DNA of 42,194 nt, taken from positions 1 to 42,194 of IMG/VR virus record IMGVR_UViG_3300046836_000222; one strand, written 5' to 3'. A program made the position numbers and the translations under genes. The DNA is from a virus. The notes under the pieces are model-generated. The model searched no databases. It saw only the letters and a list, made by a program, of their open reading frames with translations, and was not told the DNA's origin. Positions 1 to 42,194 of this stretch are shown here, piece after piece (positions within the stretch are counted from its first letter, which is position 1; the number at the start of each line of letters is the position of its first letter).

Positions 1-38
1 TTCGTGTCCCGTGGCATGGCGTAGCGGTGTCCTGGCAT
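1..38 (-). CDS. N-terminal part of a small ORF that crosses the window junction
   Basis: An ATG at 38 opens a frame (MPGHRYAMPRDT...) that runs off position 1. If position 1 is joined to 42194 the frame continues (junction codon AAT, Asn) through the segment at 42194-42098, giving a 44-aa basic protein ending ...KAKTYAR. The start lies a few bases after the stop of the zinc-finger gene at 42-182, in the same operon, and the end overlaps the methyltransferase start. Function is unknown. The continuity is direct evidence that the window is a circularly closing sequence. Confidence 0.6.
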   Translation of the reverse strand, partial: MPGHRYAMPRDT

Positions 39-41
39 CGC

Positions 42-182
42 CTACCGCAATCTCGCCGCGAGAACTTGCCAATGCATCGGACAGAGCGCCAGCCATGCGG
101 TCGTCCAGCCCTTTGTCTCGTAGCCACAGACTTCACAGCGGCCCCGGTGGGGGGGATGGTAGTCGCTCGGATATTGGTTCAT
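42..182 (-). CDS. Small zinc-finger protein, 46 aa
   Basis: MNQYPSDYHPPHRGRCEVCG is followed by a C...H pair (ALCPMHW), giving a CxxC...CxxH arrangement typical of a single treble-clef or zinc-ribbon finger. The start overlaps the stop of the upstream membrane-protein gene by ATGA (179-182), so translation is probably coupled. It ends TAG at 42-44, just before the next small ORF. No enzyme domain fits in this length. It may be a DNA- or protein-binding accessory factor; function unknown. Confidence 0.6.
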   Translation of the reverse strand: MNQYPSDYHPPHRGRCEVCGYETKGWTTAWLALCPMHWQVLAARLR

Positions 183-469
183 CGCTCCGCCTCCCAAACG
201 TCACAGACCCACACCTTGACACGGCTATCGTCTTGCTGCGTCCACTGCTGATGGCCCTTCAGACACAGGAGCGGGGACTCGGTGTCTTGTGCCGCGAGAT
301 GCACCCCAATCGCCACCACGGCGGCAATCGGCACCACGATCACAAACACCGGTACCAGCCCATTCGGCCAAGCGTCCTTGTATTCCGTCCACTCGATTGC
401 TGTGACCACAGCCCATATCCATGCGACGAGGACCAGTAATCCCACCATCACGACGAAGAAGATCGTCAT
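179..469 (-). CDS. Small membrane protein, 96 aa
   Basis: Two hydrophobic segments are visible: residues about 3-24 (FFVVMVGLLVLVAWIWAVVT) and about 38-58 (VPVFVIVVPIAAVVAIGVHL). A polar cysteine-containing C-terminus follows (about residues 60-96). This predicts an inner-membrane protein with both termini on the same side. It overlaps its neighbours by 4 nt at each end (ATGA junctions), inside the minus-strand early operon. It could be a superinfection-exclusion or host-takeover protein, but nothing in the sequence decides this. Confidence 0.65.
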   Translation of the reverse strand: MTIFFVVMVGLLVLVAWIWAVVTAIEWTEYKDAWPNGLVPVFVIVVPIAAVVAIGVHLAAQDTESPLLCLKGHQQWTQQDDSRVKVWVCDVWEAER

Positions 470-825
470 GCTGTCTGCTCCCGTTCGGCCTTCAACCGCA
501 ACGCCTCACACCACCGCTTGTTCCCACACACCGGCTCATGATCGCACTCCCGAAAGACAGCCTTGATAACCACGGGCTCATATTCGTCCAAATACATCCC
601 ACGCGACAGAAACTTGCTCGGCGTCACCTGATACTGCCGCTCGGAGGGCATGTGCGCCTTGTAGGCTTCCATCCCTGCGAGGATGACCTCGGGACTCGCA
701 TGGTTCAGTGCAAGGCGGTACTGCTTCTCGGCTTCCAGCTTGCCCCCCTCGCGTCTGGGGCAACTTCTCCAAAACACGTCAAAGGCGTCTGCGAGCGGAT
801 CAGGCTGAGGACGAAAGAGGCTCAT
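466..825 (-). CDS. Replication-initiation helper-like protein, 119 aa
   Basis: The N-terminal half reads FDVFWRSCPRREGGKLEAEK..., then VILAGMEAYKAHM and YQVTPSKFLSRGMYLDEY. This matches the pattern (FxxFWxxyPr+xgK..A...., ..QY..+PstWL....DEY) seen at the C-terminal end of many phage replication-initiation (O-like/DnaT-like) proteins. Here it stands alone, followed by a Cys-containing tail (CDHEPVCGNKRWC) that may bind zinc. Its position in the early operon with an SSB-like gene fits a role in phage DNA replication, such as helicase loading. This is inferred from pattern only. Confidence 0.5.
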   Translation of the reverse strand: MSLFRPQPDPLADAFDVFWRSCPRREGGKLEAEKQYRLALNHASPEVILAGMEAYKAHMPSERQYQVTPSKFLSRGMYLDEYEPVVIKAVFRECDHEPVCGNKRWCEALRLKAEREQTA

Positions 826-1052
826 CGATTCCCCTTCGCAAACTCCATCCAGCGCACAATCATCTCGTCCGCGATCTCATACCGCTCGTCTTCGGTCCAG
901 TCGGCGGTGTCAAATCCGCCATCTGACCCATGAGAGACGCCACCGATACAGTGCTCGCCATCAGGCAGACCCAAGCCGAGAATGCCGCCATTGGCGTAGA
1001 CCCTGCGTCCTGAATCCAGGATGTATTCGTTCTCTTTTTTGTCGTACGTCAT
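822..1052 (-). CDS. Hypothetical early protein, 76 aa
   Basis: The chosen start is the ATG at 1052 (MTYDKKENEYILDSGRRVYA), because the in-frame sequence further upstream is atypical and overlaps another possible ORF. The protein contains a glycine-rich stretch (GGILGLGLPDGEHCIGG) and an acidic, helical C-terminus (DWTEDERYEIADEMIVRWMEFAKG). The pattern of an opening beta hairpin and a GLPDG turn is common in small phage early proteins. The end overlaps the next gene by ATGA. Function unknown. Confidence 0.6.
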   Translation of the reverse strand: MTYDKKENEYILDSGRRVYANGGILGLGLPDGEHCIGGVSHGSDGGFDTADWTEDERYEIADEMIVRWMEFAKGNR

Positions 1053-1098
1053 GTACTTGTACCTGTACTGCTCTGTACGTCTTTCATTTCCGAACGGG

Positions 1099-1500
1099 CT
1101 AGATTCCAAGACCGAGGCATAGCACCGCTCCTGAGAGCCGTGCGTGCCTTGAAGCCAGATCACTCATTTCCGACGCGGGTGAGTTCCTGAGCCAAGGGCC
1201 GAGGCTCCGTGAATGCGCTGCCTCGACAGTCCCCAGACTCTCTGCTGGCATCACCAGCACTCCTGCGCGCTCTAGGGTTCGCCCACGCTGCGGCTCTGCA
1301 GTTCCACGGTAGCCGCTGTCGATACCGTTGCCCGCCGTTAGCTCCGACGCAAAGGCACCAGCGAGAAGAATTGAATTGTCGATGGTGTTTGGCTTAAGAT
1401 GCGTCCAGGCTTCGTGCCCGGATTCGCCGCTCCACCCGGCAATCCACGCCTCAGCTGTGACAAGCTGGGGCGTTTCTTTTTGCTGCCCGCTATTGTGCAT
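1099..1500 (-). CDS. Possible hypothetical protein, 133 aa (doubtful)
   Basis: This is the only long minus-strand frame filling the gap between the secreted protein gene (ends 1524) and the gene starting at 1052. It begins MHNSGQQKETPQLVTAEAWI, with only a weak AGG about 8 nt upstream. No family is recognised. Its last 48 nt lie inside a possible upstream extension of the next gene, and codon use looks less GC-biased at position 3 in the second half. It may be a real small gene, a decayed gene or chance. Confidence 0.35.
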   Translation of the reverse strand: MHNSGQQKETPQLVTAEAWIAGWSGESGHEAWTHLKPNTIDNSILLAGAFASELTAGNGIDSGYRGTAEPQRGRTLERAGVLVMPAESLGTVEAAHSRSLGPWLRNSPASEMSDLASRHARLSGAVLCLGLGI

Positions 1501-1523
1501 AGATGGGCCTGCGATTACAACCG

Positions 1524-1970
1524 CTATTTCACGTCAAACCCGACCGGCGCCGAGAGCGTCATCACCCCCGCCGCATTCCGAATCCGCAACTGCGCCGCAT
1601 GCGGTCCCACCGCCAGATGGGCATCCGCGACCGACAGCCATGCATTCACCCCCGAGTAGTACGGCGTATGGGCAAAATCACAGACGCTGTACGTTATCGC
1701 CCACACCTTGACATCCTCCCGCGCCGCCGGGAACAACACCACATTCGTGGCGACGGTCCCATCAATCACGAGTTCCGTGATGGCCTGCGTCCCACTGGAA
1801 CACTCGAACGCCCAGCCCCCGAACGTGAGAATGCCGGGATCCTGCCGCGCCACGTCCAGCCAGACGTGTTGGCCGAACGCCGCAATCGTAGCCAGGGCTT
1901 GGGGCGTCTGGGCGCCCAGCGAGGCGCTGAGGGCCGAGACGAGGCATCCAGTGAGCAGTCCTGATTTCAT
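1524..1970 (-). CDS. Secreted Ig-like domain protein, 148 aa
   Basis: The first 20 residues form a convincing Sec signal peptide (K then LLTGCLVSALSASLGAQ, cleavage near AQ-TP). The mature part contains FGGWAFECSSG, ITELVIDG, REDVKVWA and an end such as AVGPHAAQLRIRNAAGV. This order (GWA..., I..l.iDG, RxDV, L.xGpH...+.R) resembles an immunoglobulin-like domain frequent in cell-surface proteins of Acidobacteria and relatives. It is unusual in the early region of a phage; it might modify the host surface or be acquired host cargo. Signal peptide confidence is high, domain assignment moderate. Confidence 0.65.
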   Translation of the reverse strand: MKSGLLTGCLVSALSASLGAQTPQALATIAAFGQHVWLDVARQDPGILTFGGWAFECSSGTQAITELVIDGTVATNVVLFPAAREDVKVWAITYSVCDFAHTPYYSGVNAWLSVADAHLAVGPHAAQLRIRNAAGVMTLSAPVGFDVK

Positions 1971-1979
1971 CGTAAACTC

Positions 1980-2201
1980 CTAATCTCGTGGATACCCGTA
2001 GGCGACCAGACCCACGCCTACCGGGTCATTGGGATATAGCCGGAACTCCCAGTAGAGCGGGTGGCCGTAACAGGACCGCACAGTTTCCAGCACGTTCTCC
2101 AACTCGACGTGGACGTGGACCTCTGGCGTCATCTCACACTCCCCGTCGTGGACGCCGTGCCACTCCGTGCCGTCCTTCCAGACCTTCGCGTCACAACTCA
2201 T
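1980..2201 (-). CDS. Hypothetical early protein, 73 aa
   Basis: It starts MSCDAKVWKDGTEWHGVHDG and contains alternating strands (VHVHVELENVLETV, WEFRLYPND) that suggest a small alpha/beta fold. The start overlaps the stop of the upstream winged-helix-like gene by ATGA (2198-2201). Composition is acidic. No family recognised. Confidence 0.6.
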   Translation of the reverse strand: MSCDAKVWKDGTEWHGVHDGECEMTPEVHVHVELENVLETVRSCYGHPLYWEFRLYPNDPVGVGLVAYGYPRD

Positions 2202-2500
2202 CGCAGGGTCCAGTCGTTGAGATTGTGGGCATCCGTCGGCGCCTTCATCTCCGTTGTCGCAGGCACGTAACGGTAAAAGGAGTCCGTGCGTACACGGACC
2301 CCCTCCAGATCCCGCACCGGGACCAACTGGTTCTCGATGGTCCCCTGCCCTGCGGCCTCCAGTGCCTTACGGGCCTCGCTGACGCGCGTGCGCCACGCAA
2401 ACTGCCCACCGATGCCCTGGAGGGCCCCTGCGTTGACCCAGACGCCCGGACGGGCCATCAGATACTCCTTCACGGCTTCGACAAACGGACGTCTGGTCAT
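2198..2500 (-). CDS. Winged-helix-like small protein, 100 aa
   Basis: Residues about 5-50 (FVEAVKEYLMARPGVWVNAG, then WRTRVSEARKAL) have the helix-turn-helix layout of small phage winged-helix proteins: a predicted helix, a short turn with VNA, and a recognition-type helix carrying R residues. The rest (VRVRTDSFYRYVP) would form the wing. It is likely a DNA-binding accessory protein of the early operon. ATGA overlap with the next gene. Confidence 0.5.
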   Translation of the reverse strand: MTRRPFVEAVKEYLMARPGVWVNAGALQGIGGQFAWRTRVSEARKALEAAGQGTIENQLVPVRDLEGVRVRTDSFYRYVPATTEMKAPTDAHNLNDWTLR

Positions 2501-2503
2501 GGC

Positions 2504-2941
2504 CTAGCTCTTCGCGTTCGCCGTGGCCGCTTCCAGCGCCGCCAACTGGGCATTCGCCGCATCCAGCTCGGGCTGGAAATCCACCAATGCCGGCGTCTTC
2601 AGGTCCGCAATCTGCTGCTTCAGGTCCGCAATCGCCTGGGTCGCCGCGGCCACATCCGCCGTGAGAGTCGCATTGAACGCCTGCACTAAGGTCTTGAGTT
2701 CGTCAATCGTCTGGGCCATCTGCTGTACCTCGTGATGAATGTTATCGAGTTGGAGCGCAAGGAGTACACTGAGACCACTGCCGGGGTGAAACGGGCACAC
2801 GTTCGAACCGTCAGGCGTCCGATGCCAGCCGCCCTTCATCATCGTGGCGACCACGTCGGTGACATGCGGGGCGATGGTGAGGCTATTGGAGCAGAACGGC
2901 GTGTCGCAGGTAATCGTGAGCCAGCCGTGTTGATGGTCCAT
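2504..2941 (-). CDS. Zinc-binding N-terminus plus coiled coil, 145 aa
   Basis: Residues about 8-55 carry a Cys/His set (TCDTPFC ... GWHR ... CPFHPG) typical of a small zinc finger. From about residue 60 the protein is a long coiled coil with alanine/leucine heptads (DELKTLVQAFNATL, AIADLKQQIADLK, AQLAALEAAT). It may be a bridging or oligomeric adaptor. The ATG overlaps the TGA of the upstream HNH gene by one base (TGATG), indicating coupling. No specific function can be given. Confidence 0.6.
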   Translation of the reverse strand: MDHQHGWLTITCDTPFCSNSLTIAPHVTDVVATMMKGGWHRTPDGSNVCPFHPGSGLSVLLALQLDNIHHEVQQMAQTIDELKTLVQAFNATLTADVAAATQAIADLKQQIADLKTPALVDFQPELDAANAQLAALEAATANAKS

Positions 2942-3315
2942 CAGCGTCTCCGATCCGTGGTGATTTTCACATGCGGCGGTAACGGACGCACCCCAAACAG
3001 ATCCACCACCGCCGCCTCGTGAATCTCAAACGTGAGCCTCGCGTCGGCGTTCTTCCCGAAGATCCACAACTGCCGCGCATGGAGCATTGAGTGACATCGG
3101 TCGTCTAAAGTGACCAAGTTCTGTGTGCTCCACTGGCCGCCCTTCGACCGGAACGTCAGGTGGTGCAGATGGAGCCGTTCGTGGCGTCCACAGCACCGGC
3201 AGCGGCGTTTATCACGCTCGTTCACGGCGGCACGGGTGGCGCGCTCGAGCGCTGACAGCTCGCGCTTGATGTCCTGCTTCTCGAAGACGCGTGGGCGAGG
3301 TTTCGGGAACATCAT
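2941..3315 (-). CDS. HNH endonuclease, 124 aa
   Basis: A classic HNH domain occupies residues about 35-82: two CxxC-type knuckles around RCRCCGRHERLHLHHLTFRS, then NLVTLDDRCHSMLH. The HH pair and final H supply metal binding and catalysis. It is in the early operon and overlaps the upstream AP2/HNH-like gene by 4 nt. Standalone HNH proteins in phages act as homing endonucleases or assist packaging; here, far from terminase, homing or host-DNA attack is more likely. Confidence 0.8.
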   Translation of the reverse strand: MMFPKPRPRVFEKQDIKRELSALERATRAAVNERDKRRCRCCGRHERLHLHHLTFRSKGGQWSTQNLVTLDDRCHSMLHARQLWIFGKNADARLTFEIHEAAVVDLFGVRPLPPHVKITTDRRR

Positions 3316-3911
3316 CGCTCGAGCCGCATGAGACTAAGCCTCTGAAGGCGCACCGTGAGACGCCCATACATGGCGCCTGGATTCATCGCCAGGATGTGGG
3401 CGATCTGATTTACCGAAATAGGCTCGTCGTCTATCGTTAAGAACCGTAGCGATCTGCGCGTGTTCGCGTCCTGCTGCGCCCGTGTCGCCCAGCGACAATT
3501 GTTTGGTTCGTAATTACCAAACGTGTCGAGGCGATCGAGAGACATGCCGGGTTGACGTTCTCCCATGTCTTCTAGGAAGTTCTCAAAACTGTCCCAGCGG
3601 TCGCAGACCGTGACCCCGACAGCGCCGTACCGGCGATAATTCAGAGACGCTGTATTTGTGCATCTAGACCACATCGACTGCCACGATTTATACGTCACTG
3701 ACCTAGACATACCGTGCGTGCGAATCATGCATCCGCATGATTTTTGATGCCCCCGCCTAACTGCGGAGCCAGAGACGACCTTTTCGACACCACAGTCACA
3801 TCTAACCAGCCAGTGCATGTGTCCATTGCGAACGCCAGCACGCTCTTTCACGACAAGTCTATTGAAACGCAAACCCGTCATGTCTATTGCGAATCGTCCC
3901 TTAATGCCCAC
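3312..3911 (-). CDS. Phage HNH/AP2-like homing-type endonuclease, 199 aa
   Basis: It shows the pattern of a widespread phage protein family: a zinc-ribbon start (CDCGVEKVV...SCGC), then YKSWQSMWSRCTN, YRRYGAVGVTVCDRW, SFENFLEDMGERQPGMSLDR and NYEPNNCRWATRAQQ. In related proteins this block is the nuclease/AP2-type DNA-binding module. A C-terminal helix-turn-helix-like part (PISVNQIAHILAMNPGAMYG) probably reads DNA. Start: GTG at 3911, chosen because GAGG lies 7 nt upstream; it overlaps the end of the previous gene. It is likely a freestanding homing endonuclease. Confidence 0.75.
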   Translation of the reverse strand: MGIKGRFAIDMTGLRFNRLVVKERAGVRNGHMHWLVRCDCGVEKVVSGSAVRRGHQKSCGCMIRTHGMSRSVTYKSWQSMWSRCTNTASLNYRRYGAVGVTVCDRWDSFENFLEDMGERQPGMSLDRLDTFGNYEPNNCRWATRAQQDANTRRSLRFLTIDDEPISVNQIAHILAMNPGAMYGRLTVRLQRLSLMRLER

Positions 3912-4284
3912 TGCCGAGCCTCATCGTTTCTGCCTGGGTCCGCAAGAACTGCCGCAAGCTGATAATCATCTGCTCCACCAATTTCAGCGTGTCCCGACTC
4001 TCCGTGAACTTCGCCCACTGCGGCGAACACTCCGCCTCGATCTTCGCGCGGTTCGCTTTCTCCGCATTCCGCAGACAGTGCAGGAGAATCACCTTATACG
4101 CCTGGTCGGCCGTGCGCTGTTCATCCAGGCAGTTACCGAGAAGCGCCGTGGCCTGATTCAGCATCTCGGAGGCACGGTCGGGCGTGAGGTCGCACACGGA
4201 TGCCAGTTCCGCCTGGATGAGCCCTACGAGTTCACGGACGGTGCGCTCAGCCACGCTAGAAGGGTGGCTCATTGGGATCGTCAT
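3901..4284 (-). CDS. Helical early protein next to SSB, 127 aa
   Basis: Almost entirely helical: AERTVRELVGLIQAELASV, then ATALLGNCLDEQRTADQAYK and LKLVEQMIISLRQFLRTQAE. The layout matches small phage proteins that I recall being encoded beside SSB-like genes. Start ATG 4284 is preferred (GGGG a few bases upstream); ATG 4272 is an alternative. It overlaps the end of the SSB-like gene, so coupled expression is expected. It may be a partner of the replication or recombination machinery, inferred from the neighbourhood only. Confidence 0.55.
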   Translation of the reverse strand: MTIPMSHPSSVAERTVRELVGLIQAELASVCDLTPDRASEMLNQATALLGNCLDEQRTADQAYKVILLHCLRNAEKANRAKIEAECSPQWAKFTESRDTLKLVEQMIISLRQFLRTQAETMRLGSGH

Positions 4285-4825
4285 CGGGGCCCCAGTTCGG
4301 TTCGACAAAATTATCCTGCGGCGCTGGTTCCGCGAGTGCCGGCACTGGCTTCGCTTCTGGTTCCTGTCGCACGTAGTCACGGGGCGACATCTTGATCATG
4401 CCCTTGACGAGCGGCATGACCGCGAGGACGTTGGCGAACGTCTTGGTCCCATCCTTAGACGGCGAGTGCTGCACGTTGACGAGCGCATTGGCGCCAATTA
4501 GTTTCTCGATGTCAAATCCGTAGAGTTCTTCCGCCGTGAACGCTTTCCCGCGCCAACTCTGGAGGTCGTGCCGGAGCGTGGCTTTTTCGTGCAGCGACAG
4601 CGTGTAGCGCTTGTAGAGCAGAAACCGCTTCCCGTCGTCTCGGAGGTCTTCGATTTGCCACACCACGTTGACCTTATGCTGCATCTTCAGTTCGCCCGTG
4701 CGCTCGTCAGGGAACGACGACTTCAGCATCCCGAGGTCAATCACATCAACGCAGACGGCCTGATGGACGCCCTCTGTCGCGAGTGCATACGTCTTCGTGT
4801 CTCCGCCTTTGGCGATGATGGGCAC
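4256..4825 (-). CDS. Putative single-stranded DNA-binding protein, 189 aa
   Basis: The body (VHQAVCVDVIDLGML, HKVNVVWQIEDLRDDGKRF, KRYTLSLHEKATLRHDLQSW, GFDIEKLIGANALVNVQH, TFANVLAVMPL) looks like an all-beta OB-type domain of a phage SSB-like family. The C-terminus is a flexible P/E-rich linker ending DDDPNEPPF: an acidic tip closed by Pro-Phe, as in bacterial SSB (DDDIPF), where it docks partner proteins. Start GTG 4825 has AAGGAG upstream and overlaps the previous stop (TAGTG). It probably protects ssDNA in phage replication and recruits host factors. Confidence 0.65.
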   Translation of the reverse strand: MPIIAKGGDTKTYALATEGVHQAVCVDVIDLGMLKSSFPDERTGELKMQHKVNVVWQIEDLRDDGKRFLLYKRYTLSLHEKATLRHDLQSWRGKAFTAEELYGFDIEKLIGANALVNVQHSPSKDGTKTFANVLAVMPLVKGMIKMSPRDYVRQEPEAKPVPALAEPAPQDNFVEPNWGPDDDPNEPPF

Positions 4826-5064
4826 TATTCACTCTCCTTCATGACGTCGCAGTTTTTCGAGAGATGTTCAAATATCCAGTCTCGCATCCAGCGGCCCACG
4901 GTGTCAGCATCAGCGACCTTCATCTGGCCCCAGTTCTCCGTGCCCATCGCGTTATAGCCGTCGAAACGCTCCAGCCACTTGTTACCCTGCTGGTCTTCGA
5001 CAATGCGCCACTTGGGCTTGTCGTCCTTTGTCGTGAGGACGAGCACGCGCGGTCCATCACCCAC
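4825..5064 (-). CDS. Hypothetical early protein, 79 aa
   Basis: The start was moved to GTG 5064 because a perfect AAGGAG (5074-5079) sits 9 nt upstream; a longer frame from 5133 would overlap the preceding gene heavily. The protein is rich in W and charged residues (KWRIVEDQQGNKWLERFDGY, GRWMRDWIFEHLSKNC). The C-terminal helix is typical of small phage proteins. It overlaps the upstream gene by 8 nt. Function unknown. Confidence 0.6.
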   Translation of the reverse strand: MGDGPRVLVLTTKDDKPKWRIVEDQQGNKWLERFDGYNAMGTENWGQMKVADADTVGRWMRDWIFEHLSKNCDVMKESE

Positions 5065-5200
5065 GACGCAACGCTCCTTGACAGCCGACCCAGCGTGGCC
5101 CCTGACACCAGTGGGCCGCGAGGGGCTTTCCACAGACGCTACAGCGGAGGTCTGCCGGCGGTTCGACAGCGCGGCGTTTCTTGACGGGCGTCCGTTTCAT
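5057..5200 (-). CDS. Small zinc-knuckle protein, 47 aa
   Basis: MKRTPVKKRRAVEPPADLRC begins a lysine/arginine-rich N-terminus, followed by CSVCGKP...HWC...GC, a single zinc knuckle. The start at ATG 5200 overlaps the upstream stop by ATGA (5197-5200). The basic tail plus zinc site suggests nucleic-acid binding. Confidence 0.55.
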   Translation of the reverse strand: MKRTPVKKRRAVEPPADLRCSVCGKPLAAHWCQGPRWVGCQGALRRG

Positions 5201-5379
5201 GGCAGTTCCTTCCGCTCGATCAGAAACGTAAGATCCCGCACCCACTTCGCCACCCGTTCGCCGCCGTAGAGCGCAATCATCGCTTCCAACGCTTGCTGAA
5301 CCGCGAGTACGTGTTCAGGATCTGGGCCGAGGAACGTCACAAGTGGCGGATCGCGTGGGTCAAACGCCATCGTCGTCAT
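5197..5379 (-). CDS. Hypothetical early protein, 60 aa
   Basis: MTTMAFDPRDPPLVTFLGPD leads into a helical C-terminal half (VLAVQQALEAMIALYGGERV, WVRDLTFLIERK). A second in-frame ATG at 5370 is an equally possible start. It overlaps the small membrane gene upstream by 20 nt. No family recognised. Confidence 0.5.
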   Translation of the reverse strand: MTTMAFDPRDPPLVTFLGPDPEHVLAVQQALEAMIALYGGERVAKWVRDLTFLIERKELP

Positions 5380-5470
5380 CTCGCAACAGCTCGCGGACCC
5401 ATTCGGCGCCGAGGTAGACGACTGTCGTCACCACCATCGACACAATCCAGAAGCCCAGCAGACGGGTCAT
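5360..5470 (-). CDS. Tiny membrane protein, 36 aa
   Basis: It encodes MTRLLGFWIVSMVVTTVVYL followed by GAEWVRELLRDDDDGV: one transmembrane helix (about residues 4-21) and an acidic tail. It starts by an ATGA overlap with the gene at 5467-5778 and ends TGA inside the start of the next gene, so it sits in a tightly packed operon, which supports it being real despite its size. One-helix phage peptides of this kind can act on host membrane proteins; the role here is unknown. Confidence 0.55.
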   Translation of the reverse strand: MTRLLGFWIVSMVVTTVVYLGAEWVRELLRDDDDGV

Positions 5471-5778
5471 GGCATTTGTCCTGTGAGCAACCACGCTAGC
5501 CGGTTGAAGAATCCCATCGACGTAAACCTATTGATGTCCGTCCGAACGATACCGGTCCACTCGTAACATGCAAGTTCTGCGATGGACTTCGGATCACCGA
5601 TGCGCCGGAACGTCTCATGCGCGACCGTATCGAACATGGCGCGGGTCTCGACCTCACGCTTTAGCGCTGCCTGTAATTCTTCGACACGCTGGCCGAGCTC
5701 GATGATGCGGTTCGCCAAAATATCCAGCGAGAGAAATCCGTGCAGCCCCATGTCGAGTGGTGACGGCTTCTTCTTCAC
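5467..5778 (-). CDS. Coiled-coil early protein, 103 aa
   Basis: The start GTG 5778 is chosen because AGAGGAG lies 5 nt upstream; the frame upstream of it is low-quality. The protein reads VKKKPSPLDMGLHGFLSLDI, then a helical stretch with heptads (NRIIELGQRVEELQAALKRE), and a C-terminal DINRFTSMGFFNRLAWLLTG. It might associate with the membrane through the amphipathic C-terminus. ATGA overlaps on both sides. Function unknown. Confidence 0.55.
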   Translation of the reverse strand: MKKKPSPLDMGLHGFLSLDILANRIIELGQRVEELQAALKREVETRAMFDTVAHETFRRIGDPKSIAELACYEWTGIVRTDINRFTSMGFFNRLAWLLTGQMP

Positions 5779-5936
5779 GGCTGCTCCTCTACACGGGACC
5801 GCTGTTCTTCCCACGTCAACCGACGTTCCCGTACGGGGCCGTTCCGAGTGACCTTCGGCAGCCGCTTCATGCGAGCGGCAAACTCCACCACCGTGATCTC
5901 GCGGTAGACACAGAGCCAGCGTAAGAAGCGCATCAT
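5775..5936 (-). CDS. Small basic early protein, 53 aa
   Basis: Start ATG 5936 (an ATGATG pair) overlaps the TGA of the repressor gene. The product (MMRFLRWLCVYREITVVEFA, then RMKRLPKVTRNGPVRERRL) is strongly basic, suggesting nucleic-acid or membrane contact. It is directly co-transcribed with the repressor, a common place for immunity accessory proteins. Function unknown. Confidence 0.5.
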   Translation of the reverse strand: MMRFLRWLCVYREITVVEFAARMKRLPKVTRNGPVRERRLTWEEQRSRVEEQP

Positions 5937-6172
5937 GCCGCACTCACTTTCGCGAGATACCGCCGCACCGAATAGCCCAACGTCACGGCCAGTTTCGTCG
6001 CCGTCTTCGCCGTCTGGGTTTCCCCGTCGAGGAAGTTCGTAATCGTCCGGTGGGCCAACCCCGACCGCCGGGAGAGTTCCCGCACCGACCAGCCCTTCAC
6101 CGTCATGTCCGACACCAGCAACCGCACATTCCAGAGCGCGTGCGGAGCTTGATACGTGCGTGGCTTCGTCAT
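5933..6172 (-). CDS. Cro/C1-type (XRE) transcriptional repressor, 79 aa
   Basis: Residues about 17-75 form a helix-turn-helix: LVSDMTVKGWSVRELSRRSG, LAHRTITNFLDGETQTAKTA, TKLAVTLGYSVRRYL. This is the five-helix XRE layout, with SVRELSRRSG as the first HTH helix and HRTITNFLDG as the recognition helix. There is no cleavage/oligomerisation domain, so it is Cro-like in size. Start ATG 6172 is preferred over the frame extension to 6208 because a near-perfect promoter (6180-6208) puts transcription start at or next to this ATG, giving a leaderless mRNA like lambda cI from PRM. It probably controls the switch to rightward genes and its own synthesis. Confidence 0.8.
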   Translation of the reverse strand: MTKPRTYQAPHALWNVRLLVSDMTVKGWSVRELSRRSGLAHRTITNFLDGETQTAKTATKLAVTLGYSVRRYLAKVSAA

Positions 6173-6179
6173 GCACGAG

Positions 6180-6208
6180 ACTCTACGCTTCGCTGGTTGA
6201 GTTGTCAA
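6180..6208 (-). promoter_or_regulatory. Strong sigma70-like promoter for the repressor operon
   Basis: On the minus strand, TTGACA (6208-6203) is followed by a 17-nt spacer and TAGAGT (6185-6180). The repressor ATG at 6172 is only 7 nt beyond the -10, so the transcript should be leaderless. Because this operon continues through the SSB-like gene, it may drive much early leftward transcription. Confidence 0.7.
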
Positions 6209-6234
6209 TAGTCTGTGGACTTAATTCTACGCTT
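6182..6234. promoter_or_regulatory. Direct repeat TCTACGCTT flanking the repressor promoter
   Basis: TCTACGCTT occurs at 6182-6190 and again at 6226-6234, 44 bp apart in the same orientation. One copy overlaps the -10 of the repressor promoter. Between them lies AGTCTGTGGACT, an inverted repeat. These are candidate operator elements for the XRE repressor. Confidence 0.4.
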
Positions 6235-6256
6235 GTGTGAAGAATCTTGCGGTACG

Positions 6257-6265
6257 TGTTATGCT
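6257..6265 (+). promoter_or_regulatory. Possible rightward extended -10 promoter
   Basis: TGTTATGCT matches TGn plus a TATGCT hexamer on the plus strand, without a good -35 at the usual spacing. It would start about position 6272, just ahead of the ORF at 6281, divergent from the repressor. Weak evidence. Confidence 0.3.
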
Positions 6266-6280
6266 TACGGCGAGACCGAT

Positions 6281-6484
6281 ATGCAGCATGACCGCCGTGA
6301 TCCCGCCTGCCAGGCTCCGATCCCGAATGGCCGGCGCCTGACCGATCCCCGTGTCCCGCGCTCCATCTACCCGTTTCTCGCAGGACTCGGTATCGAGCCG
6401 CCTCGAGAATCGCCGGTGGGGCAGCCGCGTTTCCGACTCATACGCAAGCCGTCGCAGCCCCGGACAGCTCAGCCGAGACGCTAA
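6281..6484 (+). CDS. Possible small basic protein opposite the repressor, 67 aa
   Basis: ATG at 6281 has GGCGAG 6 nt upstream and follows a possible extended -10. The product (MQHDRRDPACQAPIPNGRRL ... FLAGLGIEPPRESP ... RFRLIRKPSQ) is Arg/Pro-rich with no recognised domain. Its position is where a Cro or anti-repressor would lie, but it has no HTH. The opposite strand is also open here, so coding status is uncertain; otherwise 6209-6523 holds only regulatory sequence. Confidence 0.35.
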   Translation: MQHDRRDPACQAPIPNGRRLTDPRVPRSIYPFLAGLGIEPPRESPVGQPRFRLIRKPSQPRTAQPRR

Positions 6485-6523
6485 CGGCACAGCCCGTGCT
6501 ATCGTCACCGGCTGAGGTGAGCG

Positions 6524-6733
6524 ATGGGTGTGTTGGAACTGTTCTTCTACATCGTGATCGTCGTGCTGATCGGCTGGGGGGCGGTGTGGCTGGTCGGGTA
6601 CCTCGCACCGGGGCATCCCGCGATCATCGACAAGCTGATCTGGCTGGTGGTGATCGTCATCGTCATCGTGACGCTGGCGAGTGCGTTCGGGCTGACGGCG
6701 GTTGATCCGCGCGTTCCACGACTGCGCGGCTAG
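6524..6733 (+). CDS. Two-helix small membrane protein, 69 aa
   Basis: Two clear transmembrane helices: LELFFYIVIVVLIGWGAVWL (about 4-23) and LIWLVVIVIVIVTLASAFGL (about 38-57), joined by GYLAPGHPAIIDK, which suggests a cytoplasm-facing loop. This resembles the Thivi_2564-type small membrane proteins of bacteria and phages. Good RBS (GAGGTGAG) before the ATG. It is on the plus strand, convergent with the late operon. A role in membrane takeover or exclusion is possible. Confidence 0.65.
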   Translation: MGVLELFFYIVIVVLIGWGAVWLVGYLAPGHPAIIDKLIWLVVIVIVIVTLASAFGLTAVDPRVPRLRG

Positions 6734-6738
6734 AGAGG

Positions 6739-6802
6739 GCCTAGGGCGCCGGGGCCACTGGACACAGTTAGAACCAGCGTTCCCTCCCCGGACGTCCTAG
6801 GC
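6739..6802. terminator. Composite hairpin between convergent genes
   Basis: GCCTAGG (6739-6745) pairs with CCTAGGC (6796-6802), and inside it CCGGGG (6749-6754) pairs with CCCCGG (6786-6791), with a 31-nt loop. It lies between the ends of the plus gene 6524-6733 and the minus gene 6797-6928, the expected place for a bidirectional transcription stop. No T-tract follows, so a factor-independent mechanism is doubtful. Confidence 0.35.
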
Positions 6803-6928
6803 TTTCTTGAGCGTCGGCTGCTTAAAAACCTTCGAGCAACAGACGCAGAGCCACAAGCCATCGCCCACCGGCTCAGGCTCAAGCGAACTCGAGCAGTACG
6901 GGCATTCTGGTGTGAACGGCTTACTCAT
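6797..6928 (-). CDS. Zinc-ribbon protein, 43 aa
   Basis: MSKPFTPECPYCSSSLEPEP, then DGLWLCVCCSKVFKQPTLKK: two CxxC knuckles separated by about 18 residues, the layout of a rubredoxin-like zinc ribbon. GCGAGG lies just upstream of the ATG, and the start is inside the end of the ParA-like gene (8-nt overlap). It is the last gene of the late block. Probably a nucleic-acid or protein contact factor. Confidence 0.6.
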   Translation of the reverse strand: MSKPFTPECPYCSSSLEPEPVGDGLWLCVCCSKVFKQPTLKKA

Positions 6929-7148
6929 TGGGTACCTCGCCGGCCGCCCACCGTGGGGCATTCACGAACTGCTGCTCCCGTTCCCACCGCTGCAGGGCCA
7001 CGACGTCATCCAAATCTGGACCGACGACGAAAAATCCGGCCTTGAGTGCTAAGAATGCCGTCGAGAGGCTGACGAGTCGTGACTTCCCAATCCCGCCGTT
7101 CTTGAGCGGACGGGCAATCAGACAGCGAACTTTCGGACGCTCGCTCAT
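6921..7148 (-). CDS. Short ParA-like (deviant Walker A) protein, 75 aa
   Basis: The N-terminal part KVRCLIARPLKNGGIGKSRL, then VSLSTAFLALKAGFFVVGPD resembles the first strand, deviant Walker A (xGGxGKS/T) and following strand with acidic end (GPDLDD) of ParA/MinD-type ATPases. At 75 aa it is much shorter than a full ParA (over 200 aa), with no Walker B or C-terminal part seen, so it is a truncated remnant or a minimal nucleotide-binding fragment. ATG 7148 overlaps the preceding gene by 4 nt. Chance resemblance cannot be excluded. Confidence 0.45.
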   Translation of the reverse strand: MSERPKVRCLIARPLKNGGIGKSRLVSLSTAFLALKAGFFVVGPDLDDVVALQRWEREQQFVNAPRWAAGEVPNE

Positions 7149-7399
7149 AGCGGTCCCCCTACAAGGAGGTGCCATAATAGAACACCGATAATCCCTGCCG
7201 CGACCGGACGCCACCACGGATGCTTGTGCATCTTCCGCTGGAGCCACTGGGAAATAGTCAGTCTGTGATGTTTATAGGCCCACACCTCGTAAACCACAAC
7301 TGCTAATAGCACTAGTCCGAAGAACCATCCAGCACCATTACCGGGAGGCGGCGGAGGAGGCGGCGGACTGGCCGTTTCCGTGGAACATGGGTCTTGCAC
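7145..7399 (-). CDS. Small membrane protein, complete copy, 84 aa
   Basis: GTG 7399 is chosen because the paralogue at 8233 also starts GTG before the shared QDPC motif. The product has a Pro-rich linker (eight prolines), a transmembrane helix (AGWFFGLVLLAVVVYEVWA), then LTISQWLQRKMHKHPWW and a second hydrophobic segment (VAAGIIGVLLWHLLVGG). Its start lies inside the promoter of RHH-HNH cassette 1. It is related to the truncated gene at 8078-8233. Position among lipoprotein and holin-like genes suggests a lysis or envelope role. Confidence 0.6.
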   Translation of the reverse strand: MQDPCSTETASPPPPPPPPGNGAGWFFGLVLLAVVVYEVWAYKHHRLTISQWLQRKMHKHPWWRPVAAGIIGVLLWHLLVGGPL

Positions 7400-7422
7400 T
7401 ATAGCCACGCTGTTGCTACACT
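7394..7422 (+). promoter_or_regulatory. Promoter of RHH-HNH cassette 1
   Basis: TTGCAC (7394-7399), 17-nt spacer, TACACT (7417-7422) with TGC directly before it (extended -10). The ATG of the RHH gene (7429) follows after 6 nt, so the mRNA should be leaderless. A 6-bp inverted repeat, CATGGG (7386-7391) and CCCATG (7426-7431), brackets the promoter and may be an operator for the RHH protein. Confidence 0.6.
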
Positions 7423-7428
7423 GTGCCC

Positions 7429-7608
7429 ATGCAACCAAAGACCGAAACGATGCGCCTGCGGATTAGCCCATTGGAAAAGCGTCTGTATCAAGCGAACGCA
7501 GAGGCATGTAATCTTCCTCTTTCGACGTACGTCCGGCTGATGTTGGGATTCGCCGTCACGCGCGGAGGCAACGCCGTTCTCGCGGAGATGAAGGCGAAGA
7601 GGCGCTAA
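7429..7608 (+). CDS. Ribbon-helix-helix regulator of cassette 1, 59 aa
   Basis: MQPKTETMRLRISPLEKRLY then QANAEACNLPLSTYVRLMLG: a beta strand (ETMRLRISP) and two helices (LEKRLYQANAEACN, LSTYVRLMLGFAV), the standard RHH (CopG/MobC-like) plan. RHH dimers bind operator DNA through the strand. The stop TAA abuts the ATG of the HNH gene (TAAATG), indicating coupled translation. It is on the plus strand, antisense to the late operon. It likely represses its own promoter or targets the nuclease. Confidence 0.7.
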   Translation: MQPKTETMRLRISPLEKRLYQANAEACNLPLSTYVRLMLGFAVTRGGNAVLAEMKAKRR

Positions 7609-8070
7609 ATGCCGCAACAGTACCAGCGCGGCCCTCAGAGTCCCCTCTATAACCGAGTGCGCGTAAAATGCGAGGTCTGTGGACGTAAAGAGGATCGAGT
7701 GCGGAATCGACTCGTTCCGGGACGACACATCTATTGCTCTAATGCGTGCCGAGCGATTGGCTGCCGCAAGACCGGGCGTCACCATCCATGCTGGAAAGGC
7801 GGTGTCATTCAACGTCCGAGCGGCTACCTCTACATCAAGGTTGGGCGAGAGCATCCAATGGCCGCGAAGGACGGGTACGTGCAACAGCACCGCTTGGTCA
7901 TGGCCGAACATCTGGGACGACTGCTCACGAAGGATGAGGTCGTGCATCACGTCAATGGCGTCAAGCACGACAATCGCATCGTGAATCTGCAATTAATGGC
8001 CTCAACTGGCGCCCATACGCTCCATCACGCCAAGCTCCGAGCGTTCCTGCGCTCAGAGAAAGAGCCCTAA
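7609..8070 (+). CDS. HNH homing endonuclease of cassette 1, 153 aa
   Basis: N-terminal zinc finger (CEVCGRKEDRV ... IYCSNACRAIGC, residues about 20-50), then WKGGVIQRPSGYLYIKVGRE and the HNH_3-type core: QQHRLVMAEHLGR, DEVVHHVNGVKHDNRIVNLQ, with catalytic HH, N and D residues visible. It is encoded against the phage late genes and ends exactly where the minus-strand membrane gene 8078-8233 loses homology with its paralogue, marking the insertion boundary. A mobile homing endonuclease paired with an RHH protein. Confidence 0.8.
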   Translation: MPQQYQRGPQSPLYNRVRVKCEVCGRKEDRVRNRLVPGRHIYCSNACRAIGCRKTGRHHPCWKGGVIQRPSGYLYIKVGREHPMAAKDGYVQQHRLVMAEHLGRLLTKDEVVHHVNGVKHDNRIVNLQLMASTGAHTLHHAKLRAFLRSEKEP

Positions 8071-8077
8071 TTCCAGA

Positions 8078-8233
8078 CTGACTGATCGTCAGATGCCCCG
8101 TCCGGCTCGCCCAGACCTCGTACACGAGCACCGCGAGCAGGAGGCCCCCAAAGACCCACCCGGCGAGGTTGGGATGCGCTGGCGGGGCAACAGGGGCCAC
8201 AGGAAGGGGATCTCCGCACGGGTCTTGAATCAC
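8078..8233 (-). pseudogene. Truncated copy of the small membrane protein
   Basis: GTG 8233 (overlapping the upstream TGA as GTGA) starts VIQDPCGDPLPVAP, then AGWVFGGLLLAVLVYEVWAS and GHLTISQ. Over about 52 residues it matches the complete gene at 7145-7399 (by eye about half identical, with shared QDPC, AGW, VYEVWA, LTISQ). After LTISQ the similarity stops abruptly at the end of the HNH cassette; the open frame then runs antisense through the HNH gene to 7961. The C-terminal membrane segment is missing, so the gene was probably cut by the cassette insertion. Confidence 0.6.
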
Positions 8234-8421
8234 GCAGGATGCTGTTGAAGCCAGAGATCATCGCGGGCAATCGAACTCGCCACCGCCTGCTGCAGCGCCG
8301 CAAGGACGTCCGCATCCGTCACGGGAGGCGCGTTCGGATCGGTCGCCGCGTGGTTCGTCTTGATCATCGCGATGATGCCAGGAATCTGGCCGATGATGAG
8401 GTTCAACAGGCCGGGATTCAT
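8230..8421 (-). CDS. Small phage protein with hydrophobic N-terminus, 63 aa
   Basis: Start ATG 8421 overlaps the lipoprotein stop by ATGA. MNPGLLNLIIGQIPGIIAMI is an amphipathic/hydrophobic helix, followed by PPVTDADVLAALQQAVASSI and WLQQHPA, a soluble helix. Such proteins occur in late regions next to holin-like genes. It is possibly membrane-associated and part of the lysis module; no specific assignment. Confidence 0.5.
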   Translation of the reverse strand: MNPGLLNLIIGQIPGIIAMIKTNHAATDPNAPPVTDADVLAALQQAVASSIARDDLWLQQHPA

Positions 8422-8822
8422 GGGATCTCCTGAATGATGGTCGAGAGCAACGCCACGTAGGGGGCAATCTTCGTCCACTCCGCCGCCGGCACGTCCTTCT
8501 GCAACTGCCCGATGGACGCTGTGACAATCGGCTTCCAGCCGCCCGGACTGGCCCCGATGACCGTCACGGCGCTCTTATGGAACGTCACGATCTTCCGCGT
8601 GGTCTCGGTCGAGAGCACCGGCGGCGTCTGGGCGTTCGCCGCGATGGCGACGTCCCGGATCGTGTCCAGGACGCGGATCGCCTGAATCCCTTGCCAGGCA
8701 GTTTTCCCCACAGGCGAAAGCGTGGGGGGCGCCTTGGCGCAGCCGACGATCAGCGCGAGCGCAAGCACGACGAGAGTGCGGGATCGGGTGCGTATCAATG
8801 TGAGTCTCCAGTCTGGGGTCAT
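8418..8822 (-). CDS. Phage lipoprotein, 134 aa
   Basis: A charged N-terminus (MTPDWRLTLIRTRSRT) is followed by a hydrophobic stretch ending in a lipobox (LVVLALALIVGC, with I-V-G-C), so Cys28 should be lipidated. The mature part is helical. Phage lipoproteins in the late block often act at the outer membrane: as a spanin subunit (Rz1-like) or in superinfection exclusion. At about 107 mature residues it is longer than Rz1. Flanked by ATGA overlaps. Confidence 0.6.
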   Translation of the reverse strand: MTPDWRLTLIRTRSRTLVVLALALIVGCAKAPPTLSPVGKTAWQGIQAIRVLDTIRDVAIAANAQTPPVLSTETTRKIVTFHKSAVTVIGASPGGWKPIVTASIGQLQKDVPAAEWTKIAPYVALLSTIIQEIP

Positions 8823-9124
8823 GGCTTGCTTTCCGACAGCGCGTTGATGGTGGCGTTATTGAGCACCGCCTGCGACGTCAGGGCGGCATTCGCGGAGAGG
8901 ATATTCGACGTCGCATCGGCAATCTTCGCGTCCACCTTACTGGCCGGAATCGCATACTGTCGCGCCAGCAGGGGAAGCAAGACGCCCGAGAGCGTCATCA
9001 ACGCGGCGTTCTGAGCCGGGGTGATGTTGATCCCGAACGCGATGAGGGTCTGGAGAATCGCTTGGACGAGGACGGTCCCGCCCGAGACAATCACCATGAG
9101 CGGTTCCGAGAGTGAACTCAGCAT
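8819..9124 (-). CDS. Holin-like membrane protein, 101 aa
   Basis: Two hydrophobic segments: LMVIVSGGTVLVQAILQTLI (about 9-28) and ALMTLSGVLLPLLARQYAIP (about 41-60), separated by GINITPAQNA. The TPAQxAALxxLxGxxLxLxAR pattern is common in small phage holin-like proteins. The rest is a soluble helix with Ala/Asn-rich repeats. Position in a cluster with a lipoprotein and other small membrane genes supports a lysis role. Start ATG 9124. Confidence 0.5.
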   Translation of the reverse strand: MLSSLSEPLMVIVSGGTVLVQAILQTLIAFGINITPAQNAALMTLSGVLLPLLARQYAIPASKVDAKIADATSNILSANAALTSQAVLNNATINALSESKP

Positions 9125-9125
9125 G

Positions 9126-9467
9126 TTATTTTACCCATGTGAAGCGTTGCACGTGACGAGCCTTCCGTCTGAGCCGATCGCCTTTCCATCTCGAGCGGAT
9201 AATCAACCCGGTACGACGCATCTCGTCTGCAAGCGCGATCAGGGAGTCCGTGAGATTCTTCTCGTAGTGGGCCAATATCTGTGGCGCCGTTGTCACCACC
9301 AGATCCGGCGCCATCGCATTCCCCGCAATCGTCTCGATCGTCGTACGACCGGTCGGCCATGTGACCTGCGCGTTGATGCGACCGACACAGAGCGCCGAGA
9401 GCGAAGACATCGACGGCATCCACTCCGACAACCAGACGGCTTCCGTTGGGCTTGAGACTTCTGTCAT
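9126..9467 (-). CDS. Hypothetical late protein, 113 aa
   Basis: ATG 9467 (MTEVSSPTEAVWLSEWMPSM) is preferred; an ATG at 9479 adds four residues. It contains NAQVTWPTGRTTIETIAGNA and an amphipathic, very basic C-terminus (RRTGLIIRSRWKGDRLRRKA) that would suit membrane or nucleic-acid contact. Its 5' end lies within the promoter/operator region of cassette 2. No endolysin motif was recognised, though the location is where one might be expected. Confidence 0.5.
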   Translation of the reverse strand: MTEVSSPTEAVWLSEWMPSMSSLSALCVGRINAQVTWPTGRTTIETIAGNAMAPDLVVTTAPQILAHYEKNLTDSLIALADEMRRTGLIIRSRWKGDRLRRKARHVQRFTWVK

Positions 9468-9476
9468 CGTAACTCG

Positions 9477-9507
9477 CATTGTATGGACATCTGCGCTACA
9501 ATGTCCA
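9477..9507 (+). promoter_or_regulatory. Promoter/operator of RHH-HNH cassette 2
   Basis: A good -10 (TACAAT, 9497-9502) lies 6 nt before the RHH ATG (9509), predicting a leaderless mRNA; no clear -35. Two overlapping perfect inverted repeats cover it: CATTGTA (9477-9483) with TACAATG (9497-9503), and TGGACAT (9484-9490) with ATGTCCA (9501-9507). Such symmetry over the -10 is expected of an autoregulated RHH operator. Confidence 0.6.
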
Positions 9508-9508
9508 G

Positions 9509-9661
9509 ATGAAACGAAAAACCACGTCGATTCAATTGCGCGTCACGCCGCTGGAGAAGAAAATCATCCAAAAAGCCGCCGAGAAGGACGGTCTCCCGAT
9601 GTCGGCGTGGATTCGCCGCTCCCTGTTGTCCGAACTCGACGTCATCCTGTTGGCGAAGTAG
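9509..9661 (+). CDS. Ribbon-helix-helix regulator of cassette 2, 50 aa
   Basis: MKRKTTSIQLRVTPLEKKII then QKAAEKDGLPMSAWIRRSLL: a beta strand (TTSIQLRVTP) and two helices, the RHH plan, clearly parallel to the cassette 1 regulator (shared LRxxPLEKxxxxxA...LPxSxxxR). The stop TAG is directly followed by the HNH ATG (TAGATG). It likely binds the palindromes over its own promoter. Start ATG 9509; a TTG further upstream at 9479 would extend through the promoter and is rejected. Confidence 0.75.
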   Translation: MKRKTTSIQLRVTPLEKKIIQKAAEKDGLPMSAWIRRSLLSELDVILLAK

Positions 9662-10240
9662 ATGGCCGTCAACACGCGTGACCCTAGATACCGTCGGATT
9701 ACGCTGTCGTGTGGTGAATGCGACACGAAGGTGGTTCGCAAGCGATGCAGGGTGTCGCCGAGAGAGTTTCCGTATTGCTCTCCAGCCTGCAAGGCGAAAG
9801 GCATGCTGAATCGCAACGGGGGACACCTGAATGGTCGCTGGAGAGGCGGAATCTGCCAATCTGACTACGGCTACGTCTTGGAGTACGTCAGACGAGATCA
9901 TCCGTTCGCCTCAATGCTCACGAAAGGATATATACCCCAACATCGGCTTGTGATGGCGACCCATCTTGGGCGCCCATTAACGCGCGATGAAGCCGTCCAC
10001 CACATCAACGGAATCAAAAACGACAATCGAATAGAAAACCTGCAACTCTTATCGCATTCCGAACACGCACGGGTACACAACGTGGTTGCACCACCGTGTT
10101 GGTGCGGCGGAAAGCACCTAAGCCGTGGCATGTGTTCCAAGCATTATCAACGATGGCTCAAATCAGACGCCAATAAGAATGGGATAGGCGGGGTCTGGAC
10201 ATACTCTGACCCCGAAAGGCCCAGCTCTGTATGTGCGTAA
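9662..10240 (+). CDS. HNH homing endonuclease of cassette 2, 192 aa
   Basis: Same plan as cassette 1: an N-terminal zinc finger (CGECDTKVV ... YCSPACKAKG), WRGGICQSDYGYVLEYV, then the HNH core IPQHRLVMATHLGR, DEAVHHINGIKNDNRIENLQ. It has an extra C-terminal zinc finger (CWCGGKHLSRGMCSKHYQRW). The last about 25 residues lie antisense to the 3' end of the glycosidase-like gene, so the natural C-terminus was probably shorter and the frame reads into target DNA at the insertion point. A probable mobile endonuclease. Confidence 0.8.
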   Translation: MAVNTRDPRYRRITLSCGECDTKVVRKRCRVSPREFPYCSPACKAKGMLNRNGGHLNGRWRGGICQSDYGYVLEYVRRDHPFASMLTKGYIPQHRLVMATHLGRPLTRDEAVHHINGIKNDNRIENLQLLSHSEHARVHNVVAPPCWCGGKHLSRGMCSKHYQRWLKSDANKNGIGGVWTYSDPERPSSVCA

Positions 10241-11137
10241 ACTTTTTGTAAGGGCTTCGTCGTTGGTGTCGTGGACGTACCCGTAGTCGTTCGGCGTGCT
10301 CGCTGGGAATGCCGTCAGCCCTTGGATCGCGGCCTTCGCGCACGCGAGTTCATTGCTGTCTGGCATCTGGCAAAATTGTCCCGAAAGTGTGTGGAACGTG
10401 CCGCCAGCTCCGAAAAGACCGTAAATGGCAAAGAGCGATAGAACGCAATCCACTCGGTATCCGATATCTTGCGGCTTGGCGGGTTCGTCTCCGACCCAAG
10501 GAATCTTTGCCACGTCCCACATGTCCACGACATCCTTCGCCTTACGGGCGGTTTCGCAGGGGAGGTCCGCCCGAGGCGAGTGCGTCGTTCCGTAGGTGCC
10601 TCGTCGCTTTGTCGCGTCATAGGTGTAGTCTCCCGTGGCGTAGGGAATCGTCCCGATCGAAGGAATGGCGAGGTCTTGAATCGGATCGGCCGTCTGCCAT
10701 TGTCCTTCATGGCCTGGTTCATTCACAAGCTCAATTTGGCAATTCTGTTCACTTTGTAGCGCATCTAGCCACGACGGCACGAACACCGGATTGACCTGTG
10801 ACCCGAACAGCGTCAGTTCCACCATCGCACCCTGCCCCGCCATCCAGCGCACGAACGCCAGCATCGTCTCGAGCGAGGGTGTGTCCCAGCCGGGAAACTG
10901 ACCGGGAACGGGAGGCTTGTTGGCTAATATTCTGAAGGTGTTGAAGCCGAGGCCCATGTAGAGCGAGACGAACGGGCTGATGTCCTGCCCCTTCCCAAAC
11001 AGGTCCATAAGCTGAAACGCCGTCACGCCCATATAGCGCCACGGCTGACCAGCCATGAGGAAGATCTTCCGGTCGATGGTCGGACGGGCGAGCGGTGGCG
11101 CCGTGCTCCACGGCCGGTGGATCAAGGTCTCCATCAC
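10163..11137 (-). CDS. Glycoside hydrolase-like protein (TIM-barrel type), 324 aa
   Basis: Features of clan GH-A barrels: an N-terminal strand motif (YMGLGFNTFRILANK), a barrel strand (GAMVELTLFGSQ), then IELVNEPGHEGQW with the NEP acid/base glutamate (about residue 140), and a later strand WVGDEPAKPQ whose glutamate could be the nucleophile. It follows the fibre-like gene and probably sits on the tail, degrading capsule or surface polysaccharide (depolymerase), although a lytic function is possible. The 3' end is overlapped by the inserted HNH gene. Confidence 0.55.
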   Translation of the reverse strand: MMETLIHRPWSTAPPLARPTIDRKIFLMAGQPWRYMGVTAFQLMDLFGKGQDISPFVSLYMGLGFNTFRILANKPPVPGQFPGWDTPSLETMLAFVRWMAGQGAMVELTLFGSQVNPVFVPSWLDALQSEQNCQIELVNEPGHEGQWQTADPIQDLAIPSIGTIPYATGDYTYDATKRRGTYGTTHSPRADLPCETARKAKDVVDMWDVAKIPWVGDEPAKPQDIGYRVDCVLSLFAIYGLFGAGGTFHTLSGQFCQMPDSNELACAKAAIQGLTAFPASTPNDYGYVHDTNDEALTKSLRTYRAGPFGVRVCPDPAYPILIGV

Positions 11138-12312
11138 AGCGGCTCAAACGCGAGGCTGTACGCGAAGAACGCCCCTTCATCCCCGCCGGCGCCGGGGCGG
11201 TATTCGATCTGCGCCTGGATCGCCCCGTTCTTGTTCCCGGTGTAGAACTGCCACTGTTCCGCCCAGCCCTGCCCGGTTTCGCCGTCCGGCTTCACATAGA
11301 ACTGTTTGTCCAGCCCTCCGCTGTGGATCGTCGCATCACAGCCCACGACGGCGCCGGTCTGCTGGCTGATGAGCGCGTCCTGCTGTGTGCCGGGGCGCAG
11401 GAAGTGGTAGCGGGCATCGCCCTTGTCGTGCCCGTCGAAGACCATCCCGCGCCAGCCGAGTGACGCCCACGGGCCGGTATGGGGGTTGTCGGGACGGCCG
11501 AGGAGCCCTCCGGGACCACGAACACAGCCAACGGTATCGGTTGCCATATGCCATTCCTTATGTGAGCGGTACTGAGACGGAGGCGTAATCGGCGGTGGAA
11601 TCACTGGGGGGATGACCGGCGGTGGATCGATAGGCGGAGGTTCCACTGGCGGAATAACCGGAGGCGGATCCACGGGCGGCACCACCGGCGGCAGCGCAAA
11701 GAGTTCGTCCATCAGCAACAGCATGAGCACCACCCCTCCCGCCTCAACACTGTGAAACGCGAGCCCCACCGTATCACCTTCGCGCGTGGCCCTAATGAAT
11801 GTACACGCACCAGCCTCGAGGAGCCGCAGCGTCGTGCCATCCCAGACGCAGACGCCGCCGTTGTCGTGTCCTTGACCGATCCAGAGGCCATTGAACAGGT
11901 CCGTGTATTGTGACAGGCCATTCCACGGACCGTACGTCTCTTTCCCGCCGACGATGACGTTGTCCGGTGTGACGTAGCGGTAGCCGTTGGAGTCCTCGCC
12001 GGGACCGCACGGATGCTGATACCGCACGCCGTGGAGGTCGAAGATGACGGGCGATTCGCCGCAGCAGGGCTGTGGGTGCGGTTGCCACGAGCCGTTCCAT
12101 TCCCAGCACGCGGGTTCGATGGTGTCATGGGCCTGACCGGCACACCGGAAGGACGGCACGTTCGTGCAACGGATGTAGAGAGGTCCGAAGGCTTCGGGAT
12201 TCCCGAGCGAGCCCAGATGCGACTGAACCCCCACATGGGGGATCATCGCGGCCCACTCGCCAGTGGGAAGTTGTTCGCCGTACCACGCGCCGCCGATAAC
12301 CTGCCTGGTCAC
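11134..12312 (-). CDS. Fibre-like structural protein with proline linker, 392 aa
   Basis: GTG 12312 overlaps the upstream stop (GTGA). An N-terminal domain (about 1-205) rich in W, C and G is followed by a striking Pro/Val/Ile linker (repeats of PPVxPP, about 207-245). A C-terminal beta-rich domain (about 255-392) reads WASLGWRGMVFDG, YHFLRPGTQQDALISQQTGA, FYVKPDGETGQGWAEQW, resembling carbohydrate-binding or jelly-roll modules. A rigid linker between two binding domains fits a tail-fibre or receptor-binding role. No known family identified. Confidence 0.5.
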   Translation of the reverse strand: MTRQVIGGAWYGEQLPTGEWAAMIPHVGVQSHLGSLGNPEAFGPLYIRCTNVPSFRCAGQAHDTIEPACWEWNGSWQPHPQPCCGESPVIFDLHGVRYQHPCGPGEDSNGYRYVTPDNVIVGGKETYGPWNGLSQYTDLFNGLWIGQGHDNGGVCVWDGTTLRLLEAGACTFIRATREGDTVGLAFHSVEAGGVVLMLLLMDELFALPPVVPPVDPPPVIPPVEPPPIDPPPVIPPVIPPPITPPSQYRSHKEWHMATDTVGCVRGPGGLLGRPDNPHTGPWASLGWRGMVFDGHDKGDARYHFLRPGTQQDALISQQTGAVVGCDATIHSGGLDKQFYVKPDGETGQGWAEQWQFYTGNKNGAIQAQIEYRPGAGGDEGAFFAYSLAFEPL

Positions 12313-12599
12313 GACTCATCCATCCGGCGCCGGCCGTTAATCTGCAGCAGCGTCCCGAGTTCGTGTCGGGGCACGAACCGTCGATCCATCTCGTCGGGTA
12401 ACTTTTGCACAGCGTCCGCCAAGTCAGACATGTGCTCCCCGGCGCGGTTCATCCGGGTGTTCAGGTTCCCCACGTCCTCGATGACACTGTCGAGCGCATT
12501 CTGCTGTTTCCCGAGCAGGAACGCCCCCCAGAAAATCGCCGTCGTCAGCGAACACGCGCCCGTGATGACGGCGAGGATTTCTGGAATGGAAATGTTCAT
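12309..12599 (-). CDS. Membrane-anchored coiled-coil protein, 96 aa (holin-like)
   Basis: One N-terminal transmembrane helix (ILAVITGACSLTTAIFWGAF, about 8-27) then a coiled coil (QNALDSVIEDVGNLNTRMNR, DLADAVQKLPDEMDRRF). This is the layout of small phage membrane proteins variously called holin-like. It is the third of three consecutive small membrane genes (12892, 12721, 12599), all with start/stop overlaps or short gaps, which supports a lysis or injection-linked cluster. Confidence 0.5.
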   Translation of the reverse strand: MNISIPEILAVITGACSLTTAIFWGAFLLGKQQNALDSVIEDVGNLNTRMNRAGEHMSDLADAVQKLPDEMDRRFVPRHELGTLLQINGRRRMDES

Positions 12600-12721
12600 C
12601 CGTGACGGCCTAATTTATAGAACCCGACGATGCCAATCGCCATCCCGACCATACACAGACACACGACTGTCACCATCGTCGTTACCCCCAGGTAGAACAG
12701 CGGGAGCAAACGGAACGCCAT
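12596..12721 (-). CDS. Tiny membrane protein, 41 aa
   Basis: MAFRLLPLFYLGVTTMVTVV then CLCMVGMAIGIVGFYKLGRH: nearly the whole protein is one or two membrane helices with a short basic end. It starts 6 nt after the preceding stop and ends by ATGA overlap with the next gene. Candidate holin/antiholin partner or membrane-injection peptide. Confidence 0.5.
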   Translation of the reverse strand: MAFRLLPLFYLGVTTMVTVVCLCMVGMAIGIVGFYKLGRHG

Positions 12722-12727
12722 GCTGCC

Positions 12728-12892
12728 TTACAAGAGATAGCAAAAGAACGTCATCCACTCGGGGGAGTCCTTGGGATACGCCGCACAGAGGGCCGCCCAG
12801 ATACCGTCATTCGCGTAGAGCGTCCCACCCGCCGCGAAGACGAGCGCGACGAAGAGTCCGACCAAGAGTCGTCGTACTGCGGGTCGTCTCAC
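12728..12892 (-). CDS. Small exported/membrane protein, 54 aa
   Basis: GTG 12892 with GGAGGTGG upstream, overlapping the previous stop as GTGA. VRRPAVRRLLVGLFVALVFA followed by AGGTLYAND looks like a signal peptide (basic N-region, hydrophobic core, A-x-A-like end). The mature part (GIWAALCAAYPKDSPEWMTF, FCYLL) is about 27 residues with two Cys. A periplasmic or membrane peptide; function unknown. Confidence 0.5.
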   Translation of the reverse strand: MRRPAVRRLLVGLFVALVFAAGGTLYANDGIWAALCAAYPKDSPEWMTFFCYLL

Positions 12893-14154
12893 GAACCACC
12901 TCCACCGAGCGCCGCCAGTAAGGACCGCAACATCGCTGGCGCATACGGTGCCGCTTTGTTCATGAGAATCGACGCCTGCGACGTGAGACCAGGCGCGATG
13001 TAGCCTGGTAACGCTCTCAGACTCATGGGACCAGGATTCCGCATCTGGGCGTTTTCGAGTGCCCGTTGAAGTCCGATCAGTTCTTGCGTGCGGGCATTGA
13101 TAGGACCGACCTCTGGGGCGCGTGCTTCAATCGCTTGACGCGCTCCTGTTGCCACGCCTTTGTTGAATTGCGTCCCCGTCGTGTGAACAGAGAGCGGATC
13201 CTGATAGGCGGCATTCGCGAGGTCTTGGGCGGTCTGCTTCAGGCGATTCGTGTCGGCCAACGACATCCCGTAGGGCCGCTGGTCCTTGAACTTCTGCTCT
13301 AGCGCAGCGAGTGCGGATTCCGCATCAGCCGGGAATGGCGCATCTCCCGCCGCTGATCGCGCGGTGCCCATCCCACGGTCCAGGACTTCTCTCGCGCCGA
13401 CGAGTTGGGGATATGTGACATCGCGAGCGCCGGGAATATTCGGCGTGTCACGCCCCATGAGCACGCCCGTCTTATTGGGCAGTTCGATGCCTTGCGCGGG
13501 AGGCAAGAGGCCAGCGACGGTCGGACGTTCCGCATCCTTCGCGGCAAGCACGCCTGCAGCTTTATCGGCTGACGAGCCCCGCATCGCGTTCACTTCAGCG
13601 GTGCCAGCTTCATTTACTGGAATGGCATCACGCAGACCCGTGGCGGCAAGGTCGCCAAAGTCCTTCTGGAGTGGCACAGAGGGACGCAGGGCGCTGCGAT
13701 AGAGCACCTTCGCGATCTTCGGCGCTCCCGCCGCTATAGCTGATCCGACACCCTGTCCGACCGCTGCCGAGGCGCCTTCGTCAAACATCCGTTCGGCGTT
13801 GCCAGTCGGTGTCCCGTAGTCGCCTGTCCCAGCCCCTTTCGCGAGCATCCCATACCCAGCGCCACCAGCGGCGCCGAGTGCTGCGAGGCCAATCTGCGCG
13901 GGAATACTGGCACCCCCTGTCGCGAGCGCGGAGCCGACCGTGGCTCCCGCCGTCACGGGATGGGCTTTCGCTTGACGTGCGATGAACTTCGCCACGCGCA
14001 CATCCCACGGATCGGCGGGACTATCCGCCAGCATCGTCTCTATTGCTGATGGCGGAGAGGCGGACGGCGCGGACGACTTGGGCTCATCGGGGATGAAACC
14101 TTTCGGCTCGTCGTCGGGAATAAATCCAGCCGGGACGAGTGGACGTTCACCCAC
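12889..14154 (-). CDS. Internal virion / ejection-type protein, 421 aa
   Basis: A GTG start overlaps the upstream gene. The N-terminus has two repeats of GFIPD-EPK. A hydrophobic, glycine/alanine-rich section (ATVGSALATGGASIPAQIGL, AALGAAGGAGYGMLAKGAG, about 72-110) could insert into the host membrane, and a helical C-terminal half follows. Large proteins of this composition, encoded after the tail nozzle genes in podoviruses, are typically ejected with the DNA to build a trans-envelope channel. Role inferred from composition and position. Confidence 0.55.
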   Translation of the reverse strand: MGERPLVPAGFIPDDEPKGFIPDEPKSSAPSASPPSAIETMLADSPADPWDVRVAKFIARQAKAHPVTAGATVGSALATGGASIPAQIGLAALGAAGGAGYGMLAKGAGTGDYGTPTGNAERMFDEGASAAVGQGVGSAIAAGAPKIAKVLYRSALRPSVPLQKDFGDLAATGLRDAIPVNEAGTAEVNAMRGSSADKAAGVLAAKDAERPTVAGLLPPAQGIELPNKTGVLMGRDTPNIPGARDVTYPQLVGAREVLDRGMGTARSAAGDAPFPADAESALAALEQKFKDQRPYGMSLADTNRLKQTAQDLANAAYQDPLSVHTTGTQFNKGVATGARQAIEARAPEVGPINARTQELIGLQRALENAQMRNPGPMSLRALPGYIAPGLTSQASILMNKAAPYAPAMLRSLLAALGGGGS

Positions 14155-15811
14155 CGTTCACCACCGTCCATCCTGCCGGCAGCGTTGTGCCTTTCGGCAC
14201 GCGGCCTGTTTTGCCGCCCGGTCCTTGCACGCGAATCAGATCGCCGCCACCGCCGCCGCCTGGAGGGGGCGCGTCCCCACTACTGGTTCCAAGCGGGACG
14301 CCATTCGCCGCCGCCAGGAATCGTCCAATGGTCTCCGACACAGTGCGCACACCCTCGAACTGCCGAGAGGTGACGTTATCCATGTCGTGTTGCATGGCGT
14401 CCACGGCCGCCGCAAACGCCTCTGGCGATTGCGAGGCATTGAGCAACTTACTCGCCTCGCGTGCCGCCGAATCGCTCAAGCCTTGCGCACTCATCGCGCC
14501 ACCGCTCGTCACCTTGGCATATTCACGCGCGGCGGTGTAGATGTAGACTTCAAACTTCGTCAGATTCTCCGCAGGCATCGCGCCTTTTACGACGGCATTC
14601 GCGACTTGATTCACCCACTGAGAATCCGTGCGTGTCACTTGTGGACTCTGTTGCTGCGCTAAGGCGATGTTGTCCTTCGCCGTGTTGGCGTAATTCGCCG
14701 TCTGTTGTGCGATGGGCAGCAACTTCGCCAGCGCCCCGGCGTTCGCTTTGTACTCCGCACGGACCGTCGGCAAATCAACTCCAGCCGCCTGGGCAATGGC
14801 GCCCGCCTTGTTCTGTATCGCCATGATGGCGTTATGTGATTGCCCGACGGACATCCGGCCCATATTGGTCGGCATCCGACCTTCCGTGCCAAACGTCAAT
14901 GCGCCCTGGTAGAGCGCATTCGGTGTCATGCCGGTTTTGCCATCCACCTTGTTGGCTGTGGCGGGATCGGGCCGCGACGCATCGAACGTCTCTCCACTGA
15001 GGTTGCCTCCTGGGCCACCAATCTGCACACGCATCGCCGCAGGCGGCATCGGCTTGAACGCCCCGGAAATATCCGCTCCTGTCGCGGGATCGGTGTATTT
15101 GCCCTCACTGAAGTTGGCCCATATCTCTTTCCCGTTGAGGGTGCCGGCTTTGCTTTCAATCGTGTGCGGCTTGTTCGCGGCATTATCCTGCGTATTGTAC
15201 GAGTTGAGGAGTGACTCGCGTCCTTTCGGCCCGACAGAGATCAACGCATCGCCACGATTCGGATGGGCGATGTATCGCTGCAACGCAGCATCCTCTGTGG
15301 CTTGCTGTTGCTGCACCGGCAGACCTTCATCAATGAGTCGTGCCTTGTGACCGGGATTGTTCGTCTGCGTCAGATCCCCCGACACGTTCGGCGCACCGGT
15401 CTGCTGACCCGCGATGCCAACGATACGCGGCGCTGTGGAACCCGCCGTGACCCCGCCCGAGAGATTCGTGCTGGAGAGTGTCGGATCCTGTGGGGTTAGT
15501 TTCGTGCCTGACGCCTGGTACAGCGGGAGATTCGGACTGTCGATGACATCGGCGCCCATCGGCGTGTTCATCTGCAACGCCGTGCCCGCCTTCACCGCCG
15601 CATCGCGCTGCGAGGCATCGTGCTGACGCATGGACTCTTGGATCGCGAGTCGCTTCAGATCGCTCTCGTTGTTCACGCGCTGCTGTTCGATGGCGATCCG
15701 CTGCTGCTCTTGCTGCGCCTGCTGGTTCGCCAGTGCCTCGCGGAACCGCTGCTGCAGTAAGTCCTGCAACCCAATCGCGCCACCCGCGGCGCCGCCAATA
15801 TCGAGCGCCAT
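14147..15811 (-). CDS. Internal virion-type protein, 554 aa
   Basis: The N-terminus (LQDLLQQRFREALANQQAQQ, then EQQRIAIEQQRVNN) is a Gln-rich coiled coil. A low-complexity middle contains S/T/G/P, followed by an all-helical section from about 300 (SHNAIMAIQNKAGAIAQAAG, LAKLLPIAQQTANYANTAKD) and a Gly-rich run (PPPGGGGGGD) before a small beta domain (RVQGPGGKTGRVPKGTTLPA). Probably a head-internal or tail-associated protein of the ejection set; it overlaps the next gene by 8 nt. Confidence 0.5.
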   Translation of the reverse strand: MALDIGGAAGGAIGLQDLLQQRFREALANQQAQQEQQRIAIEQQRVNNESDLKRLAIQESMRQHDASQRDAAVKAGTALQMNTPMGADVIDSPNLPLYQASGTKLTPQDPTLSSTNLSGGVTAGSTAPRIVGIAGQQTGAPNVSGDLTQTNNPGHKARLIDEGLPVQQQQATEDAALQRYIAHPNRGDALISVGPKGRESLLNSYNTQDNAANKPHTIESKAGTLNGKEIWANFSEGKYTDPATGADISGAFKPMPPAAMRVQIGGPGGNLSGETFDASRPDPATANKVDGKTGMTPNALYQGALTFGTEGRMPTNMGRMSVGQSHNAIMAIQNKAGAIAQAAGVDLPTVRAEYKANAGALAKLLPIAQQTANYANTAKDNIALAQQQSPQVTRTDSQWVNQVANAVVKGAMPAENLTKFEVYIYTAAREYAKVTSGGAMSAQGLSDSAAREASKLLNASQSPEAFAAAVDAMQHDMDNVTSRQFEGVRTVSETIGRFLAAANGVPLGTSSGDAPPPGGGGGGDLIRVQGPGGKTGRVPKGTTLPAGWTVVNGG

Positions 15812-15812
15812 G

Positions 15813-16973
15813 TTACTTGCCCCCCAGGAGATTCGAGTAGCCCGACAACGCGCCGATGATCTGCATCGCCTTGGTCAACGAACTCCCTCCACTCACGTCA
15901 ATCTGCGGCGTCTGCGCGAGACTCGGCAGCGGCACCGACGCGCCCCCGCTGAACGTGAGCGGCGTGTTCTGCGCCGTGGACCCCTGATGCCCAAACGTCT
16001 TCAACGCCTGGAGTGCCTCCGGATTCGCATTGAGCGAGTTCAGGATCCCGCCGCTGGAACTCGTCGGACTGACGTGCGTCGGCTGGTACGTTCCCCCGCC
16101 CAAGAGCGACCCGACCAGCGCCTGTCGCATCACGTCCGACCGGTTCTTCGTCGCGAACTGTTGCCGCGCAAGGTCGGTCTGGGCCTGTTGGGTCTGGGCG
16201 TTGTTCTGCGCCTGGTAAAGATTGACAAGGCTGTTATTCGCGCCCTGATTCAGTGTGCCCTGCGCGATGCGGGCGTTGTTCGCCCCGCCTTGCTGGGCGC
16301 CAAGTACCTGTCCGACGGCACCAGCATCCTTGCCGATATTGGTGTACTTCTGGAGCGCCTGGACCCACGCCGGCGTGGACGAGGCAGCTGCACCACCGAA
16401 GCCACTCCCAGCCCATCCCGCCGTGGTCGGAATCGAGGGGACGCCTCCCGCGCCAATCGTGGCGGCTGTGCCGGTCCCTGCCGCGCCAGCCCCAGCCCCG
16501 ACTCCCGCCGCACCGAAGCCCCCGAGTCCGCTCCCGGCCAATCCCGTGGTCGTCCCAATCTCAGGGACCGCCGCGCCTGCGGCCCCGCCCGCGCCCCCAG
16601 CCCCACCGAAGGCCGGGATTGGCACCGCCGCCCCCGCCCCGAAGGCCGCGAGCGACTTCCACTGATCCGGCGTCCATCCACTGAACAGGCCGTTGGGATC
16701 CTTCACATCGCTACTGGCAACCCATCCCGTCTGTCCGCTGTGCGTCGGTGTGTAGCCATTGTTCGTGGGCGAGGCCGGGACGTAGGTCTGCCCTGGACGT
16801 GCTTGGGGGTTGAACGCCCATGCGTTCGTGGTCGGATCCCAGACGTAGTCGCTGGGCGTCGTGCCGGGATAGCGCATGTCGGAGGGCTGCGGGCCAGCCG
16901 CCTGCCGCGCTGCGGCCCCCATCGACCGATTCCGCGCTTCTGGCGCGAGTCCGCTTCCGTCGTTGACTGGCAT
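15813..16973 (-). CDS. Glycine/alanine-rich internal virion protein, 386 aa
   Basis: A GFGAAGVGAGAGAAGTGTAA-type stretch and similar Gly/Ala blocks (about 115-195) are followed by a helical, Gln/Asn-rich section (GTLNQGANNSLVNLYQAQNN, AQTQQAQTDLARQQFATKNR). The N-terminus contains Pro/Thr-rich sequence. This composition is shared with its neighbours 14147-15811 and 16983-17921, suggesting a set of related injection proteins. No enzymatic motif seen. Confidence 0.5.
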   Translation of the reverse strand: MPVNDGSGLAPEARNRSMGAAARQAAGPQPSDMRYPGTTPSDYVWDPTTNAWAFNPQARPGQTYVPASPTNNGYTPTHSGQTGWVASSDVKDPNGLFSGWTPDQWKSLAAFGAGAAVPIPAFGGAGGAGGAAGAAVPEIGTTTGLAGSGLGGFGAAGVGAGAGAAGTGTAATIGAGGVPSIPTTAGWAGSGFGGAAASSTPAWVQALQKYTNIGKDAGAVGQVLGAQQGGANNARIAQGTLNQGANNSLVNLYQAQNNAQTQQAQTDLARQQFATKNRSDVMRQALVGSLLGGGTYQPTHVSPTSSSGGILNSLNANPEALQALKTFGHQGSTAQNTPLTFSGGASVPLPSLAQTPQIDVSGGSSLTKAMQIIGALSGYSNLLGGK

Positions 16974-16982
16974 CGCTGACTC

Positions 16983-17921
16983 CTACGCCATGCCCAAGAG
17001 GCTGGCGAGTGTGCTCGAATCGTTGCTCTGTCCGAAGATGTTCGCCTGCTGCCCCAAGCCCGCGAGGCCCAACAGCAACCGCAGATTGAGATCGCCCTGA
17101 CCCAACTGCGTCGTGCTCGTAATCCCGAGTTGCTTCAGCGCGTTGTCCATGTTGGCCTGCCGCTGCTGTTCCGCAAGCGTCTGTCCGAACTCTGTCCCCT
17201 GCTGTGACAGCCCAGCCTGTCCGCTCAGCAGCCCGCTCCCAAGTCCAAGGGCTGAGAGGAGGTTCGAGTTGTTCTGGTCCGACAAGTGTTGCACAGCCGA
17301 CCCGGCAAACTGCCCCTGCTGGTTCGCGTTATTCGCTATCAGCCCGCTGAGGACCGAATCGAACCCACCGCTGTTACTGGTCCCGTTCGCCGCCGCCTGC
17401 TCCGCGAGCGTGTTTCGCTGCTGCTCCAGCCCGCGCTGACCGGCCAACTGGTTGGCCTGGATCGCGGGGGCAATCGCGGGGTTGTTCGCGTTCACAGGCG
17501 AGGCAATCGACGGATTCAGCAGGTTCACGAGCGACTGCTGGAACGACTGCGCGACCGTCGTCGGCTGGGGATTCGGCGCCCCGGCTGTCGTCGGGGTATT
17601 CAGCACGTCCTGCTGCGTCGTAATCGGGGCCGGTGTCGCGGGGGTGGCCGGCGCCGTGGTCGTCGTCGTGTTCGCGGGGGCGTTCGGCTGCAGCGACCAG
17701 CCCTGCCCGGTATTGCTCCAGTTGTAGGCGCTGTTGGCGGCCTGCCCATTGTTCACGTTCGAGAAGTAGTCCCCGCCCGCGTTCGCCTTCATCCCGAGCT
17801 GCTGGGCGACCGTGTTCGCTTCACCGCCCGTCAACGTTCTCCCCACGTAGGGGGCGAGCGGGTCGCTGCTGCCGGGGAGCGGCTTCTGCTGGTTCGGATC
17901 GCCAATCGTGGTCGCGGCCAT
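16983..17921 (-). CDS. Asn/Gln/Ala-rich internal virion protein, 312 aa
   Basis: After a T/A/P-rich segment (TNTTTTTAPATPATPAPITT-like, about 82-100) the protein is helical with many Q and N (LAGQRGLEQQRNTLAEQAAA, TEFGQTLAEQQRQANMDNAL), ending near LGQQANIFGQSND. The helical half parallels the gene at 15813-16973. It overlaps the neighbour upstream by one base (TAATG). Member of the ejection-protein cluster by position and composition. Confidence 0.5.
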   Translation of the reverse strand: MAATTIGDPNQQKPLPGSSDPLAPYVGRTLTGGEANTVAQQLGMKANAGGDYFSNVNNGQAANSAYNWSNTGQGWSLQPNAPANTTTTTAPATPATPAPITTQQDVLNTPTTAGAPNPQPTTVAQSFQQSLVNLLNPSIASPVNANNPAIAPAIQANQLAGQRGLEQQRNTLAEQAAANGTSNSGGFDSVLSGLIANNANQQGQFAGSAVQHLSDQNNSNLLSALGLGSGLLSGQAGLSQQGTEFGQTLAEQQRQANMDNALKQLGITSTTQLGQGDLNLRLLLGLAGLGQQANIFGQSNDSSTLASLLGMA

Positions 17922-18724
17922 TACTTTCCTCCGCGCAACTGCGCGAGTAACGTCTGGAGCAAGGTGTCGGTCTGAGACGGGCCAGAGATGCTGTTTAGCC
18001 CGGAATTGATCGCCGCGTAGGGATCGCCCTGCAGCGCCGAGGCGAGTCCAGACGTCCCGCTCCCCGCGCTCATGGGAGACGCCATAGACGGTGACGCCGA
18101 GGCCGTTGGGGCTGCGTAACCCAGTGCAGGATCGCCTTCGACGTTGCTGAACTGCGGACGATTCGCCCCCCCCGCGTCCCCGAGCACGTCCTGGTAGATG
18201 GACGTCTGCCCCTGCTTGCTGTCGCCCGTCGCGCTATTCAGGTACGACTGCTTCTGGCGAATGTGCGGGTCGTTGGGTGAGGAGTTCGGGTCAATCTCCC
18301 ACTCGTTTGGGTGCGCCGCGACGTAACTGCGGACCCAGTCGGCGTTGTAGGTCTGCCCACTATTGAGCGCAGCTTGCACGGCCCGTCCGTATTCGTACTT
18401 CCCGTTATTATCCGTGCGTGAGGGATCCCACCCGGCGAGCGTCACCGAGGCCGTGGAGGGCGCTTTGGGCTGTTGTGTCGCCGCGTAGTCCACCGCGGCT
18501 TTCACGTTCGGGCTGGTGGGATCGCTCGTGAGCGGACCCGTGACTCCAGGTACCGGCGTGAGCGTCCCAGGCAACGACGGCGAGGTGGGCGCACGAAACG
18601 CGGGTGCCGTTGCGGGCGATTCAGGTGACGTCTGAGGCACCGTCGCATTGGGGTCCAACGGATTCCGCCGCTGTTGCGTGGGGTCCAGTTGGTCGAGCAG
18701 GGCGGTGCGGTAGTCCACAGCCAT
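17921..18724 (-). CDS. Late structural protein, 267 aa
   Basis: ATG 18724 (MAVDYRTALLDQLDPTQQRR) is chosen because it overlaps the previous stop as TAATG; an extension to 18946 would overlap a real gene. The N-terminal third is Pro/Ser/Thr-rich. The central part (GWDPSRTDNNGKYEYGRAVQ, NADWVRSYVAAHPNEWEIDP) may be a small alpha/beta domain, and the C-terminus (LNSISGPSQTDTLLQTLLAQ) is helical. Function unknown; co-expressed with ejection genes. Confidence 0.5.
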   Translation of the reverse strand: MAVDYRTALLDQLDPTQQRRNPLDPNATVPQTSPESPATAPAFRAPTSPSLPGTLTPVPGVTGPLTSDPTSPNVKAAVDYAATQQPKAPSTASVTLAGWDPSRTDNNGKYEYGRAVQAALNSGQTYNADWVRSYVAAHPNEWEIDPNSSPNDPHIRQKQSYLNSATGDSKQGQTSIYQDVLGDAGGANRPQFSNVEGDPALGYAAPTASASPSMASPMSAGSGTSGLASALQGDPYAAINSGLNSISGPSQTDTLLQTLLAQLRGGK

Positions 18725-19377
18725 TATTGGAATCTCATAAGCACGTAAATCTTTTTGCTCGTCGGGAAATTGGTCCCGTCGAGGGTACTGATCGTCAAGC
18801 CGGTCGTCGTGGGCGCCACGCCGAGTCCGGCGCCGGTCGTCCACCCAGGAGACGCGACCGCGATACAGGCGCCGCGTGGACTCGTCGCGCCCCACGTAAT
18901 CGCCCCCGTCGCCGCCGTCCCAGAGGAGCCTGTCGAGATCGTGCAACCAAAGTCGAAGCCAAGAATCGTGGCGCCCGATCCGAAGCCCCCTCCCGAGAGG
19001 GCGGGAATCTGGACGCTATCGACCACATGGAGCAGAAACGAGGTCATCGCGAGATTCGCCGCGAGATACCCCATCAGATCACCGTTCACGGCAAACGCCC
19101 ACCGCGATTGGTTGTTCGGCGCCATGATGATCGCGTTGGCGTTCTGGGTACTAATGATGAACGGGAACTGCTTCGAGAGTTGCTGGCTTGCCGGCGACGG
19201 CTGCGTGTTCGTGATGTTGCCCGTGAGCGACAGCGAGTCGCCCGTGATGTCCCCGTGCGAGCCGTCGTCCTTGTGCTCCTTCGACAGCCACCCAAAGAGG
19301 TAGGACACAAACTGCTGGATCTGCCCACCCGCGGCGGCGGTGAACTCCTGCACGCTGTTGAACGAGGGGAACGGCAT
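18724..19377 (-). CDS. Late structural protein, 217 aa
   Basis: ATG 19377 (MPFPSFNSVQEFTAAAGGQI) overlaps the nozzle gene stop as TAATG. The N-terminal helix carries a WLSKEHKDDGSHGDITGDSL region typical of phage tail proteins that carry a small repeat-like DGSHGDIT element. The rest is beta-rich and small-residue-rich (ALSGGGFGSGATILGFDFGC). Probably a tail or fibre-associated protein; not further identified. Confidence 0.5.
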   Translation of the reverse strand: MPFPSFNSVQEFTAAAGGQIQQFVSYLFGWLSKEHKDDGSHGDITGDSLSLTGNITNTQPSPASQQLSKQFPFIISTQNANAIIMAPNNQSRWAFAVNGDLMGYLAANLAMTSFLLHVVDSVQIPALSGGGFGSGATILGFDFGCTISTGSSGTAATGAITWGATSPRGACIAVASPGWTTGAGLGVAPTTTGLTISTLDGTNFPTSKKIYVLMRFQ

Positions 19378-21323
19378 TAGAGATTGCTCCCGACTGTGAC
19401 GGTGGGGCAGCGCCACTGATGCAAGAGCCAATGCACATTGGCGGAGGAGGCGTCTCCGAGTTGTACCTGGAGTGTCCATGCGTCATTCATCGCGGCATCT
19501 TCTGCCTTCTTGAGCACGATGGTTTCGGAGCCTTCGGCGGTGAGCGTCAGCGTGGTATCGCGCGTCTCGAGGCCCGCGTTGCGAATGAGGCGATGGCGGA
19601 TCGTCACCGCACTGGCGGCATCGGCCATGACGTAGGGCTGCACGAGCGAGACATGCGCGTTCTCGACAAAGCGTGGGCCACTCGTCACGTAGGATTGGAA
19701 CGAGACGCTGTTATCCTGGTTGACGCTCTCGTCGTACTTGAGGAATGTCCCACCACTGACCGAACTGACGTACGGCACCTTGACGCGGGACCTGGTTGCA
19801 CTCAGGGTATTGCTGAACATCACAATGGCGCGCGCCGCCGCAAAGTCCCCGCTGTAGAGCGTCCAGCCTCCCCGGAGGTCGCCCGTCTCGTCGGGTTGCT
19901 GCTTCGTCACATCACACACCGCCATCAGGTTCGGTTCGGTGTTGCCATCGACGGCGACCGCAAATATCAGTTGTTGCCGATCCTGATAGAACCCGCCACA
20001 GAGCGTCCCGTCAGGGAGACGATTCACCCGCGCCGCGATGTCCGCGAGATCTTTCCCGACCCACCGCAAGCCATCGACGCCCCCCACCACGTACGGCCCC
20101 TTCACGGGATCCCAAAAGTAGCAACAGGGCGAGCCATTCCGGTCGTGGCCCATCACAATCATGCGTTGATTGAGGTTGCCAATCGCGGTCGAGAGCACGA
20201 CGCGCCGATAGGGCGTGACGGCAGAATCGGTCGGGTAGAGCCCGAAGACCCCCGACGACTGGAACGCATAGATGACGTTGTTCACCGGATGCGGGGAGAC
20301 GCCTCGGTCTGCCGCGTTCGCGTTCCGCGCGAGGTCAATCCAGCCACGGAGACTGGCGGTGTTGTTAATACGCTCGTCGTCGTTGACGCCCGATGAGTCC
20401 AATACCGGCCCGAAGTAAAACCGGCCCGCTTTCGGGGCCATCGAATCCCCGGCCGACGTTTCCCACACCCCGAGGCCGTAGAGCCTCGAGCCATCCGTCC
20501 CGATCGACTTCACGGACGGGAACGGCGTATTCGCGCCCTCATCTGGAGCGGCGGGATTATTCGCATAGGTGGAGACGAGCGCTGTATCGGCGTACGTCGT
20601 CGTGCCCACGGCGAGCGTCGTGAGGAGGTAATAGAGCACACCATCAGGGGATCCATAGACTTCCCAATGTGTCTCGCCTTCAGAAATCGAGGCGGGCTTC
20701 GTGAGGGTGACATTCAGGTGCGACCCGTCCGGTACCCATCCGGTTACTACCCCGAGCAACGACCGCCGGATCGTGACGCCGGCCCGTTGTTCGGTAAACG
20801 CGACACGATAGTCCCGGGCTGTCGCGGGATAGGTGCCCCCACCGCCGCCATCCGCAGGCGACGGCGCCGCTGGCGTTCCCAGTCCAGCCCGTCGAACACT
20901 AGACGTGGAATAGCCTGGATCGAACACATGGAGCCGGTTCACGCCCGTGGCATAGGCGAGATAGAGCTTCCCGTTCAGCGCCGCCGCACTCGAAATCCAC
21001 TGCGAGCCGTTGCAGTTGTCCACAAGCGTGAGGCTCGTGAACGATGACCCACCCGCACAGCGCAGAATCTTCACCGGCGAGGAATTGTCAAAGACGAACA
21101 ACTCCGCCGCCGTCTCGTCTTGGCCTGGGATGAACTCAAACGCGCTGTAAATGGGCGCGGTGACACCCGTCGTCGTGATCAGCGTCGAGCCGCCACGCCG
21201 CGTCCCGAGGCCGTCGTTGTACAGGTGGACGTTCAGGGACTCGACGGACTCGTCCAGTCCGACATCCACGAGACTGTCCCAGCCATTGCGGCCCCGGTTT
21301 TTCGCCCAGATGACAGACGCCAT
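19377..21323 (-). CDS. Tail nozzle / stabilisation-type protein, 648 aa
   Basis: The N-terminus (DESVESLNVHLYNDGLGTRR then GGSTLITTTG) resembles the opening of podoviral tail-tube/nozzle and stabilisation proteins, in which a GLxTRxG segment follows DNA-channel contacts. The remaining 600 residues are all-beta with repeated strands (LYLAYATGVNRLHVFD, SRLYGLGVWET, NNVIYAFQSSGVFGLYP), compatible with a propeller-like tail body. Located two structural genes after the adaptor, as expected. The ATG has no good RBS nearby; the plus-strand gene 21346-21537 fills the space upstream. Confidence 0.55.
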   Translation of the reverse strand: MASVIWAKNRGRNGWDSLVDVGLDESVESLNVHLYNDGLGTRRGGSTLITTTGVTAPIYSAFEFIPGQDETAAELFVFDNSSPVKILRCAGGSSFTSLTLVDNCNGSQWISSAAALNGKLYLAYATGVNRLHVFDPGYSTSSVRRAGLGTPAAPSPADGGGGGTYPATARDYRVAFTEQRAGVTIRRSLLGVVTGWVPDGSHLNVTLTKPASISEGETHWEVYGSPDGVLYYLLTTLAVGTTTYADTALVSTYANNPAAPDEGANTPFPSVKSIGTDGSRLYGLGVWETSAGDSMAPKAGRFYFGPVLDSSGVNDDERINNTASLRGWIDLARNANAADRGVSPHPVNNVIYAFQSSGVFGLYPTDSAVTPYRRVVLSTAIGNLNQRMIVMGHDRNGSPCCYFWDPVKGPYVVGGVDGLRWVGKDLADIAARVNRLPDGTLCGGFYQDRQQLIFAVAVDGNTEPNLMAVCDVTKQQPDETGDLRGGWTLYSGDFAAARAIVMFSNTLSATRSRVKVPYVSSVSGGTFLKYDESVNQDNSVSFQSYVTSGPRFVENAHVSLVQPYVMADAASAVTIRHRLIRNAGLETRDTTLTLTAEGSETIVLKKAEDAAMNDAWTLQVQLGDASSANVHWLLHQWRCPTVTVGSNL

Positions 21324-21338
21324 TGTTTATGTTATGGT
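21310..21338 (+). promoter_or_regulatory. Promoter of the plus-strand zinc-ribbon gene
   Basis: ATGACA (21310-21315, one mismatch to TTGACA), 17-nt spacer, TATGGT (21333-21338) with TGT directly before it (extended -10). The ATG at 21346 follows after 7 nt, so a leaderless mRNA is expected. The site overlaps the 5' end of the minus-strand nozzle gene. Confidence 0.55.
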
Positions 21339-21345
21339 GCCTTTT

Positions 21346-21537
21346 ATGAACACTCTATTGACGCGCCTCTGGCACGCCATCAGGCCGACTCCGACGCCCT
21401 TCCGTTGCCCGATCTGTGGACACGACGCGACCCAGGCCGCGACGGATATGACCTTTCGCGTCCACGACCCCCACGCCTCCGTGCAGCCCGTCTGTGTGGC
21501 GTGCGCGCAACGGGCCTGGCGGGACTGGGTGGCGTAG
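21346..21537 (+). CDS. Lone plus-strand zinc-ribbon protein, 63 aa
   Basis: MNTLLTRLWHAIRPTPTPFR, then CPICGHDATQAATDMTFRVH and CVACAQRAWRDW: two CxxC pairs about 33 residues apart form a zinc ribbon behind an amphipathic N-terminal helix. It is the only plus-strand gene in the structural block apart from the HNH cassettes and exactly fills the 216-bp space between two minus genes. With its own promoter it looks like a moron: a small gene expressed independently of late transcription. Confidence 0.6.
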   Translation: MNTLLTRLWHAIRPTPTPFRCPICGHDATQAATDMTFRVHDPHASVQPVCVACAQRAWRDWVA

Positions 21538-21539
21538 CA

Positions 21540-21776
21540 TCAGTTGTTCACCAGCAAGTACTCCGCTTCAGCCACGTTCATATTCGCAAGTCCAGGCGCA
21601 CTGGCCGCGGCGCGCACGGTAGCGACGTCCTTCGCGGCGAGCGTCGTGGAGTCGGTCCCTCCACTTGAGAGGCGGAGGGCGGCGATGTGGTGCGTGAACG
21701 CCCAGGTGAGGTCGGTGTAGGCGTTCGGATAGCCTCCCGCCCCGGCCGCCACGCCATTCCAGAACAGCAACATCAT
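21540..21776 (-). CDS. Small structural-region protein, 78 aa
   Basis: MMLLFWNGVAAGAGGYPNAY, TWAFTHHIAALRLSSGGTDS and APGLANMNVAEAEYLLVNN: mixed hydrophobic and small residues, no membrane helix of full length. It overlaps the tail gene upstream by 4 nt, and its stop is 2 nt from the stop of the opposing plus-strand gene. Function unknown. Confidence 0.5.
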   Translation of the reverse strand: MMLLFWNGVAAGAGGYPNAYTDLTWAFTHHIAALRLSSGGTDSTTLAAKDVATVRAAASAPGLANMNVAEAEYLLVNN

Positions 21777-22462
21777 GAGCCGACTCCTAAGAGGGCCAGC
21801 GTCCCGGCAACGGTCCCGCCACCGCCGCCGCCGGCAGGTTTGAAGACCGCAATCGCGGCACTGTTTTCAATCGAGGTGGCGTCCCAACTCCAGACGGGGT
21901 TTTCCGTCACGATGGACGTCTGAATAATGTAAGCCAGTCCACCGCCGAGAGCGGTCGAGCCATTGAACTGGTTCTGGTCGGTGATCGACAAACTGCTGTC
22001 AATCGCAATCGTCCGCGCATTGACAAGACTGAGCATCGAGACGACGAGCGAGTTCGCGTTCGCGGGCGTCACGCTCCCCGGTGTCGTCGTCGTGGACCCC
22101 GCGCTCCCGTTGTGGTTGTAAGTATCAAACGCGGCACTATCCGTGCCCGCAAACGCCGCCATGTAGATCGACGGATACACACTGATCCCGCCCGTGTAGG
22201 TAAAGGTGTGCAGCGTGCCCACCGTCGGAGACGCCGCGCAGTAGTACAGATGGGCGCGCGTGTTGGTGGACGAGCCGACCGGTGTCAGCGACACCCATGT
22301 ATTGCTCTTGGAGTCTTGGAGCGTCTGGACCGCGCCGCCGGCGGTATCGTCAGACACCGCGACCACCAGGAGCGTGGCGCCAGTCGTGGTCACGGTGCCG
22401 GTCGTCACGGTCGCCGTGTCCCCTGACTGCGCCGCGATGTTGCTGATAAACGTAATCGCCAT
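21773..22462 (-). CDS. Beta-sandwich tail protein, 229 aa
   Basis: Repeating beta strands (ATVTTGTVTTTGATLLVVAV, NTWVSLTPVGSSTNTRAHLY, SIYMAAFAGTDS, SLVVSMLSLVNA) with Thr/Ser/Gly richness. The layout matches small phage tail/virion proteins where TLLVVAVS... and Y..A.P.vG..hTf.. form a jelly-roll. The C-terminus has a Gly6 hinge (AGGGGGGTVAG) before a short hydrophobic end. Probably exposed on tail or head. Confidence 0.55.
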   Translation of the reverse strand: MAITFISNIAAQSGDTATVTTGTVTTTGATLLVVAVSDDTAGGAVQTLQDSKSNTWVSLTPVGSSTNTRAHLYYCAASPTVGTLHTFTYTGGISVYPSIYMAAFAGTDSAAFDTYNHNGSAGSTTTTPGSVTPANANSLVVSMLSLVNARTIAIDSSLSITDQNQFNGSTALGGGLAYIIQTSIVTENPVWSWDATSIENSAAIAVFKPAGGGGGGTVAGTLALLGVGS

Positions 22463-24084
22463 TAACAGTTCACCGAGAAGACGTTGACCAAGACCGAGAC
22501 CGCACTGGTGATCCCCACGTTGCCGTAGATCAACACATACAGCCGTTTCGTGACCGGATCGAACGCCACCCCATCACAGCGTGCGTGATACGGCGTCCCA
22601 GAGACGTCGCCTTGCACTGGCGAGCTGTGATCGGGCCACTGGATTTCCCACTGTGCGGCCGGTGTCACGGCATTGGAGGCTCGACTCCCGAGTGCGACCT
22701 GGGCATACTGGGCGGGATCGAAAATCTGCCCGATGTTGATCTGGCGTGCGGCGGTGGGGCCGTTGCCCATGTAGCGGACGCCGCACATGACCGATCCTCC
22801 CACCAGCGGTAAGGACGTGTCGTCGTTCCCCCCGCCCGCGAGCGTCTGCCCAGAAAACTTCGTGAGCGACTGGACGCCATTGTTTTGGAACGTGATCGTC
22901 CGACCCGAGATCGCCGAGACCCGTCCGAGCGAGAACGGATAATTCGACAAGCCCTGTGTCCCGATCGTATCGACCAGCACGATGTCCCCCACGATGACGG
23001 CGTCCGTGGGGATGTCTTTGCTGATCGTGAACTGGCTGGCCGAGGCGACCGACGCGATGGTCGCGGAGATGTTGCCCCCCATGAGACTCGCAAACGTCAC
23101 GATCCCGTGCTTGGCTGCCCCTTCAATCCACACTCCGCCGTTGACGTAGTCGTAGGCCGCCCAGCCCGTTTGACCCTCAATCAGCGCGTGACTATCCACT
23201 CCGTATTCCGTGACAGGCCATGGCGTCCGATCCCCGCGCATCGTCGGCGGATCGTCGTAGAGAAACTTCGCCAAGGGCGTCAGCGGACCCTGATAGAAGT
23301 TCGTCATGTCGCTCGTATGCGGATTCGCCGTGATCGGATCGCTCGTCGTATCCGGGTGCCGCATCGCAAAGAGGTTCTGGCCGGTCGGTTTTGGTCCATA
23401 GGAACCAATCGACAGGTTCGGCCCGAAGCCGACACCCAGCGTCATCGCACTATTGAGGAGCGTATTCACCGCGAAACTGTCGGGAATCCGCATCGGCTGC
23501 CCGACCCAGCGTGAGCCGTGTGTGGAGAGCGGCGACACGCGCCAACAGCCAATCCCTGTGCCGGTATGACCCGTATCGTCCAACGTGCTGTAGCCCAGCG
23601 AAAAATCGCTCTCGGTGTTATTCGAGGAGGGATACCCGACCTTCGTCGTCCAATACATCCGGCTTGTCGTGTCATCCCAAAACAGCGCGTTCGCCCGATA
23701 GCCATTCGACCAGCCCGTGCCACTCGCGAGTCCGAGCGCGTCGTTGGGATACTGACTCAGCATCGTGCTCCAGATGTCGCCCCATGTCCGTACAAGGGTC
23801 GCGCTATTGAACGGACTGCTCGTGAGGAGGTTCCCATCAGAGGGAATGGCATACTCCACAAGATAGCCTTCGGCTGAGATCGAAAAGAGCGTCGGGGTGC
23901 CACTGAGGCGTCGGAGCGTCAAGCCCGTGTACGTGTTCGTATAGGCGCCGCTATGCCCAAACTGATCGGGCGTCTCCCCGCCCCGCGTGGCGGGGACAAA
24001 TGCCCCGAGCAACGTGAGATCCCCTTGCCCCAGCACGGGCAGACTCGCTGACGCCCGCTTCCGACGAAGCCGAATCGAACTCAC
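22462..24084 (-). CDS. Large beta-rich tail protein, 540 aa (receptor-binding candidate)
   Basis: GTG start. A basic N-terminus (MSSIRLRRKRASASLPVLGQ) precedes a beta-propeller-like body with repeated blades (NALFWDDTTSRMYWTTKVGY, HGIVTFASLMGG, CDGVAFDPVTKRLYVLIYGN). Phage proteins of this kind are tail fibres or adsorption proteins with kelch/YVTN-like blades. No lectin or hydrolase motif is certain. The neighbour 24088-24807 and the beta-sandwich gene 21773 support a tail-tip cluster. Confidence 0.5.
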   Translation of the reverse strand: MSSIRLRRKRASASLPVLGQGDLTLLGAFVPATRGGETPDQFGHSGAYTNTYTGLTLRRLSGTPTLFSISAEGYLVEYAIPSDGNLLTSSPFNSATLVRTWGDIWSTMLSQYPNDALGLASGTGWSNGYRANALFWDDTTSRMYWTTKVGYPSSNNTESDFSLGYSTLDDTGHTGTGIGCWRVSPLSTHGSRWVGQPMRIPDSFAVNTLLNSAMTLGVGFGPNLSIGSYGPKPTGQNLFAMRHPDTTSDPITANPHTSDMTNFYQGPLTPLAKFLYDDPPTMRGDRTPWPVTEYGVDSHALIEGQTGWAAYDYVNGGVWIEGAAKHGIVTFASLMGGNISATIASVASASQFTISKDIPTDAVIVGDIVLVDTIGTQGLSNYPFSLGRVSAISGRTITFQNNGVQSLTKFSGQTLAGGGNDDTSLPLVGGSVMCGVRYMGNGPTAARQINIGQIFDPAQYAQVALGSRASNAVTPAAQWEIQWPDHSSPVQGDVSGTPYHARCDGVAFDPVTKRLYVLIYGNVGITSAVSVLVNVFSVNC

Positions 24085-24087
24085 GCG

Positions 24088-24807
24088 TTAGATCTCCACA
24101 TAGGTCATCACGCCCCCGATGGCGACGGACCCCGAGAGGTTAATATCCATCGCTTCGCCCGCGACCGTCTCGAACCAGCCGACAGGATTGAACGGCAAAC
24201 ACGCGCCGCCGCCCGCGGCTGCGATGTAGAAGAGGCCCGTGAGATCGGTCGGGGTGACATGCGACTGAAACTTCACGTTGACCGCGCCGTTGCCCATGAA
24301 GACCACCGAGAGACACCGTAACTTCTTCGCGGAGACGAGCGCGATGAAGGAGTTGACCCCCGAGGCCGACACCGCGATCTTCGCAAACTTCGGCGTGAGA
24401 GCGGTCGTGCCGTTCTGGATCGTGTCGGTCGCGAGCTTGGCGGTGATGGTGTCCGTCGTGGCCGCGACCGCCGTCGCCACATTCGCCCCCGTCGAATCGA
24501 CCTGCAGCACCTTCACGGCATGGGCCGTCGTGTCGTTGACCGCCGTGCCGCCCGAATCCACCTGGGTAACAGTCGCCTTCAGATTCGCAATCGTCGCCTG
24601 AGCGGCCGTCACGGTGCCGATGGACGCAGACCCTGCTGGGAGGGCCGTCGTCAACGTGACACTCAAGCCATTGGTCCCATCAACCGGCGCTGTGGTCGAT
24701 GTGGTGTCCCCGAGGATGACGACCTGCCGGCGATTACTGGACGAATCCGTGAACGTGGCGATGTTGGTGCCAGATCCCGCAGTTATAGGTACGTTAGTCT
24801 CAGCCAA
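24088..24807 (-). CDS. Virion surface protein, 239 aa
   Basis: Starts TTG 24807 with a strong GAGGAG 7 nt upstream. The N-terminus (MAETNVPITAGSGTNIATFT) then RRQVVILGDTTST matches a common phage protein type with an extended Ala/Thr/Val-rich coil (about 55-135: ATIANLKATVTQVDSGG) and a C-terminal beta domain (RCLSVVFMGNGAVNVKFQSH, LPFNPVGWFETVAGEAMDIN). Probably a fibre-like or decoration protein. Assignment by pattern only. Confidence 0.5.
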   Translation of the reverse strand: MAETNVPITAGSGTNIATFTDSSSNRRQVVILGDTTSTTAPVDGTNGLSVTLTTALPAGSASIGTVTAAQATIANLKATVTQVDSGGTAVNDTTAHAVKVLQVDSTGANVATAVAATTDTITAKLATDTIQNGTTALTPKFAKIAVSASGVNSFIALVSAKKLRCLSVVFMGNGAVNVKFQSHVTPTDLTGLFYIAAAGGGACLPFNPVGWFETVAGEAMDINLSGSVAIGGVMTYVEI

Positions 24808-24819
24808 GTGCGATCTCCT

Positions 24820-25797
24820 CTACCATGACCATGTAACCGTGTCGGCGGGATACTGCCCCCCGAACTGTGACCATCGCTGCGGCTTCTTGCGAAGCGACAG
24901 CAGAAACGCACCGTCCGTCTGGACGAAGTCCCGAAACTGTTGCGTGCGGGCGATGTACTCCCCGGCTGCTGCCTGGAATCGCGCATCGCCGCGATACTCG
25001 TAGTCCTTCATCCGAATCCCGATCCCGATCAGATCGTGGAAGTCCTGCGGCAACAGCGGTTCGTCCGTCGTCGTCAGATCCGGCGTCGTGCGCGTGTAGT
25101 CCACGTAATACGTGAGCGCCGTCGCCGGGACCGGGAACCAGTGGATACCGAGGTAGCGCGCATTCGTCTGCCCTTTCGGAATCACCGCGAGCAGGTTCCC
25201 GACCGTCACGGCATCGTAGAGACTCACGTCTCCGACACACGCCGCACTGAGGGCAAACTTGTCAATCTCGATGTAGTCCGTCTGTCCGCCGACCTGCACA
25301 CGCGAGGTGCCCGTCAACGCCTGCGCGGAGGGCTGATGGAGAAAGCCTCCCGTGCGGATCGCCGTGAGACTGACCGTAGGACCGGATGTATCAGAGGCGC
25401 TCGAACTCACGGCCCAGACGCCTGTCGCCGCGGCCGGTTGCGCTTGCACGGCCTGAAACCCACTCCGCGCGAACGCCCACGGATTGCCCGTGCTCGTCAG
25501 ACCCGGATCTCTGCGGGCCAGTTCCGTCATGGTCGTTTCGCGCAGGAGCGTGTTGTTCGTGCGGTCCACGATGCGCTTGATGCGGGCCACGTTCAGCGGG
25601 AGGCCGATGCGCGGAGCATTCGCCACCGAGGTGACGGGCGTCGTGTCGTCCCGCAGCATTTCCATGCCGGGAAGCGAGAGGAGCGCCCGATGCACTTCGT
25701 TGGCGTGATCGGTCAGCCGCGTCACGACCGCCGTCGCTGGCGAAGGCGCGTAGCCCAACCGCTCGTAACAGCCGCTCAGAATCGAGGCGAGCGTCAT
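24820..25797 (-). CDS. Head-tail adaptor-type protein, 325 aa
   Basis: N-terminal helices (MTLASILSGCYERLGYAPSP, TRLTDHANEVHRALLSLPGM) are like those of podoviral adaptor proteins that join portal to nozzle. A beta section follows (GTSRVQVGGQTDYIEIDKFA), with LHW-like FPVPATALTYYVDYTR and a helical C-terminus (DFHDLIGIGIRMKDYEYRGD). The position, following capsid and small head genes and upstream of the nozzle, supports this. The ATG overlaps the next gene by 4 nt. Confidence 0.6.
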   Translation of the reverse strand: MTLASILSGCYERLGYAPSPATAVVTRLTDHANEVHRALLSLPGMEMLRDDTTPVTSVANAPRIGLPLNVARIKRIVDRTNNTLLRETTMTELARRDPGLTSTGNPWAFARSGFQAVQAQPAAATGVWAVSSSASDTSGPTVSLTAIRTGGFLHQPSAQALTGTSRVQVGGQTDYIEIDKFALSAACVGDVSLYDAVTVGNLLAVIPKGQTNARYLGIHWFPVPATALTYYVDYTRTTPDLTTTDEPLLPQDFHDLIGIGIRMKDYEYRGDARFQAAAGEYIARTQQFRDFVQTDGAFLLSLRKKPQRWSQFGGQYPADTVTWSW

Positions 25798-26444
25798 CGG
25801 CTGACGGAGAGTTCCCCGGCGTCAATGAGCAACCGTTCGGTCTTCATCGACATCACCGCATCCGCTTTCTTCCCGAGCATCTCCCGCAAGAACACCGTCA
25901 TCCCCGGGTAGAGACCCTTCTTTTCTTCGGTCCAGCCCGAGATAAACCGTGCCTTCTCAACCTTCCCGGTCACGTCGTTCTTGATCAGCTGCACGGTGAG
26001 CTTCGTCTGCGTGCCGTCCACCAGTTCGATCCGATACTCCGCGGCGCCCTGCGCGATGACCAGATTGCAGAGTTCGACTTCTTCGCGGGTCAGGCCGTGA
26101 TAGTTCGGATGAATCTTGTGCGGCGCGTGGATCTCACACACCAACGTCGGAAACTTGTAATCCGGCAGCAAATCGCCACGCGGATTAAACGCCGAGACCC
26201 CGGTACATACCGGCGAACTCGGATCCCGCAACTTCTGGATCGCTTCCGCCTGCTTCTGGGGGGCCGTCTGTTGCGCCGCCGCCATCGCTTCCTGCGAGGC
26301 CGCGAGGCGCTCGAGGACCGCCGTCATCGTGGCCGTATCGGGTGCCGCCGAGACTGCTTTCGTCCAGCCCAGCTTACGTCCCGGCTTCCGCTTCGGGGAC
26401 ACTGACGGGGGCGTCTGGGATTCGTTCTCGTCCATCTTTGCCAT
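25794..26444 (-). CDS. Head-region protein, 216 aa
   Basis: A basic, Pro-rich N-terminus (PPSVSPKRKPGRKLGWTKAV) is followed by a helix (TAVLERLAASQEAMAAAQQT) and a beta part (HPNYHGLTREEVELCNLVIA, YRIELVDGTQTKLTVQLIKN). An ATG 9 nt further in (26435) or a later one (26327) are alternative starts; none has a convincing RBS. The current start overlaps the upstream gene by 71 nt. Common between capsid and adaptor genes; function unknown. Confidence 0.5.
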   Translation of the reverse strand: MAKMDENESQTPPSVSPKRKPGRKLGWTKAVSAAPDTATMTAVLERLAASQEAMAAAQQTAPQKQAEAIQKLRDPSSPVCTGVSAFNPRGDLLPDYKFPTLVCEIHAPHKIHPNYHGLTREEVELCNLVIAQGAAEYRIELVDGTQTKLTVQLIKNDVTGKVEKARFISGWTEEKKGLYPGMTVFLREMLGKKADAVMSMKTERLLIDAGELSVSR

Positions 26445-26712
26445 CTTTCAGTTGGAAAATCCGGTTACACCACGGGTCCACTTCGAGCGAGAGCGCAAGC
26501 AGTTCCTTCGCGACCGTGTCGTACTGCATGACCCCTTCGGGCACACGCACGGTCACTTGCTTCCCGTTCAACATCGCGACAAACGTGAAGCCTTCCGCGA
26601 GGAGCGTCACGCCGATTGACGTCGGACGACCACCGAGACGAAAGAGCGCCTCGGTGATCGCCGTGCTGAGTTTCCGCGCGTCCGCTTCGGACAAATGCGG
26701 GGCCACAACCAT
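26374..26712 (-). CDS. Small head-region protein, 112 aa
   Basis: MVVAPHLSEADARKLSTAIT, then LFRLGGRPTSIGVTLLAEGF, FVAMLNGKQVTVRVPEG: an alpha/beta fold with a compact core. It starts immediately after the decoration gene stop. The C-terminal 23 residues (acidic, Pro-rich) overlap the next gene in another frame. Function unknown. Confidence 0.5.
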   Translation of the reverse strand: MVVAPHLSEADARKLSTAITEALFRLGGRPTSIGVTLLAEGFTFVAMLNGKQVTVRVPEGVMQYDTVAKELLALSLEVDPWCNRIFQLKDGKDGRERIPDAPVSVPEAEAGT

Positions 26713-27447
26713 CTACACACCCATCTGGAGATAGACGAAGTTGTTTTTTGTCGAGACGCCAACCTGCATGGCGTGGCCGATGGGCTGCACGGTGACTGCT
26801 GCCGCCGCCGTGGTCCACAGGTCCACCGCACCCGCCGTAGTGCCCGAGGGCACGACCGGTGCCGTGATCGTGGGTGTGCCGTTGATCAGCACCGAGCAGG
26901 CTCCGTTGGATTGAATCCAGCCGTAGTTGGTGCCGGTGATGATGTAGGAGCAGACCCCCACCGCTGTCGCCGTCTGCGTGGTCGGGCAGATGATGACGTT
27001 CTTGCAGGGGTTGTGGACCAGACCCAGCGCCGACGACCCGCTGAACGCGATCTGGATCGGTTCCGCGAGATACAGCGTGAACGCGGTGGACGCGGTGATC
27101 GCCGCATGGCCGCTGATGCTGTAGGTGTAGCCGTTGCCGGGACCGGTATCGGCCTGCAGGTAGCCTTCTGCGTAGAGGTTGGCAGCCCCCGCCGTGTTGC
27201 CCGGCGTGAAGACAAACGACGTCGCGCCAATCGCCACGACCGGCGCCGTCTTGGCGAGGTGGTTCCCGATGGGCGCCGCCGACTGCTGGACGTTCCCCGC
27301 GACGGTCGTCGCCGCAGCCTGGGCATACTTGAACACGCGTCCGTCGTTGGCGAAGCCCAGTGTGCCGAGTGGATGAAACTGCGTGGCGTTGTCGGTGTAG
27401 AGCGGAGAAACGGCGGTCCCGTTCCGCCCGGTGAGTCCCTGAGACAT
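26713..27447 (-). CDS. Capsid decoration-type protein, 244 aa
   Basis: Directly follows the major capsid gene and shares the leader motif AGGACAGAC before the start (about 9 nt from ATG). The protein is beta-rich with Ala/Thr/Gly (PGNTAGAANLYAEGYLQADT, GYTYSISGHAAITASTAFTL, YLAEPIQIAFSGSSALGLVH). This resembles known small head-decoration or head-fibre proteins in this gene position. It may stabilise capsomers; inference from position and fold. Confidence 0.55.
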   Translation of the reverse strand: MSQGLTGRNGTAVSPLYTDNATQFHPLGTLGFANDGRVFKYAQAAATTVAGNVQQSAAPIGNHLAKTAPVVAIGATSFVFTPGNTAGAANLYAEGYLQADTGPGNGYTYSISGHAAITASTAFTLYLAEPIQIAFSGSSALGLVHNPCKNVIICPTTQTATAVGVCSYIITGTNYGWIQSNGACSVLINGTPTITAPVVPSGTTAGAVDLWTTAAAAVTVQPIGHAMQVGVSTKNNFVYLQMGV

Positions 27448-27518
27448 GTGTCTGTCCTTTCGTTAGTGGTGCGCCGCCGCGAGAGGATTCCCGCGACGGC
27501 GGAACTTCCACTCGTTGC

Positions 27519-28487
27519 TTAGGTGATGCTGTCCACGACGCCGAGACGACGCGGGTTGTCCGTGGTCAGGTTCAGGCTGCACAACACCTTGAACACGTCC
27601 ACGAACTGGTTCGACGGGTTGACGGGATCGTACGCCTTCATCCAGAGCTGATACACCAGATGCAGGTTCCGGTTGTTGAGGATGTAGGCGTTGCCCGATG
27701 GACACGCCGCATCGAAGCCGATCGGAATGTCCTTGAACATCGCCGTCTGCCCCTTGAACCCGCTGACCGCCTTGTCCGACGAACTGATGCGGTCGTAGCG
27801 TTCCTGGGCCAAGAGGAGACCCATGAAGCCCTGGAACACAGTCTGGGTCGTGACCGCAAAGGTCGGCGTCTCTTTGCCGAGGCCGTTGCTGCAGGAGTTG
27901 TAGACCGACTCCAGCGTGACCTTCAACTTGTCAAACGCCGCCGCATTCTGCGCGCCGCTGGCTTCCTGATTGCGCCAGAACGAGAAGGTCACGCGGCTGA
28001 TCTGTCCGACCGTGCCAGTGGTGGGGGTGGTCGAGACGAGCAACTGCAAGCCGCCGAGTTCCTTGCCGGCGGTGCCGTTGCCGTCCGCGAAGAGGCCCGT
28101 GTTGACCGTCTCCTCGATCGTGCTCTTGAGGTTGTCGAGCTTGCGCGCCATGACGTCGAACTTGCCGGCGCCCTTCGCGGTGATCGCCTTCTCGAACTCG
28201 CTCATCGGCACGTCGCCGCCGATGTTCTTCCAGGCAAACTCGGCCTGGTCGAACGGGGTCTGCGGGGTCACATCCAGCGTTTCGTACTCGGACATCCACT
28301 TGACGGTGGAGTTCTCCGCGTATTCGAGGATGTGGAAAATCGCGCGGCCATTCTGCTGCTCGAAGCTGCCGTTGGCACGGAGCTGCTCGAGCATGTAGTG
28401 GCGCGCGAAGATGTTGTCGACCGGATCCTGAGAAACGTATGCTTCCCAGGATTCGGTGACGTCACGTCCGTCATTGGGATCGGCCAT
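27519..28487 (-). CDS. Major capsid protein, 322 aa
   Basis: N-terminal segment WEAYVSQDPVDNIFARHYML, EYETLDVTPQTPFDQAEFAW, then helical (KLDNLKSTIEETVNTGLFAD) and beta (VVDSIT end) sections consistent with an HK97-type coat. It is at the expected place after scaffold and before decoration, with a strong RBS leader (AGGACAGAC) also seen before the decoration gene, suggesting high expression. Length is normal for coat proteins of this phage type. Confidence 0.75.
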   Translation of the reverse strand: MADPNDGRDVTESWEAYVSQDPVDNIFARHYMLEQLRANGSFEQQNGRAIFHILEYAENSTVKWMSEYETLDVTPQTPFDQAEFAWKNIGGDVPMSEFEKAITAKGAGKFDVMARKLDNLKSTIEETVNTGLFADGNGTAGKELGGLQLLVSTTPTTGTVGQISRVTFSFWRNQEASGAQNAAAFDKLKVTLESVYNSCSNGLGKETPTFAVTTQTVFQGFMGLLLAQERYDRISSSDKAVSGFKGQTAMFKDIPIGFDAACPSGNAYILNNRNLHLVYQLWMKAYDPVNPSNQFVDVFKVLCSLNLTTDNPRRLGVVDSIT

Positions 28488-28504
28488 CGGTCTGTCCTAT
28501 CTGT

Positions 28505-29575
28505 CTAGACCCGATTCCGTGACGCGCTCTTGGCCGCCATGAACTTCGCGAGTTCGTGCGGATTCTTGGGACGCGTCTGCGGCGTCGGGGCGGTCTGCGA
28601 CGGGGATTCCGTCGCGGCAACCGCTTTCTGCATGAAGGTGGCTTTCGCGTGTGCCGATCCCTGGTTCAGCAACGTCGGTCCTACAACCCGGTGATACGCC
28701 TCGTGGAGGGCAATGACGACATCGCGCGGATCGTTGGGATTCGGAGCCAGACGCTCCACTTCCTTCGCGACCGCGATCTGTGTCTCCTTCGAGTCCATCC
28801 CCGCCCACTGACTGGCGGTCTGATAGACCGAGGTGCCCATGCGTTCCCCTTCGGCGTGATCGATCGCAGCTTGACGTTCGGCCTGTTGCGTCTGGGCCAT
28901 CTTCTCGATGGGTCCAAAACGCGCTTCAACCTTCGCCATCCACTGCTGTTCGAGCATCGCCTCCCGCGCGGCCATCTGTTCCGCCGTGTAGAGTCCGATT
29001 TCTTTCCCATCGGACATCTGGACACGATAAGGATTCAGATCGACTTGCGGAGTCGTTGACCCAGAGACGTATCGACCTTGCGCGTCACGATTCCTCGCGG
29101 CACGCGAGATTAGATCGTCTTTGTACTTGGGGTTGGAGACGAGATCCTTGACAAACCTGTCCGCGAACTCTACCGGGTTGTCCCCCATCAGGGTGGCAAA
29201 CTCGATAGCTTTCTGGAGGGTCTCTTGCGGGATCTGTTTCGCCCACTCGTACTGCTTGCGCTCAGCCTCATATTCAGCTTGGACGTCAGCGCGTTCTTTC
29301 GCCCGAGCATTTTTTAGTGAAGTCTGAACGACATCGAACGGAATCGGCCCTTTCGCGGTCTGATCTCCGGTCGCCGGCAGCGCTGTGGTGGCTGCAGTCC
29401 GCTTCTCAGCCACCTTCGCGAAGGCGTCCCGCATGGACGTGGGCTTCGCGACCGGTGTCGAGGACGGCGTCTCGGAGGGAGTCGTCGGCGCAGAGGTCTC
29501 CCCACTCGGCGCACTGGGCGCTGAGACGGGAGCGGGTGAGTCTGCGACGGCACTCGTCGTGCTGGTGTCTTCCAT
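28505..29575 (-). CDS. Scaffolding protein, 356 aa
   Basis: ATG 29575 is supported by GGAAG 7 nt upstream. The N-terminus is acidic Ser/Thr/Pro-rich (MEDTSTTSAVADSPAPVSAP) and unfolded, followed by helices (KNARAKERADVQAEYEAERK, EQQWMAKVEARFGPIEKMAQ, AQQAERQAAIDHAEGE) and a basic end (FMAAKSASRNRV) that would bind the coat. This is the usual scaffolding-protein composition and it is directly upstream of the capsid gene. Confidence 0.65.
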   Translation of the reverse strand: MEDTSTTSAVADSPAPVSAPSAPSGETSAPTTPSETPSSTPVAKPTSMRDAFAKVAEKRTAATTALPATGDQTAKGPIPFDVVQTSLKNARAKERADVQAEYEAERKQYEWAKQIPQETLQKAIEFATLMGDNPVEFADRFVKDLVSNPKYKDDLISRAARNRDAQGRYVSGSTTPQVDLNPYRVQMSDGKEIGLYTAEQMAAREAMLEQQWMAKVEARFGPIEKMAQTQQAERQAAIDHAEGERMGTSVYQTASQWAGMDSKETQIAVAKEVERLAPNPNDPRDVVIALHEAYHRVVGPTLLNQGSAHAKATFMQKAVAATESPSQTAPTPQTRPKNPHELAKFMAAKSASRNRV

Positions 29576-29723
29576 GTCGTGTCTTCCTTCGCCGTCTGGT
29601 GGCGTTCCCACGGTGGTTCGTCTGGTGAACCAGTCCTACAAAACGCGGGCACAAAAAAAGACGCTTGTCGGTTCCGCGTATGTCGCGGATCCAACAGAGC
29701 GCCTTGGGTCTCTGTGCCTTTGT

Positions 29724-29774
29724 CGTCAGACTGCACTGAGGCGCAGTGCGGTTCGGATGCCTCCTAGTCTGACG
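29724..29774 (-). ncRNA. Structured leader RNA before the scaffold/capsid genes
   Basis: In the 216-bp gene-free gap 29576-29791. In the transcript CGTCAGACT (29774-29766) pairs with AGTCTGACG (29732-29724), and inside it GCACTG and CAGTGC form a 6-bp stem with a 5-nt loop. The outer loop carries AGGAGG, a perfect Shine-Dalgarno sequence without an ATG behind it. Further downstream are CCGCG-ACATA-CGCGG and a T7 tract. May be a processing, stability or attenuator element. Confidence 0.4.
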
Positions 29775-29791
29775 GTCGAGTCGAATCTAGA

Positions 29792-29911
29792 TCACGGTCG
29801 GTCCTCAATCGGCTTCGGGGGCGCCGCGAAGGGCGCCGCACACCAGCCACAGATCACACGCCCACTCGGCAACGTGGTCGGCTTCGGATCCCGACACTTA
29901 CACGTCTTCAC
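29792..29911 (-). CDS. Tiny zinc-knuckle protein, 39 aa
   Basis: GTG 29911 (overlap GTGA with the upstream gene) with GGAAGG upstream. VKTCKCRDPKPTTLPSGRVI then CGWCAAPFAAPPKPIEDRP: CxC...CxxC forms a zinc knuckle. One of a run of four Cys-rich small proteins between portal and scaffold. Confidence 0.5.
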   Translation of the reverse strand: MKTCKCRDPKPTTLPSGRVICGWCAAPFAAPPKPIEDRP

Positions 29912-30165
29912 TGGACCTTCCCCGCCTTCGGGTTCACGGACCAGAGTTCCCGACAGCCACAGCGCATCTTCAGCACGGGATCGGTCTCGGCGTTCTTCGC
30001 CACGATGTCCTGTGAACACCGTGAACAGTGGAGGCCGAGGCCGAACTGCTGGGCGATGACGGCGTACTCCATCGTGCGGAGCATCACTTGCCACGGCAGT
30101 TCTTCCGGCGTCCGTGTCCGTTGGACACCCTGACCTGGAATCCAAATGCCTGGGGCGCCACTCAT
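29908..30165 (-). CDS. Zinc-ribbon protein, 85 aa
   Basis: The C-terminal half has CSRCSQDIV ... RCGCRELW, two knuckles about 22 residues apart; the N-terminal half is helical (ELPWQVMLRTMEYAVIAQQF). Zinc-ribbon proteins encoded beside head genes might contact DNA or RNA polymerase; none is established here. Overlaps both neighbours by 4 nt. Confidence 0.55.
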   Translation of the reverse strand: MSGAPGIWIPGQGVQRTRTPEELPWQVMLRTMEYAVIAQQFGLGLHCSRCSQDIVAKNAETDPVLKMRCGCRELWSVNPKAGKVQ

Positions 30166-30557
30166 CGCCAGTGCTCCGTTGGGTCTCCGACACTTTCGGT
30201 GATGCGAATCGTCATGGACTCGGCTTCAACCTTCTCTGGCTTCCCGGTCGCGAGACGCGCCGCGAGCCACGCCATCTGGTCGGCATCGACGCGCCGGTAC
30301 GCGCCCCACCGAGAGGGACGTTGTTTATTGTCTTGCATCCCATCGGGAACGGGGACGTCGTACTGGTAGTCCTGCAGTCCTCGGGCCGCCATGAGGGCAC
30401 GACGCTGGGACCAGCTCGTGATGCGGATCGGTTCGGGGCCAAGGTTGTGATCGACGTAGTCGATGGAATCAGCGCTCACCCTAGAAAATCCATCACCATG
30501 TGGGCAGAAAGGGAAACTTCCCAGCCGAATCTCCGCGCCGCACTTTTCACAAACCAT
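30162..30557 (-). CDS. Zinc-finger head-region protein, 131 aa
   Basis: ATG 30557 preferred: MVCEKCGAEIRLGSFPFCPH has CxxC...CPH, a zinc finger at the very N-terminus, followed by LGPEPIRITSWSQRRALMAA and GLQDYQYDVPVPDGMQDNKQ, then a helix VDADQMAWLAARLATGK. An ATG at 30572 is the alternative. A recurring small phage protein type; function unknown. Confidence 0.55.
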   Translation of the reverse strand: MVCEKCGAEIRLGSFPFCPHGDGFSRVSADSIDYVDHNLGPEPIRITSWSQRRALMAARGLQDYQYDVPVPDGMQDNKQRPSRWGAYRRVDADQMAWLAARLATGKPEKVEAESMTIRITESVGDPTEHWR

Positions 30558-30807
30558 TGGGCCCCAGATCATAGACGATCGAGATCAGGCAGCGATCGCA
30601 CCGCACTTCATGAAAGCGCGCACGGACCCACCGATCACGCATCTCCCCGTAGGGAGGCACGATCACTTTAAGCCGTGAGAGGCACTTTGGACACTGCGGC
30701 ATCGCGCACTGGAGCGCTCGCGTCTTGGGTATAGACGGCGTACGCGCCGCGAGAGCGGCGGCTGAGACCGCACCGACGAGGCCGGTGAACAGACTCCGTC
30801 TCGTCAC
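30547..30807 (-). CDS. Zinc-ribbon protein with twin-arginine-like N-terminus, 86 aa
   Basis: The N-terminus MTRRSLFTGLVGAVSAAALA looks like a twin-arginine signal (RR, hydrophobic core, A-x-A), followed by CPKCLSRLKVIVP ... VRCDRCLISIVYD, a zinc ribbon. An exported zinc ribbon is odd; possibly the N-terminus is only a membrane anchor. It overlaps neighbours by 4 and 11 nt. Confidence 0.5.
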   Translation of the reverse strand: MTRRSLFTGLVGAVSAAALAARTPSIPKTRALQCAMPQCPKCLSRLKVIVPPYGEMRDRWVRARFHEVRCDRCLISIVYDLGPNGL

Positions 30808-31055
30808 TGGCCGTTCTTCAACTTGTACGTGAGGCTGTTGAGCATGGACTTCGCGGAGTTCTTGCCGCCCATCTTTGGGTACTTCGCGTGAACGGCGGCA
30901 TCGATCTTCGCCTTCTCGTCTGGCGTCGCAAACTTCGACGCGTCTGTCTCGGCCATCGCGGCGTGGGACTTGTCGTTGATCGGATAGTTCTTCCCCGGCA
31001 GGGCGTACTCGCTCTGCGGCATCGCTTTGCGTTGGGCGGACGTGAGGACTCCCAT
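30804..31055 (-). CDS. Small phage protein, 83 aa, SDYALPG-type
   Basis: AMPQSEYALPGKNYPINDKS, HAAMAETDASKFATPDEKAK, VHAKYPKMGG. This MPxSxYALPGkxYPIxDxxHA pattern is widespread in phage and bacterial genomes (DUF6582-like), usually next to portal or protease genes. The role is not established. It starts one base into the portal stop (TAATG), so it is in the structural operon. Confidence 0.65.
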   Translation of the reverse strand: MGVLTSAQRKAMPQSEYALPGKNYPINDKSHAAMAETDASKFATPDEKAKIDAAVHAKYPKMGGKNSAKSMLNSLTYKLKNGQ

Positions 31056-33196
31056 TACATCACCGGCCTTCCGTCGCGGTTGCCGGTGAGTGCCCCGGCG
31101 TGCTTGTTCACGGGCTCGAGACCACCGGGTGTCCCTTCGAGGGCATGATGCGGTCCCGTCTGGGGAGGCGCGCCGCCGATGCCGGGCGTCTGCGAGCCGA
31201 TGACGTTCCCGGTCCCGGCGCCTGGGGCGACCATGCCGCCGTGGGTCATCTGGAGCATGGTCTGGATCGCGGCCGGATCGACTTGCACACCCAACTTCGT
31301 CAGGATGTCGAGGACCACCGGGTTGCTCATGTCGGCCCCGGTGAAGGAGAGCGCGACCTTGGGCGGCTCCGCTTGCTTGGGAGGAGGCGGTTGCACCATC
31401 TTGGCCGGATCCTTCCCGAAGTCCCGTGCGAGTTGGCGCAAGAGTTCGGGCCGGTTGCTTTCCGGGGCGTTACTCATCAGGTTCGTGTACTGGAGATCTT
31501 GGGCGCGTTTTTGCGCTTCGTCAATCTTTAACTGCGAATCCGGCATGATGTCGTAGGCATACCGCCCCGCAATGAGCGTCTGATCCCACGCCGTGAGGCG
31601 TTTCGTCCCATCCCGTCCCACCCACGCCACGTAGTCCTGCTCGGTGGCGAACCGCTGGAGGAGACTGTCGTACTTCCGCACGCCTTGCAGGATCTGGCTC
31701 ATGAAGCGATCCTGCTCGGCGCTCGTCCGCACGTTGCTCGTGGCCTGGGCGGTGCTGATCTCGGTCGCTGAGAGGACCTTGTCGTTCGTGGTGCCGCTCT
31801 GGTTCGGCCCCAAGGCGAGCGTCTCGTTGATCTTCTGCTCGATCGCGGCCCGGCCTTGGATGTCGGACATCGCCTTCTCAAGACGGGGCAACTGGGCGAT
31901 GACGCGGTCGATTCCCGCCGCCAAGATGGAGGCATCGACGCCGGCGCCGTCCCCTTCGTCCCCAGAGGCGAGAATCTCCAGGGCCGTCTTGATGCGGTGG
32001 TCGTAGAGGAACTTCGGGATGTTGGCATCCCGCATCTTGATGTCCTGGGACACCCAGCGGTTCATCTGCCGCACCAGGGGATCGGTCATCTGGGCATCCG
32101 AGGGCACGTAGGCCGCATCGGGCATGTCCCGCAGCGTCACGACGTGAATCGGATACCCCTCCATCGAGTCCGCCGTGAGGCGTCCACTGTTGGGATCGAG
32201 GCTCTGATACGGGCTCTTGACGTGCTTCGCGGGGGCTTCGAGACCACGCACGAGGACCAGGCGCCGTTGAAGCTGCCGATGGGTGACGGAGCCATCGATG
32301 ACCGCGGGGCGGTACCAGAGTTCTACAAACTCAAGGAGTTGCCCGGTCCCGGCTTCCCGCATGACCCCACCGGTCTGGGGGGTGTCGAAGACGTGCTCAT
32401 CTCGCGTGGCGTTGGGCTCGAAATCGGCTGGGACGAGGCCTTCCTGCTTGGCGAGGGCCAAGGGCTTGACGCCTTGGAAGCCCATCCAGGGGGCATCGTC
32501 GTACCGCTGGGAGCGCCAGTCGTGGGGAATGAGGAGTTTTTTGCTGCTGAACTTCCGCCACGTCCACTCTTCGTGGATCGTCACCGGCACGGGTTCTCCG
32601 GTCATCGGATCGGGGACCGGCACCTTGTCGCATTCGTAGGCGATGTAGGACGGGCCACACCCCGAAACCTGCAAGATGTCAAATAGGAGTTCGTTCGCCA
32701 ACCACTTCAGGTCCACACCCCCGGCCCCGAGCTTCGCCTTGAGGATGGCCTGCTTGATCGAGACGATGTCTTCCGCCGTGTGCTGCTGGCCGTCGGGTCC
32801 GATCGTCACATCCTGCAGGGGGAAGAGCGGGGTCAGGATGAGGTCGGGGCTCCGATAGAAGATCGTATCCTTCTTTTGTTCGGTGTTGCGGAAGTGGATG
32901 TTGCTGTTGAGCGTGTCGGGGTCGGTCGTCGGGAGATACGACCGGAGGAGCGTTTCCCAGCGGGTTTCCCGGTCTTTTCTGGCTCGAACCGCTTGATCGA
33001 CCCGTCCCCACCACGCCGCGAGGTCGTCGGCCGACATCGGGATGGGGGTGTCGTCAATCTTCGGGACCGCGGGAGGCGCCTGTTGCAGCGGCGTCGGCAT
33101 CGGCTGCGCCTGCGCGAGACCGGGGATGGCCGGTGGGGCCATCGGACCCTGTCCACCCATCTGGGGCGGCATCCCCACGGTAGGAGGCGGATACAT
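31055..33196 (-). CDS. Portal protein, 713 aa
   Basis: Immediately follows terL (stop TAG abuts ATG). A disordered Pro/Met/Gly N-terminus precedes ADDLAAWWGRVDQAVRARKD, LLRSYLPTTDPDTLNSNIHF, YRSPDLILTPLFPLQDVTIG. The middle carries LLFDILQVSGCGPSYIAYEC, and a long helical C-terminal part (QFMSQILQGV-like, YAYDIMPDSQLKIDEAQKRA) would form the stem and crown. Its size and order are those of podoviral portals, which form the dodecameric DNA gate. Confidence 0.8.
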   Translation of the reverse strand: MYPPPTVGMPPQMGGQGPMAPPAIPGLAQAQPMPTPLQQAPPAVPKIDDTPIPMSADDLAAWWGRVDQAVRARKDRETRWETLLRSYLPTTDPDTLNSNIHFRNTEQKKDTIFYRSPDLILTPLFPLQDVTIGPDGQQHTAEDIVSIKQAILKAKLGAGGVDLKWLANELLFDILQVSGCGPSYIAYECDKVPVPDPMTGEPVPVTIHEEWTWRKFSSKKLLIPHDWRSQRYDDAPWMGFQGVKPLALAKQEGLVPADFEPNATRDEHVFDTPQTGGVMREAGTGQLLEFVELWYRPAVIDGSVTHRQLQRRLVLVRGLEAPAKHVKSPYQSLDPNSGRLTADSMEGYPIHVVTLRDMPDAAYVPSDAQMTDPLVRQMNRWVSQDIKMRDANIPKFLYDHRIKTALEILASGDEGDGAGVDASILAAGIDRVIAQLPRLEKAMSDIQGRAAIEQKINETLALGPNQSGTTNDKVLSATEISTAQATSNVRTSAEQDRFMSQILQGVRKYDSLLQRFATEQDYVAWVGRDGTKRLTAWDQTLIAGRYAYDIMPDSQLKIDEAQKRAQDLQYTNLMSNAPESNRPELLRQLARDFGKDPAKMVQPPPPKQAEPPKVALSFTGADMSNPVVLDILTKLGVQVDPAAIQTMLQMTHGGMVAPGAGTGNVIGSQTPGIGGAPPQTGPHHALEGTPGGLEPVNKHAGALTGNRDGRPVM

Positions 33197-35719
33197 CTAG
33201 CGGACACCCCAGCGGGAGGGGGCCATCGGCTTGCGGAGGGCTTGTTTCACGAGCGCCCCCACGGTGCCGGGAGAGAACGACGGAGACGACACGGTCCCAA
33301 TAGCGGGAGCGCCGGGGGACATCGCCCCGTAGCGCCACGCGTCACAATTATGCACGAGGACGCCCTCAGCGTAATACTCGCCCGCGTGCTCCACGGTGAG
33401 GTTATAGACCGGGATCCCGCCGCGCACTCTCAATTCCACGCTCTCGACTACGGTAGGCGCAGGAGAGGGAGCAACTACGGGTGGGTGCGTACTTGTTCGC
33501 GCGGAAGGGCGATCCGCACACCACGCAGACGCGATCCACGTCGTCACACCGTTGGGCGCGGCGCCATCGAGACTTACAGACATTCCCGCAGAACCGTCCG
33601 CCGCATTGAGCGGAGACGTCGAGAAAACGCCCGCGACAGTGGTCGCATGACTTCTCCACCCCAGGATGCGGTTTCGCGATGCTGTGCGCGGCCTGCTGCC
33701 GATGCCACGCGCGTCCCTCTGCCGACCGATGCCAATCACGAGAGGCGTCCACCATCTTCGCATGGTGCGTCGGATCGACGGGGCGGCCTTTCGCGTGTTG
33801 GCTGAGATGGTCGAATGCGGGGAGACATTCGAGATTCCCGAGGGCGTTATTGCGTGGATCGTTGTCGCGATGGTGGATGTGATGGCCGCGCGGAATCGGT
33901 CCCACCAGACGACGCCATTTCGCGCGGGCGTCTCGGTGACACCAGGAGAGGTCGGGTCGCTGTCCCATGCCGAGAGTATATCACCGTATCTCAGCGTATC
34001 CATACTCCTAAACTCCCCGTCGGCCCAGATCGGATGATTGTCCGTGCCCAGGAGTGTCCGCCCCGTAGAGAGTTCAACGCTCCATAGTCGATCGGTATAG
34101 CCCGTGACTCCACATGCGCGCACGCCCCGAAGTCCCTGACGCGTCCAGACGCGATCCCCGACGACGATGGTCTCGATCGGCCGTTCTCCGTGTTCCGTCG
34201 CGATCCGTGTGCCGGCAACAAGGCAGGCGTGGTCATCGCCCGTACTGTCACAATCGTCTGGGTTCTGCTTACTGGACTGTATGGAGGGTATCGTACGTGT
34301 CAAGTATCCGGCATCGGGATGGAACACCAGCCACGGGATCCCATCAGGGGCGTCTCGGAGGAGTCCTTGACACCGCTTCCACCCGTTGACGCGGTCGTTG
34401 TCCCCACGGATGATCGGCAGGCCGTAGTAGGAGAGCGTCTGGGCAATCGACTGGCCGAGAAAGCCATCCTTACTATGCGTGGCGCCGGTCTTGTTGAACA
34501 TCGAGGGATCACCGACCGTGTAGGTCGAGGCGCTATCGATCCCTAACTCGGCGTCCCGCGCCAAGACTCGTCTCGCGACTTCGGGTTCATCGAGGCCCTG
34601 AAACTTCCAGTCGTCCCGGATGTACAACCGATGGTCTGGCAGGACCGCCCACCAGAGGACACACCCCGGGGCGTTGAAGCCCCAATCCATCGACCGGAAC
34701 CACCGACATCCACTCGGCGTCCCCCAGTCCCGCACATGGTGAGAGGCCCGGTACCGCGAGAAAAACTGCCCCGCAAAGACCCGCCAGTCCCCGTGTCTGA
34801 GTTGCTCGTACCGCCACCGAGGCAGAATCGCGAGCTTCTGGGACTCGTACTCCGGGTCCTGGTAGGGGTTATCTTCCAGAGACGCCGGCATATAGAGGTA
34901 GTTCTTCGGGTCGTAGACCTTCGCCAAGGCCGGGTAGACCTCGAAGTCCGGCGTATGGTCAATGAAGAAGTCCAGGAGCCACTGACTGCACGGACCCCCA
35001 GGATTGCTCGCGACGAAGAATCGTGGCTTCACCGGACGGCCCGCTTGGTCCCGGTACACCTCTCTGGCGCGGGTAGACAGTTCCCCCAAGGGACTGATGC
35101 CGTCATCCATCAAGGGGTACTGGGAACCCTCCTCCGCCACAATCGCCCCGTAGTTCGTGCCCAGATGGTGCCGAATCGCCGCCGCATCGCTCATGTGCCC
35201 ACAGTCGATGTAACTCCCGCTCGAGGGGAAGTAGACCTGCGCCGGCGGTCCCTGCTTAAACACCCCGCCCAGCAGCGGGACTTCCTGCTCCATAAACCGC
35301 AAGTGCGTCTTTTTGAGTTCGTCGTTCGTCTCCCGCAATAACAACGCCGTATGCCCCGGCGTCATCAACGACCGCCGATACAACCACCACCGCATCCCGT
35401 GACTCTTCCCAGGCCCCGCCTGCCCGCCCCACAGCACATACGGCGCGTCCGTCTCCTCAAACGCACACTGGCTCGGAAGAGGCAAGTTCAGACACCGCTT
35501 CCCCGCCTCCCCGCCCAACTCCTTCGCCGCCTTCACCGAGACGTCCACGATGATCGCCCCATCGACCTGCTTCTGCGTACACGGCGGGTGCGCACAGAAC
35601 CAACACCGCCGCCCCAGAAACTCCCCCACCACCATCGGTCCCTTGCACCAGGTGCAGATGGCCATGTGGTGCTTGGTCCCTATCGGGTCACGAAGCAGGT
35701 CTGCGTAGACCGGACTCAT
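33197..35719 (-). CDS. terL: Terminase large subunit interrupted by an intein, 840 aa
   Basis: Start ATG 35719 overlaps the upstream HNH stop by ATGA. N-terminal zinc finger (CTWCKG...CWFCAHPPC). ATPase domain: Walker A GGQAGPGKSHG, Walker B-type YGAIVAEEGSQ, motif III FFVASNPGG. Nuclease domain: FRSMDWGFNAP (first acid), TYTVGDPSMFN (second acid), and GDDHA-CDAWRYG (third acid), where the intein is inserted between A and C. After splicing the extein is about 547 aa, normal for TerL. It cuts and translocates DNA into the head. Activity should require splicing because the third acidic motif is split. Confidence 0.9.
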   Translation of the reverse strand: MSPVYADLLRDPIGTKHHMAICTWCKGPMVVGEFLGRRCWFCAHPPCTQKQVDGAIIVDVSVKAAKELGGEAGKRCLNLPLPSQCAFEETDAPYVLWGGQAGPGKSHGMRWWLYRRSLMTPGHTALLLRETNDELKKTHLRFMEQEVPLLGGVFKQGPPAQVYFPSSGSYIDCGHMSDAAAIRHHLGTNYGAIVAEEGSQYPLMDDGISPLGELSTRAREVYRDQAGRPVKPRFFVASNPGGPCSQWLLDFFIDHTPDFEVYPALAKVYDPKNYLYMPASLEDNPYQDPEYESQKLAILPRWRYEQLRHGDWRVFAGQFFSRYRASHHVRDWGTPSGCRWFRSMDWGFNAPGCVLWWAVLPDHRLYIRDDWKFQGLDEPEVARRVLARDAELGIDSASTYTVGDPSMFNKTGATHSKDGFLGQSIAQTLSYYGLPIIRGDNDRVNGWKRCQGLLRDAPDGIPWLVFHPDAGYLTRTIPSIQSSKQNPDDCDSTGDDHACLVAGTRIATEHGERPIETIVVGDRVWTRQGLRGVRACGVTGYTDRLWSVELSTGRTLLGTDNHPIWADGEFRSMDTLRYGDILSAWDSDPTSPGVTETPARNGVVWWDRFRAAITSTIATTIHAITPSGISNVSPHSTISANTRKAAPSIRRTMRRWWTPLVIGIGRQRDARGIGSRPRTASRNRILGWRSHATTVAGVFSTSPLNAADGSAGMSVSLDGAAPNGVTTWIASAWCADRPSARTSTHPPVVAPSPAPTVVESVELRVRGGIPVYNLTVEHAGEYYAEGVLVHNCDAWRYGAMSPGAPAIGTVSSPSFSPGTVGALVKQALRKPMAPSRWGVR
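33402..33968 (-). CDS. HNH endonuclease encoded out of frame inside the intein, 188 aa
   Basis: MGQRPDLSWCHRDARAKWRR, then GHHIHHRDNDPRNNALGNLE, a typical HNH core with HH...N...H; next a WH.S.EG..WH repeat (SRDWHRSAEGRAWHRQQ), and two zinc fingers (CDHCRGRFLDV ... FCGNVCKSRWRR, CVVCGSPF ... CSLSCA). This is the family usually fused in frame within phage inteins, but here it lies in a different frame, with TGA upstream and TAA at 33402. It has its own extended -10 promoter and no RBS. Probable homing nuclease of the intein. Confidence 0.75.
   Translation of the reverse strand: MGQRPDLSWCHRDARAKWRRLVGPIPRGHHIHHRDNDPRNNALGNLECLPAFDHLSQHAKGRPVDPTHHAKMVDASRDWHRSAEGRAWHRQQAAHSIAKPHPGVEKSCDHCRGRFLDVSAQCGGRFCGNVCKSRWRRAQRCDDVDRVCVVCGSPFRANKYAPTRSCSLSCAYRSRERGIESARRDPGL
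33975..34002 (-). promoter_or_regulatory. Promoter of the intein-internal HNH gene
   Basis: Minus strand: TGA-TATACT (extended -10, hexamer at 33980-33975) lies 6 nt before the ATG at 33968; TGGATA with a 16-nt spacer is a possible -35. Directly upstream are two tandem 10-bp repeats with one mismatch (33991-34000 GATACGCTGA and 33981-33990 GATACGGTGA). The sequence also codes for the intein. Confidence 0.5.
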
Positions 35720-36150
35720 CGATGGCCCTTCGGACCCCAGCGGGCAAACCGGGTCGCCACCGCCTTCGCACGAGACGCCGCCGCTTCGGGTGCGTGTTCC
35801 TTCATATGGCACCAGACGCACAGACGCTCAAGGTTCTCCAGCCTGTTGTCCAGAAAGTCCCGGTTCTTGTGGTGCAGGCACGACTGGCGCGTCTCCCCAC
35901 AGCGTTCACAGGGCCGAGGCGGGTAGTGACGTCTCGCCCACCCCAACGCCCCAGACCGTGTCGTGAACGGCTTCGACGGATCCCGCGCGACGAACAGCCC
36001 CCTCGACGCCAACGCCTCACGCGCACAGACCGCTCCGCAATACACCATCCGCCGGTACTGCCACCGCCCACGCGCCCTCGCTTGCGCATCCTGACTCTCC
36101 GCGTTTGGGACATCCAGCGCCGCTTGACACCATCGGCATACACGTTCCAT
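35716..36150 (-). CDS. HNH endonuclease before terL, 144 aa
   Basis: N-terminal zinc finger (CRWCQAALDV ... YCGAVCAREA), then PPRPCERCGETRQSCLHHKN, FLDNRLENLERLCVWCHMKE: a compact HNH with HH and a final H. It overlaps terL by ATGA. HNH proteins next to terminase often assist DNA packaging in cos phages, but many are homing enzymes; both remain possible. It has its own promoter (extended -10 with 6 nt to ATG). Confidence 0.8.
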   Translation of the reverse strand: MERVCRWCQAALDVPNAESQDAQARARGRWQYRRMVYCGAVCAREALASRGLFVARDPSKPFTTRSGALGWARRHYPPRPCERCGETRQSCLHHKNRDFLDNRLENLERLCVWCHMKEHAPEAAASRAKAVATRFARWGPKGHR

Positions 36151-36165
36151 AGACCAAGTCTAGCA
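36150..36165 (-). promoter_or_regulatory. Leaderless extended -10 promoter before the HNH-terL genes
   Basis: TGC-TAGACT (minus strand, hexamer 36162-36157) is 6 nt from the ATG at 36150. No good -35. The region 36150-36162 is a palindrome, TAGAC-CAA-GTCTA, which covers the -10 and start, a possible operator or bend site. Confidence 0.5.
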
Positions 36166-36375
36166 TGACACCGATAGGATATGCCGACAATCTGAGAGAA
36201 ACCTTAGGAAATACGCAGATTGCATACAGAGCGACCTACGCATAAATAACCCTTTTTACTCTAATTTGCCTATCGAGCGGCTCTCTCAACCGCCCTTTAG
36301 ACCAGGGTCGTCTGGGCTGTCCCACCACGCGCCTGGCCCCGCGATGGGACCCGTCGAAAACCCCGCGCCGGCGAA
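36166..36375. other. AT-richer non-coding spacer between terS and HNH-terL
   Basis: No gene fits here. Positions about 36200-36275 are clearly AT-richer than the rest of the genome, including ATAAATAACCCTTTTTACTC and two TACGCA copies. The remainder (36290-36375) is GC-rich with short stems. Its place between the terminase genes makes it a candidate packaging start (pac/cos) or late promoter region, but no match to a known site was seen. Confidence 0.4.
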
Positions 36376-36396
36376 GGGGGAGGGGTAGAGGGTGGG
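36376..36396 (+). other. Potential G-quadruplex
   Basis: Five Gs, A, four Gs, TAGA, three Gs, T and three Gs on the plus strand: four G runs with short loops. It lies just downstream of terS (read leftwards), next to a palindrome, and could affect replication or transcription or mark packaging DNA. Confidence 0.45.
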
Positions 36397-36397
36397 T

Positions 36398-36412
36398 GTC
36401 TCATAATGAGAC
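36398..36412. repeat. 15-bp palindrome downstream of terS
   Basis: GTCTCATAATGAGAC: 7-bp perfect arms around one base, 24 bp after the terS stop. Candidate terminase or regulator binding site, or weak terminator. Confidence 0.45.
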
Positions 36413-36436
36413 GTGCCCGTATTTAGCTGACCCACG

Positions 36437-36988
36437 CTACTTTAGTGGATCTGTCTCGTTCTGGGACACTAAGGCAGGGAATGACTGTAACTCTACCCCG
36501 TCTGCTGCTTTAGCGTCCGCTCCGGCTAGGAGAATGCCCACCTTCACGTCCCCCACGTTCCCACCCAGCTGCACGACAACCCTCGGCACCTGGCTATCGT
36601 CCTTCCGCAGCGCAAACTGTTCCGGATCCGTCCGTTCGAGCGTCCACGCCGCCGCCGTCCAGAACTGCGGTTTCTCACTCGCAGCCTTGATTCTATTGAG
36701 CAATTCGAGCTTTCCTCGAGCTCGAGCTTCTTTTAGCGCGAGGATAAAGGCTGTGTGTGGCGGAGACTGTTGGGGGTTGTCGGAGACGTTCTTCTGCCAG
36801 CGTTGGAGTGTTTCTGGATGGAGGCCGGCCGCTTCGCAAGCGGATTTATCGTTCAGGCCGGCGGTAGCCGCGTCTATGAGGGCTTGGAGGGTAACGGGAT
36901 CGGCGAGGTGCGAATTGAGGGCCGCGCTATTGGTAGAAGAGACACTGGCTCTGTAGTTTCTGGCGATCTCTTCAATCTCTGGCGACAT
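36437..36988 (-). CDS. terS: Terminase small subunit (HTH type), 183 aa
   Basis: Pattern LQALIDAATAGLNDKSACEA then AGLHPETLQRWQ is an HTH; next KEARARGKLELLNRIKAASE and WTAAAWTLERTDPEQFALRK. The AW.LER..PE.F signature is typical of phage small-terminase proteins. It probably recognises the packaging site and recruits TerL. Separated from terL by a spacer and an HNH gene. No classical RBS precedes the ATG; TACACT lies 9 nt upstream and may give a near-leaderless transcript. The C-terminus (QNETDPLK) is acidic. Confidence 0.7.
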   Translation of the reverse strand: MSPEIEEIARNYRASVSSTNSAALNSHLADPVTLQALIDAATAGLNDKSACEAAGLHPETLQRWQKNVSDNPQQSPPHTAFILALKEARARGKLELLNRIKAASEKPQFWTAAAWTLERTDPEQFALRKDDSQVPRVVVQLGGNVGDVKVGILLAGADAKAADGVELQSFPALVSQNETDPLK

Positions 36989-37048
36989 ACGCTGAGGAGT
37001 GTAACCGAAGATTTCTTCTGCTCGATGTAGATTTATCTGTCCTAGCTA

Positions 37049-37077
37049 TTGACTCTCAGATGGGAGTCTGTTACTCT
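37049..37077 (+). promoter_or_regulatory. Rightward early promoter
   Basis: TTGACT (37049-37054), 17-nt spacer, TACTCT (37072-37077) on the plus strand. Inside it, GACTC (37051-37055) and GAGTC (37064-37068) form an inverted repeat, a possible operator. Transcription would start near 37084 and has a 45-nt leader before 37128. It drives the plus-strand operon, divergent from terS. Confidence 0.65.
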
Positions 37078-37127
37078 TCCTGTGTTGGCGCAATGAGGCG
37101 CCCATCACGCTCCGAAAGGGAAAGCAG

Positions 37128-37319
37128 ATGAGAACAGAAACCCGCTCCGTAGAGTTCGTCCCGCCTTCGCACGGTCTCCGTGGCTACACCATTGTCCGCA
37201 ATGACCGCAATCCGTCCGATATGCGCTACGAGGTCGTCTTCCAGTGGAAGTCGCACGTGTCGTGGCGTTTCTTCAGCACCAAACGGGCCGCGCTGAGTTT
37301 CGCACAGGAGGTGCGCTAA
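37128..37319 (+). CDS. Small early protein 1, 63 aa
   Basis: First gene of the plus-strand operon, with AAAGGGAAAG upstream of the ATG. MRTETRSVEFVPPSHGLRGY, TIVRNDRNPSDMRYEVVFQW, FFSTKRAALSFAQEV: a strand-rich centre then a C-terminal helix, soluble and basic. Early position and small size are typical of host-takeover or anti-defence proteins. Unknown family. Confidence 0.55.
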   Translation: MRTETRSVEFVPPSHGLRGYTIVRNDRNPSDMRYEVVFQWKSHVSWRFFSTKRAALSFAQEVR

Positions 37320-37531
37320 TGGCAACCTTTCACGTCTTTACCCGCACCTGGTGGATCCGCAATCCCGCATGGCCGAACGGACGTGAGCCCGGAGCCGGAC
37401 GCAAGCATACCCTTCGGCGCCACGTCGACACCGAAGCGGAAGCCCGCGCGATCTGCCAGCAGTATAACACCACGCATGAGCCGGGATTCCTGAGCCGGAA
37501 AGCGGAATATCAGACGGAAGGGAGCCGGTAA
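37319..37531 (+). CDS. Small early protein 2, 70 aa
   Basis: The ATG overlaps the previous TAA (TAATG). MATFHVFTRTWWIRNPAWPN, then GAGRKHTLRRHVDTEAEARA, ICQQYNTTHEPGFLSRKAEY. The aromatic N-terminus (FTRTWWIRNPAWP) with following basic segment resembles small phage DUF-type proteins with a WW-like strand, then a helix. Unknown function. Confidence 0.55.
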   Translation: MATFHVFTRTWWIRNPAWPNGREPGAGRKHTLRRHVDTEAEARAICQQYNTTHEPGFLSRKAEYQTEGSR

Positions 37532-37776
37532 TGGCTACGCAAACCTTCCTGTGCGATCCGTCAGACGTCGCATGGTTGCTCGAGACGCACCTGGCGCCGT
37601 CGAACGTCGATCAACCAGTCCCCGCGTTTGAATCGTTCATGCTCGCCGGCCGAGAAGACCGCCCCGACCGTCTGGACCTGTTCGATGAACAGGAGCCCCG
37701 GTACTACGCACTGCCGATTGCCGTCTATTACCTGGAACCGTCTACCGGACGCTATACGACAGGAGTACGCGCATGA
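37531..37776 (+). CDS. Small early protein 3, 81 aa
   Basis: TAATG overlap with the previous gene. MATQTFLCDPSDVAWLLETH, then a long acidic part (GREDRPDRLDLFDEQEPRYY), and ALPIAVYYLEPSTGRYTTGV. Net negative charge suggests a mimic or binder of basic partners, which would fit an inhibitor, but this is speculative. It overlaps the next gene by ATGA. Confidence 0.55.
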   Translation: MATQTFLCDPSDVAWLLETHLAPSNVDQPVPAFESFMLAGREDRPDRLDLFDEQEPRYYALPIAVYYLEPSTGRYTTGVRA

Positions 37777-38018
37777 TCTGCCACTGCGGACACAGCGACA
37801 CGAAACACGCCGCGAACGGGTGCCATGCGCTCGGCTGTCAGTGCATCCGCATGAGGGCACCGATCACGCCGGACTGGCGCGCCTACCGCGATCCGCTCTC
37901 GGTCCCTGTTCCACCCTGCGCGGTCTGCGGCAAACCAGTACCAGACGCCTACGCCATGCTCGCCGATGCGACCCGGTTCTGTTCCGCCGCGTGCTACGAA
38001 CAGTGGGTGCGGCGATGA
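37773..38018 (+). CDS. Double zinc-finger protein, 81 aa
   Basis: MICHCGHSDTKHAANGCHAL, GCQCIRM forms a first CxC/CxC cluster; CAVCGKPVPD ... FCSAACYEQWVRR is a treble-clef finger like those found in HNH proteins. It overlaps the following HNH gene by ATGA. It could be a partner or decayed N-terminal part of the nuclease. Confidence 0.55.
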   Translation: MICHCGHSDTKHAANGCHALGCQCIRMRAPITPDWRAYRDPLSVPVPPCAVCGKPVPDAYAMLADATRFCSAACYEQWVRR

Positions 38019-38500
38019 ACCGCATGGGACGTCCGAAAACACCGTGGGAAGTCCGCTTCTGGTCGCACGTTAACAAGACCGAGACGTGCTGGCTTTGGAC
38101 AGGCTCGCAAACCTCATACGGCTACGGGACGTTTACGAAGTTTCAAGACATCCCGCATCGTGCCGCACATCGCTACGCGTGGGAATTAACCCACGGGCAT
38201 CCCGGCGAGCTCTGCGTGCTTCATCGGTGCGACGTCAAATTGTGCGTCAATCCAGCGCACCTCTTCCTCGGCACGAAGACCGAGAACATGCGCGATAGAG
38301 ACCAGAAAGGCAGACAGGCGAAAGGCGAACGAGCCGGACTCGCCAAACTCACCGACGCCCAAGTGCGCGAGATATTTCTTGAGCCAGACACAACCATTGC
38401 GAAAGTCCTCGCACAACGCTACGGAATGGGCATGTCGGCCATCTACGCCATTCGTAACGGCCAAACGTGGCGCCACATAACCGCAAGCCTAACCAAATAA
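38015..38500 (+). CDS. HNH endonuclease with C-terminal DNA-reading module, 161 aa
   Basis: ATG 38015 (ATGA overlap). WEVRFWSHVNKTETCWLWTG, then HRAAHRYAWELTHGHPGELC, VLHRCDVKLCVNPAHLFLGT: an HNH_3-like core with HRC...CVNPAH. The C-terminus KLTDAQVREIFLEPDTTIAK, VLAQRYGMGMSAIYAIRNGQ has the helix-turn-helix layout of NUMOD-type modules. Likely a homing endonuclease, here carried inside the early operon in the same direction, unlike the cassettes at 7429 and 9509. Confidence 0.75.
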   Translation: MNRMGRPKTPWEVRFWSHVNKTETCWLWTGSQTSYGYGTFTKFQDIPHRAAHRYAWELTHGHPGELCVLHRCDVKLCVNPAHLFLGTKTENMRDRDQKGRQAKGERAGLAKLTDAQVREIFLEPDTTIAKVLAQRYGMGMSAIYAIRNGQTWRHITASLTK

Positions 38501-38510
38501 AGGATTTCCG

Positions 38511-38726
38511 ATGCCTTTCATACTTCGCGACACCACGAATCTCAAGGGCCTCCCAGAGAAAGCCCCGCAGGCGCAACTCTGGAAAGCCTTCCACACCCGC
38601 GCCCGCTCCGAAGGTCACTCGATTACCTGGCTGATCTGGGCGTTGATCCGGCAATACGTGGATCATGGGATCGACCGCTCACGCCTCACCGGCCATCCGA
38701 TGGATCAGGAAAGGAAAATCTCATGA
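38511..38726 (+). CDS. RHH-like small protein, 71 aa
   Basis: AAAGGA just upstream of ATG 38511. LPEKAPQAQLWKAFHTRARS, EGHSITWLIWALIRQYVDHG: a strand/helix/helix plan (LWxAFxxRARSEGxSxxxLIxxLIRQYV) typical of ribbon-helix-helix or related small DNA-binding proteins. Possibly a regulator of the early operon. ATGA overlap to the next gene. Confidence 0.55.
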   Translation: MPFILRDTTNLKGLPEKAPQAQLWKAFHTRARSEGHSITWLIWALIRQYVDHGIDRSRLTGHPMDQERKIS

Positions 38727-39010
38727 TTCGCGGCCACATCGTGCTCGAATGCGACGAAAAATCATGCCATGCGGAGGAACGCATCGACGTCGATGCCGAT
38801 TCCTTTGAAGCGATCACACGCTCGCGCGTCGGGATGGAGTCGATTATCTTCGTGAGCGACTGGCGCATGAACGACGACGGCGAGCTGGTCTGCCCGCAAT
38901 GCCTCGAAGATGCCGAACGCCGAGACGATAGCCACGAACGCGCTGCGGCTCGATCCCGGAACTGTGACTTCGCGGACAACCCACGCCATCCGGGCCGGGA
39001 TTGGACGTAA
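38723..39010 (+). CDS. Zinc-binding early protein, 95 aa
   Basis: MIRGHIVLECDEKSCHAEER, VDADSFEAITRSRVGMESII and DDGELVCPQCLEDAERR: CxxxxC...CxxC cluster in a beta-rich domain, followed by a charged tail. Last gene of the plus operon, before a stem-loop. Function unknown. Confidence 0.55.
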   Translation: MIRGHIVLECDEKSCHAEERIDVDADSFEAITRSRVGMESIIFVSDWRMNDDGELVCPQCLEDAERRDDSHERAAARSRNCDFADNPRHPGRDWT

Positions 39011-39011
39011 A

Positions 39012-39021
39012 CGCCTAGGCG
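39012..39021. repeat. 10-bp palindrome
   Basis: CGCCTAGGCG, perfect, immediately after the last plus-strand gene and before the larger hairpin. It may add to a termination region. Confidence 0.3.
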
Positions 39022-39036
39022 CCTCTCAGACGTCAT

Positions 39037-39079
39037 CGGCGCCGGCATACCCCAGCTTACCCCTTGGATGCCGGCGCCG
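39037..39079. terminator. 12-bp stem hairpin between convergent operons
   Basis: CGGCGCCGGCAT (39037-39048) and ATGCCGGCGCCG (39068-39079) pair perfectly with a 19-nt loop. It is placed between the end of the plus operon (39010) and the end of the minus operon (39099), so it can serve both directions. There is no T-tract, so termination may be factor-dependent. Confidence 0.5.
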
Positions 39080-39098
39080 CATCGCGTACAGGTCAAGC

Positions 39099-39830
39099 CT
39101 AGCCGTTCTCGGGCCTCTCTGGCGCCAGCGCCGCCTTCGCCGCATCCAGTAACGGCCCCCAGTACTCTTTAGGGTAGGGCGCATCCACCCCGTCCGTGTG
39201 CGAATGCGCGGCGAATGGCTCCAGCGCCGCCCTGAGCCGTGCCGCCTCGGCCTCGGATTTCTCGGCTCGCATACGAATGTCGTAGTGATAGGAGCATTCG
39301 AGCAGACGCGATCCAGTGTCTCCGTTGAACTCACAGCCGCATCGACCACGCGTCTCTTTGTCGGAGGCATCGCGTTCCTGTTCGGCCTCTTTCACCCGCT
39401 GGGCCAGCCTGTCTCGTTCCGCGTGGAGGGCGGTGACGTGAGATTCGGCTTTCTTGAACAACTCGAGCAGATCGCCGACGATAGCGAGCGGACAGGCAGC
39501 CGAGTGTCCTTCGTGATCCCCACAATACGGGCAACGGCCACGGCGTAGGACGTCATCGCGCTCTTGCTGCATCCAATCTCGGATGTCCAATATCCGGGCG
39601 GTGTCTACAGGGACGCTCGGCTGAGACGCCGACAGGAGCGCCGCCTCCACATGCGCGTTTAGGTATTCGTCGTTGTCCTTTAGATACGACAGCAATTGAT
39701 CTAGCACTCGGCACTGAGCATCAAATGCCACACGGCTATCTCCGATGAGGCTGTCATGCGGAGTGGTTTTAACCCACTGCACGAACTTCTCTACGGTAGG
39801 CTTCGTGTCCGTCGTCGTCGCGTCAGCCAT
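39099..39830 (-). CDS. Zinc-binding coiled-coil protein, 243 aa
   Basis: ATG 39830 (MADATTTDTKPTVEKFVQWV) overlaps the RHH gene by 8 nt. Helical throughout, with CPYCGDHEGHSAACPL (CxxC...H...C, zinc site about residue 98), a coiled coil (ESHVTALHAERDRLAQRVKE, AEQERD), and a second CGCEFNGD...LECSYHY site. C-terminal helix LDAAKAALAPERPENG. Layout suggests an oligomeric adaptor; no enzyme motif. Confidence 0.55.
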   Translation of the reverse strand: MADATTTDTKPTVEKFVQWVKTTPHDSLIGDSRVAFDAQCRVLDQLLSYLKDNDEYLNAHVEAALLSASQPSVPVDTARILDIRDWMQQERDDVLRRGRCPYCGDHEGHSAACPLAIVGDLLELFKKAESHVTALHAERDRLAQRVKEAEQERDASDKETRGRCGCEFNGDTGSRLLECSYHYDIRMRAEKSEAEAARLRAALEPFAAHSHTDGVDAPYPKEYWGPLLDAAKAALAPERPENG

Positions 39831-40014
39831 GATCAGCGTCCCTCTCAACCCATGTTTTCCAGAGCGTCAACGTCAACGCCCGCAGGCTGACGCCTTCCCG
39901 CTTCGCTCGGGCGCGCACGGCTTCGATGAGCGTCGGCGGGATACGGTCGATCTCGAACTTGATCCGGCGCTCGGTCTTTGGGGTAAACGCACGGCTGTAG
40001 CCTCGTTTGGTCAT
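39823..40014 (-). CDS. Ribbon-helix-helix regulator, 63 aa
   Basis: ATG 40014 (MTKRGYSRAFTPKTERRIKF) with IKFEIDRIPPTLIEAVRARA, KREGVSLRALTLTLWKTWVE: a beta strand and two helices, the RHH plan. Upstream frame to 40209 looks non-coding. Possible regulator of the operator pair at 40412-40451. TAAACT lies 7 nt before the ATG, so it may have its own leaderless promoter; this is weak. Confidence 0.6.
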   Translation of the reverse strand: MTKRGYSRAFTPKTERRIKFEIDRIPPTLIEAVRARAKREGVSLRALTLTLWKTWVERDADHG

Positions 40015-40160
40015 AGCCGTGAGTTTACAGGTATTGCCTATTTCGCCGACACACACCATGCGCGAGCCGCCCTCGCCAAGCAGCGCCTCGCTAGACGCTT
40101 CGGGTGTCCCTTGATTGCTCGGCACTAGCAACCGCCTCGCGTAGTTGCTCTGAGGTAGCA
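40015..40160. other. Gap without a confident gene
   Basis: 146 bp between the zinc protein stop and the RHH start. An ATG at 40059 in the RHH frame with GAGGG upstream is an alternative N-terminal extension. No repeats or terminators seen. Confidence 0.4.
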
Positions 40161-40385
40161 CTAGTCGCACCGCTCGTAAGTGCCGCCAGCAACACTCTTG
40201 CCTGCCCAAATTTCACACTTGTGCGGCCTACGCGGACAGCAGACCGAGCAATACGGGCCGTCAGATGTGTCGCAACATACCGGCGTCATTTCTCCACAGC
40301 CGCCGCACTCCGCAATGTCGTAGTCTGGCTGCTGGCCGCACCCATCGCACTCCGCACATGCGCCGATGAATCCGTGTTCACACAT
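40161..40385 (-). CDS. Cys-rich protein, 74 aa
   Basis: ATG 40385 (MCEHGFIGACAECDGCGQQP) preferred: AGAGGTG lies 6 nt upstream and an earlier ATG at 40406 would lie at the transcription start. Contains four Cys-pairs (CAECDGCG, CGGCG, VCCDT, CSVCC), an unusually dense zinc-binding arrangement, as in multi-zinc nucleic-acid binding or regulatory proteins. First gene behind the palindromic promoter at 40407-40451. Confidence 0.6.
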   Translation of the reverse strand: MCEHGFIGACAECDGCGQQPDYDIAECGGCGEMTPVCCDTSDGPYCSVCCPRRPHKCEIWAGKSVAGGTYERCD

Positions 40386-40406
40386 GTCCATCACCTCTAC
40401 GGACAT

Positions 40407-40434
40407 CCTATATAAATACCGGTAATCGTGTCAA
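40407..40434 (-). promoter_or_regulatory. Sigma70-like promoter between two operators
   Basis: Minus strand TTGACA (40434-40429), 16-nt spacer, TATAGG (40412-40407). The -35 sits exactly between the arms of a 14-bp inverted repeat. Transcription drives the Cys-rich protein, the RHH regulator and the gene ending at 39099. Confidence 0.7.
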
Positions 40435-40451
40435 GCTTTACCGGTATTTAT
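40412..40451. promoter_or_regulatory. 14-bp inverted repeat (operator pair) around the -35
   Basis: ATAAATACCGGTAA (40412-40425) and TTACCGGTATTTAT (40438-40451) are perfect complements, 12 bp apart. Each arm contains the palindrome TACCGGTA. The right arm lies in the 3' end of the 40431-40613 gene. A dimeric repressor such as the RHH protein at 39823 is the probable ligand. Confidence 0.7.
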
Positions 40452-40613
40452 TTTCGGTCGTCTCGGCCGGCCTTCCGGCTGTCCATCAGAGCGCACAATC
40501 CCGGCTTTCGTCGCGTGATAGCCCGTCTGGACATAGGCGCCAATCTTCGGATCCCACCGGGCGGCTCTACAGGGACAGGACCGCTGCGTCACGTGCTGCG
40601 CCTTGGTGTTCAT
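40431..40613 (-). CDS. Small basic protein, 60 aa
   Basis: MNTKAQHVTQRSCPCRAARW, DPKIGAYVQTGYHATKAGIV, EGRPRRPKINTGKA. Positively charged with one CxC; probably nucleic-acid-associated. Its 3' end contains one arm of the operator pair, so the operon upstream reads directly into the promoter. Overlaps the previous gene by ATGA. Confidence 0.5.
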   Translation of the reverse strand: MNTKAQHVTQRSCPCRAARWDPKIGAYVQTGYHATKAGIVRSDGQPEGRPRRPKINTGKA

Positions 40614-40804
40614 AGGGCCAACTTTCTAAACGGTGGCTGCTTCGGGTAGGGACAGCCGATGCAGATATACGCGAACGCCTCGCCTTGATGGATGTGCCCG
40701 CACGACGGACACCCGAGAAGTTCTCGGCGACGATCCGCTTCCGTGTTCTCTGGGTGAATCCACGCATACGGCATGGGCACGCTTGGTTCAATATCGTTCG
40801 CCAT
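40610..40804 (-). CDS. Zinc-ribbon protein, 64 aa
   Basis: ATG 40804 (MANDIEPSVPMPYAWIHPEN) overlaps the previous stop as TAATG. LLGCPSCGHIHQGEAFAYIC then IGCPYPKQP: CxxC...CxxxC makes a zinc ribbon behind an acidic helix (TEADRRRELLG). Function unknown. Confidence 0.6.
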   Translation of the reverse strand: MANDIEPSVPMPYAWIHPENTEADRRRELLGCPSCGHIHQGEAFAYICIGCPYPKQPPFRKLAL

Positions 40805-41148
40805 TACGCGGCCTCCTTCTGGCGCATCCGTCGAATCCATTTCGTCTCGCAACACGAATAGCCGTTGTTATAACTCTGGGCATCAATCAACGCGAAACTC
40901 GCCGCGAGCTCGGCGCCCGTAATCTTCGGGAGCGCCTGGAGCCGTTTCAGTTCCGTTCGATACCGGGCGAGCCGTTGCCGGACGATGTACTGCTGCCGCC
41001 CTTTCCGGCCCCACGCGGACCGACAGGCGCGCGGAATACACCCCACCGAACAGAACCGCGCCGGCTGCCCAGGCTTGCGCTGACGGGCCTTACAGGGCTG
41101 TCCACAGGTCTCACAGATCGGCCAGCCAGGACGGGCACAGAGGGCCAT
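40804..41148 (-). CDS. Zinc-finger DNA-binding-type protein, 114 aa
   Basis: MALCARPGWPICETCGQPCK, RFCSVGCIPRACRSAWGRKG gives a CxxC...CxxxC...C cluster, treble-clef like, then a basic helix (QQYIVRQRLARYRTELKRLQ) and CCETKWIRRMRQKEAA. This is a known small phage type with zinc finger plus basic helices. Starts directly after the methyltransferase stop (TAG/ATG). Confidence 0.6.
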   Translation of the reverse strand: MALCARPGWPICETCGQPCKARQRKPGQPARFCSVGCIPRACRSAWGRKGRQQYIVRQRLARYRTELKRLQALPKITGAELAASFALIDAQSYNNGYSCCETKWIRRMRQKEAA

Positions 41149-42108
41149 CTAGCGTGCCCTCCGGTCTTCGACGACACCCGCTAACGATGAAGATTCTGAC
41201 GCGCGTGGACGGCGTTCCCGGTCTTTAGCATGGGGATCTACCGCGGCGTCGAACGAAAAGGCTCCTGGCTTCGCTCGCGGAATCTTATCGAACAACCGGC
41301 CTGGTTCCGTCTCGCGGAGGCGCTTCGCGGCAACCGCGCAATACTTCTCCTCGCGCTCGATGAGGATAGCTTTGCGACCGTTTAGCTTGGCTGCAACTCC
41401 GGTCGTTCCGCTGCCAGCGAAAGGATCGAGGATTGTTTCCCCTTCGTCGGTGAATAGCGTCAGTAGTTCTATCATCAAGCCATCCGGCTTTGTAGTTGGG
41501 TGCAGAAGCCCCTGTGTGTTCGGCTTTGCGTATGTGAACACGCCAACTTTTCCACCACCATTCCACCTACTAAGTCCCGCGGAATGACATGCAACGATCG
41601 TTTCGTAGCCCATACCGGGACGATCGCCGCTAAACTGCGGCTGAGCGCCAGGCTTCACCCATACGCACCACCTACGGCGCGTCAGGTCTCCGCTCTCGGT
41701 GAGGGCCATCTCCCATTTGTGCGCTCCCTCGGCTTGGCAGAACACGAGCACCCAACGACTAGCTATCACACCAATTAATCGCGCCACTTCCGTGCGCTCC
41801 TTGTGCGTGATGGCAGGAAACGGAAGCGTTTCGTAACGAGGCGTGCCCTTGGCGTCAATCCATGCCCACTCGTCCTGCGCTGGCATTCCGGAACGCTTCA
41901 CACGACGGCCTTTGGAATGCGCCTCTGCCTCGTAGGGCGGATCGGTAATAACGTGATCGACGGCATCGATCGTCGGCAGAATATCAAAGCAATCCCCGTG
42001 ATACAGCCGCACGCTCTCGTCTTCGTAGTAAACGCGCGGAGCCGTCTCGATGCGGTTTTCGCGGAGATCCTGTCGTTCGCGCGCATCCGATGGTTCGCTA
42101 GCGCGCAT
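41149..42108 (-). CDS. DNA methyltransferase (N6-adenine or N4-cytosine, DPPY type), 319 aa
   Basis: Motif IV DPPY (ITDPPYEAEAHSKG, about residue 57) precedes motif I DPFAGSGTTGVAAKLNGRKA (about 233-252): the beta-class order. LYHGDCFDILPTI is the usual N-terminal signature before DPPY, and LHPTTKPDGLMIEL (motif X-like) precedes motif I. It transfers methyl groups from S-adenosylmethionine to DNA bases and would protect phage DNA from host restriction; no cognate restriction enzyme is seen. ATG 42108 overlaps the upstream ORF by 11 nt. The C-terminal tail is charged and variable. Confidence 0.85.
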   Translation of the reverse strand: MRASEPSDARERQDLRENRIETAPRVYYEDESVRLYHGDCFDILPTIDAVDHVITDPPYEAEAHSKGRRVKRSGMPAQDEWAWIDAKGTPRYETLPFPAITHKERTEVARLIGVIASRWVLVFCQAEGAHKWEMALTESGDLTRRRWCVWVKPGAQPQFSGDRPGMGYETIVACHSAGLSRWNGGGKVGVFTYAKPNTQGLLHPTTKPDGLMIELLTLFTDEGETILDPFAGSGTTGVAAKLNGRKAILIEREEKYCAVAAKRLRETEPGRLFDKIPRAKPGAFSFDAAVDPHAKDRERRPRASESSSLAGVVEDRRAR

Positions 42109-42194
42109 AGGTCTTTGCCTTTTCGTTTCTCATCTGTTTGATCCCTGCAAGGAGGGACGTACGTAGATCACGAGGTAGTCGTTGGGACGGGTCA
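42098..42194 (-). CDS. C-terminal part of the ORF that crosses the window junction
   Basis: The open frame (DPSQRLPRDLRTSLLAGIKQ then MRNEKAKTYAR, stop 42098) continues the ATG at 38 when the ends are joined. It is short, basic and lies directly before the methyltransferase. Alone, it has no start in the window except an internal ATG. Confidence 0.6.
   Translation of the reverse strand, partial: DPSQRLPRDLRTSLLAGIKQMRNEKAKTYAR

Follow-up and report, generated by a model that had tools for sequence, protein, structure and literature searches.

The stretch at positions 7429 to 8070 of a viral DNA raises the question of whether two small genes, running against the late genes among which they lie, make up a mobile unit that regulates itself. 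The DNA is the IMG/VR viral record IMGVR_UViG_3300046836_000222, analysed as one window of 42,194 nt (positions 1 to 42,194). A first-pass annotation had described there a gene for an RHH protein and one for a zinc-finger HNH endonuclease, joined by TAAATG, and a second pair of the same build at 9509. Both ORFs of the first pair were indeed found at 7429-8070, with significant family matches, and the second pair was confirmed as well. The four genes, all on the + strand, are:

7429..7608, + strand: RHH protein 1 (59 aa, NikA-like; Pfam PF21983, E 8.4e-7, above the gathering score)
7609..8070, + strand: HNH endonuclease 1 (153 aa; PF13392 (HNH_3), E 5.6e-10; phrog_20891, E 2e-24)
9509..9661, + strand: RHH protein 2 (50 aa, NikA-like; PF21983, E 1.7e-10; PDB 2ba3 (NikA), E 2.2e-4)
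9662..10240, + strand: HNH endonuclease 2 (192 aa; PF13392, E 3.5e-12)

In pair 1 the TAA stop codon of the RHH gene and the ATG start codon of the HNH gene abut with 0 bp between them (...cgcTAAATGccg); in pair 2 a TAG is followed by an ATG, again with no base between. The orientation opposite to the late genes holds for both pairs. Identity between the pairs is 40% for RHH and 44% for HNH. By codon position, the divergence of the two HNH genes was 0.42/0.36/0.68, i.e. mostly at the third position, and that of the two RHH genes 0.54/0.38/0.65, with a less clear third-position bias. This mainly third-position divergence of the two copies implies that the genes were kept under selection. The two-gene unit is therefore preserved in two deeply diverged copies, and the RHH and HNH genes have probably travelled and been maintained jointly over a long time.

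The family to which each protein belongs could be assigned. HNH 1 consists of an N-terminal CxxC...CxxxC zinc knuckle and a C-terminal HNH_3 domain with an intact HHxNG...DNR signature; besides the knuckle, profile scans revealed no separate HTH or NUMOD domain. With scores of 39.1 and 46.2 bits (curated cut-off 24.8) both nucleases are members of HNH_3 (PF13392), and H113, H114, N116, D121 and N122 (HNH 2 numbering) are invariant over 44 relatives, i.e. the catalytic residues are intact. The RHH proteins reached 29.5 and 41.3 bits against NikA-like RHH (PF21983; cut-off 27) and are members of that family; for RHH 1 there was also an NCBIfam match to MbpA (2e-5), far under the cut-off. All Pfam, NCBIfam and PDB matches of the RHH proteins are mobilization accessory proteins. 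A NikA/MobC accessory protein in the strict sense adjoins a relaxase and an oriT; here the partner is an HNH_3 nuclease, and no relaxase was found among the window proteins scanned (part of the ORFs). Two other assignments were rejected. A type II toxin-antitoxin pair does not fit the scores (RelB, 13.4 and 25.4 bits versus a cut-off of 50; TacA1, 17.7 versus 21), and the HNH partner matches no known toxin. The HNH 2 tail also gave PDB matches to protein G (best E 0.015), which we take to be chance, the tail being partly antisense to another gene. The pair had been put forward as a distinct unit. No named system of this kind was found, but its HNH half is an ordinary free-standing homing-type HNH_3 phage nuclease; the RHH-HNH pair is thus a rare two-gene variant of the phage free-standing HNH nucleases, a known class.

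A capsid-protein search led to two close relatives, G004 (IMGVR_UViG_3300046836_000153, capsid protein 96% identical) and G005 (IMGVR_UViG_3300046829_000049, 92%). The first aligns collinearly with the window, DNA identity being about 74-98% and mostly 80-93%, and it provides an empty site for cassette 1:

7250..8076, no strand: insert carrying cassette 1, 827 bp, missing from G004, with CAGT (ACTG on the + strand) at both borders

In blastn alignments G004 34563-35337 corresponds to window 8077-8809 and G004 35334-35845 to window 6733-7249, with a 4-bp overlap: the counterpart of 7249 runs directly into that of 8077, and the empty junction reads CAGTCAGTGGTTCCAGCGG. On either side the sequences are collinear (82-83% identity), the difference being limited to the 827 bp; the 4-bp border lies directly at the 3' end of HNH 1. 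Neither the HNH 1 protein nor the RHH profile found a match in G004 or G005. Close relatives thus offer an occupied and an empty allele of one site, which is the mark of a free-standing homing endonuclease, and the comparison that had been suggested for defining the ends gave exact borders, with CAGT at each; the empty allele is known from one relative, G004, the site being outside the G005 coverage and spanned by no outgroup. Insertion is the simplest reading of the direction of change, on grounds of parsimony, since the native 5' and 3' halves of the interrupted gene form one gene without a gap. No terminal inverted repeats or transposon-like ends were found around either cassette, and no Rfam family reached its gathering score.

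The interrupted gene codes for a membrane protein, and the insert contributes to it:

7250..7399, − strand: foreign substitute for the 5' half of the membrane gene, within the insert, 150 bp, GTG start at 7399
7145..7249, − strand: native 3' half, joined in frame to the substitute half and agreeing with G004 at 32/34 aa
8077..8233, − strand: stranded native 5' half (remnant), 47/51 aa identical to G004, then reading into the cassette

Where the intact G004 gene reads ...VYEVWAAKTGHLTISQ|WFQRKMHKHPWWRP..., the native 5' half of the window (...VYEVWASRTGHLTIS) is stranded before the HNH stop codon, and a second 5' half (VQDPCSTETASPPPPPPPPGNGAGWFFGLVLLAVVVYEVWAYKHHRLTIS) lies beyond the RHH start, in frame with the native 3' half. 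Put together, the remnant (92% aa identity) and the native 3' half (94%) give exactly one gene of the G004 type. The substitute half matches the G004 half at 28/50 aa (56%), with changes of 0.46/0.30/0.80 by codon position, and its GC3 is 0.48 versus 0.745 for the native remnant. On account of this mostly third-position change and foreign GC3, it appears to be a working homologue derived from another phage. The membrane gene had been annotated as broken: its native 5' half is indeed severed, but the insert brings a substitute and leaves a full-length hybrid ORF (7145-7399, − strand), which is predicted to be expressed. All the elements of a mobile-ORF gene hybrid are present, namely a nuclease ORF, a foreign partial duplicate and a hybrid in frame. 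No donor phage with an RHH-HNH pair beside an intact gene of the inserted type was found; the search for the inserted half matched only G004.

The second cassette lies in a larger region of difference. The window is without any DNA match in G004 from 8810 to 10162, and identity resumes at 10163, which is the stop codon of a 324-aa late gene; the last 78 bp of HNH 2 are antisense to the 3' end of that gene. Next to the RHH 2 gene is:

9126..9479, − strand: late gene starting 29 bp from RHH 2, sharing 31% identity with its positional counterpart in G004

To judge from this identity value, it was probably imported along with cassette 2. Cassette 1 shows a similar spacing, the hybrid late gene beginning about 30 bp from the RHH ATG. 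Both cassettes have the HNH 3' end at or just past the border of native DNA and the RHH end adjoining an imported gene. At the same border, G004 has a different antisense HNH_3 gene (214 aa, without RHH); in G005 a third HNH-like gene, also antisense, is represented by its tail, the contig ending within it. As each of the three phages has an antisense HNH gene of its own at this border, site 2 is, on the evidence of these genomes, a nuclease hot spot. Two other places in the window may be recorded here. Two more HNH nuclease genes (2941-3315 and 3312-3911, both − strand, i.e. the late strand) overlap by 4 bp; 3097-3915 is without DNA match in G004, where a different HNH-like gene occupies the interval (L142, 8944-9676). 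In the structural genes, 3.5 kb (21354-24828) are likewise without DNA match in the collinear G004 comparison.

The 25 bp preceding each RHH gene were then considered as control regions:

7404..7428, + strand: putative promoter/operator of cassette 1 (GCTACACTGTGC), dyad with 8/12 pairs, centred 13 bp before the ATG
9484..9508, + strand: putative promoter/operator of cassette 2 (GGACAT-10-ATGTCC over GCTACAATGTCC), dyad with 8/12 pairs

The block GCTACAnTGTnC is common to both, and the RHH start codon comes a few bases after a -10-like hexamer. The dyad centre is identical in the two cassettes, with a joint score of 16/24 that was reached by 2/5000 random pairs of window stretches, a figure which overstates the independence of the dyads as the two control regions are homologous DNA. 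The outer dyad arms differ between the copies yet still pair (CAC...GTG versus GGACAT...ATGTCC). The dyad over the putative promoter is where an RHH autorepressor would be predicted to bind. As to the leaderless promoter of its own with which the pair had been credited, the conserved block shortly before both ATGs speaks for it, but a sigma-70 scan gave no + strand promoter before either RHH gene (the single hit of the region was on the − strand at 9507-9478, with 1.4 expected); leaderless transcription of RHH-HNH is possible, to judge from the short distance between the hexamer and the start codon. On the − strand, a promoter-like TGGACA-18-TACAAT (9507-9478) lies within the RHH 2 control region and overlaps the late-gene start at 9479. 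There the two strands have -10 hexamers that mirror each other (ATTGTA...TACAAT), and the region may be a divergent promoter.

How common the pair is was addressed by seeking HNH relatives in viral contigs, GTDB contigs, phages and plasmids. Many HNH_3 relatives were obtained, and 98 distinct HNH loci (97 other viral and one bacterial) were inspected for RHH neighbours by means of a profile of the two window RHH proteins and a Pfam scan of 86 upstream ORFs. Among the 97 other viral loci, an RHH gene upstream of HNH was seen in one weak case, L102, whose RHH-like ORF matched CcdA below the cut-off (E 0.007). In that locus (108-801) the 54-aa RHH-like ORF overlaps an HNH frame whose N-terminal part has no usual start codon; the two may form an RHH-HNH arrangement that is frameshifted or starts at ATT. 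Among 400 genomes of one phylum, 13 had HNH relatives, none of them (0/13) with an RHH gene seen upstream. Scans of viral contigs with each RHH alone gave no relative, tblastn of RHH 2 in phages gave chance-level hits only, and a literature search for the RHH and HNH combination yielded a single paper, which deals with another subject. The search for the pair in phage and bacterial genomes that had been called for thus showed HNH usually without RHH: the pair is rare, with perhaps one independent parallel (L102), but its members are not chance neighbours, because the identical joining recurs in two copies. Since almost all relatives of this HNH are without it, the RHH appears dispensable for the nuclease's general job. 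Another nuclease-regulator neighbourship was noticed in Mycobacterium phage Jabbawokkie (gp30-gp31; L121, 1788-2639), where a related HNH gene is directly followed by a convergent gene for a small HTH DNA-binding protein.

The reading that we favour, and regard as reasonably probable, is that of a free-standing HNH homing-type cassette whose first gene codes for an autorepressor of the MobC/NikA RHH type, the flank having been co-converted with the insertion. The cassette is predicted to be mobile. We infer cleavage, its site and the repair path from the structure of the locus. In a mixed infection, the HNH protein would nick or cut, near CAGTCAGTGG|TTCCAGCGG, a membrane gene that has no cassette. 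Pairing of the 3' side of the break with the conserved QRKMHKHPWW-coding stretch of the homologous gene of the donor phage would follow; copying would run back through the donor 5' half and on through RHH-HNH, and microhomology (CAGT) would serve to join the new end to the native 5' half left stranded. A break, donor copying and CAGT joining would yield exactly the present structure. By delivering a replacement gene start, the insert would repair the damage in the same event, and the recipient would lose the uncut site. An RHH dimer bound to the dyad over the -10 region would repress its own operon and keep nuclease expression low.

The order of events could be the reverse, the cassette state being ancestral and the 827 bp lost from G004. 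The direct CAGT repeats at both borders would permit such a deletion and no outgroup spans the site, but the remnant 5' half keeps a coding pattern and 92% aa identity without a 3' half of its own, because of which an earlier interruption must have occurred in any case; we hold this reversal to be quite unlikely. A different doubt concerns cause. Late-gene modules may have been exchanged by ordinary mosaicism, the nuclease being a passenger at a recombination border: the whole 8810-10162 module, and not the cassette alone, differs from G004, and nucleases are often found at boundaries of inter-phage exchange (PMC10448857). At site 1, however, a difference confined to 827 bp between collinear flanks, with its 4-bp border at the HNH 3' end, does not suggest such an exchange, and three unrelated HNH genes at one border of site 2 suggest nuclease-driven traffic. 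Mosaicism with the nuclease as a passenger seems doubtful, if still worth considering.

The role of the RHH protein may also be read otherwise. It could be mainly a targeting subunit, as NikA and MobC are for relaxases, which binds beside the cut site and either loads the HNH nickase or stimulates it, the two forming a two-protein homing nuclease. This would agree with the exclusively mobilization-related matches and with an HNH 1 that has a zinc knuckle as its only further domain. Against it, no copy of the dyad was seen by inspection at the insertion junction, and relatives of similar build do without RHH. Targeting as the main role is therefore possible but rather unlikely; it is compatible with autorepression, the two not being mutually exclusive, and in this cassette the RHH is possibly also a targeting partner. 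A toxin-antitoxin or anti-phage unit, with the RHH as an antitoxin-type repressor and the HNH attacking rival phages, appears very unlikely. The weak RHH resemblance to RelB/TacA-type antitoxins and the weak ZorE-like scores of the HNH core point that way, but the ZorE matches span only the 20-30-residue core, far below the cut-off, an insertion with a substitute gene half fits homing and not defence, and the exclusion of rival phages can also be a side effect of homing nucleases.

The homing cassette that we favour has counterparts in several known systems. Mobile-ORF gene hybrids have been described in fungal mitochondria (Allomyces atp6; Glomus atp6, atp9, cox2 and nad3; PMC3630166). There too, a protein gene has received a free-standing homing-type nuclease gene along with a foreign, diverged copy of part of itself; the hybrid reads through and a native piece is stranded. 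In the mitochondrial cases, however, the C-terminal part is replaced and a LAGLIDADG or GIY-YIG nuclease is co-transcribed with the host gene, whereas the phage cassette replaces the N-terminal part and has an antisense HNH_3 nuclease with an RHH partner. The T4 mob genes (PMC2988022, PMC10448857) resemble the cassette in that their HNH genes are outside introns, near or within essential genes and at exchange boundaries, with occupied and empty alleles. Most of them are reported to be promoterless, and no description of one with a partner gene of the RHH type was found; insertions of the T4 mobE type split nrdA, whereas cassette 1 supplies a substitute half. As to regulation, MobC of plasmid RA3 is an RHH protein that autorepresses the bicistronic mobC-nic operon via an imperfect promoter palindrome and aids the nicking system and transfer (PMC4175270). 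As in mobC-nic and with NikA of R64, an RHH (NikA-like) gene directly precedes the gene of the nicking enzyme in the cassette, behind an imperfect promoter palindrome; in RA3, in contrast, the enzyme is a relaxase acting at oriT, MobC has 176 aa and the role is conjugation, against an HNH nuclease and RHH proteins of 50-59 aa here. I-TevI, from the T4 td intron, represses its own promoter (PMC2988022) by its own DNA-binding domain, a task that a separate RHH gene would take over in the phage cassette.

In its most far-reaching form, which we put forward as speculative and consider improbable as a whole, the cassette would be a selfish nuclease of two proteins, with a NikA-type RHH that serves both as repressor of the operon and as guide for an HNH nickase. 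It would spread as a nuclease pair plus a replacement gene start, each insertion repairing the gene it breaks and installing a resistant foreign allele, and would be the bacterial-virus counterpart of the mitochondrial mobile-ORF hybrids, with a relaxosome-like targeting partner. To conclude, the locus offers a clean comparison of an occupied with an empty site for a nuclease cassette of phages. The insertion appears to carry a spare part for its target gene, i.e. a way for a nuclease to enter a coding sequence with neither intron nor intein and without destroying the gene, and it suggests that the operon plan of plasmid transfer, an RHH repressor and then a nicking enzyme, is used by a selfish HNH gene.

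Follow-up and report, generated by a model that had tools for sequence, protein, structure and literature searches.

I-HmuI is an intron-encoded HNH homing endonuclease, and the fractured genes reportedly described by Dassa in 2009 carry inteins that are split, with an endonuclease standing free between the two parts. Homing inteins have been described as single proteins that combine splicing and endonuclease domains; mycobacteriophage inteins in the large terminase subunit (TerL) are among the canonical examples (Kelley 2016, PMC5050341). The nearest published case to the locus considered here is the ShiLan domain, an HNH endonuclease hidden in the methylase of a mycobacteriophage (Arsenault, Gosselin, Gogarten 2025, PMC11855218). 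A preprint on actinobacteriophage inteins (bioRxiv 10.1101/2025.01.02.630785) may already describe the same overlapping layout, to go by the phrase "non-canonical architecture" in its title and by its citation for overlapping frames in PMC11855218.

Here we analyse a stretch of viral DNA of 42,194 nucleotides (the window) in which the two functions appear to be decoupled on common DNA. We hold it to be highly probable that the window carries a homing intein in the TerL nuclease motif D/NHxxDAxRY, and that its endonuclease would be translated separately, from an overprinted HNH gene.

The TerL intein and its nested HNH gene

The features of the locus, all on the minus strand, are as follows.

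33197..35821 (-): TerL ORF, interrupted by the intein and open throughout (PHROG 2 terminase large subunit, 1.4e-23)
33347..34225 (-): predicted intein of 293 aa, from C1 to H-N, then Cys+1 (Hint_2 above its curated cut-off; TIGR01443)
33962..34225 (-): N-terminal Hint half of the intein, residues 1-88 (pLDDT 97-98 over most; C1, T61, H64)
33461..33961 (-): the HNH DNA as read in the intein frame, an unstructured linker or "shadow" (pLDDT 39-56 over most, all coil)
33347..33460 (-): C-terminal Hint half of the intein, residues 256-293 (pLDDT 94-98 for most; TIGR01443)
33402..33968 (-): HNH endonuclease gene of 188 aa, nested in the intein and read in its -1 frame (HNH_3, 4e-10; PHROG 15471, 2e-29; pLDDT 91.6)
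33795..33926 (-): HNH catalytic core HH...NN...N...H, HNH residues 15-58 (H32, H33, N41, N45 and H54 invariant)
33576..33647 (-): first Cys4 zinc finger, C108/C111/C127/C131 of the HNH protein (invariant columns)
33459..33527 (-): second Cys4 zinc finger, C148/C151/C166/C170 of the HNH protein (invariant columns)
33981..33983 (-): TGA in the HNH frame, from intein codons GGT GAT (Gly-Asp), just before the HNH ATG
33980..33985 (-): GGTGAT, a possible extended Shine-Dalgarno (SD) element with long spacing to the ATG (anti-SD pairing -9.0 kcal/mol)
33402..33404 (-): TAA stop of the HNH gene, from intein codons TAT AAC, the Tyr-Asn of block F motif VYNLTV

TerL probably starts at the ATG at 35719..35717. 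The splice motifs of its insert are intact, with CLVAGT at the N side and VLVHN|C at the C side; the latter provides the C-terminal His-Asn that in inteins precedes Cys, Ser or Thr, and TIGR01443 (intein_Cterm) matches at 23.9 bits against a cut-off of 15.6. The nucleophile C1 and the block B residues T61xxH64 are present; in a 57-row alignment C1 and H64 are invariant and T61 nearly so, and the splice residues are conserved among relatives on both sides of the HNH gene. AlphaFold models the Hint halves at a pLDDT of about 94-98 and the linker between them at 39-56, and Foldseek matches the fold to the DnaB and gp41-1 inteins (E about 1e-5). The in-frame insert has no counterpart in the TerL of two sister phages (L173 and L174; 86-90% DNA identity), which reads GDDHA|LDAWRYG, with Leu at the position where the window has Cys+1, and blastn alignments to these empty-site relatives break exactly at the intein ends, 34225 and 33347. 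By its nucleophile, TxxH and His-Asn|Cys motifs, Hint fold and empty homologues the element classifies as an intein, and splicing is predicted. It lies in the motif DHxxDAxRY, presumably part of the C-terminal nuclease domain of TerL, and a single ORF spans it, the halves of a split intein being on separate ORFs.

Two other ORFs of the window bear mention. Directly upstream of TerL is a second, free-standing HNH-like ORF (35716-36150, minus strand), whose 3' end runs into the beginning of the TerL ORF and which matches HNH_3 and PHROG 7545, both weakly; at 41149-42108 (minus strand) there is a DNA methyltransferase (PHROG 67, 1.2e-49).

The nested gene occupies the place of the endonuclease domain of a canonical intein, between blocks B and F, with codon starts offset by two from the intein codons, that is, in the -1 frame. 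Its product matches HNH_3 at 39.5 bits (cut-off 24.8), and the HNH motif residues and zinc-binding cysteines that mark HNH homing endonucleases are invariant in a 72-row alignment. The AlphaFold model has a mean pLDDT of 91.6 (alignments for structure prediction left out rows from database records); a Foldseek search with it returned no strong whole-fold match, only zinc-finger pieces. At E <= 0.01 the sole PDB sequence match of the HNH profile is I-HmuI (1u3e, E 0.009), over the HNH core. A group I intron around the gene was rejected, as Rfam gave no intron match in 32900-34600. An earlier note, made from the letters alone, had reported this complete HNH gene with two zinc fingers, out of frame in an open TerL intein, and its coordinates proved exact; it also pointed out that, with a TGA upstream of the ATG (33983..33981) and a TAA inside the intein (33404..33402), no single frameshift can join the HNH protein to the intein. 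The overlap of this TAA with the Tyr-Asn codons of block F is common among relatives too.

Frame usage and selection among relatives

IMG/VR and GTDB genomes were searched with the HNH family and IMG/VR was then searched with the intein, frames being scored with profile HMMs of both Hint halves. This HNH family is enclosed within a continuous intein frame in 109 TerL-type inteins, 92 of them non-redundant at 95% identity. All 92 non-redundant loci carry the gene in the -1 frame, and neither survey gave a case in frame or in +1; the canonical arrangement, with the endonuclease in frame with the intein, was found in 0 of the 109. These surveys do not support the expectation in the earlier note that the family is normally fused in frame in inteins. 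Nor is the invasive gene of that note a one-off case; it belongs to a widespread, old architecture in which HNH and Hint distances are correlated (Mantel r 0.45, 0/2000 permutations), which indicates that both mostly travel together. PHROG 2 (TerL) is matched by 57 of 65 host genes, and insertions among relatives cluster in the same TerL motif.

Three named phages have the nested layout: Acinetobacter phage Highwayman (L004, OZ038341, 2375-3019), Tetrasphaera phage TJE1 (L005, HQ225832, 2387-3028) and Rhodobacteraceae phage MD07 (L006, OP947163, 2405-2887). Their records give TerL only and leave the nested HNH gene unannotated, a warning that automatic annotation misses such endonucleases. Two further loci (L065, 3801-4637; L099, 3807-4643) have an HNH gene with an open -1 frame and undetected Hint halves; they are either divergent inteins or a ShiLan-like case.

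Because continuity defines the nested set, its zero stops are partly by construction, and the fair count is the unconditional one: of the 83 HNH loci that the first survey found between two Hint halves, 74 are free of -1 stops, where synonymous shuffling predicts about 12. HNH relatives that stand free show no such depletion (75 stops versus 80 expected), and in the +1 frame it is slight (1162 versus 1231). Under codon shuffling the HNH genes would have about 2-4 stops per gene in the -1 frame and about 16-17 in +1. These proteins are rich in Lys, Asn and Glu and poor in Leu and Met, which gives few -1 stops and many +1 stops and is probably why -1 is the sole frame used.

Relatives differ from one another mainly by substitutions at position 3 of the HNH codons (intein position 2), and they are nearly always more alike in the HNH frame than in the intein frame (identity 0.60 versus 0.37 between the window and its relative L001; 0.85 versus 0.66 between L041 and L045). 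Stop-prone NTR codons (NTA/NTG) make up 3.6% of nested HNH genes against 7.4% of free ones (p=1e-8), and Met is also avoided in the nested genes. From the substitution pattern, the identities and this avoidance, we conclude that the HNH frame is the conserved frame, its protein kept by selection, and that the Hint halves are selected as proteins, the shadow being selected mainly for absence of stops, a picture with which the AlphaFold models agree. Selection on the linker beyond stop avoidance was considered and rejected: over 559 pairs, intein-frame identity is 0.248 against 0.234 expected from HNH constraint alone, a weak excess at most. The earlier note had read the intein frame here as a foldless shadow, in keeping with the all-coil model, and had proposed comparing both frames with related inteins and the changes in each; the comparison has the HNH gene always in -1, with conserved splice residues, and the HNH frame as the conserved one. 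The linker is predicted to be flexible and to lie within a Hint loop. Tolerance of inteins for such long disordered linkers could be used in protein engineering, and these loci form a large natural set for measuring the evolution of overlapping genes.

Mobility, translation and competing explanations

L154, which belongs to one phage lineage with L001 (84-86% identity), has lost exactly 414 bp (138 codons) from its HNH gene with the intein frame left intact, and the survey contains nine HNH-free mini-inteins; an intein can therefore persist without its HNH gene. One HNH-free TerL mini-intein (L172, 1729-3642; BK063680, vir335) is from a virus assigned to Methanomassiliicoccales archaea. Empty sites, the L154 deletion and mini-inteins fit the known cycle of invasion, decay and loss of homing elements, in which the HNH enzyme is probably the agent spreading the intein, through a predicted cleavage. 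As to the suggestion in the earlier note that gene and intein can each move or act separately, mini-inteins and free-standing HNH relatives do exist and back it in part.

Nested, free and split states are intermixed in the HNH tree, where well-supported branches require the nested label to have changed at least seven times. Hint halves lie on separate ORFs in eleven loci, most of which look like split inteins with a gene of the same HNH family between the halves. In seven loci (L063, L073, L086, L095, L100, L103 and L105) TerL is in two ORFs with an intein half each and the same HNH family between; these are likely naturally split inteins. In L096 the N- and C-intein ORFs overlap (3792-3866) through a frame change just ahead of the HNH gene, likely a frameshift or assembly error, since its nearest relatives are continuous. 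As for co-conversion, the 50 bp immediately upstream of the insertion in the window have only 68% identity to both empty alleles, which match each other there; the case is weak, another block being equally low in identity.

That the layout is an artefact, the in-frame HNH of a normal intein broken by two indels in sequencing or assembly, is hardly conceivable: the window is a single viral contig, as such an error would allow, but the frame is identical in 109 copies, named phage genomes included, without one in-frame case, and a layout that recurs in dozens of phages is no accident of sequencing. Frame errors and in-frame homologues were the two findings that the earlier note had named as fatal to its reading, and these copies exclude both. 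It is also very improbable that the HNH gene is real and the intein frame, open by chance at high GC, belongs to a split or dead intein. In the window alone (64% GC), 67% of synonymous shuffles of the HNH gene leave the intein frame uninterrupted (P=0.67), and an open second frame there is unremarkable by itself and means little. The comparative evidence decides the question of chance: in relatives at 31-68% GC the frame is open where 155 stops would be expected, splice motifs are conserved on both sides and the full Hint fold is recovered by AlphaFold.

Expression of the HNH protein could take another route, as a fusion made by programmed -1 frameshifting from the TerL/intein frame. The frame is invariably -1, the overlap holds somewhat more slippery heptamers than expected (17 versus 8.5), and an ATG or GTG in the expected place is absent in 7 of 72 relatives. 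However, only 14 of 72 loci contain slippery sites, some of these sites lie past the HNH start, and the window, where the TGA only 12 bases ahead of the ATG leaves a very short overlap for a shift, has none. The window start is without a canonical Shine-Dalgarno; its sole candidate, GGTGAT, is badly spaced, and although only 3% of control positions pair with the anti-SD as strongly, it is suggestive only, as it also encodes the conserved intein Gly-Asp. Across relatives, 25 of 65 loci have SD-like motifs ahead of the nested start against 7.4 expected, and this enrichment, with anti-SD pairing above control positions, favours internal initiation and makes frameshifting quite unlikely. We regard as distinctly improbable a role of the HNH protein as a terminase partner in phage DNA packaging instead of homing. 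Host genes are nearly all TerL, other HNH relatives adjoin TerL, and HNH proteins near terminases act in DNA packaging; yet the whole element is absent from close relatives, the HNH gene is gutted in L154 and missing from nine inteins, and the insert sits in a conserved motif, as is typical of homing targets.

We therefore prefer the homing intein with an overprinted endonuclease, as the earlier note had in essence proposed; frame counts, conservation and AlphaFold models strongly support dual coding by a free-standing homing-type gene in the intein. TerL mRNA would have two modes of translation. One, from the TerL start, would make a precursor that splices itself to active TerL; the other, initiated internally at the nested ATG, would yield the HNH protein, which would cut intein-less TerL alleles at the conserved motif; repair of the cut allele would then copy the whole element in. 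A broader reading has, in our judgement, an even chance: that dual coding is obligate in an entire class of phage inteins, with endonuclease and splicing element as distinct proteins encoded over one another, free HNH genes having entered or left the overlap several times, always in -1, the only frame of an HNH gene that is nearly stop-free. If so, overprinting would offer homing genes a general way to colonise inteins. It also becomes testable whether separate translation avoids the cost of an endonuclease domain inside the intein.

Comparison with known systems

With canonical homing inteins (PMC5050341) the window element shares the Hint splicing domain, an endonuclease between the splicing halves and TerL as a favourite host, whereas there the endonuclease is an in-frame domain of the intein protein, and the TerL inteins lie in the ATPase domain, not in the motif DHxxDAxRY. 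Fractured genes have in common with it a free-standing endonuclease between intein halves, and such TerL loci were found with the same HNH family; there, however, the intein is two proteins, while in the window its frame runs through the HNH gene. I-HmuI differs in being intron-encoded, and the window HNH protein has two Cys4 zinc fingers after its core.

The likeness to ShiLan (PMC11855218) extends to an out-of-frame HNH of about 195 aa, zinc fingers, an open host frame, a TAAC end and a patchy distribution; the window repeats the out-of-frame HNH gene with an open host frame. ShiLan has no detectable splicing domain, so that its host protein would keep the insert. In the window, where the host is TerL, the HNH gene is flanked by a complete Hint intein, and the shadow peptide could consequently be spliced out.
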